From NCBI GenBank assembly GCA_913056255.1, contig CAJXLN010000007.1, forward strand, positions 1 to 64,000: DNA of 64,000 nucleotides, given 5' to 3'. Made by a program: the position numbers and the translations under genes. Positions 1-64,000 of this stretch are shown in pieces. The DNA is from an uncultured Thermotogae bacterium. Lineage in GTDB: Bacteria; Thermotogota; Thermotogae; Mesoaciditogales; Mesoaciditogaceae. Below the pieces are notes generated by a model that saw only the letters and a list, made by a program, of their open reading frames with translations, was not told the DNA's origin and made no database searches. The stretch's first letter is position 1, and each line of letters opens with the position of its first letter.

Positions 1-225
1 CATTTTCATTATGTCTTCAGGGTTAAGTCCTTAATCTTCACGCACATTAGGAGATCCGAAATATAATTTAAATTTGACGGAGAGCAGAAAAGGCTTGGGG
101 TCAGGTCTTGATTTTTGAGTTAGCTTGTGTCAAGGTATTTTATGGCTCGAGTTGTGCAAGTCCAAACGCACAATGTGGCTTACATCCATTTTCCATGATG
201 AAAACACTGTGGATCGATGCACTAC
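1..225. other. Gene-free edge with possible Y1-transposon end
   Basis: I see no coding region here. Around 95-118 there is a GGGTCAGGTCTTGATTTTTG stretch. From memory this resembles sequence that recurs at the ends of REP-associated Y1 transposase elements, but no transposase is present, so at most it is a scar. The left window edge cuts off further context. Confidence 0.3.
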
Positions 226-261
226 AAAAAAGTAAGGGCAATTCATGAATTGCCCTTACTT
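226..261 (-). terminator. Intrinsic terminator after tRNA-Ser
   Basis: A perfect 32-nt palindrome has arms at 230-245 and 246-261. It is followed on the minus strand by a run of T (plus-strand A at 226-231). It closes the rpsB-tRNA-Arg-tRNA-Ser transcript. Confidence 0.85.
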
Positions 262-270
262 AAGTACAAT

Positions 271-357
271 TGGCGGAGGCGCTGGGATTCGAACCCAGAA
301 GGTGCAGAGCACCACCGATTTTCGAGACCGGCCCCTTAGCCATTCGGGCACGCCTCC
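271..357 (-). tRNA. tRNA-Ser (anticodon CGA)
   Basis: Read on the minus strand this is an 87-nt tRNA with encoded CCA (plus 271-273). The 7-bp acceptor stem GGAGGCG pairs with CGCCTCC. The anticodon stem CCGGT/ATCGG closes the loop CTCGAAA, giving anticodon CGA for codon UCG. A long variable arm typical of serine tRNA and the T-loop GGTTCGAATCC are present. It lies 43 nt downstream of tRNA-Arg, in the same transcript. Confidence 0.95.
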
Positions 358-400
358 ATCACCAATGCGTATTATAACATTGTGTGCTTCGTTTCATCAA

Positions 401-476
401 TGGTGTGCCCGGTGGGATTCGAACCCACAGCCTTTGGATCCGGAATCCAACGCTCTATCCGTTGAGCCACGGGCAC
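401..476 (-). tRNA. tRNA-Arg (anticodon CCG)
   Basis: Read on the minus strand this is a 76-nt tRNA with encoded CCA (plus 401-403). The acceptor stem GTGCCCG pairs with CGGGCAC, and the anticodon stem TTGGA/TCCAA closes the loop TTCCGGA, giving anticodon CCG for codon CGG. It begins only 15 nt after the rpsB stop codon, so it must be processed from the rpsB mRNA unless it has its own promoter inside rpsB. Confidence 0.95.
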
Positions 477-491
477 ACTTTTTGTTTATCG

Positions 492-1253
492 TCAATGATT
501 TTCTACTGAATCTATTTCAGCGGCGGCTTTTTCTTCAACAGTGGCTTCTTCTGTAGTTTTCTCTTCTTTTCCTTCTTTTCCTTCAATGTAGGCATCGGCT
601 ATTTTAGAAGTTATAAGTTTTATGGCACGAATTGCATCATCATTTCCTGGTATTATGTAATCAACATCGTCTGGATCACAGTTCGTGTCGACTATGGCTA
701 TAATTGGAATGTTGAGAATCTGAGCCTCTCTTACGGCAATGTACTCGTGCTTGGGATCGACTATGTAGATTGCATCTGGAATTTTCTTCATATCTTTCAC
801 ACCATTGAGATATTTTCTCAAGCGTTCCAGTTCTTTTCTAAGGGAGTTGGCTTCTTTTATAGGTCTCTGATCGATCTCGCCATTCTCTTCCATCTGTTCT
901 AACTCGTGAAGTCTCTCGATTCTTTTGGAGAGCGTGGAAAAATTGGTGAGAAGACCTCCAACCCATCGTTGATTGATGTAAAAAGCTCCACTTCGTTTTG
1001 CCTCTTCTTCAATTGTCTGTGCCCCCTGATGTTTGGTGCACACGAACATGATACTCTTACCATTTTTCCCGAGCTCGAGTGCGAAGTCGTAAGCTTCTTT
1101 CAGAAGATTCACGGTTTTCTGGAGATCTATTATGTAGATCCCTTTTCTTGCCATGTAAACGTAAGGTTTCATCTTCGGATTCCATCGTTTCGTTTGATGA
1201 CCGAAGTGTACTCCCGCTTCCAGGAGTTGTTTCATTTTTATAATTTCTGCCAC
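492..1253 (-). CDS. rpsB: 30S ribosomal protein S2
   Basis: S2 sits on the 30S solvent side and helps hold S1 or mRNA. The 253-residue product carries the family signatures [19 protein letters not shown] near the N-terminus, [10 protein letters not shown], and [19 protein letters not shown]. The C-terminus is a low-complexity Glu/Lys/Ala tail. I place the start at a GTG (1253) because GGAGGTG lies 5 nt upstream. A longer frame reaching 1289 exists, but it would put this ribosome-binding site inside the gene. No tsf follows, although rpsB-tsf is the common arrangement; instead two tRNA genes follow directly. Transcription is divergent from rpsL. Confidence 0.95.
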
Positions 1254-1293
1254 AAAGACACCTCCATATGGTTTTTCCACCACAACCATCCTT

Positions 1294-1334
1294 TCTTCCG
1301 ATCACCTTAGATTAGAAAGGCACCAATCGGAAGA
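1294..1334 (-). promoter_or_regulatory. Hairpin in rpsB leader, candidate S2 autoregulatory site
   Basis: In the rpsB 5' leader, TCTTCCGAT and ATCGGAAGA (plus 1294-1302 and 1326-1334) form a perfect 9-bp stem. A second 4-bp stem, CCTT/AAGG (1305-1308 with 1317-1320), sits inside the loop. A stem with a nested stem in a leader of about 100 nt fits an S2-binding autoregulatory RNA of the kind known for rpsB in other bacteria. S2 binding itself is inference. Confidence 0.5.
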
Positions 1335-1358
1335 TCAAGCTGTGTGTGTTGTGGAGAA

Positions 1359-1367
1359 ATTATATCA
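1359..1367 (-). promoter_or_regulatory. Extended -10 promoter of rpsB
   Basis: The minus strand reads TGATATAAT, a perfect TATAAT with the extended -10 TG. No convincing -35 box is found 16-18 nt upstream, as is usual for extended -10 promoters. The expected start of transcription is near 1352, giving a leader of about 100 nt before the GTG start. Confidence 0.65.
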
Positions 1368-1417
1368 GAAGTTCTTTGAACTTAAGGTAACTTTTTCAAA
1401 CACGTAAAGTTACCGTG

Positions 1418-1447
1418 TTGACTATTTGGGTTCCACTGGTGTAAAAT
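1418..1447 (+). promoter_or_regulatory. Promoter of the ribosomal superoperon
   Basis: TTGACT (1418-1423) and TAAAAT (1442-1447) are separated by 18 nt. This is the best sigma-70-like promoter upstream of rpsL. The transcript would start near 1454 with a leader of about 100 nt. Confidence 0.6.
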
Positions 1448-1503
1448 ACAAAAGCGTTGCTTCGTTAAATCGGAACAAAATGTTGGTAATGCCATGTTTT
1501 CCG

Positions 1504-1532
1504 CTTTTTTGCTCGAAGCGATAGCAAGAAAG
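1504..1532 (+). promoter_or_regulatory. Hairpin touching the rpsL ribosome-binding site
   Basis: CTTTTTTGCT (1504-1513) pairs with AGCAAGAAAG (1523-1532) in a 10-bp stem with one G-U pair and a 9-nt loop. Its 3' arm runs into the AGGAGG (1531-1536) that precedes rpsL. Folding would partly mask the Shine-Dalgarno sequence, so a role in translational feedback of the str genes is plausible but not shown. Confidence 0.45.
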
Positions 1533-1551
1533 GAGGCGGGAGAACCGAGAG

Positions 1552-1929
1552 ATGCCTACAATAAATCAATTGATAAGAAAAGGTAGACGTAAGACTAAAT
1601 CGAGAAGCAAATCGCCAGCACTTGGTGGAAATCCACAGAAAAGAGGAGTTTGTGTGCGTGTTACCACTACGACTCCTAAGAAACCTAATTCCGCGTTGAG
1701 GAAAATCGCTAGGGTAAGGTTGACTAACGGTATGGAGGTAATAACCTACATTCCCGGAATTGGTCATAATTTGCAAGAACACTCTGTAGTTCTTATAAGA
1801 GGCGGAAGGGTTAGAGACCTGCCTGGTGTTAGGTACAAGATCGTAAGAGGTATCTTAGACGCTGAGGGTGTTGAGAATAGAAAAAAAGCCAGAAGCAAAT
1901 ACGGCATGAAGCGCCCAAAGAGTGCATGA
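1552..1929 (+). CDS. rpsL: 30S ribosomal protein S12
   Basis: S12 is the decoding-centre protein and the classic site of streptomycin resistance. The 125-residue protein begins [12 protein letters not shown] and contains the invariant [11 protein letters not shown] loop at residues 41-51 and the second conserved loop around GVRYKIVRG. Its length matches the family. The AGGAGG at 1531-1536 is unusually far (15 nt) from the ATG and overlaps a hairpin. It is the first gene of the superoperon, 19 nt before rpsG. Confidence 0.98.
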
Positions 1930-1948
1930 ATTTCGGAGGCATTGAAAG

Positions 1949-2416
1949 ATGAGAAGACGAAAAGCCGAAATAAGAACCGTTTCTCCAGATCCGGTTTATC
2001 ATGATGTACTTGTAACGAAGTTTATAAACAAAATAATGTGGGATGGAAAGAAATCCAAAGCTCAGAAGATATTCTACGGAGCGATGGACACGCTTGCGAA
2101 AAAAACCGGAAAGGATCCGTTGGAAGTTTTCAAGAAAGCTTTTGAAAATGTTGCTCCAGTGTTAGAAGTCAAACCCAAAAGAGTTGGAGGTGCGACTTAT
2201 CAAGTTCCAATAGAAGTGCAGGAACCGAGAAGAACATCCCTTGCAGTTAGATGGATTGTGGAGGCTGCCCGAGCGAAAAAAGGTAAGCCGATGAGTCAAA
2301 AATTGGCAGAAGAACTTTTAGGAGCTTACGAAAATACAGGTGCAGCTGTTAAGAAAAAGGAAGATGTACAAAAAATGGCAGAGGCTAACAGGGCTTTTGC
2401 GCATTACAGATGGTGA
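1949..2416 (+). CDS. rpsG: 30S ribosomal protein S7
   Basis: S7 nucleates assembly of the 30S head. It is 155 residues long, as expected, and starts [11 protein letters not shown]. It contains [18 protein letters not shown] near residues 23-40 and the conserved [11 protein letters not shown] followed by [15 protein letters not shown] lies just upstream of the ATG. It sits between rpsL and fusA in the usual str order, 8 nt before fusA. In E. coli S7 is the feedback regulator of this operon; here the only candidate target seen is the rpsL leader hairpin. Confidence 0.98.
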
Positions 2417-2424
2417 GGTAATCT

Positions 2425-4491
2425 ATGGCAGAGCGTACTTTTTTACCTAGTAAACTAAGAAATATAGGGATAATGGCACACATCGACGCTGGTAAGACCA
2501 CTACAACCGAGCGTATACTCTTTTATTCCGGAAAAAAGCATGCAATAGGTAATGTAGATGAGGGCAATACAACGACTGACTGGATGGCCCAAGAAAAGGA
2601 ACGTGGAATCACGATAACATCTGCTTCCATTTCTTTTGATTGGAAAGGTCATCGTGTTAATTTAATCGATACGCCCGGGCACGTGGACTTCACAGTTGAG
2701 GTAGAGCGCGCTCTTAGAGTACTTGACGGGGCCATAGCGGTTTTCGATGCTGCGGCAGGTGTGGAACCCCAGTCTGAAACGGTATGGAGACAAGCTGACA
2801 AATACAATGTTCCCAGGATTGCTTTTATGAACAAAATGGACAAAATGGGAGCGGATTTCGATATGTCCGTCGAGTCCATGATTAAAAAGCTTGGTGCCAA
2901 TCCGCTTGTTTTGCAGTATCCAATAGGAGCGGAGAACGAATTCGAAGGTGTAATAGATCTTTTAGAGATGAAGGCCATAAGATGGAAAGATGAGCTTGGA
3001 TTGGAAATGGAATACGGTGAAATTCCTGAAGAGCTTGTCGAAAAATCCGAAGAACTTAGAGACGAACTCATAACCAAGCTTGCTGACATCGATGATGAGA
3101 TGCTTCAAATGTATCTTGATGAAGAGGATATACCTGTAAATAAGATGAAAAAGATCATTCGCAAGGGAACCATCGAAGAGGATTTTGTACCGGTCTTCTG
3201 TGGTTCTGCTTTTAAAAACAAGGGTGTCCAACCATTAATAGATGCCGTGGTCGATTATCTCCCATCGCCAATGGACATGCCGCCTGTTGAGGGGTGGTTT
3301 AACGGTAATAAAATTGAGCGTCATCCGTCGCCAGATGAACCATTTTGTGCGTTGGCTTTCAAGAACATGGCCGATCCTTATGTTGGAAAATTAACGTATT
3401 TCAGGGTTTATTCCGGAAAGCTAACCAAAGGGAGCTACGTCTACAACTCAACTAAAAATATAAAGGAAAGAGTTTCAAGGTTGATGTTCATGTTCGCGGA
3501 TAAGAGAAAAGATGTGGATTACGTTGAGGCAGGAGATATCGTCGCCGGAATTGGGCTCAGGGCTACCAAAACAGGAGATACACTTTCCAGTGAAGAAAGT
3601 CCCATGGTATTGGAATCAATAGTATTCCCCGAGCCTGTTATATCCATAGCGATCGAGCCTGAAAATAGAGATGCAGAAACCAAGCTTGAAAACGCTCTTA
3701 CTCGTCTTGTGGACGAAGATCCAACATTGAAAGTCTCGACGGAAGAGGAAAGCGGAGAAACGATTCTTTCAGGAATGGGAGAATTACATCTTGAGATTAT
3801 AATAGACAGATTGAAGAGAGAGTTCAAAGTTCCAACAAGAGTGGGACGCCCTCAGGTTGCGTACCGTGAAACCATCACAGTTCCCATAGATACCGAAGGG
3901 AAATATGTGCGACAGAGCGGTGGACGAGGACAGTACGGACATGTTAGAATACGTTTTGAACCTCTTGAGAGAGGGCAGGGAATCGTTTTCGAAAACAAGA
4001 TCGTTGGAGGCGTTATCCCAAGAGAGTATATACCTGCCATCGAGGCGGGAGTAAGGGAAGCTTTGACTTCTGGGAGTCTTGGAGGATATCCAGTTATTGA
4101 CATCAAGGCGACTTTGTATGATGGCTCTTATCATGAAGTTGATTCTTCGGAAATGGCTTTTAAAATAGCCGCATCGATGGCAGTAAAAGAAGGCCTTTCC
4201 AAAGGAAAACCGATATTGATGGAACCCATTATGGAGCTTGAGATCACCACTCCGGAAGAGTATATGGGGGATATTGTGGCAGATCTGAATTCTAAGAGAG
4301 CGCAGATTCTTGGAATCGACACGCGTGCTAACGCACGTATTATAAAGGCTTACGTTCCCTTAGGAGAGATTTTCGGATTTGCGACTATTTTGAGATCTTT
4401 GAGCCAAGGAAGAGCCATTTACACGATGAAGTTTTCACATTACTCGAAAGTTATTCAAAAATTTGCCGATAAGGTTTTGAACAGAGAGTAA
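2425..4491 (+). CDS. fusA: Elongation factor G
   Basis: EF-G is the GTPase that drives translocation. The 688 residues follow the five-domain family plan. The G1 motif [13 protein letters not shown] is at residues 18-30, followed by the RGITI switch I region, DTPGHVDF (G3) and NKMDKMGAD (G4). Domain IV carries the conserved [11 protein letters not shown], and domain V contains [18 protein letters not shown]. Only one fusA copy is seen in the window. It lies between rpsG (8 nt) and tuf (103 nt). Confidence 0.98.
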
Positions 4492-4519
4492 AAAGTCAAC
4501 TGTTTAGACATGATCACAT

Positions 4520-4545
4520 CTACTACTCCAAAGGATAGTAGTTTT
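4520..4545 (+). promoter_or_regulatory. Hairpin with short T-run between fusA and tuf
   Basis: CTACTA (4520-4525) pairs with TAGTAG (4536-4541). The stem continues as TCC/GGA after a bulged C at 4526, with an AAA loop, and is followed by TTTT. It may be a weak attenuator or a processing site that lets tuf be expressed differently from fusA. No clear promoter for tuf is seen in the 103-nt gap. Confidence 0.45.
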
Positions 4546-4594
4546 ACACCGAATTTTTATAAGGATTAAAATATTTCAAGGAGGTTGAATTTCA

Positions 4595-5791
4595 ATGGCA
4601 AAAGAGAAATTTGTAAGAACGAAAACCCATCTTAACATTGGAACGATAGGACATATCGATCATGGTAAAACTACTTTGACCGCAGCTATCACGAAGATAC
4701 TTGCTATGAAAGGTAGTTCGGATTTCGTTTCATTTGAAGAAATCGACAAGGCTCCAGAAGAGAAGGCAAGAGGTATAACCATAAATACCGCGCATGTTGA
4801 GTATGAAACAGATAAGAGACATTACGCTCACATAGACTGTCCAGGACATGCCGACTACATTAAAAACATGATAACCGGTGCTGCTCAAATGGATGGTGCT
4901 ATTCTTGTTGTCGCGGCTACCGATGGACCAATGCCACAGACAAGAGAGCATATACTGCTTGCACGACAGGTTAACGTTCCGGCCATGGTGGTCTTTATAA
5001 ATAAAGTTGATGCTGTCGACGATCCAGAACTCATAGACCTGGTTGAAATGGAAGTTAGAGAACTTCTTACCAAATACAATTATCCAGGTGATGAAGTCCC
5101 TGTTATTCGTGGAAGTGCACTCAAAGCTCTTGATGCTAAGAGTCTTGATGATCCTGCAGCTAAAAGCATCTTAGAACTCATGGATGCGGTTGATAGCTAC
5201 ATTCCCGATCCAGTCAGGGACGTTGACAAACCTTTTCTCATGCCAATCGAAGACATTTTCACGATCACGGGACGTGGCACGGTTGTTACCGGTAGAGTAG
5301 AACGTGGAAAAATTCACGTTAACGATGAAGTTGAAATGGTCGGTCTCAGACCAACCAGAAAAACAGTTGTTACTGGTGTCGAAATGTTCAGAAAGTTGCT
5401 CGATGAAGGTATGGCCGGTGATAACATTGGATGTCTTCTCAGAGGTGTAAAGAAGGAAGAAGTAGAAAGAGGACAGGTTCTCGCAAAACCGAAAAGTATA
5501 ACTCCACACACGAAATTCGAAGCCAACGTTTACGTTTTGAAAAAAGAAGAAGGTGGAAGACACACCGCCTTTGTAACTGGTTACAGACCTCAGTTCTTTA
5601 TTAAAACCGCAGACGTTACGGGGACTATAGCCGGACTTCCGGAAGGCGTTGAAATGGTAATGCCTGGTGATAACACCGTTATGAAGGTGGAACTCATCAA
5701 ACCCGTGGCACTTGAGGAAGGTGTAAGATTCGCCGTCCGTGAAGGTGGTAGAACCGTTGGTGCTGGTGTTGTTTCGAAGATCATTGAGTGA
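4595..5791 (+). CDS. tuf: Elongation factor Tu
   Basis: EF-Tu delivers aminoacyl-tRNA to the ribosome. The product has 398 residues, with [11 protein letters not shown] at 19-29, [36 protein letters not shown] (G3) and NKVD (G4). Domains 2 and 3 are intact and end in [20 protein letters not shown] lies 10-15 nt before the ATG. It is placed at the str-S10 junction, 57 nt before rpsJ. A terminator-like hairpin follows directly. Confidence 0.98.
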
Positions 5792-5802
5792 TTTTAAGGC
5801 TG

Positions 5803-5831
5803 AAGGGGAATGTCTCTCCCCTTTAGTTTTT
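5803..5831 (+). terminator. Terminator or attenuator between tuf and rpsJ
   Basis: AAGGGGA (5803-5809) pairs with TCCCCTT (5817-5823) and is followed by TAGTTTTT. It has the form of an intrinsic terminator, yet rpsJ starts 17 nt later with no visible promoter between. Partial read-through is therefore likely. It could act as an attenuator for the S10 part of the superoperon. Confidence 0.65.
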
Positions 5832-5848
5832 GAAGGAGGTTCGTTTGA

Positions 5849-6157
5849 ATGGCAAAATCGAAAATACGTATAAAATTAAAGGCTTACGATCATGAATTGC
5901 TTGATCAATCAGCCAGGAGAATTGTGGAAACTGTCAAGAAAACAAACGCTAAGGTATCAGGTCCTATCCCCCTTCCAACTGAGAGAACAGTTTACTGTGT
6001 TCTAAGATCTCCTCACGTTAACAAGGACTCGAGAGAGCATTTTGAAAAGATCGTTCACAAAAGGTTGATAGATATTCTCGAAACTCAGCCTCAGACAGTG
6101 GAATCTTTAATGAAAATGGATCTCCCGGCCGGCGTAGAAGTAGAACTAAAGCTTTGA
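5849..6157 (+). CDS. rpsJ: 30S ribosomal protein S10
   Basis: S10 belongs to the 30S head and is also transcription factor NusE in antitermination. It is 102 residues with the family signatures [18 protein letters not shown] at the N-terminus, GPIPLPTE, and the [13 protein letters not shown] segment. GAAGGAGG precedes the ATG. It opens the S10 block, 23 nt before rplC. Confidence 0.98.
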
Positions 6158-6180
6158 CAGAGCGGCTGGAGGTGCTTTGA

Positions 6181-6858
6181 ATGAAAGCGTTGCTTGGAAA
6201 GAAAATAGGAATGACGATGATATACAAAGACGGTGTCGCCGTACCGGTTACCGTTATCAAAGCTGGACCGTGCATTGTCGTACAGAAAAAAACAGCTGAA
6301 ACAGATGGATACAATGCCATACAAATAGGATTTGAAGAAGTTTCTCAAAAGCGAATTAACAAGCCTATGAATGGTCACTTCAAAAAAGCAGGCACAGAAC
6401 CGCTTCGTTATCTTAGAGAAGTGAGGACCGATAACGTTGACGATTACAAAATCGGACAGAGCATAGATGTTTCTGTTTTCAAAGAAGGCGAGTTTGTAGA
6501 TGTGTCTGGAAAGACAAAGGGAAAAGGCTTCCAGGGAACGGTGAAAAGATGGAATTTTGGCGGACTCGTTAAAACACACGGTACGAAATATCCAAGGCAT
6601 GGTTCCACAGGTATGCACACCTATCCCGGTAGAGTTATAAAGGGGACTAAGATGCCAGGCCATACGGGAAATGTCAACATGACGATTCAAAACCTTGAAA
6701 TTGCCAAGATCGATAAGGATAATTCTTTACTCGTTGTAAAGGGTGCCGTGTCTGGTGCTCGTGGATCTCTTGTTTACGTGAAATCCGCTGTACGGAAGTT
6801 ACCTGTGGAAAAATCTTCTTCCCTTTCACAACCTAAGCAGCAACCGAAAGGAAAGTGA
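6181..6858 (+). CDS. rplC: 50S ribosomal protein L3
   Basis: L3 is an early assembly protein of the 50S subunit near the peptidyl-transferase centre. It has 225 residues, beginning MKALLGKKIGMTMIYKDG and carrying the central conserved FQGTVKRWNFGG and the GRVIKGTKMPGH loop that reaches towards 23S rRNA. The C-terminal 20 residues are a Ser/Gln/Pro/Lys-rich tail. The stop overlaps a GTG that could start rplD. Confidence 0.97.
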   Translation: MKALLGKKIGMTMIYKDGVAVPVTVIKAGPCIVVQKKTAETDGYNAIQIGFEEVSQKRINKPMNGHFKKAGTEPLRYLREVRTDNVDDYKIGQSIDVSVFKEGEFVDVSGKTKGKGFQGTVKRWNFGGLVKTHGTKYPRHGSTGMHTYPGRVIKGTKMPGHTGNVNMTIQNLEIAKIDKDNSLLVVKGAVSGARGSLVYVKSAVRKLPVEKSSSLSQPKQQPKGK

Positions 6859-6863
6859 TTTTT

Positions 6864-7535
6864 ATGGCAGAAGTAGACGTGGTAAATTTAGAAGGAGAGA
6901 AAGTGGGCAAGGTCTCTTTGCCAGCAAAAATTTTTGAGGTAGAACCAAATAGGGATTTGCTTTTTAGATTTATACATAAACAACAGGCTGATAAGAGAAA
7001 GGGCAACTCTTCTACTAAAACGAAAGCAGAAGTCGCTGGTGGCGGAAGAAAACCATGGGCTCAAAAACATACTGGGCGAGCCAGATCCGGATCGAACAGT
7101 TCCCCTATTTGGAGACACGGTGGTGTGGCCTTTGGACCAAAACCGAAAGATTGGTCAGAACATCTTAATAAAAAAATGAAGGCTGGTGCCATTAAATCCG
7201 CTCTATCTCTGAAATTCAAAGATAAAAAGCTCATCGTTATTGACAAGTTAGAGATGAAGGAGCCTAAAACCAAGCAGTTCTTGGGATACGTCAAGAAGTT
7301 AGTCCCTTCTGTGGATCTCCTTTGCGTTCTGGACACTCGTTCTGAGGAACAGTTAAATGTGAAAAAATCGGCGGACAACATTCCAAATGCCAAAGTTATA
7401 ATTGCTGACAATGTCGGGAGAAAAGCTGTCAATGTTGATGGCCTCAACGTTTTTGATATCATGAAACATGAATGGCTCATGCTCACACAACATACGGTTG
7501 AAAAAATAGTGGAGGTGTATGGAGATGACAAATGA
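6864..7535 (+). CDS. rplD: 50S ribosomal protein L4
   Basis: L4 lines the exit tunnel and in E. coli represses the S10 operon. The 223-residue protein has the conserved extended loop GGGRKPWAQKHTGRARSGS and WRHGGVAFGPKP. I choose the ATG at 6864, with AAAGGAAA about 8 nt upstream, over an in-frame GTG at 6855 that would sit on top of this ribosome-binding site. It overlaps rplW. Confidence 0.97.
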   Translation: MAEVDVVNLEGEKVGKVSLPAKIFEVEPNRDLLFRFIHKQQADKRKGNSSTKTKAEVAGGGRKPWAQKHTGRARSGSNSSPIWRHGGVAFGPKPKDWSEHLNKKMKAGAIKSALSLKFKDKKLIVIDKLEMKEPKTKQFLGYVKKLVPSVDLLCVLDTRSEEQLNVKKSADNIPNAKVIIADNVGRKAVNVDGLNVFDIMKHEWLMLTQHTVEKIVEVYGDDK

Positions 7536-7824
7536 TCTCACACCACATGACGTAATAACGAGACCAGTGATAACAGAAAAGGCGCTTGGTGAAGTTAAAA
7601 ATGGCACTTACACCTTCGAAGTTGATTCAAGAGTGAACAAATACCAAGTTCGTGATGCGGTCGAAAAACTTTACAACGTTGAAGTTGAAGATGTACGAAT
7701 TATGAACTGTAAAGGAAAACCGAAAAGATACGGAAGATCTGAGGGATATTCCAGATCTTACAAAAAAGCAATTGTTAAATTGAAGGAAGGTTTCAAAATT
7801 CGAGAATTTGAAGGTTTGATCTGA
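7525..7824 (+). CDS. rplW: 50S ribosomal protein L23
   Basis: L23 sits at the tunnel exit and docks trigger factor and SRP. It is 99 residues, starting MTNDLTPHDVITRPVITEKA and continuing with TFEVDSRVNKYQVRDAVEKL. I prefer ATG 7525, which has GGAGG 9 nt upstream, over an ATG at 7519 that is only 3 nt from it. The start lies 11 nt inside rplD, so the two are probably coupled. Confidence 0.97.
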   Translation: MTNDLTPHDVITRPVITEKALGEVKNGTYTFEVDSRVNKYQVRDAVEKLYNVEVEDVRIMNCKGKPKRYGRSEGYSRSYKKAIVKLKEGFKIREFEGLI

Positions 7825-7850
7825 CGAATTGCTGAAAGGGGAAATTCTAT

Positions 7851-8684
7851 ATGGGTCTTAAGAGATTTAAACCCACCAGTCCTGGCAGAAGACACATGAT
7901 AGCATCCGATTTTAGCGAAATAACGAGGAAGAGTCCAAACAAATCGCTAACTAAAGCCCTGAAATCCAAAGCTGGTAGGAATTCTCAGGGTCGGATCACC
8001 GTTAGGCATCAGGGTGGTGGAAATAAAAGAAGGTACAGGATTATAGATTTCAAAAGGGATAAAGTCGGGATCCCCGCGAAGGTTTTTTCAGTGGAATACG
8101 ATCCGAATAGAAGTGCAAGGATCGCATTGCTTCACTATGTTGATGGTGAAAAGAGATACATCCTTGCAACAAAAGGCCTAAAAGTCGGCGATATACTGAT
8201 GTCTGGTCCAGATGCGGAGATAAAATCCGGAAATGCCTTGCCTCTAAGTAACATTCCGTTGGGAACATTTGTCCATAATGTTGAATTCAAACAAGGCCTT
8301 GGTGGTAAAATAGCAAGAAGTGCTGGTTCATCCGTGCAACTCATGGCTCGAGAAAATGGCTATGCTCTCCTTAAAATGCCTTCAGGGGAACTTCGTAAGG
8401 TGAGAGAAAATTGTATGGCGACGATTGGAACTGTCGGAAATGAGCAGCATTCAAATGAATCCTATGGAAAAGCTGGGCGAAAAAGATGGCTTGGAATCAG
8501 GCCCACAGTGCGTGGTATGACCATGAATCCTGTTGATCATCCAATGGGTGGTGGAGAAGGAAAAGGAAAAGGTGGCAACATACCTCAAAGTCCGTGGGGA
8601 ACACCGGCGAAAGGCTATAAAACTCGCAGAGGTAAGAGAAAATCTGATAAATTCATAGTTAGACGTAGAAAGACTGGTAAATAA
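7851..8684 (+). CDS. rplB: 50S ribosomal protein L2
   Basis: L2 is needed for subunit joining and peptidyl transfer. It has 277 residues, the usual length. It contains [37 protein letters not shown] and the C-terminal catalytic-region signature [17 protein letters not shown] with its conserved histidine. It is followed by a 50-nt spacer with a hairpin. Confidence 0.98.
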
Positions 8685-8690
8685 TAAAAA

Positions 8691-8711
8691 GACAGCGTCA
8701 ATACGCTTGTC
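8691..8711 (+). other. Hairpin between rplB and rpsS
   Basis: GACAGCGT (8691-8698) pairs with ACGC-T-TGTC (8703-8711), with a one-base bulge and a CAAT loop. There is no T-run, so it is not a terminator; mRNA processing or stability are possible roles. It lies in one of the few gaps of 50 nt or more in the superoperon. Confidence 0.35.
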
Positions 8712-8734
8712 TAAAACAAAAGGAGGAAAAAAGT

Positions 8735-9022
8735 GTGAGTCGCTCGACCAAAAAAGGGCCTTATGTGGATTTGAAACTCCTCAAAAAGATACAGGCCCTT
8801 AACGAAACAAGTCAGAAAAAGGTCATTAAGACATGGTCAAGAGCGTCGATGATCGTTCCTGATATGATAGGTCACACCATAGCCGTTCATAATGGTCGAA
8901 AACATATTCCGGTTTACATAACAGAGGCGATGGTTGGTTACAAACTTGGAGAATTTTCCCCAACCAGGCGTTTTGGTGGACATGCCAACAAGCGTGCCTC
9001 CAAGGGAGAAGTGAGGAAATGA
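8735..9022 (+). CDS. rpsS: 30S ribosomal protein S19
   Basis: S19 binds 16S rRNA in the head with S13. It is 95 residues, beginning [12 protein letters not shown] and carrying [29 protein letters not shown] and [14 protein letters not shown]. It starts with GTG, set by AGGAGG 8 nt upstream. It is 14 nt before rplV. Confidence 0.98.
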
Positions 9023-9036
9023 GGAGGATGATTTGA

Positions 9037-9495
9037 ATGCCCGAAAATAAGAAGAGAGAAAAGCGTTCGATCTTCCATAAGAAGAGGAAAGCCTCAGAGC
9101 CTGCCCCAATAGAGGCAATCGCAATTGGAAGATATCTTCAAATAAGTCCCTACAAGGTGCGACCTATCTTGAACGCTATACGTGGTAAGAACGTCGACAA
9201 GGCTCTTCAATTGTTGGAATTTTCAACTAAGAAGGGGGCTCGGCTTGTGGAAAAAGTTTTGAATTCTGCCATCGCAAATGCCGAGAACAACTTCAATCTT
9301 AATGTGGATTCTTTGTATGTGGCCAAATGTACATCTGATGATGGACCAAGACTTAAAAGAATGAATCCTATGGCTCGTGGACGTGCTTCGGTGATCCTGA
9401 AAAGACAATCGCACATAACGATCGTTGTCAGGGATAGATCGAAAGAAAATATTGAGCAAGAAAAAACAACTGTCAACGAGAGCGAGGTGCAATGA
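9037..9495 (+). CDS. rplV: 50S ribosomal protein L22, N-terminally extended
   Basis: L22 contacts all 23S domains and its hairpin narrows the exit tunnel. The family core starts near residue 28 ([18 protein letters not shown]) and includes [21 protein letters not shown], the tunnel hairpin. The total is 152 residues against about 110 for most bacteria. The excess is a basic N-terminal extension of about 27 residues rich in Lys, Arg and Glu plus a short acidic C-terminal tail. The stop is 1 nt before the rpsC start. Confidence 0.97.
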
Positions 9496-9496
9496 A

Positions 9497-10141
9497 GTGG
9501 GTCAAAAGGTACATCCAAGAGGATTCAGATTGGGAATATCCAGGGAGTGGCAGGCTACATGGTTCAACGAGAAGAACTACTCCGACTATCTGATAGAAGA
9601 CGAAAAGATTCGTAAGACTCTTAAGAAGGCTTATTATCATGCTGGAATTTCTGAGATAAAGATCGCCAGATCCGGCAAACGAGCAAATATCACCATTGTT
9701 ACTGGCAGACCTGGAATACTGATAGGAAAGAAAGGTTCAGAAATAAAAAAAATAAGAAGTCTCATTCAATCAAAGATTCCTCAAGATAGAGATATAGGCA
9801 TCAGTATTGAAGAGGTCAAAACGCCCGAATTAGATGCGCAACTCACATCTGAGTTCATAGCGGCGAGGATTGAAAAGAGAGCTTCCTATAAAAGGACGAT
9901 GAAACGCAGTATTCAATTGGCACAAAAAAGAGGAGTCAAGGGAATTAAGATCATGGTGAGCGGTAGAATTAACGGTGCTGAAATAGCAAGAACAGAGTGG
10001 TACAGAGAAGGTAGAGTGCCACTTCAGACGCTCAGAGCCAGGGTGGATTACGGGTTTGCTGTTGCAAAAACGAAATACGGTGTTCTTGGAGTTAAAGTTT
10101 GGATATTCACGGGTGATAAACTGACGGTAAAGTCCGCCTGA
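9497..10141 (+). CDS. rpsC: 30S ribosomal protein S3
   Basis: S3 forms part of the mRNA entry channel and its helicase activity. The 214-residue protein starts [18 protein letters not shown] from a GTG at 9497 with GAGGTG 7 nt upstream. The frame stays open further upstream inside rplV but has no family similarity there. The KH loop [14 protein letters not shown] is near residues 65-80. The C-terminal signature [19 protein letters not shown] is present. Confidence 0.97.
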
Positions 10142-10164
10142 TTTGTTGATAAGGAGGTTGGAAA

Positions 10165-10593
10165 ATGCTTATCCCCAAGAGGGTTAAATATAGAAAGCAA
10201 CATCGCGGCAGAATGCGTGGCCTTGCTAAAGGTGGTACAGAAGTTAAATTCGGCGAGTTGGGTCTTAAAGCTTTAGAGCCTGCCTGGATAACCAGCAGAC
10301 AAATAGAGGCGTGCCGTGTGGCAATAACCAGAAAATTGAAGAGAAGTGGTATGATCTGGATAAGAATTTTCCCAGATAAGCCGGTATCTCAACATCCTGC
10401 AGAAAGTAGGATGGGTCGTGGTAAAGGTGCGCCTGAAAAATGGGTAGCGGTCGTTAAACCTGGAAAGATCATGTTCGAAATCGGAGGAGTAAGCAAAGCA
10501 CTTGCTGAAGAAGCATTGAGATTGGCTAAGGCAAAACTTCCGATAAGAACTAAGATCGTTTTGCGACCACCATTCGGAGGTGAATCGATGTGA
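10165..10593 (+). CDS. rplP: 50S ribosomal protein L16
   Basis: L16 organises the A-site side of the 50S subunit. It is 142 residues, starting [19 protein letters not shown]. It contains [26 protein letters not shown] and [19 protein letters not shown]. Its stop codon overlaps the GTG start of rpmC by 4 nt. Confidence 0.98.
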
Positions 10594-10823
10594 GGGCAAA
10601 AGATCTCCGAGATATGACGATAGAAGAGTTGGCTGGTCTCGTAGATGAACAAAAAGAAAAGCTTTACAATCTTAGATTTCAATTGGAACTCTCCCAATTG
10701 GATGACACAACCCAAATTCGTCAGGTCAAGAGAGACATAGCAAGAATAAAAACTCTGATGCGAGAAAAAGAACTCGGACTTGAAAAAAACTGGAAAAATG
10801 GCAATAAAGCTGCCTCTGATTGA
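10590..10823 (+). CDS. rpmC: 50S ribosomal protein L29
   Basis: L29 lies at the tunnel exit next to L23. It is 77 residues, slightly longer than the usual 60-70. It has [20 protein letters not shown] and [20 protein letters not shown], the typical two-helix hairpin, plus an extra C-terminal helix. The GTG start has GGAGG 9 nt upstream inside rplP. Confidence 0.95.
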
Positions 10824-10838
10824 AGGGAGAGGTAAAAA

Positions 10839-11132
10839 ATGAGGAAACGACTTACTGGAAAAGTTGTCAGTGATAAAATGGACAAGACAGTAGTAGTAGC
10901 TGTGGAGAGAATCATACAAGATCGAAGATTTGGAAAAGTTCTTTCAAGGACATCTAAATACAAGGTTCACGATGAGAACAACGAATGTCATGAAGGCGAT
11001 GTCGTGGAAATCGAAGAGACAAGGCCGCTTAGCAAGGAAAAAAACTGGAAACTCGTGTCTATAATCAAGAAGAACATCCTAACCTCTGAAGAAGAAAAAG
11101 TGAGTAAAGGAGAAGAAGGTGTTCCGGAATGA
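10839..11132 (+). CDS. rpsQ: 30S ribosomal protein S17
   Basis: S17 is a primary 16S-binding OB-fold protein. The 97-residue product has [20 protein letters not shown] at residues 4-23 and [26 protein letters not shown]. It ends in an acidic tail. Its TGA overlaps the rplN ATG as ATGA. Confidence 0.97.
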
Positions 11133-11497
11133 TTCAACAGGAAAGTATCTTAAACGTGGCAGATAATTCAGGAGCAAAGAAGATACTTGTGATCAGAATC
11201 ATGGGCGGTTCAAGAAGGAAAATTGGAAGCATCGGAGATGTTGTTATTGGAACGGTTAAAGAAGCCATTCCGCGTGCCGAGGTCAAAAAAAGTGAAATCG
11301 TGAGGGCCGTTATTGTTAGAACAAAAAAAGAGGTTCGAAGACGGGATGGTTCTTATATACGCTTTGATGATAACGCGGCCGTACTCATAAGCAAAGATAA
11401 TGAACCGCGTGGTACAAGGATCTTCGGTCCTGTGGCCAGGGAACTCAGAGAAAAAGGGTACATGAAGATCATCTCTTTAGCACCCGAAGTATTGTGA
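11129..11497 (+). CDS. rplN: 50S ribosomal protein L14
   Basis: L14 forms inter-subunit bridges on the 50S face. It is 122 residues, beginning [19 protein letters not shown] and ending in [28 protein letters not shown], which matches the family over its full length. It is coupled to rpsQ by a 4-nt ATGA overlap. Confidence 0.98.
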
Positions 11498-11508
11498 GGT
11501 AATCGATC

Positions 11509-11847
11509 ATGAATAAGAGAAGACATGCTTTGAACATAAGAAAAGACGATACCGTTCTCATTTTGAGCGGAAAAGACAAAGGCAAAAAGGGCAAAGTACT
11601 CAGAGTACTTCCCAATGAAAGAAAAGTTGTCGTTCAAAATGTCCATATGATGAAAAAACATCAAAGGCCAACGGCTACCGTTAGAGAAGGCGGTATAATC
11701 GAGAGAGAAGAACCTATATACGCTTCAAAAGTTCAAGTTATCTGTCCATCTTGTGGAAATCCCACAAGAATCGGACATAAGGTTGTTGAGAACGGAAAAA
11801 CCGTTAGAGTTTGCAAGAAATGCAACGAGATCATAGACGAAATGTGA
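11509..11847 (+). CDS. rplX: 50S ribosomal protein L24 with a zinc-ribbon-like end
   Basis: L24 starts 50S assembly. The KOW motif is at about residues 13-40 ([20 protein letters not shown]). The C-terminal part keeps two cysteine pairs, C79-x2-C82 and C102-x2-C105 ([11 protein letters not shown] and VCKKC), a zinc-ribbon pattern that many L24 proteins have lost. The length of 112 is normal. It lies 24 nt before rplE. Confidence 0.97.
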
Positions 11848-11871
11848 TCTCTTGAAAGGAGAAGATTTTGA

Positions 11872-12420
11872 ATGTCCGTAGCTCTTAAAGAAATCTACGA
11901 ACGCGAGATCGTCCCGACGCTCATGAAAGAATTCAATTATAAAAATAGGATGGCTGTACCGAGTCTTTACAAAGTGGTCATAAACATGGGAATCGGAGCA
12001 GAAGCAAGAAATCAAGCGATCGTAGAAAAACACGCTCAAGAACTCACCCAGATTTCAGGGCAAAAGGCGGTTGTGACAAAGGCTAAAAAGAGCGTGTCAA
12101 ATTTCAAGATCAGAAAAGGAATGCCAGTAGGGGCAAAGGTTACCTTGAGAGGAAAAAGGATGTACAATTTTTTGTACAAACTTTTCAACATAGCTCTTCC
12201 AAAAGTTCGTGACTTCAGAGGTACAAATCCCAATTCCTTTGACGGGAGAGGAAACTACGCTATGGGATTAACAGAGCAGCTCGTATTTCCTGAAATTTCC
12301 CCTGAAGATGTCACGCGTACGCAAGGTATGCATATCGTTATCGTCACAACTGCCAAAACTGACCGAGAGTCAAGGGTATTGCTTGAAAAGCTTGGAATGC
12401 CTTTCCGAAGAAATGTTTAA
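11872..12420 (+). CDS. rplE: 50S ribosomal protein L5
   Basis: L5 binds 5S rRNA in the central protuberance. It is 182 residues, containing [40 protein letters not shown], the RGKRMYNFL loop and [21 protein letters not shown]. Full family length with no anomalies. It is 14 nt before rpsN. Confidence 0.98.
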
Positions 12421-12434
12421 AAGGGAGTGATGAG

Positions 12435-12620
12435 ATGGCAAAGAAATCTCTCATAAATAAAAGTAAAAAAGAACCTAAGTACAAGACTCGCAAATACACA
12501 CGTTGTAAGATATGTGGAAGGCCACATTCGGTTTACAACGAATTCGGAATTTGCAGAATTTGTTTCAGAGAGATGGCGCTTGAAGGTAAACTTCCTGGCG
12601 TTAAAAAAGCCAGCTGGTAA
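12435..12620 (+). CDS. rpsN: 30S ribosomal protein S14, zinc-binding type
   Basis: This is the short, zinc-binding form of S14 (61 residues). Cysteines C24, C27, C40 and C43 lie in [10 protein letters not shown] and [10 protein letters not shown]. The zinc-independent long form is not seen in the window. It sits at the standard spc position between rplE and rpsH. Confidence 0.98.
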
Positions 12621-12634
12621 GGATGTGAACTGAA

Positions 12635-13048
12635 ATGTACAGTGATACAATAGCCGATATGTTTACACGAATCAGAAATGCAAATCTGATCTACAAAGAA
12701 GTGGTGGACGTACCGGCTTCAAATTTGAAAAAAGATATACTTAATATACTTAAAAATGAAGGTTTCATAAAGGATTATAAGTATATCGAAGATGGCAAAC
12801 AAGGTATATTGCGCATCTATATGAAATATCATGGCAGCAGGCGAAACAAGATCAGAACGATAAATTCCATTGTAAGAGTTTCGCATGCCGGAAGACGTGT
12901 TTACGTTTCGAAAAGCAAAATTCCAACTGTTAACAGTGGACTGGGTATTGCCATATTAACCAGTTCTAATCCGAAAAAGCCGATTGTGACAGACAAGGAA
13001 GCGCGCGCTCTTGGTATAGGTGGAGAGCTAATCGCCTACGTCTGGTAG
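12635..13048 (+). CDS. rpsH: 30S ribosomal protein S8
   Basis: S8 is a central 16S-binding protein and the spc operon repressor in E. coli. It has 137 residues, starting with [16 protein letters not shown] and ending with [12 protein letters not shown] plus [16 protein letters not shown]. No S8-type binding hairpin was recognised upstream of rplE. The gap to rplF is 14 nt. Confidence 0.98.
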
Positions 13049-13062
13049 TGGAGGTGCTTTGA

Positions 13063-13617
13063 ATGTCTCGTCTCATTAAAAAACCGATAGAGATACCGAA
13101 TGGTGTCGAAGTCAAAGTAGAACCTAAAAATGTAGTTGTTAAAGGACCACTCGGTCAATTTTCTATGGATTACACTTTTGTAAAATTTCGAGTTGATGGA
13201 AACAAGATATGGGTTGAGAAAAACGATGATGTGCATCTTCCACCAAGACTCATGAAAAAATCAAGGGCTTTTTGGGGAACCAGGTGGTCTTTGCTACAAA
13301 ACATGATTATCGGAGTATCTCAAGGATTTAAGAAGGAACTTGAGGTTCAAGGAGTGGGGTACAGAGCGCAACTTCAAGGTAAATCACTTGTACTTACGCT
13401 TGGATACTCCCATCCCATAAAAATCGATCCGCCAGAAGGAATAACCATAGAAGTGCCGAGGCCTTCTTCGATCGTAGTTAAAGGTGCTAGTAAAGAGTTG
13501 GTTGGTCAGGTCGCTGCTAATATACGTAAGGCACGCAAACCAATGGTCTTTGCAAGAGGTAAGGGTGTTAGATACCTTGGTGAGCACGTGATAACTAAAG
13601 AAGTTAAGAAAGCCTAG
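13063..13617 (+). CDS. rplF: 50S ribosomal protein L6
   Basis: L6 sits at the base of the factor-binding stalk. It has 184 residues in the two-repeat fold, starting MSRLIKKPIEIPNGVEV. The C-terminal signature is QVAANIRKARKPMVFARGKGVRY. Length is normal. Confidence 0.98.
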   Translation: MSRLIKKPIEIPNGVEVKVEPKNVVVKGPLGQFSMDYTFVKFRVDGNKIWVEKNDDVHLPPRLMKKSRAFWGTRWSLLQNMIIGVSQGFKKELEVQGVGYRAQLQGKSLVLTLGYSHPIKIDPPEGITIEVPRPSSIVVKGASKELVGQVAANIRKARKPMVFARGKGVRYLGEHVITKEVKKA

Positions 13618-13632
13618 TGGGAGGTAATCATC

Positions 13633-14004
13633 GTGATAAAACCTTTTGATAGAAGAGCCAGAAGGATAAAAAGACATCTGGCAATCAGGAAAAGATTAAG
13701 TGGTACGATGGCAGCACCGAGACTTTCGGTGTTTGTCAGTGGGAAGCACGCTTATGCGCAGATAATAGACGATGAGCATTCCAAAACGCTCGTTGGAGCT
13801 TCTACAACGGAAAAATCGCTTCGGGAAGCGTTAAAAGGCAAAACATGGAATAAAGCTGCTGCTCGACGCGTTGGCGAAGAAATCGGAAAGCGTGCCATAG
13901 AAATGGGACTTAAAAAGGTTGTTTTCGATCGTGGTGGTTTCCTCTATCATGGAAGGATCAAAGAGATAGCCGACGGTGCCCGTGCAAGCGGGCTGGAATT
14001 TTAA
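13633..14004 (+). CDS. rplR: 50S ribosomal protein L18
   Basis: L18 binds 5S rRNA with L5. The 123-residue product starts at a GTG (GAGGTAATCATC upstream). It contains RIKRHLAIRKRLSGT, RLSVFVSGKHAYAQIIDD and FDRGGFLYHGRIKEIADGAR. It is 13 nt before rpsE. Confidence 0.97.
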   Translation: MIKPFDRRARRIKRHLAIRKRLSGTMAAPRLSVFVSGKHAYAQIIDDEHSKTLVGASTTEKSLREALKGKTWNKAAARRVGEEIGKRAIEMGLKKVVFDRGGFLYHGRIKEIADGARASGLEF

Positions 14005-14017
14005 GGAGGTAAAGTTG

Positions 14018-14620
14018 ATGCCAGAGAAAGAAAACGTACCCAACAGAGATAGAAAAGGGACATTTGTCAAAAATCGACAGTCTCGAAGTCATCGCAGCAA
14101 TCAAAAACAACCGCAAGATGAATTTGAAGAAAGTGTCGTAGAAATCAGGAGAGTTGTAAAAGTCGTTAAGGGTGGGAAAAATCTCAGCTTCCGAGCAGTA
14201 GTTGTGGTTGGAAACAAGAAAGGCAAAGTTGGTCTTGGTGTTGCAAGCGCCAGAGAAGTGATATCCGCGATAAGAAAAGCGGTTAATCTGGCAAAGCGTA
14301 ACGTAATACAATTGCCAATTGTAAATGATACAATACCACATGAAATAATGGTCAAATTCAATGCAGCGAAGGTGTTGTTAAAGCCTGCTGTTCCAGGGAC
14401 CGGTATAATCTCAAGCACGACTGTAAGACCAGCTTTGGAACTTGCCGGTGTTAAGAATGTGCTTTGTAAATCTTTGGGTTCATCAACACCGATTAGCGTT
14501 TTGAGAGCAATTTTCAAAGCTTTTGAAGAGATCAAACCACCGGAATATTACGCAAAACTCAGAGACATAGATCTTGGACAACTTTTCCACGGAAGCATTG
14601 AAAGGAATGAAGAACAATGA
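14018..14620 (+). CDS. rpsE: 30S ribosomal protein S5
   Basis: S5 contributes to decoding accuracy and mRNA unwinding. It has 200 residues. The double-stranded-RNA-binding part starts with [24 protein letters not shown], and the second domain has the [19 protein letters not shown] segment. The first 35 or so residues are a charged extension. ATG 14018 is preceded by AAGGAGG, which rules out an upstream in-frame start within rplR. It overlaps rpmD by 4 nt. Confidence 0.97.
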
Positions 14621-14796
14621 AATTGAAAGTGGAGCTTGTGAAAAGTCCAATAGGCTACAGGTACGATCAAAGAGAAACTTTAAAAGCTCTTGGATTGCGA
14701 AAAATGCACAATATCATCGTTGTTGAAGATACTCCGTCAATGCGTGGAATGATACGTAAGGTTTCTCATTTGCTAAAAGTTGAGAAAAGTGAGTAA
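14617..14796 (+). CDS. rpmD: 50S ribosomal protein L30
   Basis: This small protein of 59 residues fills the gap between rpsE and rplO. It reads [14 protein letters not shown] and then [15 protein letters not shown], the L30 signature. Its ATGA overlaps the rpsE stop. L30 is absent from some bacteria, but it is present here in the standard spc place. Confidence 0.96.
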
Positions 14797-14810
14797 GGAG
14801 GATCCTGATA

Positions 14811-15254
14811 ATGAAGATCAAAGATATAGTTCCAACACCAGGCTCGAGAAAAAAAGCTAAAGTTGTTGGTAGAGGTAGAAGTTCTGGTCATGGAAAGACT
14901 TCTACTCGTGGGTCAAAGGGTCAAGGTTCCAGAAAAAGTGGAAATGTGAGAGCCGGTTTTGAGGGCGGACAAATGCCACTTTACAGAAGGTTACCAAAAC
15001 GAGGTTTTAAGAATTTCAATCGCAAATTTTATGCCATTGTAAACGTGGGCAAATTGAATGATCTTTTCGATGAGAAAACTGAAATCACCCCAGAAGCTCT
15101 TTTAAAAGCTGATGTGATAAAGGACGTACAAGATGGGGTCAAAATTCTTGGTGACGGTATGATAACTAAACCTTTTGTTGTAAAAGCAAATGCGTTTAGT
15201 GCTTTAGCCAGGCAGAAGATAGAAGCGGCCGGTGGTAAAATAGAGGTGATCTGA
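14811..15254 (+). CDS. rplO: 50S ribosomal protein L15
   Basis: L15 is a late-assembly 50S protein. The 147 residues begin with a Gly/Lys/Arg-rich extension containing [19 protein letters not shown] and [19 protein letters not shown]. The C-terminal domain ends in [15 protein letters not shown]. The stop abuts the secY start directly. Confidence 0.98.
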
Positions 15255-16556
15255 GTGTGGAATGCACTTAAGAACTCTTTTAAGATACCGGAGCTACGTA
15301 ACAGGATCATTTTTACGTTGCTCATGCTCGCAATTTTTAGGCTTGGTATTTATATTCCAATTCCAGGTATTAACCTTCATGAATGGTCTCGATTTTTTGA
15401 AGGTGCTACGAACGGAGCAGCAGGAGGGCTTTTCACGCTTTTCAACGCTTTTGCCGGTGGAGCAGTAAGGCATATGTCTATTTTTACCATGAGTGTTACT
15501 CCCTATATAAATGCCTCGATCATTTTACAACTTTTGATGGCTGTCTTGCCAAGTTTGAAAGAACTTGCCAAAGAGGGAGAGCAAGGGCGTCAGAAGATCG
15601 AGAAATACACAAGGCAGCTAACACTCATTTTAGCGCTTCTTCAGGGCATAGCAATGTCTGTTTTCATTGCCATTGGAAATCCGGCATTCATCATTCCGGG
15701 AATGAACAGATTCGTTTTCATAATCCTTTCCACCACCAGCATGATAGGCGGGAGCATGTTTCTCTTGTGGCTCGGTGAAAGGATTACCGATAAGGGAATT
15801 GGAAACGGCATTTCCGTTTTGATATACGCAGGTGTTGTCGCAACTTACCCATTTTACTTAGGTCAGATGGTGATCGCCAATATAGGAGTAGTAGCATGGA
15901 CACTCTTTGCACTGATCTTTGTGGCAACCATTGTAGGACTTATTTACATTATGCAGGGTGAGCGAAGAGTTATGGTCCAATACGCTAAAAGAGTTGTTGG
16001 TCGAAAAATGTACGGTGGGCAATCTACTTACATACCAATAAAGGTAAATCAGGGCGGAGTTATTCCTATAATCTTCGCGGTTGCAATCGTTATGATACCG
16101 AGTATGCTCGCGCAATTCACTAAAAATTACACACTTCAGCGTATCTTCGGGTACAATTCCGTATTTTACATTACCGTGTATGCACTCCTGGTTTTCTTCT
16201 TCACTTACTTTTACAGCGCTCTCACATTTGATGTGCATGAAGTTTCTGAAAATGTGAAAGAGTACGGTGGTTTCGTCCCTGGAATAAGACCAGGGAAGCC
16301 AACTGAAAATTATCTTGCAAAGGTGTTGACGCGTATAACCTTTTTGGGAGCTGTCGCGCTTGTTGCAATTGCACTGCTTCCAAATCTCACAGCTTCAGTT
16401 GTTGGAGTAATAAGTGCACAATTCATCGTTGGAGGTGTGGGAATGATGATCGCAGTCGGTGTTGCACTCGATGTTGTACAACAGATGGAGGCTCACCTAA
16501 TTATGCGTCATTATGAAGGCTTCATAAAACGTGGCAGACTCAAGGGGAGAGTTTGA
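15255..16556 (+). CDS. secY: Protein translocase subunit SecY
   Basis: SecY is the channel subunit of the SecYEG translocon in the inner membrane. The 433-residue protein has ten predicted membrane segments. It carries the first-helix signature IFRLGIYIPIPGI, the MSVTPYINASIILQLL segment, and the cytoplasmic loop PGIRPGKPTENYL. It starts with GTG directly after rplO, with GAGGTGAT upstream. Its stop overlaps the adk ATG as TGATG, so the channel and adenylate kinase are coupled, as is common in the spc block. Confidence 0.98.
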   Translation: MWNALKNSFKIPELRNRIIFTLLMLAIFRLGIYIPIPGINLHEWSRFFEGATNGAAGGLFTLFNAFAGGAVRHMSIFTMSVTPYINASIILQLLMAVLPSLKELAKEGEQGRQKIEKYTRQLTLILALLQGIAMSVFIAIGNPAFIIPGMNRFVFIILSTTSMIGGSMFLLWLGERITDKGIGNGISVLIYAGVVATYPFYLGQMVIANIGVVAWTLFALIFVATIVGLIYIMQGERRVMVQYAKRVVGRKMYGGQSTYIPIKVNQGGVIPIIFAVAIVMIPSMLAQFTKNYTLQRIFGYNSVFYITVYALLVFFFTYFYSALTFDVHEVSENVKEYGGFVPGIRPGKPTENYLAKVLTRITFLGAVALVAIALLPNLTASVVGVISAQFIVGGVGMMIAVGVALDVVQQMEAHLIMRHYEGFIKRGRLKGRV

Positions 16557-17206
16557 TGAACGTTATCATGTTAGGCCCTCCTGGCGCCGGAAAAGGAACA
16601 CAGGCAAAATTCATCTCCGATGAATTTTCGATACCTCATATTTCCACAGGCGATATGTTGCGTGACGAAATGAAAAGGAAAACAGATCTCGGTAAGAGGG
16701 TTGAAGAGATAATAAACGCTGGAAAATTGGTGAATGATGATTTGATGGTTGCCATTGTAAAGAAAAGGCTCTCACAACCGGATACCCAAAAAGGATTCAT
16801 ACTTGACGGGTTTCCGCGCACGATTTCTCAAGCTAGTTCCCTTGATGAAATTCTTGAAAGTATGGGGAAGCGTATTGAATTCGTGATTTACGTGGAAGTT
16901 CCAGAGGAGATCATCGTGAAAAGACTCTCATCGCGTCGAGTTTGTCCGAAATGTGGTCGTGCATACAACATCATTTCAAATCCTCCGCACGATGATGATC
17001 TGTGTGATGTTTGTCATGTTCCTCTCGTGATCAGAAAAGACGATAAGCCAGAGACCGTGAGAAATAGGTACAGAGTTTATTTGGATTTAACCCTGCCAGT
17101 AATGGAATATTATCGAAAGCGAAACGTTCTTTTCACAATTGATGGCACTTTATCCGTAGAAAAAGTCAAAGATATGGTGTTAAATGTAGTTGGTGGTATC
17201 AGGTGA
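16556..17206 (+). CDS. adk: Adenylate kinase, zinc-lid type
   Basis: The enzyme interconverts ATP plus AMP and two ADP. The 216-residue protein has the P-loop GPPGAGKGTQ at residues 7-16, ISTGDMLR and DGFPRT. Its lid carries CPKCGRAYN and CDVC, the zinc-binding tetracysteine form typical of Gram-positive and many thermophilic enzymes. I start at ATG 16556, which overlaps the secY stop. A TTG one codon earlier is possible but less likely. It overlaps map by 4 nt. Confidence 0.97.
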   Translation: MNVIMLGPPGAGKGTQAKFISDEFSIPHISTGDMLRDEMKRKTDLGKRVEEIINAGKLVNDDLMVAIVKKRLSQPDTQKGFILDGFPRTISQASSLDEILESMGKRIEFVIYVEVPEEIIVKRLSSRRVCPKCGRAYNIISNPPHDDDLCDVCHVPLVIRKDDKPETVRNRYRVYLDLTLPVMEYYRKRNVLFTIDGTLSVEKVKDMVLNVVGGIR

Positions 17207-17967
17207 TAAAACTTAAAAGCGAACATGACATAGACAAAATGAGATATCCAAATGCCGTTGTCGGGGAAGTTTTAGCGTACATTAAGGATTATGTCGTTGA
17301 TGGGATTACCACTTACGATCTCGACAAATTGATAGAGGAATATTTCAAAAAAAGAGGTGTAGTTCCAGCTTTTAAGGGTTATGCAGGGTTTCCTGCGGCA
17401 TCTTGTATCAGCTTGAACGAGATCGTGGTACATGGTATACCTTCAAAAAAGATCGTCATCAAAAATGGAGATTTGGTGTCCATAGATGTTGGGACCATAC
17501 ATGACGGATGGTACGGTGATGGTGCGAGAACTTTCATTGTGGGTAACGTTGATCCGAAGCTTAAAAAACTTGTGGAGGTTACCAGAGATTCTTTTTTTGA
17601 GGGGATAAAGCGATTGAAAGTCGGAAATAAACTCGGTGATGTTTCTCATGAAATTCAGTCATTTGTGGAATCTCACGGTTTTTCAGTGGTAAGGGATTAC
17701 GTTGGACATGGAATTGGGCGAAATCTTCATGAAGAACCACAGGTACCGAATTTCGGAAAGCCTTCCACCGGTGTGCCATTGATGAATGGATTGGTAATCG
17801 CTATAGAACCTATGGTGAATATGGGAGACTGGAAAGTTGAAACTTTAGAAGACGGTTGGGGAGTGATAACCTCAGATCGATCGCCCAGTGCTCATTACGA
17901 AAACACCGTGGCTCTTTACAATGATGAAGTCGAAATTTTGACCATGCCGGAGGGGTTAAATGTCTGA
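17203..17967 (+). CDS. map: Methionine aminopeptidase, type I
   Basis: The enzyme removes N-terminal methionine from nascent proteins. The 254 residues contain the metal-binding motifs in order: [19 protein letters not shown] with two aspartates, [12 protein letters not shown] with the histidine, IAIEPMV and HYENTVAL with the glutamates. It has no N-terminal extension, so it is the short bacterial type Ia. It starts with GTG overlapping adk and overlaps infA by 8 nt. Confidence 0.97.
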
Positions 17968-18181
17968 AAAAGATGTTATAAGGATAGAAGGAAGAGTTGT
18001 AGATTCTCTTCCCAGCACGATGTTCAAAGTTCGTTTAGATAACGGACTCGATATTTTGGCACATATATCTGGAAAGATGCGTCAGAATTTCATAAAAATA
18101 GTGCCGGGCGATAAAGTTATCGTGGAACTTTCACCTTACGATCTTAAAAAAGGACGAATAGTATATAGAAAAAGAAATTAA
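17960..18181 (+). CDS. infA: Translation initiation factor IF-1
   Basis: IF-1 is an OB-fold protein that occupies the A site during initiation. It is 73 residues, with [39 protein letters not shown] and [18 protein letters not shown]. Length and motifs match the family. It starts within map, preceded by GGAGGGG, and lies 15 nt before rpmJ. Confidence 0.98.
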
Positions 18182-18196
18182 AAGGAGGTTTCTATC

Positions 18197-18313
18197 ATGA
18201 AGGTCAGAGCTTCTGTAAAAAAGCGCTGTAGTGCGTGCAAAGTTGTGCGAAGAAAAGGTGTTGTGCGGATTATTTGTTCCAAAAATCCAAAGCACAATCA
18301 AAGACAAGGTTAA
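18197..18313 (+). CDS. rpmJ: 50S ribosomal protein L36
   Basis: This is a 38-residue zinc-ribbon protein of the 50S subunit, with AAAGGAGG before the ATG. It begins [15 protein letters not shown]. The zinc ligands are C11, C14, C27 and H33, so it is the zinc-binding C+ form. It sits between infA and rpsM, as in most bacteria. Confidence 0.97.
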
Positions 18314-18332
18314 AGGAGGGATCTGAAAAAAT

Positions 18333-18695
18333 ATGGCTCGTGTTCTTGGTGTTGATTTACCAAATGAAAAACATGCTTTTGTTGGCCTTACTTACCTTTA
18401 CGGTATAGGAAGAACCACATCGATGGAGATACTGAAGAAGACAGAAATACCTTTCAACAAGAAAATCAAAGATCTTACGGACAGTGAGATTCGACGGATC
18501 ACACAATATATAAATTCTCATTACAAAGTTGAAGGTGAACTCAAGTTAGAAATACAGAGAAATGTGAAAAGGTTAATAGAGATAGGTTCTTACAGAGGTC
18601 TTAGACATAGACAAGGTCTTCCGGTTAGGGGCCAACGGACAAAAACCAATGCTCGAACCCGAAAAGGTCCTTCCCATGGTGTTGGTAGGAAATGA
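18333..18695 (+). CDS. rpsM: 30S ribosomal protein S13
   Basis: S13 bridges the head of 30S to L5. It has 120 residues with the helix-two-turn-helix signature LTYLYGIGRTTSMEIL and the C-terminal YRGLRHRQGLPVRGQRTKTN. AAAGGAGGG precedes the ATG. It opens the alpha block; no S4-type pseudoknot leader was recognised directly before it. Confidence 0.98.
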   Translation: MARVLGVDLPNEKHAFVGLTYLYGIGRTTSMEILKKTEIPFNKKIKDLTDSEIRRITQYINSHYKVEGELKLEIQRNVKRLIEIGSYRGLRHRQGLPVRGQRTKTNARTRKGPSHGVGRK

Positions 18696-18720
18696 GATAT
18701 TACGATAGGAGAGATTTTTA

Positions 18721-19119
18721 ATGGCTAATAAAAAACTGAAATCCAAAAGAAAAACGCGTAAAAAAAAGATCCATGTGGATTATGGTGTGGCTCACATATC
18801 ATCCACCTTTAACAATACGATAATAACGATCACGGATAAAGATGGAAATGTTTTGACATGGTCAAGTGGTGGAGATATTGGCTTTTCCGGTTCAAAGAAA
18901 TCAACTCCGTACGCAGCTCAAATTGCGGCCGACAAGGTGGCAAAAGATGCTATGAATATGGGGATAACAAAAATAGATATTTTGGTAACTGGACCGGGAC
19001 CAGGAAGAGAGTCAGCAGTTCGGGGCCTTCAAGCCGCGGGACTTGACGTTCAAGGTATAAAAGACATCACTCCGATTCCACACAATGGTTGCCGTCCCAA
19101 GAAAAGGCGAAGAATGTGA
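18721..19119 (+). CDS. rpsK: 30S ribosomal protein S11
   Basis: S11 lies in the platform at the E-site. It is 132 residues, with [34 protein letters not shown] and the C-terminal [18 protein letters not shown]. The N-terminus is strongly basic. It is followed by the longest gap of the superoperon, 130 nt. Confidence 0.98.
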
Positions 19120-19188
19120 GGAATTGAGTATGTACGGAATGAATGAAAACTTTATAAGAACTAAGGAAAGAATAACAACATCAATAAA

Positions 19189-19249
19189 AAGGAGGGCGGT
19201 GCATTCTCCCACGAGGTATATCTACGTGGTATCCTGCACCTAATTTATT
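19189..19249 (+). promoter_or_regulatory. Structured rpsD leader that loops the start codon to a distant Shine-Dalgarno
   Basis: The only good Shine-Dalgarno for rpsD, AAGGAGG (19189-19195), lies 54 nt upstream of its ATG. The sequence between folds into a two-part hairpin. GGTGCA (19198-19203) pairs with TGCACC (19235-19240). After a 5x5 internal loop, CCACG (19209-19213) pairs with CGTGG (19225-19229), leaving an 11-nt apical loop. When folded, the Shine-Dalgarno is effectively about 11 nt from the ATG (19250). Pairing is seen directly. That the structure controls rpsD, perhaps by S4 binding, is inference. Confidence 0.6.
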
Positions 19250-19876
19250 ATGGCAAGGTACACTAATTCAGTTTGTAGACTTTGTAGAAGAGAAGGAATT
19301 AAGCTTTTCTTAAAGGGAGACAAATGTTACACATCCAGTTGTCCTTTTGAGAAAAGGCCTTATGCTCCTGGACAACATGGTAGAGATCGAATGAAATTGA
19401 CTCATTATGCCAAACAATTGAGATCAAAACAGGCCATGAAACGCAGCTACGGGATATTTGAAAAACAATTCAGAAAATATTTTGACAAAGCCGTGAAAGC
19501 TAAAGGTATCACTGGAAGTATGCTGATCAAAATAGTAGAATCCAGATTGGATAACACGGTTTACAGACTCGGGTTTGCTCTCTCAAGGGCTCATGCACGT
19601 CAAATGGTCAATCATGGTCATATTCTTGTGAATGGTAGAAAAGTCGATATACCTTCATATGAATTGAAAGCCGGAGACACGATAGAGATCAGTGAAAAGA
19701 TCAGATCCAATTCAGATGTCAAACAAGCTATAGAAGTCTCTTCTTCCAGAAATGTATCTCCATGGCTTGAAGTTGATTACGATCTTTTCAAAGGAACATT
19801 TGTGAGAATGCCTGAGGTGGAGGAAGTAAATCTTCCAATAGATGTTCAGGATATCATTGAGTTGTACTCCAAGTGA
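19250..19876 (+). CDS. rpsD: 30S ribosomal protein S4, zinc-finger type
   Basis: S4 nucleates 30S assembly and is the autoregulator of its operon in E. coli and Bacillus. The 208-residue product carries an N-terminal zinc finger (C9, C12, C26, C31), the conserved [15 protein letters not shown] and the S4 RNA-binding domain from about residue 96 ([23 protein letters not shown]). No ribosome-binding site lies directly upstream. See the structured leader at 19189-19249. An in-frame TAA sits two codons before the ATG. Confidence 0.97.
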
Positions 19877-19902
19877 TGTGCAACCTTACGCGAGGTGGTT
19901 AA

Positions 19903-20937
19903 ATGCTTAATTATGTTAAACCCGAGAGATTTGTCATTGAAGAGAGGAGAGAAGAGAGGGGTTATCTTTACGCCAAATATTCAGTTCAACCTCTTGAACG
20001 TGGTTATTCTATAATGATCGGGAACTCTCTAAGGAGGGTCCTTCTATCTTCTATACCATCTATAGCGGTCACAAAAGTGAAGATCAGAGACGTATACCAT
20101 GAATACGATACGTTGGTAGGGGTTAAGGAAGATGTACTTCAAATTCTTTTAAGAATAAAACAGCTCCAGATAAAAGCATCCGCTCCGATAAGGGAGGAGC
20201 CGATTGTTTTCACCGTACAGAAAAAAGGGCCTGGAATACTCAGAGCAAAAGACATAAAGTGCCCACTTGATGTTAAAATTGCGAATCCGGAGCTGAAAAT
20301 CGCAACTCTCAATGAAGACGCGGATGTTTTTATGGAATTGTTTGCAGAAGTTGGAAAAGGATATCTCCCAATTTCTGAAATGGATTTGGCTAATGATATC
20401 CAGTTCCTTCCTGTTGATGGGATCTTCAGCCCAGTCGTAAAAGTGAATTTTCGAACTGAAAATTTCAGAGTCGGAAAAAAGACAGACTACGACCGTCTTG
20501 TGTTGGAAATCTGGACCAAGCGATCCGTCACGCCATCTGAAGCTCTTAAAAAAGCCATAGAGATCATGATAGAGCATTTCAACTTTTTCCTTGATAAATT
20601 TCCAGGGAAAACAGAATCCGTTGAATTGATGGAAACAGGTACTGAAACGAAAGAGGAATTCGGAGAGAAAGAATCAAACGAAGAGCTGACAAAATCAGCT
20701 CCTGAGAAAAAAGAAGAAGAAAAAGATTCTTCTATTTACGATCACATGAAAATCGATGATTTAGAACTTTCAGTCAGACCTCTTAACTGTCTTAAACGCG
20801 CTAAAATAGAGACTGTAGGTGATCTTTTGAGAAGGACTGAGAAAGATCTTCTGAAGATTCGTAATTTTGGATATAAATCACTCGTTGAGGTCAATGAAAA
20901 ACTAAAAATACTTGGGATAAAACTCAAAGCTGAGTGA
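19903..20937 (+). CDS. rpoA: RNA polymerase alpha subunit with acidic linker
   Basis: Alpha nucleates RNA polymerase assembly and contacts promoters. The N-terminal domain contains PLERGYSIMIGNSLRRVLLSSI and TKVKIRDVYHEYDT. The C-terminal domain (from about residue 285) carries LSVRPLNCLKRAKIETVGDLL and IRNFGYKSLVEVNEKL. The linker, about residues 235-280, is long and very acidic, with ETGTETKEEFGEKESNEE and EKKEEEK. The total of 344 is some 15 to 30 residues more than common alphas. GAGGTGG precedes the ATG. Confidence 0.97.
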   Translation: MLNYVKPERFVIEERREERGYLYAKYSVQPLERGYSIMIGNSLRRVLLSSIPSIAVTKVKIRDVYHEYDTLVGVKEDVLQILLRIKQLQIKASAPIREEPIVFTVQKKGPGILRAKDIKCPLDVKIANPELKIATLNEDADVFMELFAEVGKGYLPISEMDLANDIQFLPVDGIFSPVVKVNFRTENFRVGKKTDYDRLVLEIWTKRSVTPSEALKKAIEIMIEHFNFFLDKFPGKTESVELMETGTETKEEFGEKESNEELTKSAPEKKEEEKDSSIYDHMKIDDLELSVRPLNCLKRAKIETVGDLLRRTEKDLLKIRNFGYKSLVEVNEKLKILGIKLKAE

Positions 20938-20956
20938 TGGAGAGGAGTTTTAGATT

Positions 20957-21316
20957 ATGAGACATAGGGTAAAACTCAAGAGATTTGGAAGACCAAGCGA
21001 TCAGCGTAAAGCACTCATGAAAAGTCTTGTGCGTGAACTCTTCATTCACGAAACGATCGCAACTTCAACTGAGAAGGCAAAAGCCGCTTCTCAATTAGTG
21101 GAAAAGATCATAACGCATGCTTTAAAGGGAGATCTATCAGCCAGAAGATATGTAAATTCTTTCTTGAATGATAGAAAGCTGACTAACAAGGTTGTTGACG
21201 AGATCGCGCCAAGATACGCGCAAAGAAAAGGTGGGTATACGCGGATACTCAAATTGCGCAAAAGGCGTGGTGATGGTGCGGAACTCGCTATATTTCAATT
21301 AGTAAAAGAAAAATGA
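20957..21316 (+). CDS. rplQ: 50S ribosomal protein L17
   Basis: L17 lies at the bottom of the 50S near the exit. The 119 residues begin MRHRVKLKRFGRPSDQRKALMKS, the family signature, and end with GYTRILKLRKRRGDGAELAI. It is the last gene of the superoperon, followed by a strong terminator 6 nt after its stop. Confidence 0.98.
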   Translation: MRHRVKLKRFGRPSDQRKALMKSLVRELFIHETIATSTEKAKAASQLVEKIITHALKGDLSARRYVNSFLNDRKLTNKVVDEIAPRYAQRKGGYTRILKLRKRRGDGAELAIFQLVKEK

Positions 21317-21322
21317 GGATAA

Positions 21323-21348
21323 GACTACCCCTAATGGGTAGTCTTTTT
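21323..21348 (+). terminator. Terminator of the ribosomal superoperon
   Basis: GACTACCC (21323-21330) pairs with GGGTAGTC (21336-21343) around a 5-nt loop and is followed by TTTTT. This is a textbook intrinsic terminator directly after rplQ. Confidence 0.95.
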
Positions 21349-21353
21349 GAGCC

Positions 21354-21614
21354 ATGTGGCAAACCATAACTTTTTTTGTTGTAATCAATGTGCTTTCCGC
21401 GTTTATCAAATTCTCCAGCGCGAAGGATATGCCTTTCAAAATCAGTAGATTTAATACAATATTTTACATTTTCTTAGGTGGGGCATTAGGAGTGCTCTTA
21501 AGTTCGTGGGTTCTGAAACTTAAAGCTTTCAAGCCCGGCTTCATCTCATTGGCGTTGTTGGAGAACGCTGGCGTCTATTTTTTGTTGTATGAAATCGCAA
21601 TGCACTTGCATTGA
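21354..21614 (+). CDS. Small DUF1294-like membrane protein
   Basis: The 86-residue protein has two to three hydrophobic segments. It shows the pattern FLGGALGVLLSSWVLKLKAFKPGF, which resembles the GGxxGxxxGxxxFRHKTxKPxF core of DUF1294 membrane proteins. The function of that family is unknown. The ATG begins within 6 nt of the superoperon terminator T-run and has no visible Shine-Dalgarno, so the start or the expression mode is uncertain. Transaldolase follows 78 nt downstream. Confidence 0.6.
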   Translation: MWQTITFFVVINVLSAFIKFSSAKDMPFKISRFNTIFYIFLGGALGVLLSSWVLKLKAFKPGFISLALLENAGVYFLLYEIAMHLH

Positions 21615-21692
21615 AAGTTGGAATTGGCTGCGCAACGATTCAAATATTGTGCTTTTTCAGTAGCACTCAAAATTATGAAGGAAGGTGAAATT

Positions 21693-22364
21693 TTGAAAAT
21701 ATTTCTGGATACAGCGAACATTGAGGAAATAAAAGAAGTCGCTTCATGGGGCATACTCGACGGAGTTACAACCAATCCTACTCTCGTTTCAAGAGAGGGG
21801 AAAGTGGACTTTAAAACGAGAGTGAAAGAGATATGTGAAGTGGTAAAAGGTCCGGTTAGTGCAGAAGTCATTTCTACCGATTACGACGGAATGGTAAGTG
21901 AAGCTTTGGAACTTTCAAAGATAGCTGAAAACGTGGTAGTTAAAATCCCGATGATCAAAGATGGAATAAAAGCCGTTTCCACTCTTTCAAAGCAAGGGGT
22001 AAGAACAAATGTAACGCTTGTTTTCAGTGCCAACCAAGCGCTTCTTGCTTCTAAAGCAGGTGCCTCTTTTGTCAGTCCATTTGTAGGCCGATTGGACGAT
22101 ATTGGAAATGATGGCATGAATGTTCTGGCAGATATTCTTGAAATATACAAAATTTACAACTTTAAGACAGAAGTCATAGCTGCAAGTATACGTCATCCAG
22201 AACACGTCAGGCAAGCGGCTCTTCTCGGTGCGCATATAGCAACTATTCCGTTTAAAATACTCAAACTTTTGTTTGAACACCCTCTGACAGACAAAGGACA
22301 GATTCGATTCTTGAAAGATTGGGAAGAATATCAAAAAAGGCTTTCTTCGAGTCAACACAGTTGA
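21693..22364 (+). CDS. tal: Transaldolase, short TalC/MipB type
   Basis: The enzyme transfers dihydroxyacetone units in the non-oxidative pentose-phosphate pathway; close relatives are fructose-6-phosphate aldolases. The protein starts [20 protein letters not shown] and has [13 protein letters not shown] and VVVKIPM with the Schiff-base lysine. I choose the TTG at 21693, with GGAAGGTG about 6 nt upstream. It gives 223 residues, the usual length of this subfamily. In-frame starts further upstream add about 25 non-conserved residues. It lies 28 nt before rho. Confidence 0.93.
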
Positions 22365-22392
22365 CTCCTACAGAAGGAAAGGGGAAACATTA

Positions 22393-23730
22393 GTGGAAGA
22401 AAGAAGAAGTCAAGAACGATTGGAATCAGAAGTTAGAGAAAAACAATCGTTGGATAAAATATACCAAATGGATCTCGATATAAAAAAACTCCGCGCAATG
22501 AAGATCAAAGAATTGTATGTTTTAGCGAAAAAATTCGGAATTCAAAGGCTCAATCAGTATCGAAAAGACGATCTCATATTTGAAATACTCAAAGCTCAGA
22601 CGGAATCTAATGGCTATAAGTTTGGTGAGGGAATTCTTGAAATTCAAGACGGAGGCTACGGCCTTTTAAGAGTCGATAATTACATTTCCAGTTCAAATGA
22701 TATCTACGTTTCCCCGTCTCAGATAAAACGTTTTGGACTGTTGAATGGTGATATAGTTTCAGGCCAGACCAGGGCTCCTAAAGAAGGCGAGAAATTTTTT
22801 GCACTTTTGAGGATAGAGGCTATAAATTACAAATCAGTTGAATATTCAAATGATCGAGTGTACTTCGAGAATCTCACGCCATTATACCCTCAAGAACGTT
22901 TTATACTTGAAACAGAGCCCAACATAATGAACACAAGACTTATAGACATATTTTCGCCTATTGGAAAAGGTCAAAGGGGTTTGATCGTGGCTCCACCTAA
23001 AGCTGGAAAAACAACGATACTCAAGCATATAGCAAATGGTATTGCAAAAAATCATCCCGAAACCAAAAGAATGGTTTTGTTGATAGATGAGAGGCCCGAA
23101 GAAGTTACTGACATGCAAAGATCGGTTGATGCAGAAGTCATAGCTGCTCCGTTCGACATGCCTGCCGGCAAGCAGATAAAAATGGCAGAATTGGCCCTTG
23201 AAAAAGCAAAAAGACTTGCAGAATTTCACTACGATGTTGTAATACTCCTCGATAGCATCACACGCTTAGCACGAGCTTACAATATTTATCTTCCACCTTC
23301 AGGGAAACTTCTATCTGGAGGAGTCGATGCGTCAGCTTTGTACAAACCCAAGCACTTTTTTGGTGCTGCCCGTAATATTGAAGAAGGTGGTAGTCTTACG
23401 ATAATAGCAACTACCTTGGTTGAAACTGGCTCCAAAATGGATGATGTTATCTTTGAAGAATTCAAAGGCACTGGGAATATGGAATTGGTACTTTCAAGGC
23501 AACTTGCAAACAAGAGAATATTTCCAGCCATTGATTTGAATCTTTCAGGTACCAGAAAAGAAGAACTGCTTCTCGATGAGAAAACTCTTAAAAATGTTTG
23601 GGTTTTGCGAAGATTTTTGAGTTCTATGACCCCTGAAGAAGCTCTAAATCTGATAATTAGGAAACTCCGTGGAACAAAGAATAACGAAGAATTCTTTGAT
23701 CTACTTAAAAATGAAAAATCAATTCGTTGA
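22393..23730 (+). CDS. rho: Transcription termination factor Rho
   Basis: Rho is the hexameric RNA helicase that ends transcripts. The 445-residue protein has the N-terminal helical segment [15 protein letters not shown], the RNA-binding cold-shock-like domain ([19 protein letters not shown]), P-loop APPKAGKTT near residue 200 and the secondary RNA-binding Q/R-loop part including [20 protein letters not shown]. It starts with GTG after AAAGGGG. It shares direction with tal. A long gene-free stretch follows, with no clear intrinsic terminator. Confidence 0.97.
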
Positions 23731-24434
23731 TGTTTTGAACTGCTCATAACGGCATTTATGGTAGCTGAAGCGCGAATGAACGAAAATGTGGAGATGCCGA
23801 AAGTACCTGAGTGGGATTCCCCGGTGGAGAATATCTTTTCCACTTTTACGACCATGCTGGGAGAGTGGAGGTGTCGAGAGTGCCTGTGGGCACTCGTCAC
23901 TTCGACATTCCCGACCAAGGCGGTAGCCGCGACCCTTTAGCACCATCTTTTCCACTTTCACGACCAAAGCGATAGCTGCGACTAGGGGCACTCGTCTTTC
24001 CAGCATTTCTGTTTGAGGAGCCGAGAGAGCGGAGGTGCTCTTTAGCACCATCTTTTCCGCTTCTACGACCAAGGCGGTAGCCGCGACCCTTCGGCACTCG
24101 TTACTTCGGCTTTTACGACCAAGTCGGTAGACGCGACCGATAGCCGAGAAGCGGTAGTCGCGACCTTAGGGAGTGGAAAAAATCATTAACTGTCTTCAAC
24201 CTGTGCTATCGTGATGTCGTTATTTCCTTTCTGCTTTTTGGCTAATTCCATGATATCTCATTTGGTAAATAAAGATTGGAGATACCCTCTTTGTAACAAA
24301 AAATTCCGAATCGAGATTACAACACTTTTGTCCTTTTCAATGATCATTCAATGACCGTATAAAAATTCCAAGCTAAAAACGGTGGGAAATCTACAGTAAT
24401 GTAAAGATATTTACTTCAAGGGATGTGAAAAAAA
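23731..24434. repeat. Gene-free stretch with degenerate G+C-rich repeats
   Basis: No convincing gene is seen in 704 nt. A core close to CGACCAAGGCGGTAGCCGCG recurs at 23912-23934, 23961-23982, 24066-24088 and 24116-24138, with a partial fifth copy at 24145-24165. The first part, CGACCA, also occurs near 23849. A longer unit of about 47 nt beginning TTAGCACCATCTTTTCC is duplicated at 23937-23983 and 24042-24088. GGCACTCGT recurs three times (about 23889, 23987, 24094). Each core contains GCGG-TAG-CCGC, a small hairpin. The local G+C is clearly above the flanks. The part from 24181 to 24434 is A+T-rich and probably holds the era promoter. Confidence 0.7.
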
Positions 24435-25316
24435 TTGAAATCAGGTTTTGTGTGTCTTGTTGGATCACCCAACGTGGGGAAATCCACAATTGTGAATACT
24501 CTTGTTAGGAAAAAAGTATCCATAGTTTCGGATAAGCCACAGACAACGAGACACAGAATAAACGTCATATTAAATCTTCCGGATGCACAAGTTGTCTTTG
24601 TTGACACTCCCGGTTTGCATAAACCCTTTCATAAACTCGGGAAATATCTCGTCAAAATAGCGATTAATTCTCTTGAAGGGAATGATCTTCTTCTCTTTGT
24701 GATTTCTGCTGAAGGTATCAGAAAATCTGACAAGATCGTGGCAAATAGAATTGAAAGCATAGATGTGCCTTTCATAGGAGTTGTGAACAAATGTGATCTA
24801 AAAAGAGAACAAACGATCAAAGAAATCGAGAACATGTTCACTTCTATGAAAGGGTGCGTCGACGTTCAACGCCTATCTGCTATCAAGAAAACCGGTATTG
24901 AAGAGCTTACTGATAAAATATTGAATTATCTTCCGGAATCTCTGGCGTATTATCCAAAAGAGGCTTTGACCGATAGACCGTTAACTTTCATGGTTTCAGA
25001 GATCGTGAGGGAAAAGATATACGAATTCACCTCTCAGGAGTTGCCATATTCAAGCGCAGTGATGATAGACCATATGGAAGAGACTGACAAATTGATGAAA
25101 ATTTGGGCGACGATTCTTGTCGAAAGGGATTCCCAAAAACCCATAATAATTGGAAAAGGTGGTAAAATGATAAAGAAAATTGGAACACTCGCGCGTGAAG
25201 ATGTAGAGCGCCTTGTTGACAAGCATGTTTTTTTGTCATTGCATGTTAAGGTCAAATCGAGATGGACAGAAAACGATAAAACACTGAATGAATTGTTCGA
25301 AGGAGAAATAGAATAG
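24435..25316 (+). CDS. era: GTPase Era
   Basis: Era is a GTPase that binds 16S rRNA and helps 30S maturation. The 293 residues have the G1 motif GSPNVGKST at 10-18, TTRHRI (G2), DTPGLHKP (G3) and NKCD (G4). A C-terminal KH domain contains IIIGKGGKMIKKIG. It starts with TTG, preceded by GGATGTG. No pre-era genes (ybeY, cdd) accompany it here. Confidence 0.96.
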   Translation: MKSGFVCLVGSPNVGKSTIVNTLVRKKVSIVSDKPQTTRHRINVILNLPDAQVVFVDTPGLHKPFHKLGKYLVKIAINSLEGNDLLLFVISAEGIRKSDKIVANRIESIDVPFIGVVNKCDLKREQTIKEIENMFTSMKGCVDVQRLSAIKKTGIEELTDKILNYLPESLAYYPKEALTDRPLTFMVSEIVREKIYEFTSQELPYSSAVMIDHMEETDKLMKIWATILVERDSQKPIIIGKGGKMIKKIGTLAREDVERLVDKHVFLSLHVKVKSRWTENDKTLNELFEGEIE

Positions 25317-25408
25317 AGAGCTGAAGTAATGATTCTGTATGGAATTCAAGTCTATTCTAGAGGATTGCTTTACGAATCTTTCAATAACAAATGATTGGAG
25401 GTAATACA

Positions 25409-27175
25409 ATGAAGACGGGGGCGGAAAACATTGTATGGAAACTCGATGATCTTTACGATTCTTTGGAAAGGATGAAAAAAGACGGAGAAAAGTTTCTTGA
25501 AGAAAGCAAGAAATACCATGAAAAGTACTTCAATGTAAAAGAACTTTTTAGCGATTCGGAGAAAACGATTGAAGCCATTAAGGAATTCGAGAATATATAC
25601 GCGGGATTTTCTCGAATTTCACAGTACGTTCAGCTTAAATTTTCTGAAGATACAACATCAAAGGAAAACAAAAAGCTAATTTCGTGGCTTGAGGATCTCG
25701 AAAACAAAATCGAATCCAATTTGCTGTTCGTGCAGATCGCGTTTTCGAAAATGACCGACACTCAATTTAACAGATTGATCGGAAAACTTGAAGAATATCG
25801 TCATTTTGTCGAATCATCAAGACGTTTTAAGGATCACGTACTTTCAGAAAAAGAAGAGCAGATAATAGTTTACAAGCGTACAACGGGATCAGATGCATTT
25901 GTTAGATTTTACACTCAACTTACCTCTAGGTACAGATTTAGAATGGAAGTTGATGGAAAGTTACGAACGATGAACACTTCTCAACTCAGGTCTCTAAGAA
26001 TGCATCCAAGCAGTGAAATTAGAGAAAAAGTTGCATCTAAACTCTTTAGGAGATACAAGAAAGATGCTCTCAGCATAGAAGCTTCGTACACAGCAGTTGC
26101 GAAAGACTACGATTTTGAGTCAAAAATCAGAAATTATTCTACTCCCATCAGCATGAGAAATCTTCAAAACGAAGTAGATGACGCTGTTGTTCAAGCTCTT
26201 GTGGATGTTACCACTAAGAACAACTCTCTCGTTAGCAAATATTACAAATTGAAAGCAAAACTTATGAAAGTCGAAAAGATAAAACTAAGTGATATATACG
26301 CTCCAATTGGAAAGCCAATTCGAACTTTCAAATGGAACGAAGCAAAAGAAACCATTCGGAAGACTTTTCATTCTTTCCATCCTCTTTTTGGAAAAATAGT
26401 AGACGAATTCTTCGATAAAAATTGGATCCATGCAGCACTTAAACCTACAAAGGTTGGAGGTGCTTTTTGTTCTTACGCGGATCCAAAGCATCATCCTTAC
26501 GTACTCTTGAACTACACTGGACAGATAAGAGATGTCATAACTCTTGGTCATGAGCTTGGGCACGGCGTTCACGGTTATCTGTCAGGAAAGCAGACCATTC
26601 TGAACTACGGTTCAACTTTAACAATGGCTGAAACAGCGTCTACTTTTGCGGAAATGCTCTTGATGGATCACTTCCTTGATACGCTTTCAAAAGATGAGAT
26701 AATTCCGTTCGTTTCCTCAAAAATTGAAGATCTCTTTGCCACCATGAATAGACAAAATATGTTTACGAGATTCGAGCTTGCAGCTCACGATAAAATATCC
26801 ACGGAAGGAGCATCATTTGAAGATCTGTCTGATATATATGAAAAAGAACTTCACATCATGTTCGATGATTCCGTGATTTACAATCCTGAGTACAGGTGGG
26901 AATGGGCAACGATACCGCATTTCTTTCACACGCCCTTTTATTGCTACGCTTACGATTTTGCTCAACTCATGGTACTCTCTCTTTACCAAACCTATAAAAA
27001 CGGAATGCCCAATTTCAAAGAAAAGTACATAAAACTTTTGGAAGCTGGCAAATCTGACTCACCAGAAAAGCTTCTCGAACCATTTGGGATAGATCTAAAA
27101 GATCCGAATTTCTGGCAATCCGGATTTAATTACGTGAATAACACTCTTATCAAAAGATTGGAAGAAAGCATGTGA
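25409..27175 (+). CDS. pepF: Oligoendopeptidase F, M3 family
   Basis: This cytosolic zinc metallopeptidase cleaves short peptides. It has 588 residues from ATG 25409, which has GGAGG 7 nt upstream; an ATG at 25391 precedes that site and is less likely. The catalytic motif is LGHELGHGVHGYLS (HExxH form HELGH) around residue 385. Downstream are TLTMAETASTFAEML with the third ligand glutamate and the typical C-terminal PHFFHTPFYCYAYDFAQ. Its stop overlaps the next gene by 4 nt. Confidence 0.93.
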   Translation: MKTGAENIVWKLDDLYDSLERMKKDGEKFLEESKKYHEKYFNVKELFSDSEKTIEAIKEFENIYAGFSRISQYVQLKFSEDTTSKENKKLISWLEDLENKIESNLLFVQIAFSKMTDTQFNRLIGKLEEYRHFVESSRRFKDHVLSEKEEQIIVYKRTTGSDAFVRFYTQLTSRYRFRMEVDGKLRTMNTSQLRSLRMHPSSEIREKVASKLFRRYKKDALSIEASYTAVAKDYDFESKIRNYSTPISMRNLQNEVDDAVVQALVDVTTKNNSLVSKYYKLKAKLMKVEKIKLSDIYAPIGKPIRTFKWNEAKETIRKTFHSFHPLFGKIVDEFFDKNWIHAALKPTKVGGAFCSYADPKHHPYVLLNYTGQIRDVITLGHELGHGVHGYLSGKQTILNYGSTLTMAETASTFAEMLLMDHFLDTLSKDEIIPFVSSKIEDLFATMNRQNMFTRFELAAHDKISTEGASFEDLSDIYEKELHIMFDDSVIYNPEYRWEWATIPHFFHTPFYCYAYDFAQLMVLSLYQTYKNGMPNFKEKYIKLLEAGKSDSPEKLLEPFGIDLKDPNFWQSGFNYVNNTLIKRLEESM

Positions 27176-28302
27176 GAATCTTAATCGCGCAGTCTGGAGG
27201 TCCAACGCCTGTTGTAAATGCTTCCCTCGTCGGTGCCATTAAACGTGCCCGAGAATTGGGTCACGAGATATTGGGAGGAATTTACGGAATCGAGGGAATA
27301 CTTGAAGACAAAATAATTCCTCTTACGCAGAGTGATGTGGAATTGGAGAAGATATCGCACACTCCAGGCGCATTTCTGGGATCTTGTAGATACGTCCTTC
27401 CAGAACCAGGTGATGAAGAATACGATGTACTCTTTGACATTTTCAAATCCCGAAAGATAAAGGCTTTTCTTTACATAGGCGGAAATGATTCTATGGATTC
27501 TGTGGCGAAAATATGCTCTGAAGCCGAGAGAAGACATTTTCCAATTTCAGTGATTGGAATTCCCAAAACGATAGACAACGATCTTGTTGAAAGCGATCAT
27601 TGCCCGGGCTTTGCGAGCGCGGCAAGATTTTTGAACATCGTTGCCTCAGAGTTCGTTGTGGATTCCATTTCTTATTCAAAACCATCGATCTCCGTGATCG
27701 AAACGATGGGACGTGATACAGGATGGCTCGCGGCATCGTTAAAACTCTCTGAACGTCTCGTAAGAGGATTGAAAGTCCTCATATATCTACCAGAAGAGCC
27801 AACATCAGACGAAGAAATACTGTATGATGTGCAAAGATTAAAAGATGGTCCATTGTTAGTTTCCGTATCGGAAGGTGTGATGGATAAAGAGGGAAATTAT
27901 TTGAAAAGTGCCCCGGTTTTAGACTCGTTCGGTCATCCAAAGCTTGGTGGTGTGGGAGAGCATGTCGCAAGTCTTTTAAAAAAAGTCAAGAAAGTGAAAT
28001 TTGTAAATCCAGGCTTTACTCAAAGAGCTGCATCTCATGCCGTTTCGAGCGTTGACTTTCAGGAAGCCCAAATGGTAGCTTCAGTCGCCGTAGATGTGGT
28101 AAACGAAGGGAAAAGTGGATTTTTCGTTGGAATAAACAGAGAGAAAATGAATTACCATTCAAGTGCGAAACTCGTCCCAATCGACAAAGTAGCCAACAAA
28201 GTCAGGAAAGTTCCGAAAAAACTACTTGAGAATGATATGAATGGATTCATGGAATATTTAGAACCCCTTGTTGGTCAAATGCCGGAATTCATCATCAGGT
28301 AA
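27172..28302 (+). CDS. 6-phosphofructokinase, probably PPi-dependent
   Basis: The enzyme phosphorylates fructose 6-phosphate. The 376-residue protein contains SGGPTPVVNAS at the N-terminus, IGGNDSMDSV, PKTIDNDLVESDHCPG and ETMGRDTGWLAA. ATP-dependent enzymes carry GGDGS at the nucleotide site. GGNDS is typical of the PPi-using clade, so pyrophosphate is the likely donor and the step would be reversible. It starts with GTG in a 4-nt overlap with the peptidase gene. Confidence 0.85.
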   Translation: MRILIAQSGGPTPVVNASLVGAIKRARELGHEILGGIYGIEGILEDKIIPLTQSDVELEKISHTPGAFLGSCRYVLPEPGDEEYDVLFDIFKSRKIKAFLYIGGNDSMDSVAKICSEAERRHFPISVIGIPKTIDNDLVESDHCPGFASAARFLNIVASEFVVDSISYSKPSISVIETMGRDTGWLAASLKLSERLVRGLKVLIYLPEEPTSDEEILYDVQRLKDGPLLVSVSEGVMDKEGNYLKSAPVLDSFGHPKLGGVGEHVASLLKKVKKVKFVNPGFTQRAASHAVSSVDFQEAQMVASVAVDVVNEGKSGFFVGINREKMNYHSSAKLVPIDKVANKVRKVPKKLLENDMNGFMEYLEPLVGQMPEFIIR

Positions 28303-28343
28303 GTCTATAGAGGAAAAGCATTTGATCTGAAAGGGGAAGTTTG

Positions 28344-28352
28344 TGATATAAT
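28344..28352 (+). promoter_or_regulatory. Extended -10 promoter of the DRTGG/hydrogenase-like operon
   Basis: TGATATAAT at 28344-28352 is identical to the rpsB -10 element. A TTGATC at 28322-28327 could serve as a -35 at a long 19-nt spacing. Transcription would start near 28359, about 27 nt before the first ATG. Confidence 0.6.
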
Positions 28353-28385
28353 AGATTGTGAAAAAAATAATTTGGGAGATAAAAC

Positions 28386-28736
28386 ATGTTTCTTTCTGAA
28401 ATTGCGAAATTAATCGATGGGAAAAAATTATGGGATTTCGAAGATCATGATTACAAAATTGCCGGAGCAAGTGATATGCTGAGTGAATTACTTGCTCTTG
28501 CAAAGGAAAATATGATTCTCATTACGGGGCTTTGTACTCCACAGATGGTGAGAACAGCGGACATAGTCGCTGTGGGGGCAATTGTGATTGTGCGTGGAAG
28601 GCAAGTTCCGGAAGTAACGGTACAAATCGCAAAAGACATGAGAATACCTATGATCTTAACGGAGTTGACCATGTACGCTACATGCGGAAAGCTCTTTTGC
28701 GCTGGCTTGGAAGATATTTATGGTGTTAGGAAATGA
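28386..28736 (+). CDS. DRTGG-domain protein (first copy)
   Basis: This 116-residue protein resembles the single-domain DRTGG proteins that accompany soluble [FeFe]-hydrogenase genes. It has LITGLCTPQMVRTADIVAVGAIVIVRG and TYATCGKLF in the expected places. The role of such proteins is unknown; a regulatory or ligand-sensing role is assumed. GGGAG precedes the ATG. It starts an eight-gene operon, overlapping the CBS protein gene or lying directly before it, depending on that start. Confidence 0.75.
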   Translation: MFLSEIAKLIDGKKLWDFEDHDYKIAGASDMLSELLALAKENMILITGLCTPQMVRTADIVAVGAIVIVRGRQVPEVTVQIAKDMRIPMILTELTMYATCGKLFCAGLEDIYGVRK

Positions 28737-28741
28737 TCGGA

Positions 28742-29698
28742 ATGGAGAAAATAGATGATCTCATCAAGCGGGTGCAATTCTATTTTAGAGAAGTAACGGT
28801 TGAGGAGCTCATGACGTCACCGGTATTCACGATTCATCAAGCACAAGCGACCTTTCGTGCCAAGGAAGCAATGAGACTTCGTCACTTTTCAGGAATACCA
28901 GTTGTGGATGAAAGAAATCAACTTGTTGGTATTATAAGCATAGAAGACATAATTCATGCTTTGGAAAGCGGAAACTTGAATGCCCCAATCTCACAAAACA
29001 TGAGCCGTGATGTTGTAACACTATCAAAGGATGAGTTAATTGTGGATGTTGCCAAAAAATTTGAGCTCCATGGATTTGGAAGATTTCCAGTAATCGATGA
29101 AAAGAAACGAGTTATCGGTATTGTTACTCAACACGACTTAATCACGATTCTTCTGTCAAAGCTCAGCATACTGTACGTTCACGATGCTCGAAGAGAACCA
29201 TTTGTTCACGTCGATAACTACAGATCGATTCCAACCGGTGTAGATCTGAAAAAGGAAGTTCCTGAATTTCAATTCGATATAGATTACATGGATGTATCAC
29301 TTTCGGGAATTGGTGCATCGAAATTGAAAAAGTTCCTTCGCTCCAAAGGATTTTCTCCGAAATTTGTGAAGAGGGTGGCAATTGCAACTTATGAAGCAGA
29401 AACAAACGTTGTAATACATTCCGGTTCAACTGGTATCATTAATGCTTACTTTAAATACGGTGTTCTAACCGTAAGAGTCAAAGATGAAGGAAAGGGAATA
29501 GAAGATGTGGACATGGCCATGCACGAGGGATTTTCAACTGCGCCGGATTATATTAGAGAAATGGGCTTTGGAGCAGGAATGGGGTTGGCAAACATCAAAA
29601 GATGCTCGGACAGGATGATGATCATATCGGAACGGGGCAAAGGTGTGTTAATAGAGATGAATTTTTGGGGGCGTGAAAATGAGAACATCAGAGCTTGA
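28742..29698 (+). CDS. CBS-pair protein with anti-sigma-type ATPase domain
   Basis: The 318-residue protein has two CBS domains in its first 140 residues (EELMTSPVFTIHQAQATFRAKEAM and MSRDVVTLSKDELIVDVAKKF). A GHKL ATPase domain of RsbW type follows, with ATYEAETNVVIHSGS, RVKDEGKGIEDV and GFGAGMGLANIKR. It is probably a nucleotide-sensing switch with serine-kinase-like activity. ATG 28742 is about 10 nt from AGGA; an upstream ATG at 28733 overlaps the previous stop. Its end overlaps the next gene. Confidence 0.8.
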   Translation: MEKIDDLIKRVQFYFREVTVEELMTSPVFTIHQAQATFRAKEAMRLRHFSGIPVVDERNQLVGIISIEDIIHALESGNLNAPISQNMSRDVVTLSKDELIVDVAKKFELHGFGRFPVIDEKKRVIGIVTQHDLITILLSKLSILYVHDARREPFVHVDNYRSIPTGVDLKKEVPEFQFDIDYMDVSLSGIGASKLKKFLRSKGFSPKFVKRVAIATYEAETNVVIHSGSTGIINAYFKYGVLTVRVKDEGKGIEDVDMAMHEGFSTAPDYIREMGFGAGMGLANIKRCSDRMMIISERGKGVLIEMNFWGRENENIRA

Positions 29699-30002
29699 AA
29701 ATCTCGGATTCAAACGAATAACTAAGGGTGACGGAGAGCTAAAACATGGATATACTTGTGATCTGCTAAGTGAAGTTATGGCAAATGCTGAGTCTGACAC
29801 CGTGTGGTTTACCGTGCAGTCACATATAAATGTTGTAGCAGTTGCGGCAATAACTGGAATAAACGCAATAGTTCTCTGCAACGGTCATGAATTCGATGAG
29901 GAGACCATAGAAAAAGCAAAAGACGAAAAAATTTCACTTTTCACCACATCACTGAATGCTTTCGAAGCGAGTGGAAAGTTGTACGATAAAGGTTTGAGAT
30001 GA
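29679..30002 (+). CDS. DRTGG-domain protein (second copy)
   Basis: This is a second small protein of the same kind (107 residues), with TVWFTVQSHINVVAVAAITGINAIVL and SLNAFEASGKLY, matching the layout of the first copy at 28386. The ATG has GGGGG 7 nt upstream, so I prefer it to a GTG at 29673. Its TGA overlaps the following ATG. Two paralogous DRTGG proteins around a CBS-ATPase suggest they work as a set. Confidence 0.72.
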   Translation: MRTSELENLGFKRITKGDGELKHGYTCDLLSEVMANAESDTVWFTVQSHINVVAVAAITGINAIVLCNGHEFDEETIEKAKDEKISLFTTSLNAFEASGKLYDKGLR

Positions 30003-30691
30003 TCTTCAAAGGTGATTTCCACATTCACACCTGTCTTTCACCTTGTGCGGATATAACTATGGTTCCGGGAACTGTGGCTTCCGCACTCGAAAAAGTTGGA
30101 ACAGAATGGGTGGCAATAACAGATCATAACAGTTGTGGAAATGTCAAGGTTTTTGAAAAAGTATTGAATTTACGTGGGATAAAAGTAATGCCCGGCATAG
30201 AAGTTCAAACCATTGAGGAAGTACACGTTCTTGTTTATTTGAAATCTGCAAAAGTCGCCATGGATTTTTCGAATGAGATAAGAGAACATCTTCCAGATAT
30301 TGAAAACGATCCGGAGCGTTTTGGATACCAATTGTTTGTGAACAAAAATGATGAATTCATCGGAATGGAAAATGTAATGCTCTCCGCATCAACGGATTTG
30401 ACGATTAATGATTTGTGGCATATGGTAAAGCGTTACAACGGCCTATTCGTCTATGCACATGTCGATAGGATGTTTGGAGTTGTGAAACAACTTGGCTTTA
30501 TCCCGGATAATCCTCCTTTCGATGCAGTAGAAGCAATAGGAAATGTAAATGTAAACTCTACGATTTTGAGATCCTCTGACGCACATTCTTTATCACAAAT
30601 TGAAAAAGCTAAGATGAGAGTAAAAGCGGATTCGCGAACATTCGACGAATTCAGAAAAGCTTTAATGAGAAAGGATATGTGGAAATTTTGA
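29999..30691 (+). CDS. PHP-domain phosphoesterase
   Basis: PHP proteins are metal-dependent phosphoesterases. The 230 residues show GDFHIHTCLSPCADITMVPG at the N-terminus with the HxH pair, WVAITDHNSCGN, the central VYAHVDR and the C-terminal SSDAHSLSQI metal-site motif. The substrate is unknown. It is coupled by ATGA to the DRTGG gene and overlaps the ATPase gene that follows. Confidence 0.85.
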   Translation: MIFKGDFHIHTCLSPCADITMVPGTVASALEKVGTEWVAITDHNSCGNVKVFEKVLNLRGIKVMPGIEVQTIEEVHVLVYLKSAKVAMDFSNEIREHLPDIENDPERFGYQLFVNKNDEFIGMENVMLSASTDLTINDLWHMVKRYNGLFVYAHVDRMFGVVKQLGFIPDNPPFDAVEAIGNVNVNSTILRSSDAHSLSQIEKAKMRVKADSRTFDEFRKALMRKDMWKF

Positions 30692-31206
30692 GAACGATAG
30701 CCGATCATGTTTTAGACATAGCTCAAAACTCCGTGAACGCTAAGGCAACTTATGTGAAGATTGCTTTTGTAGAAGATCGCGAAAAAATCGTCATAAAAAT
30801 GGAGGATAATGGATGTGGAATGAACAAAGAAGAGCTCTCGAAAATTTTTGATCCGTTCTTCACAACACATGAAGAAATCAGAAGAGTTGGTCTTGGGTTA
30901 CCTTTTCTGAAACAGAATGCGGAGTTAACCGGTGGATACGTGCATGTGAGTTCGACACCTGAAATAGGCACGGTTTTAGAAGCGACACTTTTCAAAACGA
31001 TAGACTGTCAGCCAACAGGAGACCTTGCCGGTACATTTGCAACACTTGTGACATCGTCAACAAAGGTTATCTGGGAGATTCAAAGATGTTTAAAAGGAAA
31101 GTGTTACGACTTTTCATCTGAAGTTCTTGATGGTGTTGACCTATCTTCCCCAAAGGCGATCGTGGCAATATTTGAATATTTCAAAAACATGGAATTATCT
31201 CTTTAA
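30688..31206 (+). CDS. GHKL ATPase, histidine-kinase-like without dimerisation domain
   Basis: The protein consists of little more than an HATPase_c fold. The N-box is HVLDIAQNSVNAKATYV, G1 is EDNGCGMNKEEL, the F-box is IFDPFFTT and G2 is GLGLPFLKQNAE. No phospho-accepting histidine domain is present, so it is not a classical sensor kinase. The TTG at 30688 starts exactly at the conserved part (172 residues); a GTG at 30679 adds three residues. It lies 27 nt before the NuoE-like gene. Confidence 0.8.
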   Translation: MRTIADHVLDIAQNSVNAKATYVKIAFVEDREKIVIKMEDNGCGMNKEELSKIFDPFFTTHEEIRRVGLGLPFLKQNAELTGGYVHVSSTPEIGTVLEATLFKTIDCQPTGDLAGTFATLVTSSTKVIWEIQRCLKGKCYDFSSEVLDGVDLSSPKAIVAIFEYFKNMELSL

Positions 31207-31233
31207 TCATATAAAACGCTGGAGGTGTTTTGA

Positions 31234-31749
31234 ATGCCTGTAATTCCTGAAACGGACTCGCGATTTAAAGAACTTGATGAGTACATTGACAGTGTTAAAG
31301 AAAAGAAGGGTATGCTGATCGGTGTACTTCATAGGGCACAAGAAATTTTTGGCTACCTTCCCAAAGAAGTACAGAGTCACGTAGCCAAAAGATTGAACGT
31401 TCCAGAGAGTACTGTCTACGGTGTAGTTACATTTTATTCGTTTTTCAGCATGAATCCAAGGGGAAAATACCAAATAAAGGTTTGCATGGGAACTGCATGT
31501 TATGTTAAAGGTGGCAATAAGATACTTGAAAGGTTGAGAGAAGAACTCAACGTGGAAGGAAGTGAACCAACTGAAGATGGTTTGTTTTCAATTCATGAGG
31601 TTAGATGCTTGGGTGCATGTAGTATGGCGCCGGTAGTTCTCGTTGGAGAAAGAGATTTTCATGGAAGAGTAACGCCTGACAAAATACCTCATATTCTTGA
31701 TTCTTACAGGCAAAAGGAGGTCAAAGGCAATGAAGATCAAAAGTCTTGA
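31234..31749 (+). CDS. NuoE/HydC-like thioredoxin-fold 2Fe-2S subunit
   Basis: This 171-residue protein corresponds to the 24-kDa subunit of complex I and to HydC of trimeric hydrogenases. The four cluster cysteines are in VCMGTACYVKGG and RCLGACSMAPVVLV. It has the N-terminal helical part with VLHRAQEIFGYLPKEVQ. It carries electrons between the flavin subunit and a partner. GGAGGTG precedes the ATG. It overlaps the next gene by 20 nt. Confidence 0.92.
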   Translation: MPVIPETDSRFKELDEYIDSVKEKKGMLIGVLHRAQEIFGYLPKEVQSHVAKRLNVPESTVYGVVTFYSFFSMNPRGKYQIKVCMGTACYVKGGNKILERLREELNVEGSEPTEDGLFSIHEVRCLGACSMAPVVLVGERDFHGRVTPDKIPHILDSYRQKEVKGNEDQKS

Positions 31750-32104
31750 AGAACTTCAGAAGATAAAAGAAAAAACTCTAAGGGAGATAAGTGGACGAGA
31801 AACGAATAAGCGAGGAAGAATAGTCGTAGGAATGGGAACCTGTGGGATAAGTGCAGGTGCAAAGGATACTTTGAGGGCAATCGCAGATGAGCTTGAAAAA
31901 CAGTCTGTAGATGACATCGCAGTTATCCAGTCAGGATGCATGGGACTGTGCGAAGTGGAACCAACGGTTGAAGTTCAGATCGGTGATGAGGAACCTGTCA
32001 TATACGGTCATGTGGATGAGAAGCAAGCTCGAAGAATTGTAAGAGAACACGTTATGAAGGGCAAGATTTTAAGCGATATACTTGTAAAGCGCGGAAAAGT
32101 TTAA
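31730..32104 (+). CDS. Small (2Fe-2S) ferredoxin of thioredoxin fold
   Basis: The 124-residue protein has GMGTCGISAGAKDTL and QSGCMGLCEVEPTVEVQ, the four-cysteine pattern of thioredoxin-like 2Fe-2S ferredoxins. AAAAGGAGG lies 10 nt before ATG 31730. In hydrogenase operons of Thermotogota and Clostridia such a ferredoxin sits between the E-like and F-like genes, as here. It is probably an extra electron relay or a subunit. Confidence 0.88.
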   Translation: MKIKSLEELQKIKEKTLREISGRETNKRGRIVVGMGTCGISAGAKDTLRAIADELEKQSVDDIAVIQSGCMGLCEVEPTVEVQIGDEEPVIYGHVDEKQARRIVREHVMKGKILSDILVKRGKV

Positions 32105-32120
32105 TTAAGGAGGTAATCAT

Positions 32121-33935
32121 ATGGCTGTGGAAAACACGATCCTTATTTGTGCGGGAGGGGCATGTATTTCGGCTGGTGAAGAATCGGTCAAATCCGTTCT
32201 CGAGGAGGAACTCCGAAAATATGCTATAGACGATGTTGTGAAGGTTGTAGAAACTGGTTGTATGGGATCGTGTAATTTAGGTCCTATAATGGTTATATAC
32301 CCAGAAGGAGTTTTCTACCAAAAACTCAAACCACAAGATGCTAAAGAGATCGTGGAGGAACATCTTTTAAAGGGAAGACCTGTACAAAGATTACTTTACA
32401 AGGGACCCACAGGTGAGATCAAGCCAAAAGCCAAAGAAGAACTTCCGTTCTTTACAAGACAAGTTAAAGTGGCAACTCGAAATCTTGGCGTGATAGATCC
32501 CATTAATATAGAAGAATATATAGCAAACGATGGATACTTCGCGCTTGAAAAAGTTCTTCAGATGACACCCGAAGATCTTATCGAAGAGATCAAGACAAGT
32601 GGCCTGAGAGGAAGAGGCGGTGCAGGATTTCCAACAGGATTGAAATGGGAATTCACAAGAAAATCAAAATCTGACGAAAAATACGTCATTTGTAATGCAG
32701 ACGAAGGAGATCCCGGTGCCTTTATGGATAGATCTGTACTCGAAGGAGATCCTCACACAGTTTTAGAGGGGATGGAAATAGCCGGATATGCCATAGGTGC
32801 ACATCACGGATATATTTACGTGAGAGCCGAATATCCACTCGCGATTGAACGATTGGAAATAGCCATATCTCAAGCTCATGAGTATGGTTTTTTGGGAGAA
32901 CACATATTTGGAACCGATTTTTCATTCGATGTTGAATTGAGAATAGGTGCAGGAGCTTTTGTCTGCGGAGAAGAGACAGCACTTATACAATCTGTTGAAG
33001 GGAAACGTGGACAACCAGTCCAAAAGCCGCCTTTTCCAGCTCAAAAAGGTGTATGGTCTAAACCTACGGTGATAAACAATGTGGAAACACTTGCCAATAT
33101 TCCCGTAATTATAAATAAAGGTGCCGAATGGTTTGCATCCATGGGGACTGAGAAATCCAAAGGAACCAAAGTTTTTGCATTAGCTGGAAAGATAAACAAC
33201 GCGGGACTTGTCGAAGTTCCAATGGGAACCACTTTAAGGGAACTTATTTTTGACATAGGTGGTGGTATCCCCAATGGGAAGAAATTCAAAGCGGTTCAAA
33301 CCGGCGGACCATCCGGAGGATGTATACCGGCCGAATATCTGGATACTCCAGTTGATTACGATTCACTCATGAAACTCGGCACCATAATGGGTTCTGGTGG
33401 AATGGTTGTCATGGACGAAGATACCTGCATGGTGGACGTCGCACGTTTTTTCTTACAATTCACTACCGATGAATCTTGCGGGAAGTGCACACCGTGTCGT
33501 GAAGGCACAAAAAAGATGCTGGGAATACTTAACAAGATAGTCGAAGGAAAGGGAGAGATGAAAGACATAGATCGACTTGAAAACCTCGCCAAAACCATAA
33601 AAGACACGGCACTTTGCGGACTTGGGCAAACTGCGCCAAACCCGGTACTTTCTACCTTGAGATATTTCCGTGATGAATACGAAGCACACATAAAAGAAAA
33701 AAGATGCCCGGCGAAATCCTGCAAGTCCTTGATAGCTTACAAGGTCGATCCTAACAAATGTGTTGGATGTACAGCTTGTGCGCGGGCTTGCCCGGTTGGT
33801 GCTATAAGTGGTGAGATCAAAAAGGTTCATAAGGTAGATCAAGATGCTTGTATCAAATGTGGAAGCTGTTACGAAGTCTGTCGATTCGACGCAATCGAGA
33901 AGATCGATGCGGTTGACCTTGTAACGAGTTCATAG
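32121..33935 (+). CDS. NuoF/HydB-like NADH-binding flavoprotein subunit
   Basis: The 604-residue protein has three parts. An N-terminal 2Fe-2S thioredoxin-like domain carries CAGGACISAGEE and GCMGSCNLGP. The NuoF core has the FMN/NADH glycine-rich SGLRGRGGAGFPTGLKW and CNADEGDPGAFMDR, and the 4Fe-4S motif ESCGKCTPCREGTKK. A C-terminal double 4Fe-4S ferredoxin has CVGCTACARACPVGA and CIKCGSCYEVCRFDA. This domain set is that of HydB of bifurcating hydrogenases. The catalytic HydA is not encoded next to it. Confidence 0.93.
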   Translation: MAVENTILICAGGACISAGEESVKSVLEEELRKYAIDDVVKVVETGCMGSCNLGPIMVIYPEGVFYQKLKPQDAKEIVEEHLLKGRPVQRLLYKGPTGEIKPKAKEELPFFTRQVKVATRNLGVIDPINIEEYIANDGYFALEKVLQMTPEDLIEEIKTSGLRGRGGAGFPTGLKWEFTRKSKSDEKYVICNADEGDPGAFMDRSVLEGDPHTVLEGMEIAGYAIGAHHGYIYVRAEYPLAIERLEIAISQAHEYGFLGEHIFGTDFSFDVELRIGAGAFVCGEETALIQSVEGKRGQPVQKPPFPAQKGVWSKPTVINNVETLANIPVIINKGAEWFASMGTEKSKGTKVFALAGKINNAGLVEVPMGTTLRELIFDIGGGIPNGKKFKAVQTGGPSGGCIPAEYLDTPVDYDSLMKLGTIMGSGGMVVMDEDTCMVDVARFFLQFTTDESCGKCTPCREGTKKMLGILNKIVEGKGEMKDIDRLENLAKTIKDTALCGLGQTAPNPVLSTLRYFRDEYEAHIKEKRCPAKSCKSLIAYKVDPNKCVGCTACARACPVGAISGEIKKVHKVDQDACIKCGSCYEVCRFDAIEKIDAVDLVTSS

Positions 33936-33943
33936 CTGCTTTA

Positions 33944-33970
33944 AGGGCAGTGCCAATGTGCCCTGTCCTT
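33944..33970. terminator. Weak bidirectional hairpin after the redox operon
   Basis: AGGGCA (33944-33949) pairs with TGCCCT (33959-33964) and is followed by GTCCTTTT on the plus strand. It lies between two convergent genes and could serve both. The stem is short, so confidence is limited. Confidence 0.5.
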
Positions 33971-33972
33971 TT

Positions 33973-35016
33973 CTACCTTTTGATTGCAAATATCGCATTT
34001 TTCCCTTTGAATATCACAAATTCCTTTGTGATATTTAAGTGTACACTTTTTTCGTGAATTCTTGTAAGAAACTGATTCAATTTTTTAGGAATGATGGAAA
34101 CACGCACATGTGTTCTGCATTCGACCGGTTGAATGTACTCGTACGCCGATGACTGTGAAATCACACCCATTCTGAGTTGATCTGACAGTTCAAAATAGCC
34201 TTTTCCTCTGTTTTGACGTTGGAACCTGGCACATAGGGAAGTTCCTGTCTTCAGCATTTTCGTTGAGAGGATGATATCTCCTTTTCCAATTTTAAGGAAT
34301 TTTTCAACCTTATCCGCTTCTTCATTTGTTTCTGCAGCGCAAACACCGATAACTCCATCACTGAATTTTAAACCTACTGTTGATTCTGAAATTCCGATCA
34401 TAAGTTTTTCACTTCGGATAATATCGAGTGCTTTCATGAGATGGCGGGCAGTTTCATACGGAACTTCCGCCATAAACGGATCCATGATGAGTCTCATTGA
34501 AGCTATTGATATATGACCGTACTCTTCACAAAGCGCGAAAAATCTTTCGTTTATAACACCCACGAGTACATCTTGCCCTGAGCGAGATATTATACTTCCT
34601 ACATCTACAACATGGGCCAATTCTGAAGATTTTACTTCCACCTTTGGCACAAAGGCCCCACTTTTTTTGGGATTCCTCGACAAAGGATGAAGTACGGAAA
34701 GATATTCTGAGCCCTTAAAAAATTCTAACTTTTCTCCAAAGAGGATCTCCACGTTATCCAAGTTGGCATTTCGCGAGATCAGCTTGATATTGTCAAGTGG
34801 AGCAACGTAAAAAGATTCAAAATGTTTCGTAACATCTCCAAGATGCATATCTATCGTTAAACATCCATCCGTTGCGTAAACTCTCAGAGTGTTGAAACGG
34901 GAATAGAAATAAACACGCCTATTCAGCGGCTCGATCGTTCCAACGGCTCGATCGAAGAGATTGACGAATCGCAAAAAGCGGTCGTGTTCAATTCTTGCTT
35001 TCGCCAAAACGCTCAC
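33973..35016 (-). CDS. Possible divergent sliding-clamp (DnaN-like) protein
   Basis: The 347-residue protein has no clear known motif but its layout resembles the bacterial beta clamp: three similar segments, each with an ATDG or corresponding turn (LRVYATDGCLTID near residue 50, and GVINERFFALCEEYGHISIAS). The middle segment VPYETARHLMKALD...GLKFSDGVIGVCA is close to the clamp pattern. The C-terminus reads VSIIPKKLNQFLTRI and ends IFAIKR, like the clamp ending with MPIR. It starts with GTG after AGGG and overlaps the upstream gene. A true replication clamp is usually next to dnaA, so this would be a paralogue. It may instead be an unrelated protein. Confidence 0.5.
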   Translation of the reverse strand: MSVLAKARIEHDRFLRFVNLFDRAVGTIEPLNRRVYFYSRFNTLRVYATDGCLTIDMHLGDVTKHFESFYVAPLDNIKLISRNANLDNVEILFGEKLEFFKGSEYLSVLHPLSRNPKKSGAFVPKVEVKSSELAHVVDVGSIISRSGQDVLVGVINERFFALCEEYGHISIASMRLIMDPFMAEVPYETARHLMKALDIIRSEKLMIGISESTVGLKFSDGVIGVCAAETNEEADKVEKFLKIGKGDIILSTKMLKTGTSLCARFQRQNRGKGYFELSDQLRMGVISQSSAYEYIQPVECRTHVRVSIIPKKLNQFLTRIHEKSVHLNITKEFVIFKGKNAIFAIKR

Positions 35017-35434
35017 GATCCCTAAGGGCGATGGGTATCACAATCACTGCCATTAACAACGATAAAGGCCATGAACCAAAACGCTCGTACATCAAGAGTG
35101 CAACTGAGAACGATACCAAAATCCACCCTGAAATTCTCAGAGGGACACTCCATAATTTATCTGAAATTGTGAAAAGCAGAGATGCTCCGGCCAGAAGGTA
35201 AATGAATTTGAAAATCTCATGAGTGGGAATTCCTTTTAACCAGTAAAGAAGCGAAATGATGTAGAGAAAAAAGAGATTGATCTCTGCTGTCTTGAAGTGT
35301 TTTCCTTTATAAAAAACATGGACGATGGTGGCGATCACAGAAAAATAAAGTACGATCGGCCATCCCGCTTTTAACACTGATATTGAAAAGTAAAAGAATG
35401 CTACGGCAAATGCGCTTGAAAGTATCATGATCAT
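34988..35434 (-). CDS. Unrecognised membrane protein
   Basis: I do not recognise this 148-residue protein. It has about five to six hydrophobic segments (for example IVLYFSVIATIVHVF and WPLSLLMAVIVIPIAL) and a short charged C-terminal tail RDRERFGESKN. It overlaps the YchF gene by a few bases upstream and the clamp-like gene by 29 nt downstream, so all three are probably one transcript. The ATG at 35434 overlaps the YchF stop (TGATG); a GTG one codon upstream is also possible. Confidence 0.7.
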   Translation of the reverse strand: MIMILSSAFAVAFFYFSISVLKAGWPIVLYFSVIATIVHVFYKGKHFKTAEINLFFLYIISLLYWLKGIPTHEIFKFIYLLAGASLLFTISDKLWSVPLRISGWILVSFSVALLMYERFGSWPLSLLMAVIVIPIALRDRERFGESKN

Positions 35435-36480
35435 CACACGTTGAATCGGATGTTAACTATATCTCCGTCTTCAACTATAGAATCCTTTCCTTCGAGTCTT
35501 AAAAGACCATTGGCTTTTATTTCCTTCATCGATCCCATTTTTTCCATGTCAGAAAATTTGATCACCTCTGCTCGGATGAAACCGCGTTCTATGTCCGTGT
35601 GGATCTTTCCAGCAGCCTTCTTGAAATTCATTCCTTTTTTAATTGTCCAGGCTTTCACTTCATCTTCGCCAACGGTAAAAAAGGAAATCAAGTCCAGGCT
35701 GGAGTAAACGATTTTTGCAAGGCGTTCTATACCACTTTCCTTCAAACCCAAATCGTTCAAGAATTCCTTGCGTTCATCTTCTTCCAATTCGTTTATTTCC
35801 ATTTCCAGCTTCCCGCACATTTCGATCATCGAAAGAGAATTTTCATTCACAATATCGTTCACTTTTTCCTTTCCCTTGTAGGAATTCTTTCTGAAGGATT
35901 CTTCATCTAAGTTCACGGCTACTATGGATTTTTTCATGGTGAAAAACCCAAAAGAACTCAAAGCACGCTTCTCATCATCTGAAAGATCGATCAAATTCAC
36001 GAATTTTCCGTCGTTCAAAGCGCTCTCACATTTTTCCAATGCCAGAAGTTGGTGCTCTTCCTCTCTTGTTAACTTCCTTTTGGCATTTTTCAGCTTCTCG
36101 ATGTTGGTCTCGGCCATGTCGAGATCTCGTATCAAGAGTTCATCGTGAAGATATTCGCTCTCTTTACCGGCATCGTTAAAGTAGGACGGAACGGATTCGT
36201 CTTGAAAGGCCCTGACGACCCATAAAAGTGCATCCACATTTTGTATCTTTCCAAGAATTTGATTCTTTTCTTTTCTTGGAAGTTCCGGCGATAATCCGGG
36301 AAGATCGACGAATTCCATAGTCGCGTAAGTTGTTTTCTTTGGATTGTACATCTCAGAAAGGTAATCAACACGTCTATCATGGATTTTCGCCACACCTATC
36401 GATTCATTTATTTCTCCAACGAGTAATTTAAAGACCGTCGTTTTTCCAGAATAAGGTGCTCCATATATTCCGATCTTCAA
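35434..36480 (-). CDS. ychF: YchF/OLA1-family ATPase
   Basis: YchF proteins are Obg-related P-loop proteins that bind ribosomes and prefer ATP. The 348 residues show G1 as GAPYSGKTT (usually GLPNVGKST), EFVDLPGL as G3 and VAVNLDEE in the G4 position. The NxxE form instead of NKxD fits the ATP preference. The C-terminal TGS-like domain has ERGFIRAEVIKFSDM and ends GDIVNIRFNV. It is somewhat divergent and a little shorter than the common 360 residues. It starts with TTG after GGAGGTGAG. Confidence 0.87.
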   Translation of the reverse strand: MKIGIYGAPYSGKTTVFKLLVGEINESIGVAKIHDRRVDYLSEMYNPKKTTYATMEFVDLPGLSPELPRKEKNQILGKIQNVDALLWVVRAFQDESVPSYFNDAGKESEYLHDELLIRDLDMAETNIEKLKNAKRKLTREEEHQLLALEKCESALNDGKFVNLIDLSDDEKRALSSFGFFTMKKSIVAVNLDEESFRKNSYKGKEKVNDIVNENSLSMIEMCGKLEMEINELEEDERKEFLNDLGLKESGIERLAKIVYSSLDLISFFTVGEDEVKAWTIKKGMNFKKAAGKIHTDIERGFIRAEVIKFSDMEKMGSMKEIKANGLLRLEGKDSIVEDGDIVNIRFNV

Positions 36481-36548
36481 AAGTTCTCACCTCCAAACTT
36501 TTATGTTACTTCACACTCCGGTGTATTAGCCGGACTTGACCCGTAATC

Positions 36549-36794
36549 TCATTCATGCTTGAATTCGATAAGCTCAAAGTAATTCCCCCCTACGTTGTTT
36601 GTAGGGATTTCTGTTACCCTGATCTTCATAATACTACTGTGTTGTTTAATAACGAGGATATTCCCAACCTTCACGTCATAAGAAGGTTTCAAAGGACGGC
36701 CTTCTTTGGTAATTCCTCCAAGCTCGGCGATCTTTTGAGCGACGCTTCTACGCTTTATTATACCTGATATCTTCAGGAATTTATCCAATCTCAA
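36549..36794 (-). CDS. S4-domain RNA-binding protein (RqcP/Hsp15-like)
   Basis: This 81-residue protein starts MRLDKFLKISGIIKRRSVAQKI, the S4-domain signature of the YabO/RqcP/Hsp15 group, which bind 50S subunits carrying stalled nascent chains. It then has GGITKEGRPLKPSYDVKVGN. I choose a TTG at 36794, 10 nt from GAGGAG; an in-frame GTG at 36803 sits 1 nt from that site. It overlaps the end of the ribokinase gene. Confidence 0.85.
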   Translation of the reverse strand: MRLDKFLKISGIIKRRSVAQKIAELGGITKEGRPLKPSYDVKVGNILVIKQHSSIMKIRVTEIPTNNVGGNYFELIEFKHE

Positions 36795-37689
36795 CGACGC
36801 CACGCTCCTCTAAAAATTTTTCAACCTCTTCTTTGGTGGGAAATGAAGCACCAGCTCCCTTTTTAGTTACGGATATCGCCGATGCGGCCATCGCGAATTT
36901 GCAAGCATTTTTCAATGACATTCCTCCAGAAAGTGCAACTCCCAAGGATGCGTTGAAGCAATCACCGGCTCCCGTGGTATCGACCGTTTCAACCACGAAA
37001 GCTTCAAGATGAGTGAGTTCGTGATTCTGCATGAAGTACACACCATTTACACCGGCTTTCACTATCACTTGGAGCCCATGATTTTCCAACCACCTGATTC
37101 TTGGTATCATTCCTTCTCCTTGAGACACAAGCGAAAGCTCTGTCTCATTTGGAGTGATGTAATCGACATTTTTAAGTAGCTCATCAGGCAACGTTCTTGC
37201 AGGTGCCGGATCAAGAATAACCTTCGCACCAAACGATCGTGCGATTTGAGCAGATTTTATCACAGAATTGAGTGGCACTTCGAGCTGAAGAAGAACGTAT
37301 GAAGAGTTTTTAAAGGCCTCGCTTGAAGATTCAATCAATTCAGGGCTTAAATGTGCGTTTGCACCGGCGCTTAAAATTATCGAATTTTCACCTTTTGAAT
37401 CAACCCAAATGGATGCCACACCAGAATGATCCTTAACATGCAATATCTTTGTGATATCCACATTTGATTCTTTCAACGATTTTAAAAGGAAGTCTCCAAA
37501 TGTGTCCTTCCCAACTGCTCCCAAAAATTCCACATCAGCTCCCAGCTTTGAGGCCGCAACGGCCTGATTTGCCCCCTTGCCCCCTTGATATATGGCAAAA
37601 TCTCTTCCTGCTATCGTCTCACCTGGTTTGGGAAATCTCGAAGTGAAACTCACAAGGTCCACATTCACACTGCCAACTACCAGGATCAT
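36781..37689 (-). CDS. rbsK: Ribokinase, PfkB family
   Basis: The enzyme phosphorylates ribose or a related sugar. The 302-residue protein has VVGSVNVDLVSFTSRFPKPGET, the first PfkB signature GGKGANQAVAASKLGADVEFLG, and the catalytic second signature DTTGAGDCFNASLGVAL with its aspartate. The start ATG at 37689 follows GAGGAGTG at 10 nt. No ribose transporter or ribose-binding protein lies nearby, so it may salvage ribose from nucleosides. It has its own promoter facing away from the HD-GYP genes. Confidence 0.92.
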   Translation of the reverse strand: MILVVGSVNVDLVSFTSRFPKPGETIAGRDFAIYQGGKGANQAVAASKLGADVEFLGAVGKDTFGDFLLKSLKESNVDITKILHVKDHSGVASIWVDSKGENSIILSAGANAHLSPELIESSSEAFKNSSYVLLQLEVPLNSVIKSAQIARSFGAKVILDPAPARTLPDELLKNVDYITPNETELSLVSQGEGMIPRIRWLENHGLQVIVKAGVNGVYFMQNHELTHLEAFVVETVDTTGAGDCFNASLGVALSGGMSLKNACKFAMAASAISVTKKGAGASFPTKEEVEKFLEERGVVEIG

Positions 37690-37726
37690 CCTTATCACAC
37701 TCCTCAGCTTGTTAATTTTCTTTTTG

Positions 37727-37757
37727 ATTATATCATTCACTTGAAACGATCTGTAAA
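37727..37757 (-). promoter_or_regulatory. Promoter of rbsK
   Basis: The minus strand reads TGATATAAT at 37735-37727, identical to three other -10 elements in the window. TTTACA (complement of 37752-37757) could be a -35 at 19-nt spacing. The element interleaves with the divergent promoter at 37741-37768. Confidence 0.55.
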
Positions 37758-37768
37758 AGTGATATAAT
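37741..37768 (+). promoter_or_regulatory. Promoter of the small peptide/HD-GYP genes
   Basis: TTGAAA (37741-37746), a 16-nt spacer and TGA-TATAAT (-10 at 37763-37768 with the extended TG at 37760-37761). It is one of the best promoter matches in the window. Transcription would start near 37775, leaving a leader of about 94 nt. Confidence 0.75.
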
Positions 37769-37868
37769 CTTCTCAGCGGCTCAGTGAAGATCATCAGCGA
37801 AGGTTACCGCCATATTAGAAGAGTTGAAAAACTTTTATCAAAAAAAGATCAAAAAGGAGGTAATCTTT

Positions 37869-37958
37869 ATGAAAGGGAAAATCATCAGGTTAGTTCTTGT
37901 ATCCGGAGGACTTTTAAGTCTCATAATGGCCGCCGTTGGCAATATGAGATGGGGTTGA
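37869..37958 (+). CDS. 29-residue hydrophobic peptide
   Basis: AAAAAGGAGG (37851-37860) lies 8 nt before ATG 37869, as strong a ribosome-binding site as any in the window. The frame reads MKGKIIRLVLVSGG, a hydrophobic stretch, and ends GNMRWG. Two basic residues followed by about 18 hydrophobic ones and a short polar end give one membrane segment, N-in. It lies 24 nt before the TTG of the HD-GYP gene and shares its promoter. I do not recognise a family. It may be a small membrane subunit or a leader peptide. Confidence 0.6.
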   Translation: MKGKIIRLVLVSGGLLSLIMAAVGNMRWG

Positions 37959-37982
37959 GATAAAGTTCAGAGGGGTGAGGCC

Positions 37983-39257
37983 TTGAAAAGATCACTGAAT
38001 TTTTACGTAGCATCGATTGTAACAGGCGCCGGAGTACTCTTCGGTGCCCTCCTCTTTTGGCAGCGTGTTTTTGAACCATGGTGGGTTATCGTGATATGGG
38101 CGCTGAGTGGTTGGCTCTCCGATATGTATCCCGTTGAGGTGAAAAAGTTCAACGGAAATACGATGCTTTTGGGTTTAGGTATGACATTCAACCTCGCGGC
38201 GGCCGTTTTATTTTTACCAACAACGGCCATGATCGTTGGACTGATAAGTGGTGCTCCATCTTTGAAGTCTCAAAAGTGGTACAAAGCCCTTTTCAACGCC
38301 GCTCAGATCTCCATTTCAACGGGTGTGGCATCGATTCTTTATCATCTTGTGTATCCGAGTGGCTCACATGAGATCATCAAAGTTCTGGTTATTGGATTGG
38401 CACTTGTGTCGTACGCCTTTACAAATAACATTCTCGTCTCAGGTGTTGTGAGTTTTGCATCCGGTAAGAGATTTTTAGGAATTTTGAAAGATGTGATCGT
38501 TGACTTTTTCGGTGTGAGTATATTTGTAGCACTGGCGATATCCTACATCGTCATCTATCTGTATTCATACATTGGTTTGTGGGTTATACCCATAGCACTT
38601 GGCCCTCTTCTGGCAGTTAGACTCGTTATCGATCTCTACAAGAAGTTTTTAAATTCCAAAATAGGATCGATGTACGCGCTTCTCAAAGCCCTTGAAGAAA
38701 AGGATCCGTACACCGCGGGTCACGGTGAAAGAGTCGCACTTTACGCGGAGATCATTGCGGAAAGGCTCGGAATAGATGGAAAGCGGCTCGACGATTTGAA
38801 AATAGCGGCTCAACTTCACGATGTTGGAAAGATTGGAATTAAAGACAAGATTCTCAACAAACCAGGCCATCTTGATGTCATCGAATTTGAGGAGGTAAAG
38901 ACGCACCCATCGAAAGGTGCCGAAATTCTCAAGGAGGTACCATCATTTAGAAAGATAATTCCGTGGGTCATGTACCACCACGAACATTGGGACGGAAGCG
39001 GATATCCATCAGGCCTTAAGGGTAAAAAGATTCCATTAGAAGCGAGGATCATAGGAATTTCAGATGTGTACGATGCGCTAACGACTAAGAGAGCCTATCG
39101 GAATGCCTTCACTCCGGAAAAGGCCGTTGAAATGATAAAGAATGAAAGCGGGAAGGCCTTCGATCCAGTTGTGGTTGCCGCCTTTTTGGATGTGATAGAT
39201 AAGATAAACGAAGTGAGAATTGGAAATCTTCCAAAATACGAAGAGGTGGAGAATTGA
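37983..39257 (+). CDS. Membrane HD-GYP domain protein
   Basis: The protein has 424 residues. The first 220 contain seven to eight hydrophobic segments, a membrane sensor-like region. The C-terminal half is an HD-GYP phosphodiesterase domain, with DPYTAGHGERVALYAEIIAERLG, LHDVGKIGI, the HHEHWDGSGYPSGLKG motif and ISDVYDALTTKRAYR. Such domains degrade cyclic dinucleotides; the exact substrate is unknown. It starts with TTG after GGGGTGAGG. Its stop overlaps the next gene. Confidence 0.9.
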   Translation: MKRSLNFYVASIVTGAGVLFGALLFWQRVFEPWWVIVIWALSGWLSDMYPVEVKKFNGNTMLLGLGMTFNLAAAVLFLPTTAMIVGLISGAPSLKSQKWYKALFNAAQISISTGVASILYHLVYPSGSHEIIKVLVIGLALVSYAFTNNILVSGVVSFASGKRFLGILKDVIVDFFGVSIFVALAISYIVIYLYSYIGLWVIPIALGPLLAVRLVIDLYKKFLNSKIGSMYALLKALEEKDPYTAGHGERVALYAEIIAERLGIDGKRLDDLKIAAQLHDVGKIGIKDKILNKPGHLDVIEFEEVKTHPSKGAEILKEVPSFRKIIPWVMYHHEHWDGSGYPSGLKGKKIPLEARIIGISDVYDALTTKRAYRNAFTPEKAVEMIKNESGKAFDPVVVAAFLDVIDKINEVRIGNLPKYEEVEN

Positions 39258-39781
39258 TCTTCATATACATATTAACAATTGCAATGTCACTCTCGTTGAT
39301 ATTCAAAAAAAACATTTGGAATCCCTTGAACACAGATTTTAAGTGGTTTTATCTTGTTTTTATCCCATTCGCTTTGGAATTATTTGTGGTTCTTAAAGAT
39401 CCTGGGGATATTTCTGGATACATAACTTCCATAGCGTATTTGATATTGGCCGTTTTTTGTATTGTGAATTGGCGTGTGCGTGGCTTTCCATTCGTGACAA
39501 TTGGGGTTTTATCGAATTCCCTTGTAGTTCTGGTAAATGGAGGAAAGATGCCGGTTTCCAAACATGCGCTTCTCCTTGCAGGACTTCCACCTACCATGAT
39601 GGATGCCAAACATGTTTTTATGGGAAATAACATCGTATTTCCTTTTTTGGCGGATGTGATACCGATAAATTTTCTCAACTTGCACTACGCGTGCAGTGTG
39701 GGTGATCTCATGGTTTACACAGGACTTTTTCTCATGTTCTATTTAAACGCTCCAAACAGACTAAAGGAGAAAAGATATTGA
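39254..39781 (+). CDS. DUF5317-like membrane protein
   Basis: The 175-residue protein has about five hydrophobic segments and the pattern NGGKMPVSKHALLLAG followed by FPFLADVIPINFL, which resembles DUF5317 proteins found next to HD-GYP genes in Clostridia. Function is unknown. It starts with TTG in a 4-nt overlap with the HD-GYP gene, so the two are probably made together and act in the same membrane. Confidence 0.72.
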   Translation: MIFIYILTIAMSLSLIFKKNIWNPLNTDFKWFYLVFIPFALELFVVLKDPGDISGYITSIAYLILAVFCIVNWRVRGFPFVTIGVLSNSLVVLVNGGKMPVSKHALLLAGLPPTMMDAKHVFMGNNIVFPFLADVIPINFLNLHYACSVGDLMVYTGLFLMFYLNAPNRLKEKRY

Positions 39782-40995
39782 TGCTTGTGGTGCAGAAGTA
39801 TGGTGGCACGTCAGTGGAGACGCCTGAAAAAATTTTGAGTGTGGCTGAAAAAGTCTCTCGGGTTTACGATTCCGGAAATCAGATCGCGGTGATCGTGTCT
39901 GCCATGGGAGGGACCACGAATTATTTGATAAATTTGCTTCACAAAGTGAATCCTAATCCCAATCCTCGAGAGTACGATATGATGGTCTCGACTGGCGAAC
40001 AAATTTCCACAGCACTTCTCGCATCGGCAATGTCTAAAATGGGAAAACGAGCGGTATCCTTAACGGGATTTCAAGCCGGAATAGATACGGATTCTAACCA
40101 CGTCCGAGCCAAGCTGAAAAGGGTGTATCAAGGTAAGATGTTGTCGCTTTTAGAGGAAGGAAAGATCCCCATAATAGCCGGATTTCAAGGCGTTAGCCCT
40201 TCTGGAGATATCACAACACTTGGTCGAGGCGGATCGGACACAACTGCAGTGGCAGTTGCTTACGCTCTGGACGCCGACGTTTGCGAGATATACACCGATG
40301 TCGATGGAGTTTATGCAGCCGATCCACGCTACGTTGAAAACCCCAAACATATAGAAAAAATATCGTACGATGAGATGATTGAGATGGCCGCACACGGTGC
40401 AAAAGTCCTCCATTTAAGAGCTGTTGAGCTTGCAAGAAGATACCATGTCCCGTTAATTGTCAGACATGCTCACATCGATGGAAGGGAAACGCGTATTGAG
40501 GAGGTAGAAAAGATGGAAGAGCCGCTTGTTCGAGCTTTGACTGTAGATGAGGGAATAGTAAAAGTCGTTTTAGAGAGCGTTTTAGATAAACCTGGTATTG
40601 CCGCAAATATCTTCAAGAAACTCGCAGATAAACAGATTCCCCTTGATATGATCGTCCAAAGTATGCACAAAAATGGGAGAAATGACGTGGCCTTTGCCAT
40701 AGCAAAAGATGATTTGCAAGATACGCTCAACGCAATGGAAGAGATCAAAGATGAAGTTCAGGCAGAAGCCGTGCATTACGATGATACAATTGCCAAAGTA
40801 TCAATTGTGGGAGTTAACATCTTGGGTTCTTCTGAAATCATATACAGCATGTTCAGCGTCATCGCCTCTGAAGGCGTCAACATAGATATGATAAGTTCCT
40901 CAAACAGCAGAGTGTCATGTATCATTTCCAAATCAAAGATAAAAGAAGTTGCAAATGCTCTGTCTGAAAAATTCGAGTTAAGGGATTTCCGTTGA
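39781..40995 (+). CDS. lysC: Aspartate kinase
   Basis: Aspartate kinase starts the biosynthesis of lysine, threonine and methionine. The 404-residue monofunctional enzyme has VQKYGGTSVETPEKI at the N-terminus, STGEQISTALLASAM, LGRGGSDTTAVAVAYAL and EIYTDVDGVYAADPR. Two ACT domains follow from about residue 265 (DKPGIAANIFKKLA and GSSEIIYSMFSVIASEGVNIDMIS), the usual feedback site. Its ATG overlaps the stop of the DUF5317-like gene as TGATG. Confidence 0.95.
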   Translation: MLVVQKYGGTSVETPEKILSVAEKVSRVYDSGNQIAVIVSAMGGTTNYLINLLHKVNPNPNPREYDMMVSTGEQISTALLASAMSKMGKRAVSLTGFQAGIDTDSNHVRAKLKRVYQGKMLSLLEEGKIPIIAGFQGVSPSGDITTLGRGGSDTTAVAVAYALDADVCEIYTDVDGVYAADPRYVENPKHIEKISYDEMIEMAAHGAKVLHLRAVELARRYHVPLIVRHAHIDGRETRIEEVEKMEEPLVRALTVDEGIVKVVLESVLDKPGIAANIFKKLADKQIPLDMIVQSMHKNGRNDVAFAIAKDDLQDTLNAMEEIKDEVQAEAVHYDDTIAKVSIVGVNILGSSEIIYSMFSVIASEGVNIDMISSSNSRVSCIISKSKIKEVANALSEKFELRDFR

Positions 40996-41058
40996 GAAAT
41001 TCATAGCCAGGAGATCCATTATCAAGAATATCTACTATCTACGAGACATTGATAAAAG

Positions 41059-42174
41059 TCATTCCACTCCGCTTACTTTCAGGAAGAACTTCACGCCTTT
41101 TCCCAGGATACTTTCGTCAACATCGAAAGTGGAACTGTGATGAGGACTGGTAATGCCTTTTTCTTCGTTCCTTATTCCAAGGAATAGAAATGCGCCTGGC
41201 ACTTTCTCGAGATAATACGCAAAATCTTCGCCTCCCATACCTGACTTTGCCTTGATGAATTTGAAATTCAACTTCTGGAGTGCATTGATAGCGACATCCA
41301 CTGCCTCTTTGGAATTGACAACTGGTACGGTTAAGTTTTCAAGCTCTACATCTAAATCCGCTCCAAGAGATTTTGCCAATTTTTTGAGATTTCTTATTCT
41401 GAAAAATATCTTTTCTCTTGTATCTTTTGAGAATGTTCTGATCGTTCCAAGGATTTCAGCTTTTTCGGGAACTACATTGAAAGCATTTCCGGAATTGAAA
41501 GCAGTAACGTTTATCACGGCGCTTTCTAAGGGGTCTATGTTTAAAGGATGGATTTTATAGAGTTCATTTACGACCGTTGCACCAACAGCTATTGGATTCG
41601 TAGTTTCATGTGGAAAGGCAGCATGTCCTCCATTTCCATTTATGGTTAATTTCATTTTAGATACTCCTGCCATTAACGGCCCACTCTTAACTCCAAAAAC
41701 ACCAGATTCAGTTTTGGCCCACACGTGTATTCCGAAAACCATATCAACATCATCAACGGCACCATTTTTTATCATGAATTTGGCTCCACCTATTCTTTCT
41801 TCAGCTGGTTGAAAGATCAGCCGCACATTTTTCTTCGGTTTCTCGATCTCGACCATGTATTCAGCTGCTGTTAAAAGCATAGCGGCATGTGCGTCATGAC
41901 CACATGCGTGCATTCGTCCGGGATTTTTTGAACCATAAATTCTGCCTTCCACTTCCTGAATTGGAAGTGCGTCTATATCTGCTCTGAAAGCAATGGTTTC
42001 TGAAGCACCAACGTTGATGTCAGCTATTATTCCGGTTTTTACTCTTTTAAAGGGTATTTTGAGTTTTTCAAGATGATTTGCTATGTAATCAGATGTTTCG
42101 TGTTCTTCAAACCCAAATTCTGGATGTTGATGGAGCCATCTTCTGTGTTCTACAACTCTCCTCGATATATTCAC
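41059..42174 (-). CDS. M20-family amidohydrolase
   Basis: This 371-residue zinc hydrolase of the IAA-amino-acid or N-acyl-amino-acid hydrolase type has HQHPEFGFEEHET, RADIDALPI, GRMHACGHDAHAAML and AEERIGGAKFMI. The C-terminal metal motif is SGMGGEDFAYYLEKVPGAFLFLG. It probably deacylates N-acyl amino acids or short peptides. It starts with GTG after AAAGGTAG. It lies 16 nt after the cobalamin adenosyltransferase gene. Confidence 0.9.
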   Translation of the reverse strand: MNISRRVVEHRRWLHQHPEFGFEEHETSDYIANHLEKLKIPFKRVKTGIIADINVGASETIAFRADIDALPIQEVEGRIYGSKNPGRMHACGHDAHAAMLLTAAEYMVEIEKPKKNVRLIFQPAEERIGGAKFMIKNGAVDDVDMVFGIHVWAKTESGVFGVKSGPLMAGVSKMKLTINGNGGHAAFPHETTNPIAVGATVVNELYKIHPLNIDPLESAVINVTAFNSGNAFNVVPEKAEILGTIRTFSKDTREKIFFRIRNLKKLAKSLGADLDVELENLTVPVVNSKEAVDVAINALQKLNFKFIKAKSGMGGEDFAYYLEKVPGAFLFLGIRNEEKGITSPHHSSTFDVDESILGKGVKFFLKVSGVE

Positions 42175-42190
42175 AATAATTTTCTACCTT

Positions 42191-42703
42191 TCAAAGTTCT
42201 ATTCCAACTCTTTGTTCAACACCTTCGGTGTAGTAATGCTTGACTTCACGCATTTCTGTGACAAGATTTGCCATCTCTTTTATCTTAGGTGTTGCATAAC
42301 GACCCGTAAGAATGATTTCAGTTCCTTCTGCTTTTGATGATATTAAATCAAGAACGTCAGATTCGGATATCAAGTCAAAATAAACGGCTACATTTATTTC
42401 ATCCAGCACAACGATATCGTATTTGCCACTTGACACTTTTTCTTTGGCAAGCTCCAAAGTTTTCTTCGCGGCTTCACGATCTTCTTTTTTAGGTTTACCT
42501 ATTATGAATTCTGGTCTTCCTCCCTGAAAGAATTCTATTCCAAGTTTTTCTAAACTTTTCATTTCACTTGTCGGTTTGCCTTTCATGAATTGAATAAAAG
42601 ATACTATCAGACCAGCTCCTACCGCTCTCACACTCAATCCGATGGCTGCTGTGGTTTTCCCCTTACCATTCCCGGTGTATACCTGTATGTACCCTTGTTT
42701 CAA
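42191..42703 (-). CDS. cobO: Cob(I)alamin adenosyltransferase, CobA/CobO type
   Basis: The enzyme makes adenosylcobalamin from cob(I)alamin and ATP. The 170-residue protein has the P-loop YTGNGKGKTTAAIGLSVRAVG at the N-terminus, VVLDEINVAV, and TGRYATPKIKEMANLVTEM. I choose a TTG at 42703 with GAGGTG 6 nt upstream; a GTG at 42712 overlaps that site. No other cobalamin biosynthesis gene is in the window, so it may salvage imported corrinoid. Confidence 0.92.
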   Translation of the reverse strand: MKQGYIQVYTGNGKGKTTAAIGLSVRAVGAGLIVSFIQFMKGKPTSEMKSLEKLGIEFFQGGRPEFIIGKPKKEDREAAKKTLELAKEKVSSGKYDIVVLDEINVAVYFDLISESDVLDLISSKAEGTEIILTGRYATPKIKEMANLVTEMREVKHYYTEGVEQRVGIEL

Positions 42704-42747
42704 TATTATCACCTCGTGATGTTGTGTAATTGTAATTTTTAAACCTC

Positions 42748-42776
42748 AAAAACAAAGGCGGGCATTGACCCGCCCT
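42748..42776 (-). terminator. Terminator after hutU
   Basis: GGCGGG (42757-42762) pairs with CCCGCC (42769-42774) around CATTGA. The minus strand continues TTTGTTTTT and the plus strand TTTTATAA, so it can work both ways. It separates hutU from cobO. Confidence 0.85.
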
Positions 42777-42788
42777 TTTATAATTTTT

Positions 42789-44438
42789 TTATTTCTGCAT
42801 GGGTATGTCTATGCCTTTTTCTTTGGCAGTCCTTATCGCTATTTCGTAGCCAGCATCGGCATGGCGAGCAACACCACTACCTGGATCGTTGTTTAGTACC
42901 CTTGAAAGTTTTTCATCTTCCAACTTTGTTCCATCTGCCACACACACCATGCCAGCATGTATGGAATATCCTATGCCAACTCCTCCACCATGATGGACAG
43001 AAACCCATGTGGCACCAGATGCCGTGTTGAGAAGAGCGTTCAATATGGGCCAATCGGCTATGGCATCAGAGCCATCTTTCATAGCTTCTGTCTCTCTGTA
43101 TGGAGAAGCCACAGATCCGGTGTCGTGATGATCTCTGCCTATGACTATTGGAGCCTTGAGCTCTCCATCTCGCACCATTTTGTTTATTTCAAGACCGAAC
43201 TTTTCTCTTTCGCCTTGACCGAGCCAGCATATTCTTGCCGGAAGCCCTTGCCAGTTGACCTTGTCATGTGCCATTTTTATCCAGCGTTTTAGATGTTCGT
43301 CGTGTGGAAAGAGTTTCAAAACGACTTCATCCGTTTTGTATATGTCCTCTGGATCACCGGAAAGCGCAACCCACCTGAACGGCCCTTTACCTTCACTGAA
43401 AAGTGGTCTGATGTATTCGGGTACATATCCGATGATTTCGAACGCATCCTTCGCACCTTGATCGTAGGCGTTTCTTCTTATGTTGTTCCCATATTCAAAA
43501 GCTTTTGCCCCCATTTTTTGCAGTTTAACCATGGCATTGACGTGTTCCACCATGGATTCGTAAACGCGTTTGAGGTATCCTTCTTTATCCTTTTCTCTCA
43601 TTTCGTTGGCTTCCTCAACACTAAGGCCTTTGGGAATGTAACCGTACATAGGATCGTGTGCAGATGTCTGGTCGGTCACGATATCCGGAACGAATCCCTC
43701 TTTCACCATTCTTGGAAGGACATCTGCAGCGTTGGCCAGCAATCCGATCGATAATGGTTCTTTTTTTGCAGCGGCTTCTTTCGCCATCTTCAAAGCTTCC
43801 TCATACGAATCCGTCCACGTATCGAGATAGTGTTTTTCGAGCCTTCGGTCTATCATACGTTTATCCACTTCAACTGCTATGATGACTCCGTCATTGAGTG
43901 TAACTGCCAAAGGCTGTGCACCACCCATTTCTCCAAGTCCAGACGTAACTGCGATTTTTCCTGCAAGAGAACCTCCAAAATATTTTTCAGCCACTGCGAA
44001 GAAAACTTCATAAGTCCCCTGAAGTATTCCTTGAGTTCCTATGTATATCCAGCTTCCAGCCGTCATTTGGCCGAACATGATAAGTCCTCGCTCTTCGAGC
44101 ATTCTGAAATATTCCCAATTTGCCCACTTGGGAACTAACAATGAGTTTGCTATTAAAACTCGAGGAGCCCATTCGTTGGTTTTAAAAACGGCGACCGGTT
44201 TTCCAGATTGAACCAACATGGTTTCATCGGTGTTTAATCTCTTAAGCGTAGCCACGATGGCATCAAAAGCTTCCCAACTTCTTGCAGCACGTCCTGTGCC
44301 TCCGTAAACTATAAGGTGTTCTGGATCTCTGGCCACTTCTGGATCAAGGTTATTCATGATCATGCGCATTGGGGCTTCTGTTTGCCAGCTTTTACAAGAA
44401 ATCTCAGTTCCCCTTGGCGCTTTAACAACTCTTGTCAT
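42789..44438 (-). CDS. hutU: Urocanate hydratase
   Basis: Urocanase converts urocanate to imidazolonepropionate in histidine breakdown, using tightly bound NAD. The 549-residue protein shows [48 protein letters not shown], the [15 protein letters not shown] segment and [18 protein letters not shown]. Length matches the family. AAAGGAGGGAG precedes the ATG. No hutH, hutI or formiminotransferase gene adjoins it; an amidohydrolase at 50463 is only a distant candidate for the next step. It lies 62 nt after livF in the same direction. Confidence 0.95.
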
Positions 44439-44500
44439 ATTTGCTCCCTCCTTTTAGTGATCAAATCAATTTTATACCAAATTAAACGTGAAATATAAAG

Positions 44501-45205
44501 TCAAATACCAAGATAACTTTCCTTTATTTTCGAATCGTTTTTCAATTCCTCAGCCGTACCTGACATAACGATCAAACCATTTTGCATGACGTAAGCCCTA
44601 TCGGCTATATCCAAAACTTCATTGGTATTTTGCTCGGCTATTAAAATGGTTACATCTTTTGACTTTAGATTGTGAATCGTTTCCAGAACCTCATCTACAA
44701 GTTTTGGCATGAGACCCATAGAAATCTCATCTATGAGCAGTATTTTAGGAAATGACATAAGAGCACGGGCTATCGCAAGCATTTGGCGTTCTCCACCGGA
44801 AAGAGTACCAGCAATTTGACGATATCTTTTCTTCATTTTTGGAAACATTTGGAAGATCTCGTTCATTTTGTCATCGATTTTGGATTTGTCTTTTATTCGA
44901 TAAGCGCCGAGTAAAAGATTTTCTTTGACTGTGAGATTTCTAAAGACTCTCCCGCCTTCTGGAACAATTGCTAAACCAAATGCTAATTTTTTCCAGGGTG
45001 CTAAGTTCGTGATCTCATGACCTTTCACGAATATTTTTCCTTTTTGTGGTGAAACGAATCCCATTATTGCATTTATCAATGTGGTTTTTCCAGCACCATT
45101 TGCTCCTACTATTGCCACGATCTCATTTTTCTCAACGTGAATTGATACGTTCCTTACAGCCGAGATTTTTCCATAAGAAATCGATACGTTTTCCAACTTA
45201 AGCAC
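44501..45205 (-). CDS. livF: Branched-chain amino acid ABC transporter ATPase LivF
   Basis: This is one of two ATPases of a LIV-type importer. It has P-loop GANGAGKTTLINAI, signature LSGGERQMLAIARAL and Walker B ILLIDEISMGL, and the LivF-specific KAPWK-like NLAPWKKLAFGLAIVPEG. I start at the GTG at 45205, with AAAGGTGAT just upstream, giving 234 residues, the usual LivF length. A longer in-frame start at 45235 adds ten non-conserved residues. It overlaps livG by 8 nt. Confidence 0.93.
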   Translation of the reverse strand: MLKLENVSISYGKISAVRNVSIHVEKNEIVAIVGANGAGKTTLINAIMGFVSPQKGKIFVKGHEITNLAPWKKLAFGLAIVPEGGRVFRNLTVKENLLLGAYRIKDKSKIDDKMNEIFQMFPKMKKRYRQIAGTLSGGERQMLAIARALMSFPKILLIDEISMGLMPKLVDEVLETIHNLKSKDVTILIAEQNTNEVLDIADRAYVMQNGLIVMSGTAEELKNDSKIKESYLGI

Positions 45206-45968
45206 TTTTATCACCTTTTTTGTGTTTTCTTCCAAGGTATGCTTCTATGACCCGGGGATTTGATGCAATTTCAGATGGTGTTCCTTCAGCGATCTTCGAG
45301 CCGTGATCCAAAACCACTATCCTTTTCGATATACTCATTATGAATTTCATGTCGTGTTCTATCAACAAAATAGACACTCCACTCGAATTTATTTTCTCAA
45401 TGTATTCTTTTAACTGCATACTTTCCTTTTCATTGAGACCTGCGGCCGGCTCATCGAGAAGTAAAAGTTTTGGTTCAAGAGCGAGTGCGCGCGCTATTTC
45501 AAGTCTTCTTTGCATACCGATTGGCAAATAACTTGCCATCTTGTTAGCTTCGTCATCAAGGTAAGCGCTTTTCAACAAATCCATTGCCTTGCTAATGAAG
45601 ATCTTTTCATGGGGTGAGTGTGAAAAAACAGACAACCTTGTGTAAAAGGCTTTTCCGAGGGGTACGAGTATATTTTCAAGTACCGTCATCTTTCCAAAAG
45701 GTCGGACTATTTGAAAAGTTCTTCCTATTCCCATCCGAGCAATCTGATTTGTTCTTTTCCCGGTTATTTCTTTCCCGTTGAAAAAAATATTTCCGCTGGA
45801 TGCTTTGAGCACACCTGTTATAACGTTGAAGAGTGTGGTTTTTCCGGCACCGTTCGGGCCTACCAGTGCCAAAAGTTCACCTTCAGAAATATCAAAACTC
45901 ACGGAATTGACAGCGACAAGTCCACCAAAATGTTTTGTGACTCGATCAATTTTCATTATTTTTTGCAA
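45198..45968 (-). CDS. livG: Branched-chain amino acid ABC transporter ATPase LivG
   Basis: This is the second ATPase. It has P-loop GPNGAGKTTLFNVITG, RMGIGRTFQIVRPFGKMTVLENI, signature MQRRLEIARALALEPKLLLLDEPAAGLN (with QRR in place of the usual Ser-Gly-Gly context) and the LivG C-terminal EIASNPRVIEAYLG. The TTG at 45968 fits AAGGTGAT best. A GTG at 45977 and an ATG at 45956 are alternatives. It overlaps livM. Confidence 0.93.
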   Translation of the reverse strand: MQKIMKIDRVTKHFGGLVAVNSVSFDISEGELLALVGPNGAGKTTLFNVITGVLKASSGNIFFNGKEITGKRTNQIARMGIGRTFQIVRPFGKMTVLENILVPLGKAFYTRLSVFSHSPHEKIFISKAMDLLKSAYLDDEANKMASYLPIGMQRRLEIARALALEPKLLLLDEPAAGLNEKESMQLKEYIEKINSSGVSILLIEHDMKFIMSISKRIVVLDHGSKIAEGTPSEIASNPRVIEAYLGRKHKKGDKSA

Positions 45969-46845
45969 CTCGATCACCTTTTTTGAAAATTCTTGTCCAT
46001 CTCCACGTTATTGAATTGTCTCCAAGCAAGCCTGATGGGATGAAAAGCATGGTAAATACTATGATCAAACCGTATATAAGCATCCTGTAATCACTGACAA
46101 ATCTCAAATATTCTGGCAAGAAAACCAAAAGAACTGCCCCAAATACAGCACCTCTTATCGTTCCTATTCCACCAAGAACTATCATTGTCATAATCTCTAT
46201 CGATGTGTCAAAGGAGAAATTACCTGGAAATATAACTCCCATGTAGTGAGCCCATAAGTTGCCTGCCAGTCCTGCGAAAGCTGCCGAAATTGCAAACGCG
46301 TATATTTTGAAACGAGGCACGCTTACAGTCATTGCTTCTGCTGCCTCTTCATCCTCTTTTATCGCTTCAAAAGCGGTGCGTATGTATTTCTTTGACATCC
46401 AATATACAAACAAGATCGTGAATGAGGCCCATCCAACAGCGTACCAAAAGTATTCAAAGGTGTTCATAGCTTCACCAAAAAGAGATGGCCTTGGTATTCC
46501 CAACAGACCGTACGGCCCACCAAAAAAAGGAGTGTATTTTAAAAGCGCAACGACTACAAAGTTTATGCCAATTGTTATCAACACGAGAAAGTCACTGTGA
46601 GCTCTAAGACTTGACAATCCAATTAATGCTCCCACCAAAGCAGTTATAAGAATGCTTAAAGGTAAAGCTGCCCAATAGTTGAAGCCAAGATTTACGGTAA
46701 GAGCTGCGGAAGTGTATGCACCTACCCCAAAAAGCGCGGCATGACCTAAAGAAACTTGACCTGCATATCCAGTTAAGATGTTTAAACTTATTGCAAGGAT
46801 CGTGTAAATAGACGCGAATATCCCAAGTGTCATCAAATAGTCCAT
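45946..46845 (-). CDS. livM: Branched-chain amino acid ABC transporter permease LivM
   Basis: The 299-residue permease has eight to nine hydrophobic segments and the family motifs NILTGYAGQVSLGHAALFGVGAYT near the N-terminus and KEDEEAAEAMTVSVPRFKIYAF, the ATPase-coupling loop. A GLAGNLWAHYMG segment follows. AAAAAGGAGCG precedes the ATG. It is 2 nt after livH. Confidence 0.93.
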   Translation of the reverse strand: MDYLMTLGIFASIYTILAISLNILTGYAGQVSLGHAALFGVGAYTSAALTVNLGFNYWAALPLSILITALVGALIGLSSLRAHSDFLVLITIGINFVVVALLKYTPFFGGPYGLLGIPRPSLFGEAMNTFEYFWYAVGWASFTILFVYWMSKKYIRTAFEAIKEDEEAAEAMTVSVPRFKIYAFAISAAFAGLAGNLWAHYMGVIFPGNFSFDTSIEIMTMIVLGGIGTIRGAVFGAVLLVFLPEYLRFVSDYRMLIYGLIIVFTMLFIPSGLLGDNSITWRWTRIFKKGDRVAKNNEN

Positions 46846-46847
46846 CT

Positions 46848-47714
46848 TTATCGCTCCTTTTTCCCAAAAAGCCCATTAGGTAGAAAGATCAAAAATATGA
46901 TCATCACAAGGAATCCTATCGCGTCTCTTGGAAGAAAAAATCCTTTCCAAGACACAAGTAAAACCTCTGCTGCGGCCAACAAGTATCCAGCAATAACGCT
47001 TCCCTTAAGACTTCCAAATCCACCAAGCACCACGACGACGAAAGCTTTGTAGGAAACTGTGCTGCCCATAGTGGGATAAACACTGTTATCGTACACTCCA
47101 ACAAGTGTGCCAGCTACCGCCGCAAGGGCAGAACCTATAAAAAACGCGAGTGCGATCGTTAATTTTGTATTGATACCAACAGCTTCGGCCATTTGTAAAT
47201 CATTTGCGCACGCTTTTAATCCCACGCCAATTCTTGTTTTATTCAATACAAAGTAAAGTCCAACGAGAATAACCCCTGTGATCATCAGTATGAGCATTTG
47301 GAGTGGGGATACATAGAAGCTCCCGACTCTTATGTAAGGAATTGCGGTAGAAATAGAGAATGGATACTTGTAAGGTCCATAAATGATTCTGTAGAGATCT
47401 TGCATGGTTATGAACAATCCAACAGATATGATGAGAGGAACGATTCTCTCCTCTTTCAGAACGAATTTGTATATATATCTGTATATCAACGCACCAAAGA
47501 ATCCAGAAATGATGGCTGACAAAGTGAGGGCTATCCAAAAATTACCTGTGACTCCCGCAATGCTCAGCGATAAAAAGGCACCTAAAGTGTAAATTCCTGC
47601 GTGTGCCACATGAAGCACACGCAGGATACCATATATCATAGAAAGCCCAACTGCTATGAGCACGTATATGCTCCCGAGTACCAAAATATTTACAGATTCC
47701 TGCCACAGTTCCAT
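46848..47714 (-). CDS. livH: Branched-chain amino acid ABC transporter permease LivH
   Basis: The 288-residue permease has about eight hydrophobic segments. It carries VGLSMIYGILRVLHVAHAGIYTLGAF near the N-terminus and the coupling loop GLKACANDLQMAEAVGIN, followed by VLGGFGSLKGSVIAGYLLA. The ribosome-binding site is weak. It lies 23 nt after the binding-protein gene. Confidence 0.93.
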   Translation of the reverse strand: MELWQESVNILVLGSIYVLIAVGLSMIYGILRVLHVAHAGIYTLGAFLSLSIAGVTGNFWIALTLSAIISGFFGALIYRYIYKFVLKEERIVPLIISVGLFITMQDLYRIIYGPYKYPFSISTAIPYIRVGSFYVSPLQMLILMITGVILVGLYFVLNKTRIGVGLKACANDLQMAEAVGINTKLTIALAFFIGSALAAVAGTLVGVYDNSVYPTMGSTVSYKAFVVVVLGGFGSLKGSVIAGYLLAAAEVLLVSWKGFFLPRDAIGFLVMIIFLIFLPNGLFGKKER

Positions 47715-47737
47715 ACTCTCAACTGCCTATTATTGCA

Positions 47738-48874
47738 TTATCTTTCGGGGTTTAGCACATCTGGATCGGTTATCTCACGGAAGAAATTGAATCTGCCAGC
47801 AAGTACTATCTGAACCGTAAGAGGCCTGAAGACTTCTCTGCTCTTCGTGTAATGTTCTATATCTGTGACAGACGTCTTTAGAGATTTTATGGAAAGGATA
47901 CCTTCTCGAATCTTATCTGGTGTCGTCCCGTTTTTCAATCCAACAGCAGCTACCTGAACAGCGTCAAAGGCAGATGCTGAAACCATATCTGCAGATATCC
48001 CATATTTTTCTTTATAGGTCTTTAAGAACCATTGTACTATTGGTTTTGAACTATCTCTGTTGAGATCTGTAGTAATGAGAGTCCCGTTGTAAGATCCGTC
48101 TTCTGAAAGTTGTATGAATTTTGGAGAATCATATCCTTCTTGTCCAATGATCGGCACATATATACCTAATTGTTTTGCTTGAAAAACTATATGAGAAGCT
48201 TCCGCGTAATAAGCGGTGGCGTAGATCACGTCGGGCTTTGATTTCTTCAATGCACCAAGGATAGTTCTAAATTGAGTTTCTCCGATAGGGTATTTTGTTA
48301 AGTAAACGATTTTAGCACCCAATTTTTTTGCTTCTTCGATAAAACCTTTTGTGAGAGATGTACCAAAATCATTGTCTATATTTAAAACAGCGATCCTTTT
48401 TGCTCCCAATATTTTTACGGCCAAATAAGCTCCAGCACGTCCTTCGACAGTAGCAAGGGTACCGACACGAAAGATGAGATTACCGACTTTTGTTATCTGT
48501 GGAAGCACTGCGTATGCAGATATCATCGGAATTCCAAGCCTTTGATATATTCCTGCGGCGGCACGCGTTGTACTGCTGTAAGAGCCGCTAACGGCTATAA
48601 GTACATGGTCTTGTTGAATGAGCTTGAATGCAATTGAAACTGCTTGAGCGGTGTTCATGGCATCATCGTAATAGATAAGCTTCAAGTTGTTTCCATTTAC
48701 TCCTCCGTTGTCGTTTATGTACTTAACGGCTAATTCTGCTCCTCGTAAGGCACTCGAACCATCTGCGGCTGCCCACCCAGTCAGCGGTGCGAAGAAACCA
48801 ATTTTGTAAGTACCTGCAAAAACCAGTGTCAGAGACAACACTAAGATCAAAGAAAACGCTAGAAATTTTTTCAA
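47738..48874 (-). CDS. livK: Branched-chain amino acid (LIV-type) binding protein
   Basis: This is the extracytoplasmic solute receptor of the Liv system, a type I periplasmic-binding fold of about 378 residues. The N-terminal MKKFLAFSLILVLSLTLVFA is a signal peptide with no lipobox cysteine. The mature part begins TYKIGFFAPLTGWAAADG and contains GAELAVKYINDNGGVNG. I choose a TTG at 48874, 8 nt from AAGGAGG; an ATG two codons upstream is only 2 nt from it. It heads the livKHMGF operon. A TATAAT lies on the minus strand at 48960-48955. Confidence 0.9.
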   Translation of the reverse strand: MKKFLAFSLILVLSLTLVFAGTYKIGFFAPLTGWAAADGSSALRGAELAVKYINDNGGVNGNNLKLIYYDDAMNTAQAVSIAFKLIQQDHVLIAVSGSYSSTTRAAAGIYQRLGIPMISAYAVLPQITKVGNLIFRVGTLATVEGRAGAYLAVKILGAKRIAVLNIDNDFGTSLTKGFIEEAKKLGAKIVYLTKYPIGETQFRTILGALKKSKPDVIYATAYYAEASHIVFQAKQLGIYVPIIGQEGYDSPKFIQLSEDGSYNGTLITTDLNRDSSKPIVQWFLKTYKEKYGISADMVSASAFDAVQVAAVGLKNGTTPDKIREGILSIKSLKTSVTDIEHYTKSREVFRPLTVQIVLAGRFNFFREITDPDVLNPER

Positions 48875-49066
48875 TTCCATCTCCTCCTTTGAATTTTAAT
48901 TCTGCTTCAAATGCTTGTTTAAATGAATTTTTAAGAATATGTGTGATCTTCAAAATTATACACCATAATGTCGATATTTCTACATCTTGGGAAGATATAC
49001 TATATTCCTCAACTATGCACTTTCAATTTGGAACTTGAATATTAAATGGCGGTCTTTGAAAATAGT

Positions 49067-49090
49067 AGGGGCACGGCGTGCCGTGCCCCT
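49067..49090. repeat. Short G+C-rich palindromic element
   Basis: AGGGGCACGGC (49067-49077) and GCCGTGCCCCT (49080-49090) form a perfect 11-bp stem with a two-base loop. It lies in an A+T-rich intergenic region and is not followed by a T-run. Its make-up resembles dispersed small palindromic elements (REP- or MITE-like) seen in many genomes. Only one copy is in the window. Confidence 0.6.
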
Positions 49091-49388
49091 TATGCTCATG
49101 CATGTGGAAGCTGTACAGATATGTTTCAGTGTATGGATGGTATCTCAATTCTGGTTAAATGTCAAAGACCATGTAGGATTAAGAGAGTTTGTTGAGAGAA
49201 TGAGAATATTGTATTATCTAGCTTCGTTCATGTATAGGATTGATCCCTTTAGATATGGACTGGCATGTCTATGATTTACTAAAACCGAAGTGTATAGTTT
49301 AGGACCTTTCATCATTTTTAAATACCTCCTACCGGAAGTAGATTCTGTGGTGAGAAGTGTTATCAGAAGATAACGAGCAAGTACGAAT

Positions 49389-49419
49389 TTGGAAAAACAT
49401 AATGGAGAAAGTGTATAAT
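49389..49419 (+). promoter_or_regulatory. Promoter of the 2-hydroxyacid dehydrogenase gene
   Basis: TATAAT at 49414-49419, with TTGGAA at 49389-49394 as a possible -35 at 19-nt spacing. The transcript would start near 49426, which supports the TTG start at 49453 over any upstream start. Confidence 0.55.
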
Positions 49420-49452
49420 AGTTTGTTTAACGAACGAAATGGAGGGTTGAAG

Positions 49453-50439
49453 TTGAAAGTACTATTTACCAATCAATTGACCGATATATGGTTGTCAAAA
49501 ATAGAAGAATTGAAAAGAGAATTTCCAAAGGTCGAGTTTATAATATTCAAAGAGGCTAAACATCCACGCCAGCTTTTAAGAGATGCTGATGCAGTTGTGG
49601 GAGGGCACTTCAGCGAAGAAGAGATCGAAAATTCACGAAATCTCAAGATAATATTCGTTCCTTGGACAGGCGTTAACATGCTTCCATGGAAGATCGTAAG
49701 AAAAAAAAACATCGTGGTTACCAACACTCATACCAATTCTCGAACGGTGGCTGAAAGGGCTGTCGCTTTATCCTTGGCCCTTACCGGGAGAATCGTTGAA
49801 TACCACAACGATCTTTCGCAAGGGATATGGCACGGTTTTCCAGTTGGTTTACCAGATTCCGATTTTTGGACATCCCTTTACGGTAAAACCTGCACGATAG
49901 CCGGATTTGGGAATATTGGAAGAAATGTGGCAAAGATGATGAAAGCCTTTGATTGCCACATAGTGGCGTTCAAGAAGCATCGCACGGACGAAATTCCTTT
50001 ATTCGTAGATGAATTGATTTTTGATCTTGAAACAGCCGTTTCAAAGGGTGACGTAATATTCGTAACTTTGCCATTCACACCTGAGACGAAGGGAATATTT
50101 GACGAAAGTATCCTCTCTAAGATGAAAGGAAAGTTCCTTGTAAACGTGAGTAGGGGAGAAATCATTGAAGAAAGGGCGCTGTATTTCGCCTTGAAGAATG
50201 GAATCTTGGCCGGTGCTGCAATAGATACATGGTACCAATATCCTGCAGGCTCAAACAGTGCAGTACTGCCATCCAAATTCCCAATACACACTTTTAAAAA
50301 TGTAGTGCTTTCTCCTCACGTTGCAGGCGTTACTAAGACCAGTATGAATAATATGGCACAGGATACGATTAATACCATAAAGGCGTATTTGAAAAACGGC
50401 GAAATCCTGAATAGGGTGGATCCGAATCTAATGTACTGA
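49453..50439 (+). CDS. D-isomer-specific 2-hydroxyacid dehydrogenase
   Basis: The family oxidises D-2-hydroxyacids, such as glycerate or phosphoglycerate, with NAD(P). The 328 residues show the nucleotide-binding GFGNIGRNVAKMM near residue 150, VTLPFTPETKGIFDE, NVSRGEIIEERAL with the catalytic arginine, and SPHVAGVT with the catalytic histidine. The usual DVFxxEP segment reads DTWYQYP, so the glutamate of the classic triad is altered or shifted and the substrate is uncertain. It starts with TTG, 7 nt from GGAGG. It is followed after 23 nt by an amidohydrolase gene. Confidence 0.88.
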   Translation: MKVLFTNQLTDIWLSKIEELKREFPKVEFIIFKEAKHPRQLLRDADAVVGGHFSEEEIENSRNLKIIFVPWTGVNMLPWKIVRKKNIVVTNTHTNSRTVAERAVALSLALTGRIVEYHNDLSQGIWHGFPVGLPDSDFWTSLYGKTCTIAGFGNIGRNVAKMMKAFDCHIVAFKKHRTDEIPLFVDELIFDLETAVSKGDVIFVTLPFTPETKGIFDESILSKMKGKFLVNVSRGEIIEERALYFALKNGILAGAAIDTWYQYPAGSNSAVLPSKFPIHTFKNVVLSPHVAGVTKTSMNNMAQDTINTIKAYLKNGEILNRVDPNLMY

Positions 50440-50462
50440 TAAATAGAAAGGACGTGTGTAAA

Positions 50463-51620
50463 ATGAGGACGCTGTTCAGAGGCGCAAAGGTTTTTCCGAT
50501 CTCATCCGATCCATTTCTGGGTGATGTGCTAGTGGAAGATGGGAAAATAAAGGAAGTGGAAAAAAATTCGATTTCCAATGCAGATCGAGTTATCGATCTC
50601 AAGGGAAAGCTCCTTTTACCAGGTTTTGTAGATGCACACTCACATATTGGACTTTACGAAGAAGGTGTTGGTTTTTACTACGGATCAGATGGCAATGAGA
50701 TGACAGATCCTGTAACCCCGAATGTTAGGGCAATCGACGCTTTTAATCCTCAAGATCCGGCAATTTTGCGTGCACTCAAGGGTGGTGTCACGACTGTGAT
50801 GATCTTGCCAGGAAGTGCAAATCCCATTGGAGGCCAGGGGGCGATCTTGAAACTCAATCCCTCAACCGTTGATGAGATGATCGTCAAGGAACCTGCAGGA
50901 TTGAAAATGGCCTTTGGAGAAAATCCAAAGAGAGTCTATGGAGAACAAAAGAAAACACCTTCGACAAGGCTCGGAGTTACCGCTGTCGTAAGGGATTACT
51001 TTTTAAAAGTTCAAGACTACATGGCAGAAAAAGAATTTGCCAAAAAAGAGGGAAAGCCCTTCACCAAGAGAAATTCAAAATATGAAATAGGGGAAATGGT
51101 GTTGAAAGGTGAAATTCCGGCAAGAATTCACGCACACAGAGCCGATGACATTTTGACAGCCATAAGGATAGCGGAAGAATTCGGGTTTAAATTCATAATT
51201 GAGCATGGGACTGAAGGGTACAAAATCGTTGACATTCTGAAAGAGAAAAAAGTGTCCGTGGTTTCCGGGCCGCTCTTGACTTTCAGAACGAAATATGAAC
51301 TCAAAGATATGAGGATGGAAGCTCTAAAAATCTTAAACGAAAATGGAATATTGACTTCTTTGATGTGTGATCACCCCGTTATTCCACTTGAATACTCTTC
51401 TATTCAGGCAGCAGCGGGTTTGAGATACGGATCGAAAGAAAAGGATCTTCTCAAAATTATCACGATCAACCCCGCTAAGATCATCGGAATGGATGATAGA
51501 ATTGGTTCGATAGAAAAGGGAAAAGACGCGGATTTAGTCGTTTGGAGCGGACATCCATTTGATATGTCTTCAAAAGTCGAATCCATTTATATAGAAGGCA
51601 AGAAAATACCACTTGAATGA
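50463..51620 (+). CDS. Amidohydrolase-family protein (imidazolonepropionase-like)
   Basis: The 385-residue metal-dependent hydrolase starts MRTLFRGAKVFP and has VIDLKGKLLLPGFVDAHSHIGLYEE with the HxH metal pair, GGVTTVMILPGSANPIGGQ, ARIHAHRADDI, EHGTEGY, LMCDHPV and the C-terminal GSIEKGKDADLVVWSGHPFD. The substrate is not certain; relatives include imidazolonepropionase and isoaspartyl or prolidase-like enzymes. AAAGGAC precedes the ATG. It ends in a strong terminator. Confidence 0.85.
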   Translation: MRTLFRGAKVFPISSDPFLGDVLVEDGKIKEVEKNSISNADRVIDLKGKLLLPGFVDAHSHIGLYEEGVGFYYGSDGNEMTDPVTPNVRAIDAFNPQDPAILRALKGGVTTVMILPGSANPIGGQGAILKLNPSTVDEMIVKEPAGLKMAFGENPKRVYGEQKKTPSTRLGVTAVVRDYFLKVQDYMAEKEFAKKEGKPFTKRNSKYEIGEMVLKGEIPARIHAHRADDILTAIRIAEEFGFKFIIEHGTEGYKIVDILKEKKVSVVSGPLLTFRTKYELKDMRMEALKILNENGILTSLMCDHPVIPLEYSSIQAAAGLRYGSKEKDLLKIITINPAKIIGMDDRIGSIEKGKDADLVVWSGHPFDMSSKVESIYIEGKKIPLE

Positions 51621-51653
51621 AGAAAGAATGCCAATTCGATGATCATCATCTTG

Positions 51654-51685
51654 AAAAGGGCGCATAGCAGCGTCCTTTTGTTTTT
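51654..51685 (+). terminator. Terminator after the amidohydrolase gene
   Basis: AAAAGGGCGC (51654-51663) pairs with GCGTCCTTTT (51670-51679) in a 10-bp stem with one G-U pair, followed by GTTTTT. Strong intrinsic terminator. Confidence 0.9.
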
Positions 51686-51990
51686 AAACGAGAGAAGAAA
51701 ATCCAGTCGTTCGTTCAGTCTTTGAAAGCGCCCTCCGGAAGAGTTTCAAGCCGATGATCGAAGAACATACCGTAAAAGCGAAAAGCACAATCACGTCGGT
51801 CATCACGTTTTTATTGGAAAAACCCTCTCCACTGATCGCTATCCGCCTTATGGCGTCGAAGGCGTAGGAGTGCGGAAGTATGTACGATATCCATCCGATG
51901 CTTTTTGGAAAGAGAGAAATGGGATAATACAATCCGGAGAAAAGTTGAGTGAGAACGCCCAACATCCATTTTCTCAGATCGACTATGAAA
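51684..51990 (-). pseudogene. Remnant of an ABC-2 type permease
   Basis: Only the C-terminal 100 residues remain. They read RNFIVDLRKWMLGVLTQLF, SGLYYPISLFPKSIGWISYILP and AFDAIRRIAISGE, followed by a last membrane helix. This is the end of an ABC-2 permease of a drug or polysaccharide exporter. No ATPase gene or N-terminal part is present. The sequence joins the MFS remnant directly at about 51985, so a deletion between two genes is likely. Confidence 0.75.
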
Positions 51991-52548
51991 TTCCTTTGAA
52001 ATCCTTAACGGCTTGGGTGGCGGCTTCAATATCACCTAAAACTTGAGCAGTATATCGAGGGAATTCTGGAATTTTTCTTCTCAAATATATCACCATCATG
52101 GATGGGATAGCTCCCAATCCAAACATGAGACGCCACGATAGGCCAGCAAGTTTTCCACGATCTTTTCGGTTGGAATATTCGCTCATTATAACCGCGCTAA
52201 CCGGATAATCACCTCCTATGCCAACACCAACTACAAATCTTGACAAGATCAGCCATCCAAAATTTGGAGAGATTGCCGATAACAAGGCTCCGATCCTCAT
52301 TATCACTGCTTCAATGCCATAAATTTTTTCCTTCCAAATTTATCCGCGATCCTTCCAAAAACGAATGCCCCGATGAACGCAGAGATCAAAGAAGTACTTC
52401 CAGCAATACCGATTTGTGTGCTGCTGAGATGCCATATAGGTGCGATAATTGATAGAACAATTCCAATTATGAAAAGGTCGTACGCGTCGGTGAAAAATCC
52501 CGGGAAGAACTCCTCACAAAATATCCGCATATCGAACTGCATATCTGT
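51983..52548 (-). pseudogene. Frameshifted, internally deleted MFS transporter
   Basis: Two frames carry an MFS transporter of the sugar/phosphate-porter type. The first (from about 52545) has FFTDAYDLFIIGIVLSIIAP and GRIADKFGRKKF, then stops. The second continues GALLSAISPNFGWLILSRFV, GVGIGGDYPVSAVIMSEYS and KLAGLSWRLMFGLGAIPSMM. Inserting one T in the T-run near 52321-52327 restores the frame. The join KLAGL-SWRLMF also lacks the helices that normally lie between these motifs. The C-terminal half is missing. It is non-functional. Confidence 0.8.
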
Positions 52549-52688
52549 GCAAAGGCTTTTAGCAACAGAGTGCTAACCGATGGAAGATAACGATCTTTGA
52601 AACGGAAAAATCAAAAATTGTGACTTCCCGAAAAACTCATGCCTATTTATAACTTCGAACGGTGAAAAAGTGAGTTTGCGGCGGTTGC
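52549..52688. other. Spacer between MFS remnant and GH20 gene
   Basis: This short stretch holds no recognised gene or hairpin. It may include more of the decayed MFS 5' region. Confidence 0.4.
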
Positions 52689-54338
52689 TTATTGTTTATG
52701 TTCGTTCAAGTCAATCATCCCTGCCATTCCCCAGAATCTTGGCAAAAGGTATTCAAGTCCTTCCGGTTTTCTTTCCTCAAGCCAGAGCTTTGAGTAAGCG
52801 TTTGCAAGGGATATGAAGTCAGATGATCGTGATTTGCCATTCATCCTTGACAAGGCAACTTCTACCATGTGCCTTACAAATTCAAGATCATTTGGAAGTT
52901 CGCTCTTCGTTTTATCAAGCACCCTTTCGAATTCATCTCTTACCTTTTTGCCTTCATCCTCTTCGATCTTGTACAAAGGATAAAGATCTCCAAAAAGTGC
53001 GCGCTTTAGCGTCATGGTCGAAATTTCAGAATTGCCGAAGACCTTTCTGACATTTAGCACATCTTCATTTTCACCGGCTAAGGCCATCCACTTTTCTTCC
53101 CATTTTCCATTTCCCTCCGCTATTTCCATCGTGGCCAAGATCAGAGGATTTAAAAATGAAAAGAGGCATTCTTGACCGTCATCCCCCCAAGATGTCACCA
53201 TGAACCCTGGGAGATTCTCTTCTTTTGCAGCTCCTATGAAATTATCGATATTAGAGAGCGCAACGTTAAAATTGGGATAATATGTGTTCCAATCGGAAAG
53301 GCCCGGACACGCGATTTGAGACTTTTTTCTCGCCTCACCAAAAGAATTTATCTTATCTTTGAAAAATTCTTCTTTTTCAGAAGAATAATCCCAATTTGCA
53401 ATGCTCACTTCATCCCAAATCTTGCTTTTCAAGACTTCTTGCCACTTTTCACTTTCTTCTTTGCTCAAATACATGCCCGTCAGCATATCTCCCCACATCA
53501 TCGGGATTTTGTCATGAGATCTGACAATCTTTATCATACGTGCGTAATGATCTTCGTACAATTTGTGTCCCTGAAATTCCCATTTTTTGTTCAAACTTTT
53601 CCCACGCCCCAAAGCCCATGTTTCATCTCCACCGATATGGATATATTTTGAAGGAAAAAAGTTCACCACATCTTCGAGCAAGTTACCGGCAAACTCAACG
53701 GCTTTTTCATTTGAAAGATCGAGACATCCTTCAGAAGGTCTGTGCCATTCGCTGAACTCATGATATTTGGGCATGGAAAGTGTATGTTCCATATGACCCG
53801 TCAATTCCAAGGATGGAAAGACCTCTATTCCGAGAGACTTTCCGTAATCGATGATTTCCTTCAATTCATCTCTTGTCAATCTTCCTCTGCGTTTTCCTAT
53901 TTCAGGATCGATCTGCCAAGGAAAAAGATCCTCGAAATATATGGCAAAATAATTGTATTTCAACAAAAACAGCCATTTAAGCAGAGATTTGAATGTTTTG
54001 AGAGTTGGCACGCCTCCTCGAGCTATATCCAGATGGTATCCTCTGAATGTAAACTTAAAAGATTCTTCTACTTCGATTTCTGGGAGATGATCTTTGAATT
54101 GATTCACAAGTTGGATCAAAGTCGAATAAGACGTCAGCTCATCACCCCAAATTTGTACCTTGCCATTCGTTATCTTTAAGCCATTGCCAGATCGTTGTAT
54201 TTTCTCAATTTTCCATTTTCCACGATTTAGAGAGAATTCGCTTTGCAAAAACTCAGGAAAATTTAAAAAACCATCAAATGCATAGGTTTCTTTGCCTATC
54301 TTTGTATTTCGAGGTTCGGGGACAATTAAAGCTTTCAT
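52689..54338 (-). CDS. GH20-like beta-N-acetylhexosaminidase
   Basis: The 549-residue protein has the GH20 catalytic pair in YIHIGGDETWALGRG (about residues 238-239). It also shows FKFTFRGYHLDIARGG before the barrel, EVFPSLELTGHMEHTL and VTSWGDDGQE. There is no signal peptide, so it acts in the cytoplasm, perhaps on chitobiose or muropeptide-derived sugars. ATG 54338 follows AGGAGG; a longer frame to 54422 lies upstream of this site. It lies 10 nt after the acetyltransferase remnant. Confidence 0.85.
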   Translation of the reverse strand: MKALIVPEPRNTKIGKETYAFDGFLNFPEFLQSEFSLNRGKWKIEKIQRSGNGLKITNGKVQIWGDELTSYSTLIQLVNQFKDHLPEIEVEESFKFTFRGYHLDIARGGVPTLKTFKSLLKWLFLLKYNYFAIYFEDLFPWQIDPEIGKRRGRLTRDELKEIIDYGKSLGIEVFPSLELTGHMEHTLSMPKYHEFSEWHRPSEGCLDLSNEKAVEFAGNLLEDVVNFFPSKYIHIGGDETWALGRGKSLNKKWEFQGHKLYEDHYARMIKIVRSHDKIPMMWGDMLTGMYLSKEESEKWQEVLKSKIWDEVSIANWDYSSEKEEFFKDKINSFGEARKKSQIACPGLSDWNTYYPNFNVALSNIDNFIGAAKEENLPGFMVTSWGDDGQECLFSFLNPLILATMEIAEGNGKWEEKWMALAGENEDVLNVRKVFGNSEISTMTLKRALFGDLYPLYKIEEDEGKKVRDEFERVLDKTKSELPNDLEFVRHMVEVALSRMNGKSRSSDFISLANAYSKLWLEERKPEGLEYLLPRFWGMAGMIDLNEHKQ

Positions 54339-54348
54339 ATCATACCTC

Positions 54349-55011
54349 CTACATGTAATCCATTCCATAATCTGGAAGTGGTATTTGTAAATCCTTTGAT
54401 CTTTCTCCTTCAGTTGAGCCAAAGATGTATTTCGTCATCTCGCTTAGATCATCACGTGGATCGATAGATTGAGACAATTCTTCAAGAAATGGATTTAATT
54501 GGTCTAAAAGCATTTTAGAATCTAAGATTTTGACGGTACCTATAAATCTTCTCCTTATGCTTTTTTCGGAAGAAAAGATCTCGTTGAGTACACAGTCGGC
54601 AGAAGTCGTATGAATTACCATAGGATTCATTTCTTTCGCCACTGATTTTACAAGATCTGCAACATCACTTTGGCACCCGCCATGTTCAACGCAATGGTAC
54701 CTTTTTTCTTTGTCTTCCTCAACTACTCCTTCTGTTATGACAACGTAGGCCGAATCAGAAATGAATATCTTAGCCGGCATGTTGTCTGCCTTGGAGGTTT
54801 CTAACATTGCTTTGAAAGTTTTTTTATCTCTCACAAATCTAACAGGCTCCATGGCATGAAAGCGCATCAAATTACCAAGATCGTCTAAGGTTGCTCTGTG
54901 ATACTTCACATCTACCAAAGACGATGATCCATCCACAAAATGGGCAAAGTACACACCTGCATCAACTGCCCCGAACTTTCTGTATATCGAATTATCTCCG
55001 GAGATCAACAA
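54349..55011 (-). pseudogene. 5'-truncated GNAT-family acetyltransferase
   Basis: The frame begins LLISGDNSIYRKFGAVDAG, which in multi-domain GNAT proteins lies in the middle of the acetyl-CoA-binding domain (about residue 110). It then runs through YHRATLDDLGNLMRFHAMEP to the typical end KYIFGSTEGERS and LPDYGMDYM. An in-frame TAA lies five codons before the TTG TTG that could be its start, and no ribosome-binding site is seen. About one third of the protein is missing. A short functional form cannot be excluded because the rest of the frame is intact. Confidence 0.6.
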
Positions 55012-55689
55012 TCGCTGTTTCTTGTCTTATCGAATAATTTCCCGTCATTGTATTTTGTATTTTGTATTGTCCATGACAAGAAATAATTCTCGTCCCTTTG
55101 TCTTTATCCATCTATCTTTAAAACTCTGTTTCATGATTTTGTCGACCAGTTTTATATTCGACTGCATTTACGCGTTCTTCCTGTTCAATGCAGATAACTT
55201 ACGGGGATTGTATGCTCCATTTAATTACTACTTTTGTGCTGGTAATGGCGCTTTCAACGAATTCTACTACTACCGCTTTTTGCTGATCACCTGTCATCTT
55301 GTAATTATGACCTTTATATCCATTCTCTATGAGCCCAACAATGCCAAATAAGCTGTACTTTTCAACGGAATTGTTTATTATGTCCTTTGATACCATAAGG
55401 ATGTCTTCAATCATTGACCATTTCTATCCCTTTTCCATCCCTTGCCCCAGGCTACAACGCAATTTATTCTTACGCTGGTCCTTTTGTCTTTGACACTGTT
55501 GTAAAGCTCTATATGTCTTTTAACTCTTCATCTGACAATCTTTGTGTCTTAAGTACTATAATTCTAGTTATAGCACCATTTATCGATTTTTTTAACAGAT
55601 TTAGTACTAATATGATAAATATCACAAAAAAATCATGCTCGAAAACTGTAAAATAGACAACAGAACAATTCATTAAGGAGGTAATTGGC
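55012..55689. other. Gene-poor region upstream of hcp
   Basis: No convincing gene is seen in 678 nt. Two short minus-strand frames (55199-55414, 71 residues containing GLIENGYKGHNYKMTGDQQK, and 55509-55691) are not recognised. They could be decay products of a larger gene. The region just before hcp is A+T-rich and includes CTGTAAAATAG (about 55647-55657), a possible -10. Confidence 0.4.
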
Positions 55690-57363
55690 ATGTTTTGTTA
55701 TCAATGTCAGGAAACTTTAGGCAACAAAGGTTGTACAAAAATAGGTGTATGTGGAAAGACGGACGAGGTTTCAGCGCTTCAAGACCTTCTGATATATTCA
55801 CTTAAGGGGATATCTTTTTGGGCCACCAAAGCAAGAGAACTTGGTGTAAGAGACGAATCCACTGATATGTTTGTGGTAAAAGGTCTTTTCTCCACGGTAA
55901 CAAATGTGAATTTCGATCCCGATAGATTCGTTAATTGGATAAACGAATCGTTTGAAAAAAGGAGAAACATAAGAGAAAAATTCTTAAACTCTTACAAGAA
56001 AAAACATTCAAAAGAGTTCAATGAGAAAGTACCGGATTGTGCATCATGGACAAGCAGTGGTGAAAAAGTTGACCTGTTGGAGAAGGCTAAAACGGTTGGA
56101 ATAATGTCCAATCCCGATCTTAACGAAGATCTTCGTTCCTTAAGAGAGTTCGAAGTCATAAGTTTGAAAGGTATGGCAGCTTATTTAGATCACGCGTACA
56201 TTCTCGGATTCAAAGAAGATGAATTGTTTGCCTTTGTCGAAGAGGCTCTCTCTGCCACGGTCAACGATGAAAACGGCGTTGAAAAAATGTTTGATTACGT
56301 TGTGAAAACGGGAAAAGAAGGCCTAAAAGCGATGGAACTTCTTGATAGAGCGAATACGAGTCATTACGGTCATCCAGAGCCAACGATGGTGAACATCGGA
56401 GTTAAAGAAGGTCCCGCCATTTTAATGAGTGGACACGATCTCAAAGATTTCGAAGAGCTTCTCGATCAGGCAAAAGAAGCCGGTGTTAACGTTTACACAC
56501 ACGGAGAAATGTTACCTGCCAATGCGTATCCGTTCTTTAAAAAATATCCAAATCTTGTCGGAAACTACGGTAACGCCTGGTGGAAACAAAACGAGGAATT
56601 TGAAAAATTCAATGGTCCGATAATCATGAATACCAACTGTTTAACTCCTCCTCGCGGCAGCTATACGAGTCGTCTTTTCACGACTGGACTTGTTGGATGG
56701 CCAGGTGTTAAACACATTGCAGACAGAGTGAATGGAGCACCAAAAGATTTCTCTCCCGTGATAAAAATGGCATTGGAGATAGGAAAAGGTCCTCAGCAAC
56801 TCGAAAGCGGGACTCTTCCGATAGGTTTTGCCCACAATACTGTAGCTAAGACACTTGATAAATTGGAGAAGATGGTCAAAAGCGGAAAGATAAAGAAATT
56901 CTTCGTGATGTCTGGATGCGATGGTAGAATGAAATCGCGAGAGTATTACACCAAATTAGCACTTAAAATTCCAGAAGATAGCGTGATATTAACTTCCGGC
57001 TGTGCGAAGTACAGATATAACAAATTGGATTTGGGTGAAATAGATGGAATACCAAGAGTTTTAGACGCAGGACAATGCAACGATAGTTACAGTTGGTTGG
57101 TTGTGGCTTCTAAGTTGACAGAGATATTCGGTGCGGAAAGCGTTAACGATCTGCCAATTTCATTCGACATAGCCTGGTACGAACAGAAAGCGGTTATAAT
57201 ATTAAACGCACTTTTATCTTTGGGAGTCAAAAAGATAAGACTTGGGCCAACATTGCCAGCTTTTATATCGCCCAACATCCTCAAAGTCCTTATCGAAAAA
57301 TTTGAGATAAAACCAATTAACAAAGTGGACGAAGATCTTGAAGCAATGCTTCAAGGAAATTGA
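55690..57363 (+). CDS. hcp: Hybrid-cluster protein (hydroxylamine reductase)
   Basis: Hcp reduces hydroxylamine or nitric oxide and protects anaerobes from nitrosative stress. The 557-residue protein starts MFCYQCQETLGNKGC and has the N-terminal 4Fe-4S cysteines C3, C6, C15 and C21. Hybrid-cluster ligands are in NTNCLTPPRGSY, MSGCDGRMKSREYY, TSGCAKYRYNKLDLG and DAGQCNDSYS. AAGGAGG precedes the ATG. A Crp/Fnr regulator gene lies convergent downstream, a frequent pairing. No hcr reductase gene is present. Confidence 0.96.
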   Translation: MFCYQCQETLGNKGCTKIGVCGKTDEVSALQDLLIYSLKGISFWATKARELGVRDESTDMFVVKGLFSTVTNVNFDPDRFVNWINESFEKRRNIREKFLNSYKKKHSKEFNEKVPDCASWTSSGEKVDLLEKAKTVGIMSNPDLNEDLRSLREFEVISLKGMAAYLDHAYILGFKEDELFAFVEEALSATVNDENGVEKMFDYVVKTGKEGLKAMELLDRANTSHYGHPEPTMVNIGVKEGPAILMSGHDLKDFEELLDQAKEAGVNVYTHGEMLPANAYPFFKKYPNLVGNYGNAWWKQNEEFEKFNGPIIMNTNCLTPPRGSYTSRLFTTGLVGWPGVKHIADRVNGAPKDFSPVIKMALEIGKGPQQLESGTLPIGFAHNTVAKTLDKLEKMVKSGKIKKFFVMSGCDGRMKSREYYTKLALKIPEDSVILTSGCAKYRYNKLDLGEIDGIPRVLDAGQCNDSYSWLVVASKLTEIFGAESVNDLPISFDIAWYEQKAVIILNALLSLGVKKIRLGPTLPAFISPNILKVLIEKFEIKPINKVDEDLEAMLQGN

Positions 57364-57366
57364 AAG

Positions 57367-57397
57367 CGAAAGGCCTTTTGGCCTTTCGTTTTCGTTC
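57367..57397. terminator. Bidirectional terminator between hcp and the Crp gene
   Basis: CGAAAGGCC (57367-57375) pairs with GGCCTTTCG (57380-57388) around TTTT and is followed by TTTTCGTTC on the plus strand. It serves hcp and could also end the convergent regulator transcript. Confidence 0.85.
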
Positions 57398-58085
57398 AAC
57401 TTCGATACATCAGTCTTTTCAAACCTTCTACGTCTCTGACGATGATCCTGTTTCTCTCAACGCCAATGAGATTCAATTTAGCGAGGTAACTGAGAATTCT
57501 TTCAAAATTCTCTCTCGAAATATTTATCATGTTTGCAAGGTCTTGTCTTCTCACATTCTGTATGAGTGTGAATTTTTCATCTGCTTTGATGCCTTTTGAA
57601 TTAGAAGAAAGATTAAGGATTAGAAGAATCACCTTGCTAACGGAGTTGCCCACGGTTAAATTTTCCATTTTTTTTGACAAAAAGGTCAAACGACGTGACA
57701 TGACTTTTACAAAGTTAACGGCTACATCGTTGTCGAGTCTTATTAATTTTTCAAGTTCACGTTTTTTGATCGAAATCAAAAAAGTGTCTTCAATTGTTTC
57801 TGCCGTGGCGGGATAGTTTCCATTCTCAAATAACAAGGATTCTGCAAATACATCTCCTTCCTTCATGATTTTTATGATAAAATCCTTTCCTGAAGGAGAT
57901 ATTTTCAGTATCTTAACTTTTCCGCTTTTTACGATGTAAATAAATTCCCCGTTTTCAATTTCCGTGAAGATTACCGAGTTCTTCTTGTAAAATTCTATTT
58001 TAGATATTCTGGAAATTTTCTCAAGCGAATCCTCACTAAAAGTTTCTAAATATTCAGTGCTTTTCAGAATTTTTAAGATGTCCAT
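57396..58085 (-). CDS. Crp/Fnr-family transcription regulator
   Basis: The 229-residue protein has an N-terminal cyclic-nucleotide-binding fold (SVIFTEIENGEFIYIVKSGKVKI and FAESLLFENGNYPATAETIED) and a C-terminal helix-turn-helix (QDLANMINISRENFERILSYLAKLNLI). No Fnr-type cysteine cluster is seen, so it may sense haem or NO like the HcpR/DNR group. The likely target is the neighbouring hcp. ATG 58085 gives the usual length but has no Shine-Dalgarno, and a promoter lies directly upstream. An in-frame TTG at 58145 is an alternative. Confidence 0.82.
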   Translation of the reverse strand: MDILKILKSTEYLETFSEDSLEKISRISKIEFYKKNSVIFTEIENGEFIYIVKSGKVKILKISPSGKDFIIKIMKEGDVFAESLLFENGNYPATAETIEDTFLISIKKRELEKLIRLDNDVAVNFVKVMSRRLTFLSKKMENLTVGNSVSKVILLILNLSSNSKGIKADEKFTLIQNVRRQDLANMINISRENFERILSYLAKLNLIGVERNRIIVRDVEGLKRLMYRS

Positions 58086-58093
58086 ATCATATG

Positions 58094-58120
58094 ATTCTAT
58101 CACATTTGTCGAACTGTCAA
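58094..58120 (-). promoter_or_regulatory. Promoter of the Crp gene, leaderless arrangement
   Basis: On the minus strand TTGACA (58120-58115), a 15-nt spacer and TAGAAT (58099-58094) preceded by TG-A. Transcription would start about 58087, one to two bases before the ATG at 58085, so the mRNA is probably leaderless. Confidence 0.5.
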
Positions 58121-58240
58121 ACGATTTAGACTCATATGGCCACAATAGCTAACTTTCTATCGAGCAAATCAGACTTGATAAGGTTTCAAAAATTACCTTG
58201 GCGCTTGTGCAGTGCTATTTGAACAGTTTAATTTAATCTT

Positions 58241-60478
58241 TCAAAGTGATCTTCTTTCCACAAATGCCTTTATTCCTTTAAGCATATGTTCCGGATCGAG
58301 GTGTGCTTCTTCTATAACTTCTTCCAGAGTACCACCTGTGCGCCATTTATCATCCCAGTCGGATGACATGGAATATTCGGCACATTCCTTCGTTGCCAGC
58401 CAATCGTCAACGGCTCTCAATGACTCGTTTGTTATCACCATTGAGTTCTTCCACTCTTCCCAGGGAAGGACTTTTTCTTTGTATTCATCAGGTTGCATGT
58501 CAAAAAGCTCTTTTGATGGAATGGCAACGATCTTGAGATTGTATTTTGCATCTATCTCGTCGATGATTTTTAGGAGATTGTACGTGGACATCGTTCCTCT
58601 GACCAACACCATGCCATCTTTTTTCCCTGGCTTGAAGTCCCTTAAAATGTACGCACCTTTTGCCGCTTCGAAATGAGATGGTATCCCCAACTTTTGTCTG
58701 TTCGGTATTTCGATCGGAGGTCTTGTAAGATGCAAAGCGACAATTGGCACATTCGTTGAAAATGCCGCACCAAGTAGAACGGGCACTTCATTGGCTTCCC
58801 AGGGATACAGATTTATCACATGCCCTTTAGGAAACAGTTGAGTGACGATCGGTGAAAAAATTCCAAAGTGTGTCCTCGAATCATCAGCCGTCTCTGGTCC
58901 AGAATGGCCAGCAATCCACAGAACTTTACCGAGTTTTACGGGACAATCTTGAACCATTTGCGAAAATAATCTGTACGCACCGTATTTAAGATAAGAAAAT
59001 GAGCCATACGTGGAAGTAGCCATGTAGAAGCCGTTGAAAGATCCAAAAGGATTATCTGAAAGGTTAACAGCTGCCACTCCGCATGAAATTCCTGCATTTG
59101 TAAACTCCGTGATTTCTTGGGGAAGTAAGACACCATTTTGATTTTTATCTTTGTTGTACCAACCGTACCCTTTAAAATCACCGAAAGGTTCAGCAAACCC
59201 AGATATATTTGTGGATTTCGCAAGATCTGCAGATGCCGCCAAGAACAAAGGTCTCCCGTACCGCTTGGCACTTTCTGCATTTATCCAGCTTCCCCACACC
59301 TTCAATCCATTTCTATTCGCAACTTTAGAACCGGCATTGAAGAAAAGTTCCTTTGGGTATTTTTTGTAGTCGAATAATTCTTTATCCTTGAAGATATCCG
59401 CGTTCAGTGTTGTTTTCGTCTTTGGAAGACTTTCGGCTATTTCAACAATTCTATCTGTAAGGTGTTTTACCAGATCTTCGTTTTTTAAGACAACGTCAAG
59501 TGCGATTTTTAGATTTTTTTCCGTCTGTTTTACAAACTCGTCATGGGCGGGAGCTGGTTTCCCGTATCCTACAAACTCAACTGCATAGCGTTGAATGAAT
59601 TCTTTCCTCGTTTCCCAAAAGATCTCAGAGTTTGCCTTGTGCGGTGTGCCGTGAGATTTGTTATCGTACACACCATAACCGTATCCCTTGCGTGTTTTGA
59701 ACCATGCTACATTGGGGACATTGGACTTTCTCTGAGTTTCTAATCTTTCCAAGGTTTCACTTACCTCTTTCCAATCGTGACCATTTTCAGTTCCAACAAC
59801 GTTCCAGCCGTAAGGCTTGAACCAATCTTTGGGTGTGCCGTACACGACAGAACTCGTTGAACGATCGTCTATTCCGTAGTCATTCCAATCTATCAACCAA
59901 TAAAGATTATCGAGTCCGAGACCCCACGCAGAGTTTTTCGATTCATGCGAAGCACCAGGAGTAAGCCCGCCTTCACCTTCAATTACCCAAACCTTTACAT
60001 TGCTTAACCCCGCACGTTTCAGTGCAAATGCTTCTCCCACAGATGGTGGTAGGCCATGTCCAGATGGACCGGTGTTGAATTTCAAAAAGAGGGTTTTTCC
60101 AGAAAATTCTGCGTGCCCGGGAAGGCCTCCACGATGTCTGAACTTCAAAAGATCTTCCAATAAAACAATTCGTGAGGGATCTATTTTGAATTTTTCGTCT
60201 TTTGTCTCTTCAAAAGTCTTTTTGAAAGCCTCTCCTATTATCGTTAAAGCAGCGTAAATTAGAGGAATAGTATGTCCAGCACTGAGTATGAACCTGTCTC
60301 CGAAAGGATTTTCTGGATGGCGAATATCATATTTCATTTTTCCTGAAAGGAGTAAAGTCCAAAACATGTGCATCTTTGAGCGTGATCCCCCAGGATGACC
60401 AGATTGTCTTAAATTGAGGGTGAAATCTATAAGCTGACCTGTTACATCTTTTAAAATTTCGAGCTCTTTGAAATTCAA
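58241..60478 (-). CDS. tkt: Transketolase-like enzyme, long divergent form
   Basis: Transketolase moves two-carbon units using thiamine diphosphate. This protein has 745 residues, about 80 more than the common enzyme. It shows NLRQSGHPGGSRS, RFILSAGHTIPLIYA, FNTGPSGHGLPPSVGEAFA and the ThDP motif EGEGGLTPGASHES...DWND. The central pyrimidine domain includes SADLAKSTNISGF and a phosphate-site HLTRPPIEIPNR. I choose TTG 60478 with AAAGGAG 8 nt upstream. It may use the usual pentose-phosphate substrates or a variant. Confidence 0.82.
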   Translation of the reverse strand: MNFKELEILKDVTGQLIDFTLNLRQSGHPGGSRSKMHMFWTLLLSGKMKYDIRHPENPFGDRFILSAGHTIPLIYAALTIIGEAFKKTFEETKDEKFKIDPSRIVLLEDLLKFRHRGGLPGHAEFSGKTLFLKFNTGPSGHGLPPSVGEAFALKRAGLSNVKVWVIEGEGGLTPGASHESKNSAWGLGLDNLYWLIDWNDYGIDDRSTSSVVYGTPKDWFKPYGWNVVGTENGHDWKEVSETLERLETQRKSNVPNVAWFKTRKGYGYGVYDNKSHGTPHKANSEIFWETRKEFIQRYAVEFVGYGKPAPAHDEFVKQTEKNLKIALDVVLKNEDLVKHLTDRIVEIAESLPKTKTTLNADIFKDKELFDYKKYPKELFFNAGSKVANRNGLKVWGSWINAESAKRYGRPLFLAASADLAKSTNISGFAEPFGDFKGYGWYNKDKNQNGVLLPQEITEFTNAGISCGVAAVNLSDNPFGSFNGFYMATSTYGSFSYLKYGAYRLFSQMVQDCPVKLGKVLWIAGHSGPETADDSRTHFGIFSPIVTQLFPKGHVINLYPWEANEVPVLLGAAFSTNVPIVALHLTRPPIEIPNRQKLGIPSHFEAAKGAYILRDFKPGKKDGMVLVRGTMSTYNLLKIIDEIDAKYNLKIVAIPSKELFDMQPDEYKEKVLPWEEWKNSMVITNESLRAVDDWLATKECAEYSMSSDWDDKWRTGGTLEEVIEEAHLDPEHMLKGIKAFVERRSL

Positions 60479-60528
60479 ATTTCTCACTCCTTTGTAAAGA
60501 CTGTCTTTTAAAAATACATTCTGAAAAA

Positions 60529-61575
60529 TCAGTCCTTCATGACATCCACTTTTATAGGTTTACCAGTTCTGCACGATTCGTACAAAGCGATTACGATTGC
60601 GAGTGCATTCCTGCCATCAACACCTGTAACTTGTGGCTTTTTATTGTTCAAAATGGAATCAACGATATCTTTCAACTGCTTTTTGTGAAGTTCGTGCGAT
60701 ATCTTAGCACTTGCAGCACCACGGTTTTCAGATTTCCTTTTTACACTCTTTTTCAGCTTTTTGTCGCTTTTTATTGTTAAGAATTCTATCTCATCATCCA
60801 TGATAACGGCCGTTCCGTTGCTAGCGTAAATATCAAGTCTCGCAAAAAGCCCGGGGTACGCTGCCGTGGTTGCTTCAACTAATCCAAGAGCACCATTTTT
60901 GAACTTCAAACTTCCAACTAATAGATCTTCAACCTCTATGTTATGCGCTTTCGTTCCACAGTAGCTAAAAACTTCTTCGATAGGACCAACTATGTATTGG
61001 AGAAGATCCACGTAATGTATGGACTGATTCATTAAAGCTCCTCCACCATCTAAAGCCCATGTACCGCGCCACGCTCTGCTGTCGTAGTATTCTTGAGAGC
61101 GGTACCATTTTACTTGAACTCCACCAAAGTTCAATTTACCCATCTTTCCACTTTTCACGTATTCTTTTGTCGTTTTAACGGCATCCGAAAAGCGTCTTTG
61201 AGAAATAACGCTTAATTTCACACTCTGTCTTTCACATTCTTCTATAAGTGCATCTGCCATATCAAGATTCACATCTATTGGCTTTTCAACGATAACATGT
61301 TTTCCATAGCGTGCAGCCTCAATTCCAATTTTGGCGTGTGTTCCACTGGGAGTCAAAATACAAACAGCATCTATATCCTTTCTTAATAATAATTCTTGCA
61401 AAGTGGTGTGATAGTCACAGCTGAATTTTTTTGCGAATTTTTTCAATTTTTCCAAATTCGGAGAGAATGCCGCGATAAGCTCAGCATTTTCGATTTCAGA
61501 AATGCTTTTTGCATGAATTTCGCCTACATTTCCAGCTCCTATTATGCCAAATCTTACCTTACTCATGCTATTCAT
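60529..61575 (-). CDS. Gfo/Idh/MocA-family sugar or inositol dehydrogenase
   Basis: The 348-residue NAD(P)-dependent oxidoreductase has the Rossmann motif FGIIGAGNVGEIHAKSI at the N-terminus, AVCILTPSGTHAKI, the family signature VIVEKPIDVNL with the catalytic lysine, and WALDGGGALMNQSIHYVDLLQ with the active-site histidine. Substrates are inositols or sugars. The ATG at 61575 overlaps the stop of the upstream kinase remnant as ATGA, which supports this start and shows that the two were once coupled. A second ATG is three codons in. Confidence 0.88.
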   Translation of the reverse strand: MNSMSKVRFGIIGAGNVGEIHAKSISEIENAELIAAFSPNLEKLKKFAKKFSCDYHTTLQELLLRKDIDAVCILTPSGTHAKIGIEAARYGKHVIVEKPIDVNLDMADALIEECERQSVKLSVISQRRFSDAVKTTKEYVKSGKMGKLNFGGVQVKWYRSQEYYDSRAWRGTWALDGGGALMNQSIHYVDLLQYIVGPIEEVFSYCGTKAHNIEVEDLLVGSLKFKNGALGLVEATTAAYPGLFARLDIYASNGTAVIMDDEIEFLTIKSDKKLKKSVKRKSENRGAASAKISHELHKKQLKDIVDSILNNKKPQVTGVDGRNALAIVIALYESCRTGKPIKVDVMKD

Positions 61576-61785
61576 CCCAGTACAAATCCTAACGATGATA
61601 TCGTGTCGCCGAGTCCAACTGTGATCTTTGGCTCTGGTACGATCTTCGTTGGAAAGAAGATGAATACAGTATTGTCAACTTTCCACTCATGATAATCACC
61701 ATTTGAAATTGATATGTTGAGAACATTTTTCAATTCTTTAGGATTCAAGTAACCGTCTTTCGCTCTCTGTGCCGCTGACTAACTC
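61572..61785 (-). pseudogene. C-terminal remnant of an ADP-dependent-kinase-like protein
   Basis: About 70 residues are left. They include VFIFFPTKIVPEPK and ITVGLGDTISSLGFVLG, then stop. The GLGDTIS motif is the catalytic signature of the ADP-dependent glucokinase/phosphofructokinase family. The 5' side runs directly into the Cgl0159-like remnant, so most of the gene is deleted. Its stop overlaps the ATG of the dehydrogenase. Confidence 0.6.
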
Positions 61786-62040
61786 ATCTATTATGTCCGG
61801 AGTGGCCATAACACCATCAGCATATCCACTGTGTCCTGACAATTCTTCCAAGATATTCAAGCCTGTCACCCATCGCCATTGGAGAATCTCCAATTCCCGT
61901 TACTCGCCTTGCTGGATGGTCAGCAGCGAGAATAACAAGATAGCCGTCATTTGTTAAATTCTTTCGTTTCTTTCTCGATTTGAGCTCTTCCTCTATTATT
62001 TCTGGGCTTTTGATTCTCAGATCTGTGAGTTTAAAGAACG
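61775..62040 (-). pseudogene. Frameshifted remnant of a Cgl0159-like aldolase-fold protein
   Basis: The first frame reads LRIKSPEIIEEELKSRKKRK and GYLVILAADHPARRVTGIGD, like the N-terminus of Cgl0159/IolC-C-terminal type barrels. It breaks at about 61833-61848. The match resumes in another frame as GHSGYADGVMATPDIIDELV. The rest of the protein is missing. Confidence 0.6.
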
Positions 62041-62385
62041 CCCATTTTGGAAAGTATTCACGCGTAATGAATTTGTATTTTCCCACGCCGTATATCACAT
62101 CTTGCCATGTTCGAACATCGTCGTAGAACGATTTCGCATGTTGGAGAACCGGCGCGCTTCCTTCACGACCACGTGGCATGATCTCAAAACCTATAGGGCC
62201 TTCATATCCCATCTCGTGAAGTGCTTTAACGAAATCCGCAACTTCTCTGAGTTTTATCGCGCCATTTAGATAAGCAAAAGAAACATGTGAATCCCCATAA
62301 TTTGGATCGTTTGGATCGAGAACAAAAGAACTTTGAATGAACTCTTCAAAAGTGACTTCGGCTAAACGATCGCCACGATCACCGT
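62036..62385 (-). pseudogene. C-terminal remnant of a TIM-barrel sugar isomerase or epimerase
   Basis: The open frame from about 62385 reads NGDRGDRLAEVTFEEF, DPNDPNYGDSHVSFAYLNG and LHEMGYEGPIGFEIMPRG, a pattern of xylose-isomerase-like epimerases. No N-terminal part exists: upstream is the intact end of the transporter ATPase gene. Downstream it fuses in frame to the Cgl0159-like remnant. It resembles the IolO-type epimerase of the inositol pathway known in Thermotoga; this is inference. Confidence 0.55.
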
Positions 62386-63440
62386 TTTTCTATCATGTGT
62401 ATGGCGGTAGCCTTGAATTCGACGTAAAGTTCCGTGCCCTGCCTGATGTTGAACTCTTTGGCAGAATTCCGGGTTATGAAGGAGATGATCTGGATACCGG
62501 CATCGATCTCAACCTTCATCAGCAATCCTCGAGGTAAAATGTTTTTCACACTTCCTTGAAGAAGATTCCTTGCACTCGTCCGGTAAGGTTCATTCACCAA
62601 CAGGACATTTTCCGGCCTTACGAACATCTTTACACGCTTTCCTGGTTCGAAATCTCCTATCGCCGTTATATCCACTCCATCCACGTTCACGGTTACCGTC
62701 CCGTTCCCTTTCTTCGTGACCATCCCCGTGAAGATGTTAGTTTCTCCTAAGAATTTGGCTACCTTTTCCGAAGCCGGACGGTAGAAGATCTCGTCGGCCT
62801 TTCCGATTTGGAGTATCCTTCCGTTGTCCATAACGGCTATCCTGTCTCCGAGAAGAAAGGCTTCGTTCTCGTTGTGGGTCACGAAAAGAGCGGTTTTTTT
62901 GAATTTCTTAAGGATATTCTTTATCTCTATGTCTATCCTTTCGCGTTCATTTATCGAGATGGCCGCCGTCGGTTCATCGAGGAGGATGAGCTTCGGTTCG
63001 GTTATGAGCGTTCTCGCAAGGGCTACCTTCTGCTTCTCTCCACCGCTGAGAGTTTGAGGAAATCTATCGAGAAACTTCTCAAGGCCGAAGAGAGCTATCA
63101 ATTCAGAGAATTTTCTTTCTACTTCCGTGTCTTTCCTGTACCTTGTCCCGTAAAGGATGTTTTTCTTCACACTCATGTGCGGAAACAACGCAATGTCCTG
63201 GAAGATGAAACCGATTTTCCTGTCTCTCGTAGATTCATCGGTTATATCTTTGCCGAAGAGCTCGATCCTCCCAGAAGACAACTCCAAAAACCCCGAGATC
63301 GTTTCGAGGAGCTTGGTCTTTCCGGCACCGTTGCTACCGAGGATAACGAAGATTTCCCCCTCTTCGACTGACAGATCGAGGTTTTCGATCCTAAAGCCAC
63401 CGATCTCTACATTCAGATTCTCAAGGACAAGAGCCTTCAT
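62379..63440 (-). CDS. Molybdate/tungstate-type ABC transporter ATPase
   Basis: The 353-residue ATPase has P-loop GSNGAGKTKLLE (Lys in place of the usual Thr/Ser after GKT), signature LSGGEKQKVALARTL, Walker B LILLDEPTAAISI and the switch histidine in VTHNENEA. A TOBE-type domain fills the last 120 residues. The order with a ModB-like permease suggests a ModC/WtpC/TupC oxyanion importer. The sequence is more G+C-rich than its left neighbours. It overlaps the permease gene by 4 nt. Confidence 0.85.
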   Translation of the reverse strand: MKALVLENLNVEIGGFRIENLDLSVEEGEIFVILGSNGAGKTKLLETISGFLELSSGRIELFGKDITDESTRDRKIGFIFQDIALFPHMSVKKNILYGTRYRKDTEVERKFSELIALFGLEKFLDRFPQTLSGGEKQKVALARTLITEPKLILLDEPTAAISINERERIDIEIKNILKKFKKTALFVTHNENEAFLLGDRIAVMDNGRILQIGKADEIFYRPASEKVAKFLGETNIFTGMVTKKGNGTVTVNVDGVDITAIGDFEPGKRVKMFVRPENVLLVNEPYRTSARNLLQGSVKNILPRGLLMKVEIDAGIQIISFITRNSAKEFNIRQGTELYVEFKATAIHMIEKR

Positions 63441-64000
63441 TTTCTTCGCGCCGTTATGAACCTAAAGGTCAGGAAGATCGCCAAGCAAATTATCAGAAAG
63501 TAAGCGGCTATCGCACCGGATACGGAAAGGTTGTACTGTGTGAAGGAATCGTAAACCTTCACCGGTGCCGTCATTGGGTAGTAGGCGAGTATGACGACCG
63601 CTCCGAACTCGGATATGGCCCTTGCCCACGTTAGCATGAACCCAGAGAGTATGGAACTCTTCGCAAGCGGGAGGTAAACGGTGGTGAAAATGGAATGCAT
63701 CGGTGCCCCGAGGGTTTGAGCGACCTTTTCGAAAGAGGGATCCACTTTTTTGAACCCCTCCTTTGCCGAGTCGATCGTGTACGGAAGACCCACGAAAAGC
63801 ATGGCAATCACTATCGCAACACGAGTTCCCGTTAGCTGAAATCCGAAAGTGTTGTAAAAGAAGGAACCGACGATCTCTCTCCTTCCGATGACGAAAAGTA
63901 GGGCTATTCCGGTAACGGTATGGGGAACTGCCATCGGCACGTCTGCAACCGTTTCGACCACACTCTCAAGCTTTCCGAACTTCCGTTTCGAGAACAGAAA
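63437..64000 (-). CDS. Molybdate/tungstate-type ABC permease, 5' end outside window
   Basis: About 187 C-terminal residues are visible. The frame stays open to the right edge, so the gene continues beyond 64000. It contains DVPMAVPHTVTGIALLFVIG, then FVGLPYTIDSAKEGFKKVDPSFEKVAQTLGA, the coupling loop of ModB/WtpB permeases, and the end VSGAIAAYFLIICLAIFLTFRFI. A binding protein would be expected further right. It shares the higher G+C of the ATPase gene. Confidence 0.85.
   Translation of the reverse strand, partial: FLFSKRKFGKLESVVETVADVPMAVPHTVTGIALLFVIGRREIVGSFFYNTFGFQLTGTRVAIVIAMLFVGLPYTIDSAKEGFKKVDPSFEKVAQTLGAPMHSIFTTVYLPLAKSSILSGFMLTWARAISEFGAVVILAYYPMTAPVKVYDSFTQYNLSVSGAIAAYFLIICLAIFLTFRFITARRK

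Follow-up and report, generated by a model that had tools for sequence, protein, structure and literature searches.

An IscB-type transposon end as the probable source of a proposed split ribosome-binding site before rpsD in a Thermotogota genome

IscB, the ancestor of Cas9, is encoded by transposons of the ISC (OMEGA, IS200/IS605-like) kind, and the right-end hairpins of IS605-type elements are substrates of the transposase. Insertion beside a short fixed motif has reportedly been described both for HEARO elements, by Weinberg in 2009, and for ISC elements, by Kapitonov in 2016. IsrB enzymes recognize NTGA, NTG, or NTGG motifs next to their target (PMC9581776), and motifs of this type would explain insertion at start codons. 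IStrons, which combine a group I intron with an IS element, carry a self-splicing RNA that makes their insertion harmless (PMC4227781). Translation initiation across a hairpin has been described for two genes of bacteriophage T4, in which folding shortens the distance between the Shine-Dalgarno (SD) sequence and the start codon from 22 to 5 nt (gene 38) and from 27 to 11 nt (gene 25), as established by mutation and probing (PMC3014915). In the literature searched, outside of which the original HEARO and ISC papers lie, no earlier report describes an IscB right end as carrying a ribosome-binding site.

The spacer upstream of rpsD, the gene for ribosomal protein S4, in an uncultured member of the Thermotogota resembles each of these systems in part. 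As at the split sites of T4 (PMC3014915), a distant SD would be brought near the AUG by a hairpin, and the final spacing of 11 nt is that of gene 25; the gap at rpsD, however, is 54 nt and not 22–27 nt, the intervening structure is the right end of a transposon, the gene encodes a ribosomal protein, copies of the arrangement are scattered among many genes, and its function at rpsD is putative. Likewise, a mobile element would carry an RNA device that renders its insertion harmless, as IStrons do, but by rebuilding a ribosome-binding site rather than by splicing itself out. The closest likeness is to IscB transposons with HEARO (omega) RNA (NF040563, RF02033), which have the same right-end block GAAAGGAGG, a hairpin with a pyrimidine-rich 5 × 5 internal loop, an adjoining start codon, and DNA homologous to the rpsD copy over about 95–105 nt. 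The rpsD copy differs from these in the lack of iscB and omega RNA, neither of which was found in the rpsK-rpsD spacer (nor was iscB found in the 89% complete genome), and of a recognizable left end, for which reason it is classed here as a miniature derivative or remnant and not as a full element. It also adjoins the start codon ATGG, whereas ATGA is present at 72 of 74 sampled ends, a motif that is not independent evidence because the model used to find those ends (R3, below) itself contains it.

The DNA analyzed (the window) is a 64-kb stretch, one contig of a 1.6-Mb metagenome-assembled genome of a Mesoaciditogaceae-like Thermotogota bacterium (G000). The features of the spacer and its flanking genes are the following:

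18721..19119, + strand: rpsK (S11), the upstream gene, with its stop codon TGA at 19117–19119
19120..19134, + strand: what is probably left of the native ribosome-binding site of rpsD after decay, matching the spacer of same-family genomes in position and length; inferred boundary
19130..19243, + strand: upstream ORF of 37 codons, a possible coupling ORF, traversing the insert in frame with the K/E-R-R codons of IscB
19135..19249, + strand: lineage-specific insertion of ~115 nt with an approximate left boundary, probably descended from an IscB transposon (ISC/IS605-type) by way of its 3′ end
19189..19195, + strand: AAGGAGG, the SD, equivalent to the GAA AGG AGG (E-R-R) codons of the IscB C-terminus
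19198..19240, + strand: right-end hairpin, within the match to model R3 (19181–19250, 24.0 bits)
19250..19876, + strand: rpsD (S4), start ATGG

No gap in the superoperon exceeds the 130 nt between rpsK and rpsD, the next being fusA-tuf with 103 nt, and rpsD is alone among 33 superoperon genes checked in missing an SD at the usual place (rpsC, the start of which was miscalled, was left out). The AAGGAGG lies 54 nt from the ATG, and the intervening hairpin is composed of an outer stem GGTGCA/TGCACC (19198–19203/19235–19240), an internal 5 × 5 loop TTCTC/TATCC (19204–19208/19230–19234), an inner stem CCACG/CGTGG (19209–19213/19225–19229), and a terminal loop of 11 nt, with 9 nt separating it from the start codon; once it is excised, 11 nt remain. 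The coordinates and sequence, the gap, the SD distance, and the two-part hairpin agree on re-reading the window with an earlier interpretation made from the letters alone (the sequence-only reading). The predicted energy of the hairpin is −18.1 kcal/mol at 37°C and −10.2 kcal/mol at 60°C, with both stems at a probability of at least 0.96 in the ensemble between 37 and 65°C and the SD and AUG predicted to be mostly unpaired. When the 54 nt are dinucleotide-shuffled 2000 times, 3 of the resulting sequences fold as stably at 37°C and none of these also leaves 7–11 nt, so that the hairpin exceeds chance expectation; among 6396 47-mers of the window, 24 reach its stability, and the folding of the spacer as a whole is unexceptional (z 0.06). 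Searches of phages and plasmids returned nothing meaningful.

The insertion becomes apparent upon comparison across the phylum. The rpsD gene was located in 101 Thermotogota genomes, and 90 rpsK-rpsD spacers were read, 89 of them from genomes other than G000. All 89 have a GGAGG 7–11 nt 5′ of the rpsD start, whatever the length of the spacer, and the element is absent upstream of rpsD in every one. In the nine same-family genomes the spacer consists only of GGAGGTTCTAAnnn or a similar sequence of 14–15 nt that includes the native GGAGG, so that ~115 nt must have been inserted in the lineage of G000; two of these nine belong to the same genus, with S4 proteins 88–92% identical to that of G000 and an ordinary 15-nt spacer. 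The corresponding stretch in G000 reads GGAATTGAGTATGTA, versus GGAGGTTCTAAnnnn in the relatives (14–15 nt), the native SD being reduced to GGA.

A different interpretation, put forward in the sequence-only reading, holds that S4 binds the hairpin and represses rpsD. S4 is known to autoregulate its synthesis in several bacteria. S4 leaders, known from the alpha operon, are moreover found directly 5′ of rpsD in Bacteroidia and Flavobacteria (PMC7247131), a precedent that makes such a switch conceivable and at the same time removes the novelty claimed for a position inside the alpha operon. As a conserved S4 switch, the element was rejected by the comparison of the 90 spacers, and unlike those leaders it has no structural match, as nothing relevant was found with Rfam at the rpsD site at gathering or relaxed thresholds. 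The same element also precedes unrelated genes (hisS, folD, pdxT, rdgB, and others), the mostly free SD and AUG give no evidence of sequestration, and the single irregular hairpin shows no sign of a multi-helix S4 site. Regulation by S4 is thus very improbable. The same reading had named covariation in an alignment of the spacers as a check; the element is absent at rpsD in the relatives, and strong covariation is present in the hairpins of IscB ends.

An assembly artefact has also to be weighed, given that the species is represented by a single assembly and the insert is unique to it. The insert is, however, single-copy in the genome and so not easily misjoined through a repeat, it fits exactly between the stop and start codons, and homologous elements occupy the same kind of position in other genomes, all of which makes an artefact hardly credible.

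In other Thermotogota, the same block forms the 3′ end of a long ORF that encodes IscB (NCBIfam NF040563, E 1.4e-100), and HEARO (omega) RNA (RF02033) is present at the opposite end of four such loci. The block GAAAGGAGG encodes the E-R-R of the IscB C-terminus, and both arginines are AGG in six of six ERR-bearing IscB ORFs, in which AGG makes up 21% of arginine codons; the elements are related and the counts not independent, but the bias suggests that the nucleotide string AGG AGG may itself be under selection. The hairpin following the block is the transposon right end. Its outer stem varies by species (GAGCACA/TGTGCTC, TCTGCA/TGCAGA, GTGGCAA/TTGCCAC, GCGTCA/TGACGC, etc.), the inner stem is likewise variable, and the pyrimidine-rich 5 × 5 loop is nearly constant (UUCYY/UNUCC). 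Among 17 IscB-type ends, 92% of cells are paired and 44 double-sided changes are found, versus 13.8 ± 3.2 in shuffled alignments and at most 10 when the alignment is slid; fitting this alignment to a model of the G000 repeats biases it towards that structure, but the excess over the slid versions is too large for this bias to be a likely sole cause.

A covariance model of these 17 ends (R3), built from other genomes with neither G000 sequence nor rpsD and after exclusion of two matches of an earlier model judged false (G087 L263 and G005 L272, found with R2, the model of the G000 repeats alone), identifies ~130 copies, which are spread over 27 of the 103 Thermotogota genomes searched. Two other genomes, G072 with 22 matches and G025 with 24, show large expansions. 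Among 74 sampled ends, 62 adjoin the start codon of an ORF with 60 or more codons, compared to 28% of ATGA sites in general, and these adjoining ORFs, unlike the ATGA itself, are independent evidence. Of the 62, only 3 have an SD-like 4-mer near the start. Besides rpsD, 14 copies could be partitioned; in these, the SD lies 52–61 nt from the ATG and 7–15 nt once the hairpin is looped out, a range that includes the values of 54 and 11 nt at rpsD.

The covariation fits an RNA hairpin in translation and a single-stranded DNA hairpin in transposition alike, and conservation of the AGGAGG could reflect recognition by the transposase. The hairpin and AAGGAGG may accordingly be imagined to serve transposition only, as single-stranded DNA recognized in the manner of IS605-type right ends, with rpsD starting poorly and independently of an SD at a cost that is tolerated. 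This is rather unlikely, considering that rpsD and hisS are essential genes of which one copy each was found, that the use of AGG AGG for the ERR arginines is far above the codon background, and that all partitioned copies retain a residual spacing of 7–15 nt.

Within G000 itself, a scan of ~0.8 Mb for genes without a near SD but with one beyond a hairpin returned several matches that had one sequence in common. This repeat is present in 17 copies by BLAST and 18 by covariance model, and its end reads GAAAGGAGG-AT-GCGTCAA-TTCCT-CTCTCCAATGAATTGGAGAG-TTTCC-TTGACGC-AAATTCT-ATGA, sharing with rpsD the design of an SD and a hairpin with a 5 × 5 internal loop, here followed by ATGA. In 15 of the 17 BLAST copies, the end coincides with the ATG of an ORF with 60 or more codons. 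The genes behind the repeats include hisS, folD, pdxT, rdgB, a nuclease similar to SbcD/Mre11, a biotin carrier protein, an ABC permease, and others, and so do not make up a regulon. The repeat is not present in the two same-genus genomes, and an exact empty site can be seen at pdxT, where G015 reads GTGAGGTGTTTAT directly followed by ATGA and the G000 element sits between ...CTTTAT and ATGA, shifting the native SD away from the start. The repeats often extend 70–80 nt further upstream with hairpins and a −10-like box, and the miniature repeat may deliver a promoter as well; in copies L232–L248 and others, the upstream hairpins are CTCCCGCATAAATGCGGAGG and GCTTGTGAGAGCAAGTC and the box is TATAAT/TACAACT. 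Rfam gave no match at the miniature copies.

The relationship of the rpsD insert to these ends was not evident from direct searches, as neither BLAST for repeats of the insert in G000 and 20 relatives nor R1, a covariance model of the rpsD hairpin alone, returned further copies, a misleading outcome caused by the divergence of the copies in stem sequence. R2 likewise did not find rpsD with default filters and scored it at 11.9 bits without them, and DNA profiles of the G000 repeats, alone or mixed with ends of other species, did not rank it; among DNA profiles, only that of the other species’ ends does so. R3, in turn, has its top match in the window at 19181–19250 on the + strand (24.0 bits, E 0.0057), followed by a second of 2.1 bits, and its best chance match in 228 kb of relatives’ DNA reaches 18.9 bits. 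The E-values are rough, and the score would be borderline genome-wide but is strong for one site named in advance. With an nhmmer profile of the last 110 nt of IscB ends, 19157–19246 ranks first in the window (E 0.0045, the second being 0.53), and the local DNA alignment of the spacer to IscB ends surpasses all of 1000 shuffles and 1000 random stretches of the window. The aligned part takes in ~30 nt of iscB coding DNA 5′ of the SD (GAAAGAATAACAACATCAATAAAAAGGAGGG vs. GAAAGAACATCATCATCATTATGTGAAAGGAGGG in G025), and the rpsD hairpin has the outer stem, UUCYY/UNUCC 5 × 5 loop, and inner stem of IscB ends. Derivation of the rpsD insert from an IscB-type transposon end is well supported by these sequence comparisons.

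Taken together, it is probable, at roughly three chances in four, that an IscB-type insertion replaced the native rpsD SD with a split ribosome-binding site. A non-autonomous or decayed remnant of an IscB-encoding transposon would have inserted immediately 5′ of the rpsD start and displaced the native SD, and its right end would supply a two-part replacement: a strong SD (AAGGAGG, once a pair of AGG arginine codons at the iscB terminus), followed by the hairpin, 9 nt, and the start codon of the host. Folding of the hairpin in the mRNA would then bring the SD to within 11 nt of the ATG, where it could be used by 30S subunits. The same design precedes many other genes and so belongs to the element rather than to a switch specific to S4. 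As rpsD and hisS are essential and a single copy was found of each, some working initiation must exist. From the insertion, the homology, the geometry, the covariation, and the position at start codons, all of which are observed, we infer that ribosomes would start translation across the folded hairpin, with the SD kept for this purpose. The proposal of the sequence-only reading that the SD is reached across a looped-out hairpin thereby gains support from many independent copies, covarying stems, and a conserved geometry.

The main rival accepts the same insertion but has rpsD translated through termination and reinitiation. The 37-codon ORF, which went unmentioned in the sequence-only reading, starts with ATG at 19130 near the rpsK stop, behind a weak GAGG SD, carries AAA AGG AGG in frame, and ends with TAA at 19243, such that a ribosome reading it would melt the hairpin, terminate at 19241–19243, and restart 6 nt further on. 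An ORF of this kind arises by chance in 3.5% of shuffles, reinitiation across less than 30 nt is common in bacteria (PMC5972666), and the usual G000 copies end the element frame in a TGA that overlaps the ATGA. The ORF has no match in Pfam or PHROGs, and the similarity of its peptide to IscB tails is not significant. Such coupling would, however, leave the strong internal SD unexplained and require a restart codon without a nearby SD. In addition, the stop of the corresponding frame ranges among copies from overlapping the start to ~33 nt upstream of it, whereas the SD-hairpin-ATG geometry is kept, and this variation favors the split site. Reinitiation is therefore a somewhat unlikely explanation on its own, though it may contribute, and split-site initiation is the most likely mode at rpsD.

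A wider proposal, held tentatively at a little under even odds, is that the IscB/OMEGA transposons of Thermotogota, whose motif for insertion is matched by start codons, have evolved a right-end split ribosome-binding site, so that an insertion at a start codon removes the native SD and supplies a new one via the transposition hairpin, even essential genes such as rpsD and hisS survive, and the element becomes the initiation region of the host gene. If so, a translation-rescue device would reside in the much-studied mobile elements from which the ancestors of Cas9 are encoded, with a single structure acting as DNA hairpin in transposition and as RNA hairpin in initiation. It would further constitute a cellular, phylum-wide counterpart of the split site known from two genes of phage T4, replicated naturally dozens of times in front of different genes, and account for the spread of elements aimed at start codons without loss of the genes that they enter. 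The copies would also provide a ready set of sequences on the maximal SD-AUG distance that is permissible when the gap is folded. In copies L331, L333, L334, and L351 (from G046, G048, and G049), the inner hairpin is enlarged, giving an element end of 97–112 nt with the ATGA retained, and these would represent a natural test of the size limit for looping out.

Other spacers of the superoperon also vary in length between lineages. The fusA-tuf spacer (window 4492–4594) is 103 nt long versus 31–34 nt in relatives owing to a lineage-specific insertion, which holds an attenuator-like CTACTA...TAGTAG hairpin followed by TTTT, 5′ of the native SD. The rplB-rpsS spacer (window 8685–8734) measures 50 nt in G000, 56 nt in G015, and 19 nt in other genera, and those of G000 and G015 each have their own, differing small hairpin 5′ of the SD. 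The rpmD-rplO spacer, another ribosomal-protein junction with lineage-specific expansion in the same genus, is 14 nt in G000 (window 14797–14810), 53 nt in G015, 80 nt in G014, and 12 nt in other genera. Unlike at rpsD, the extra sequence in these three spacers of the genus sits 5′ of the native SD.
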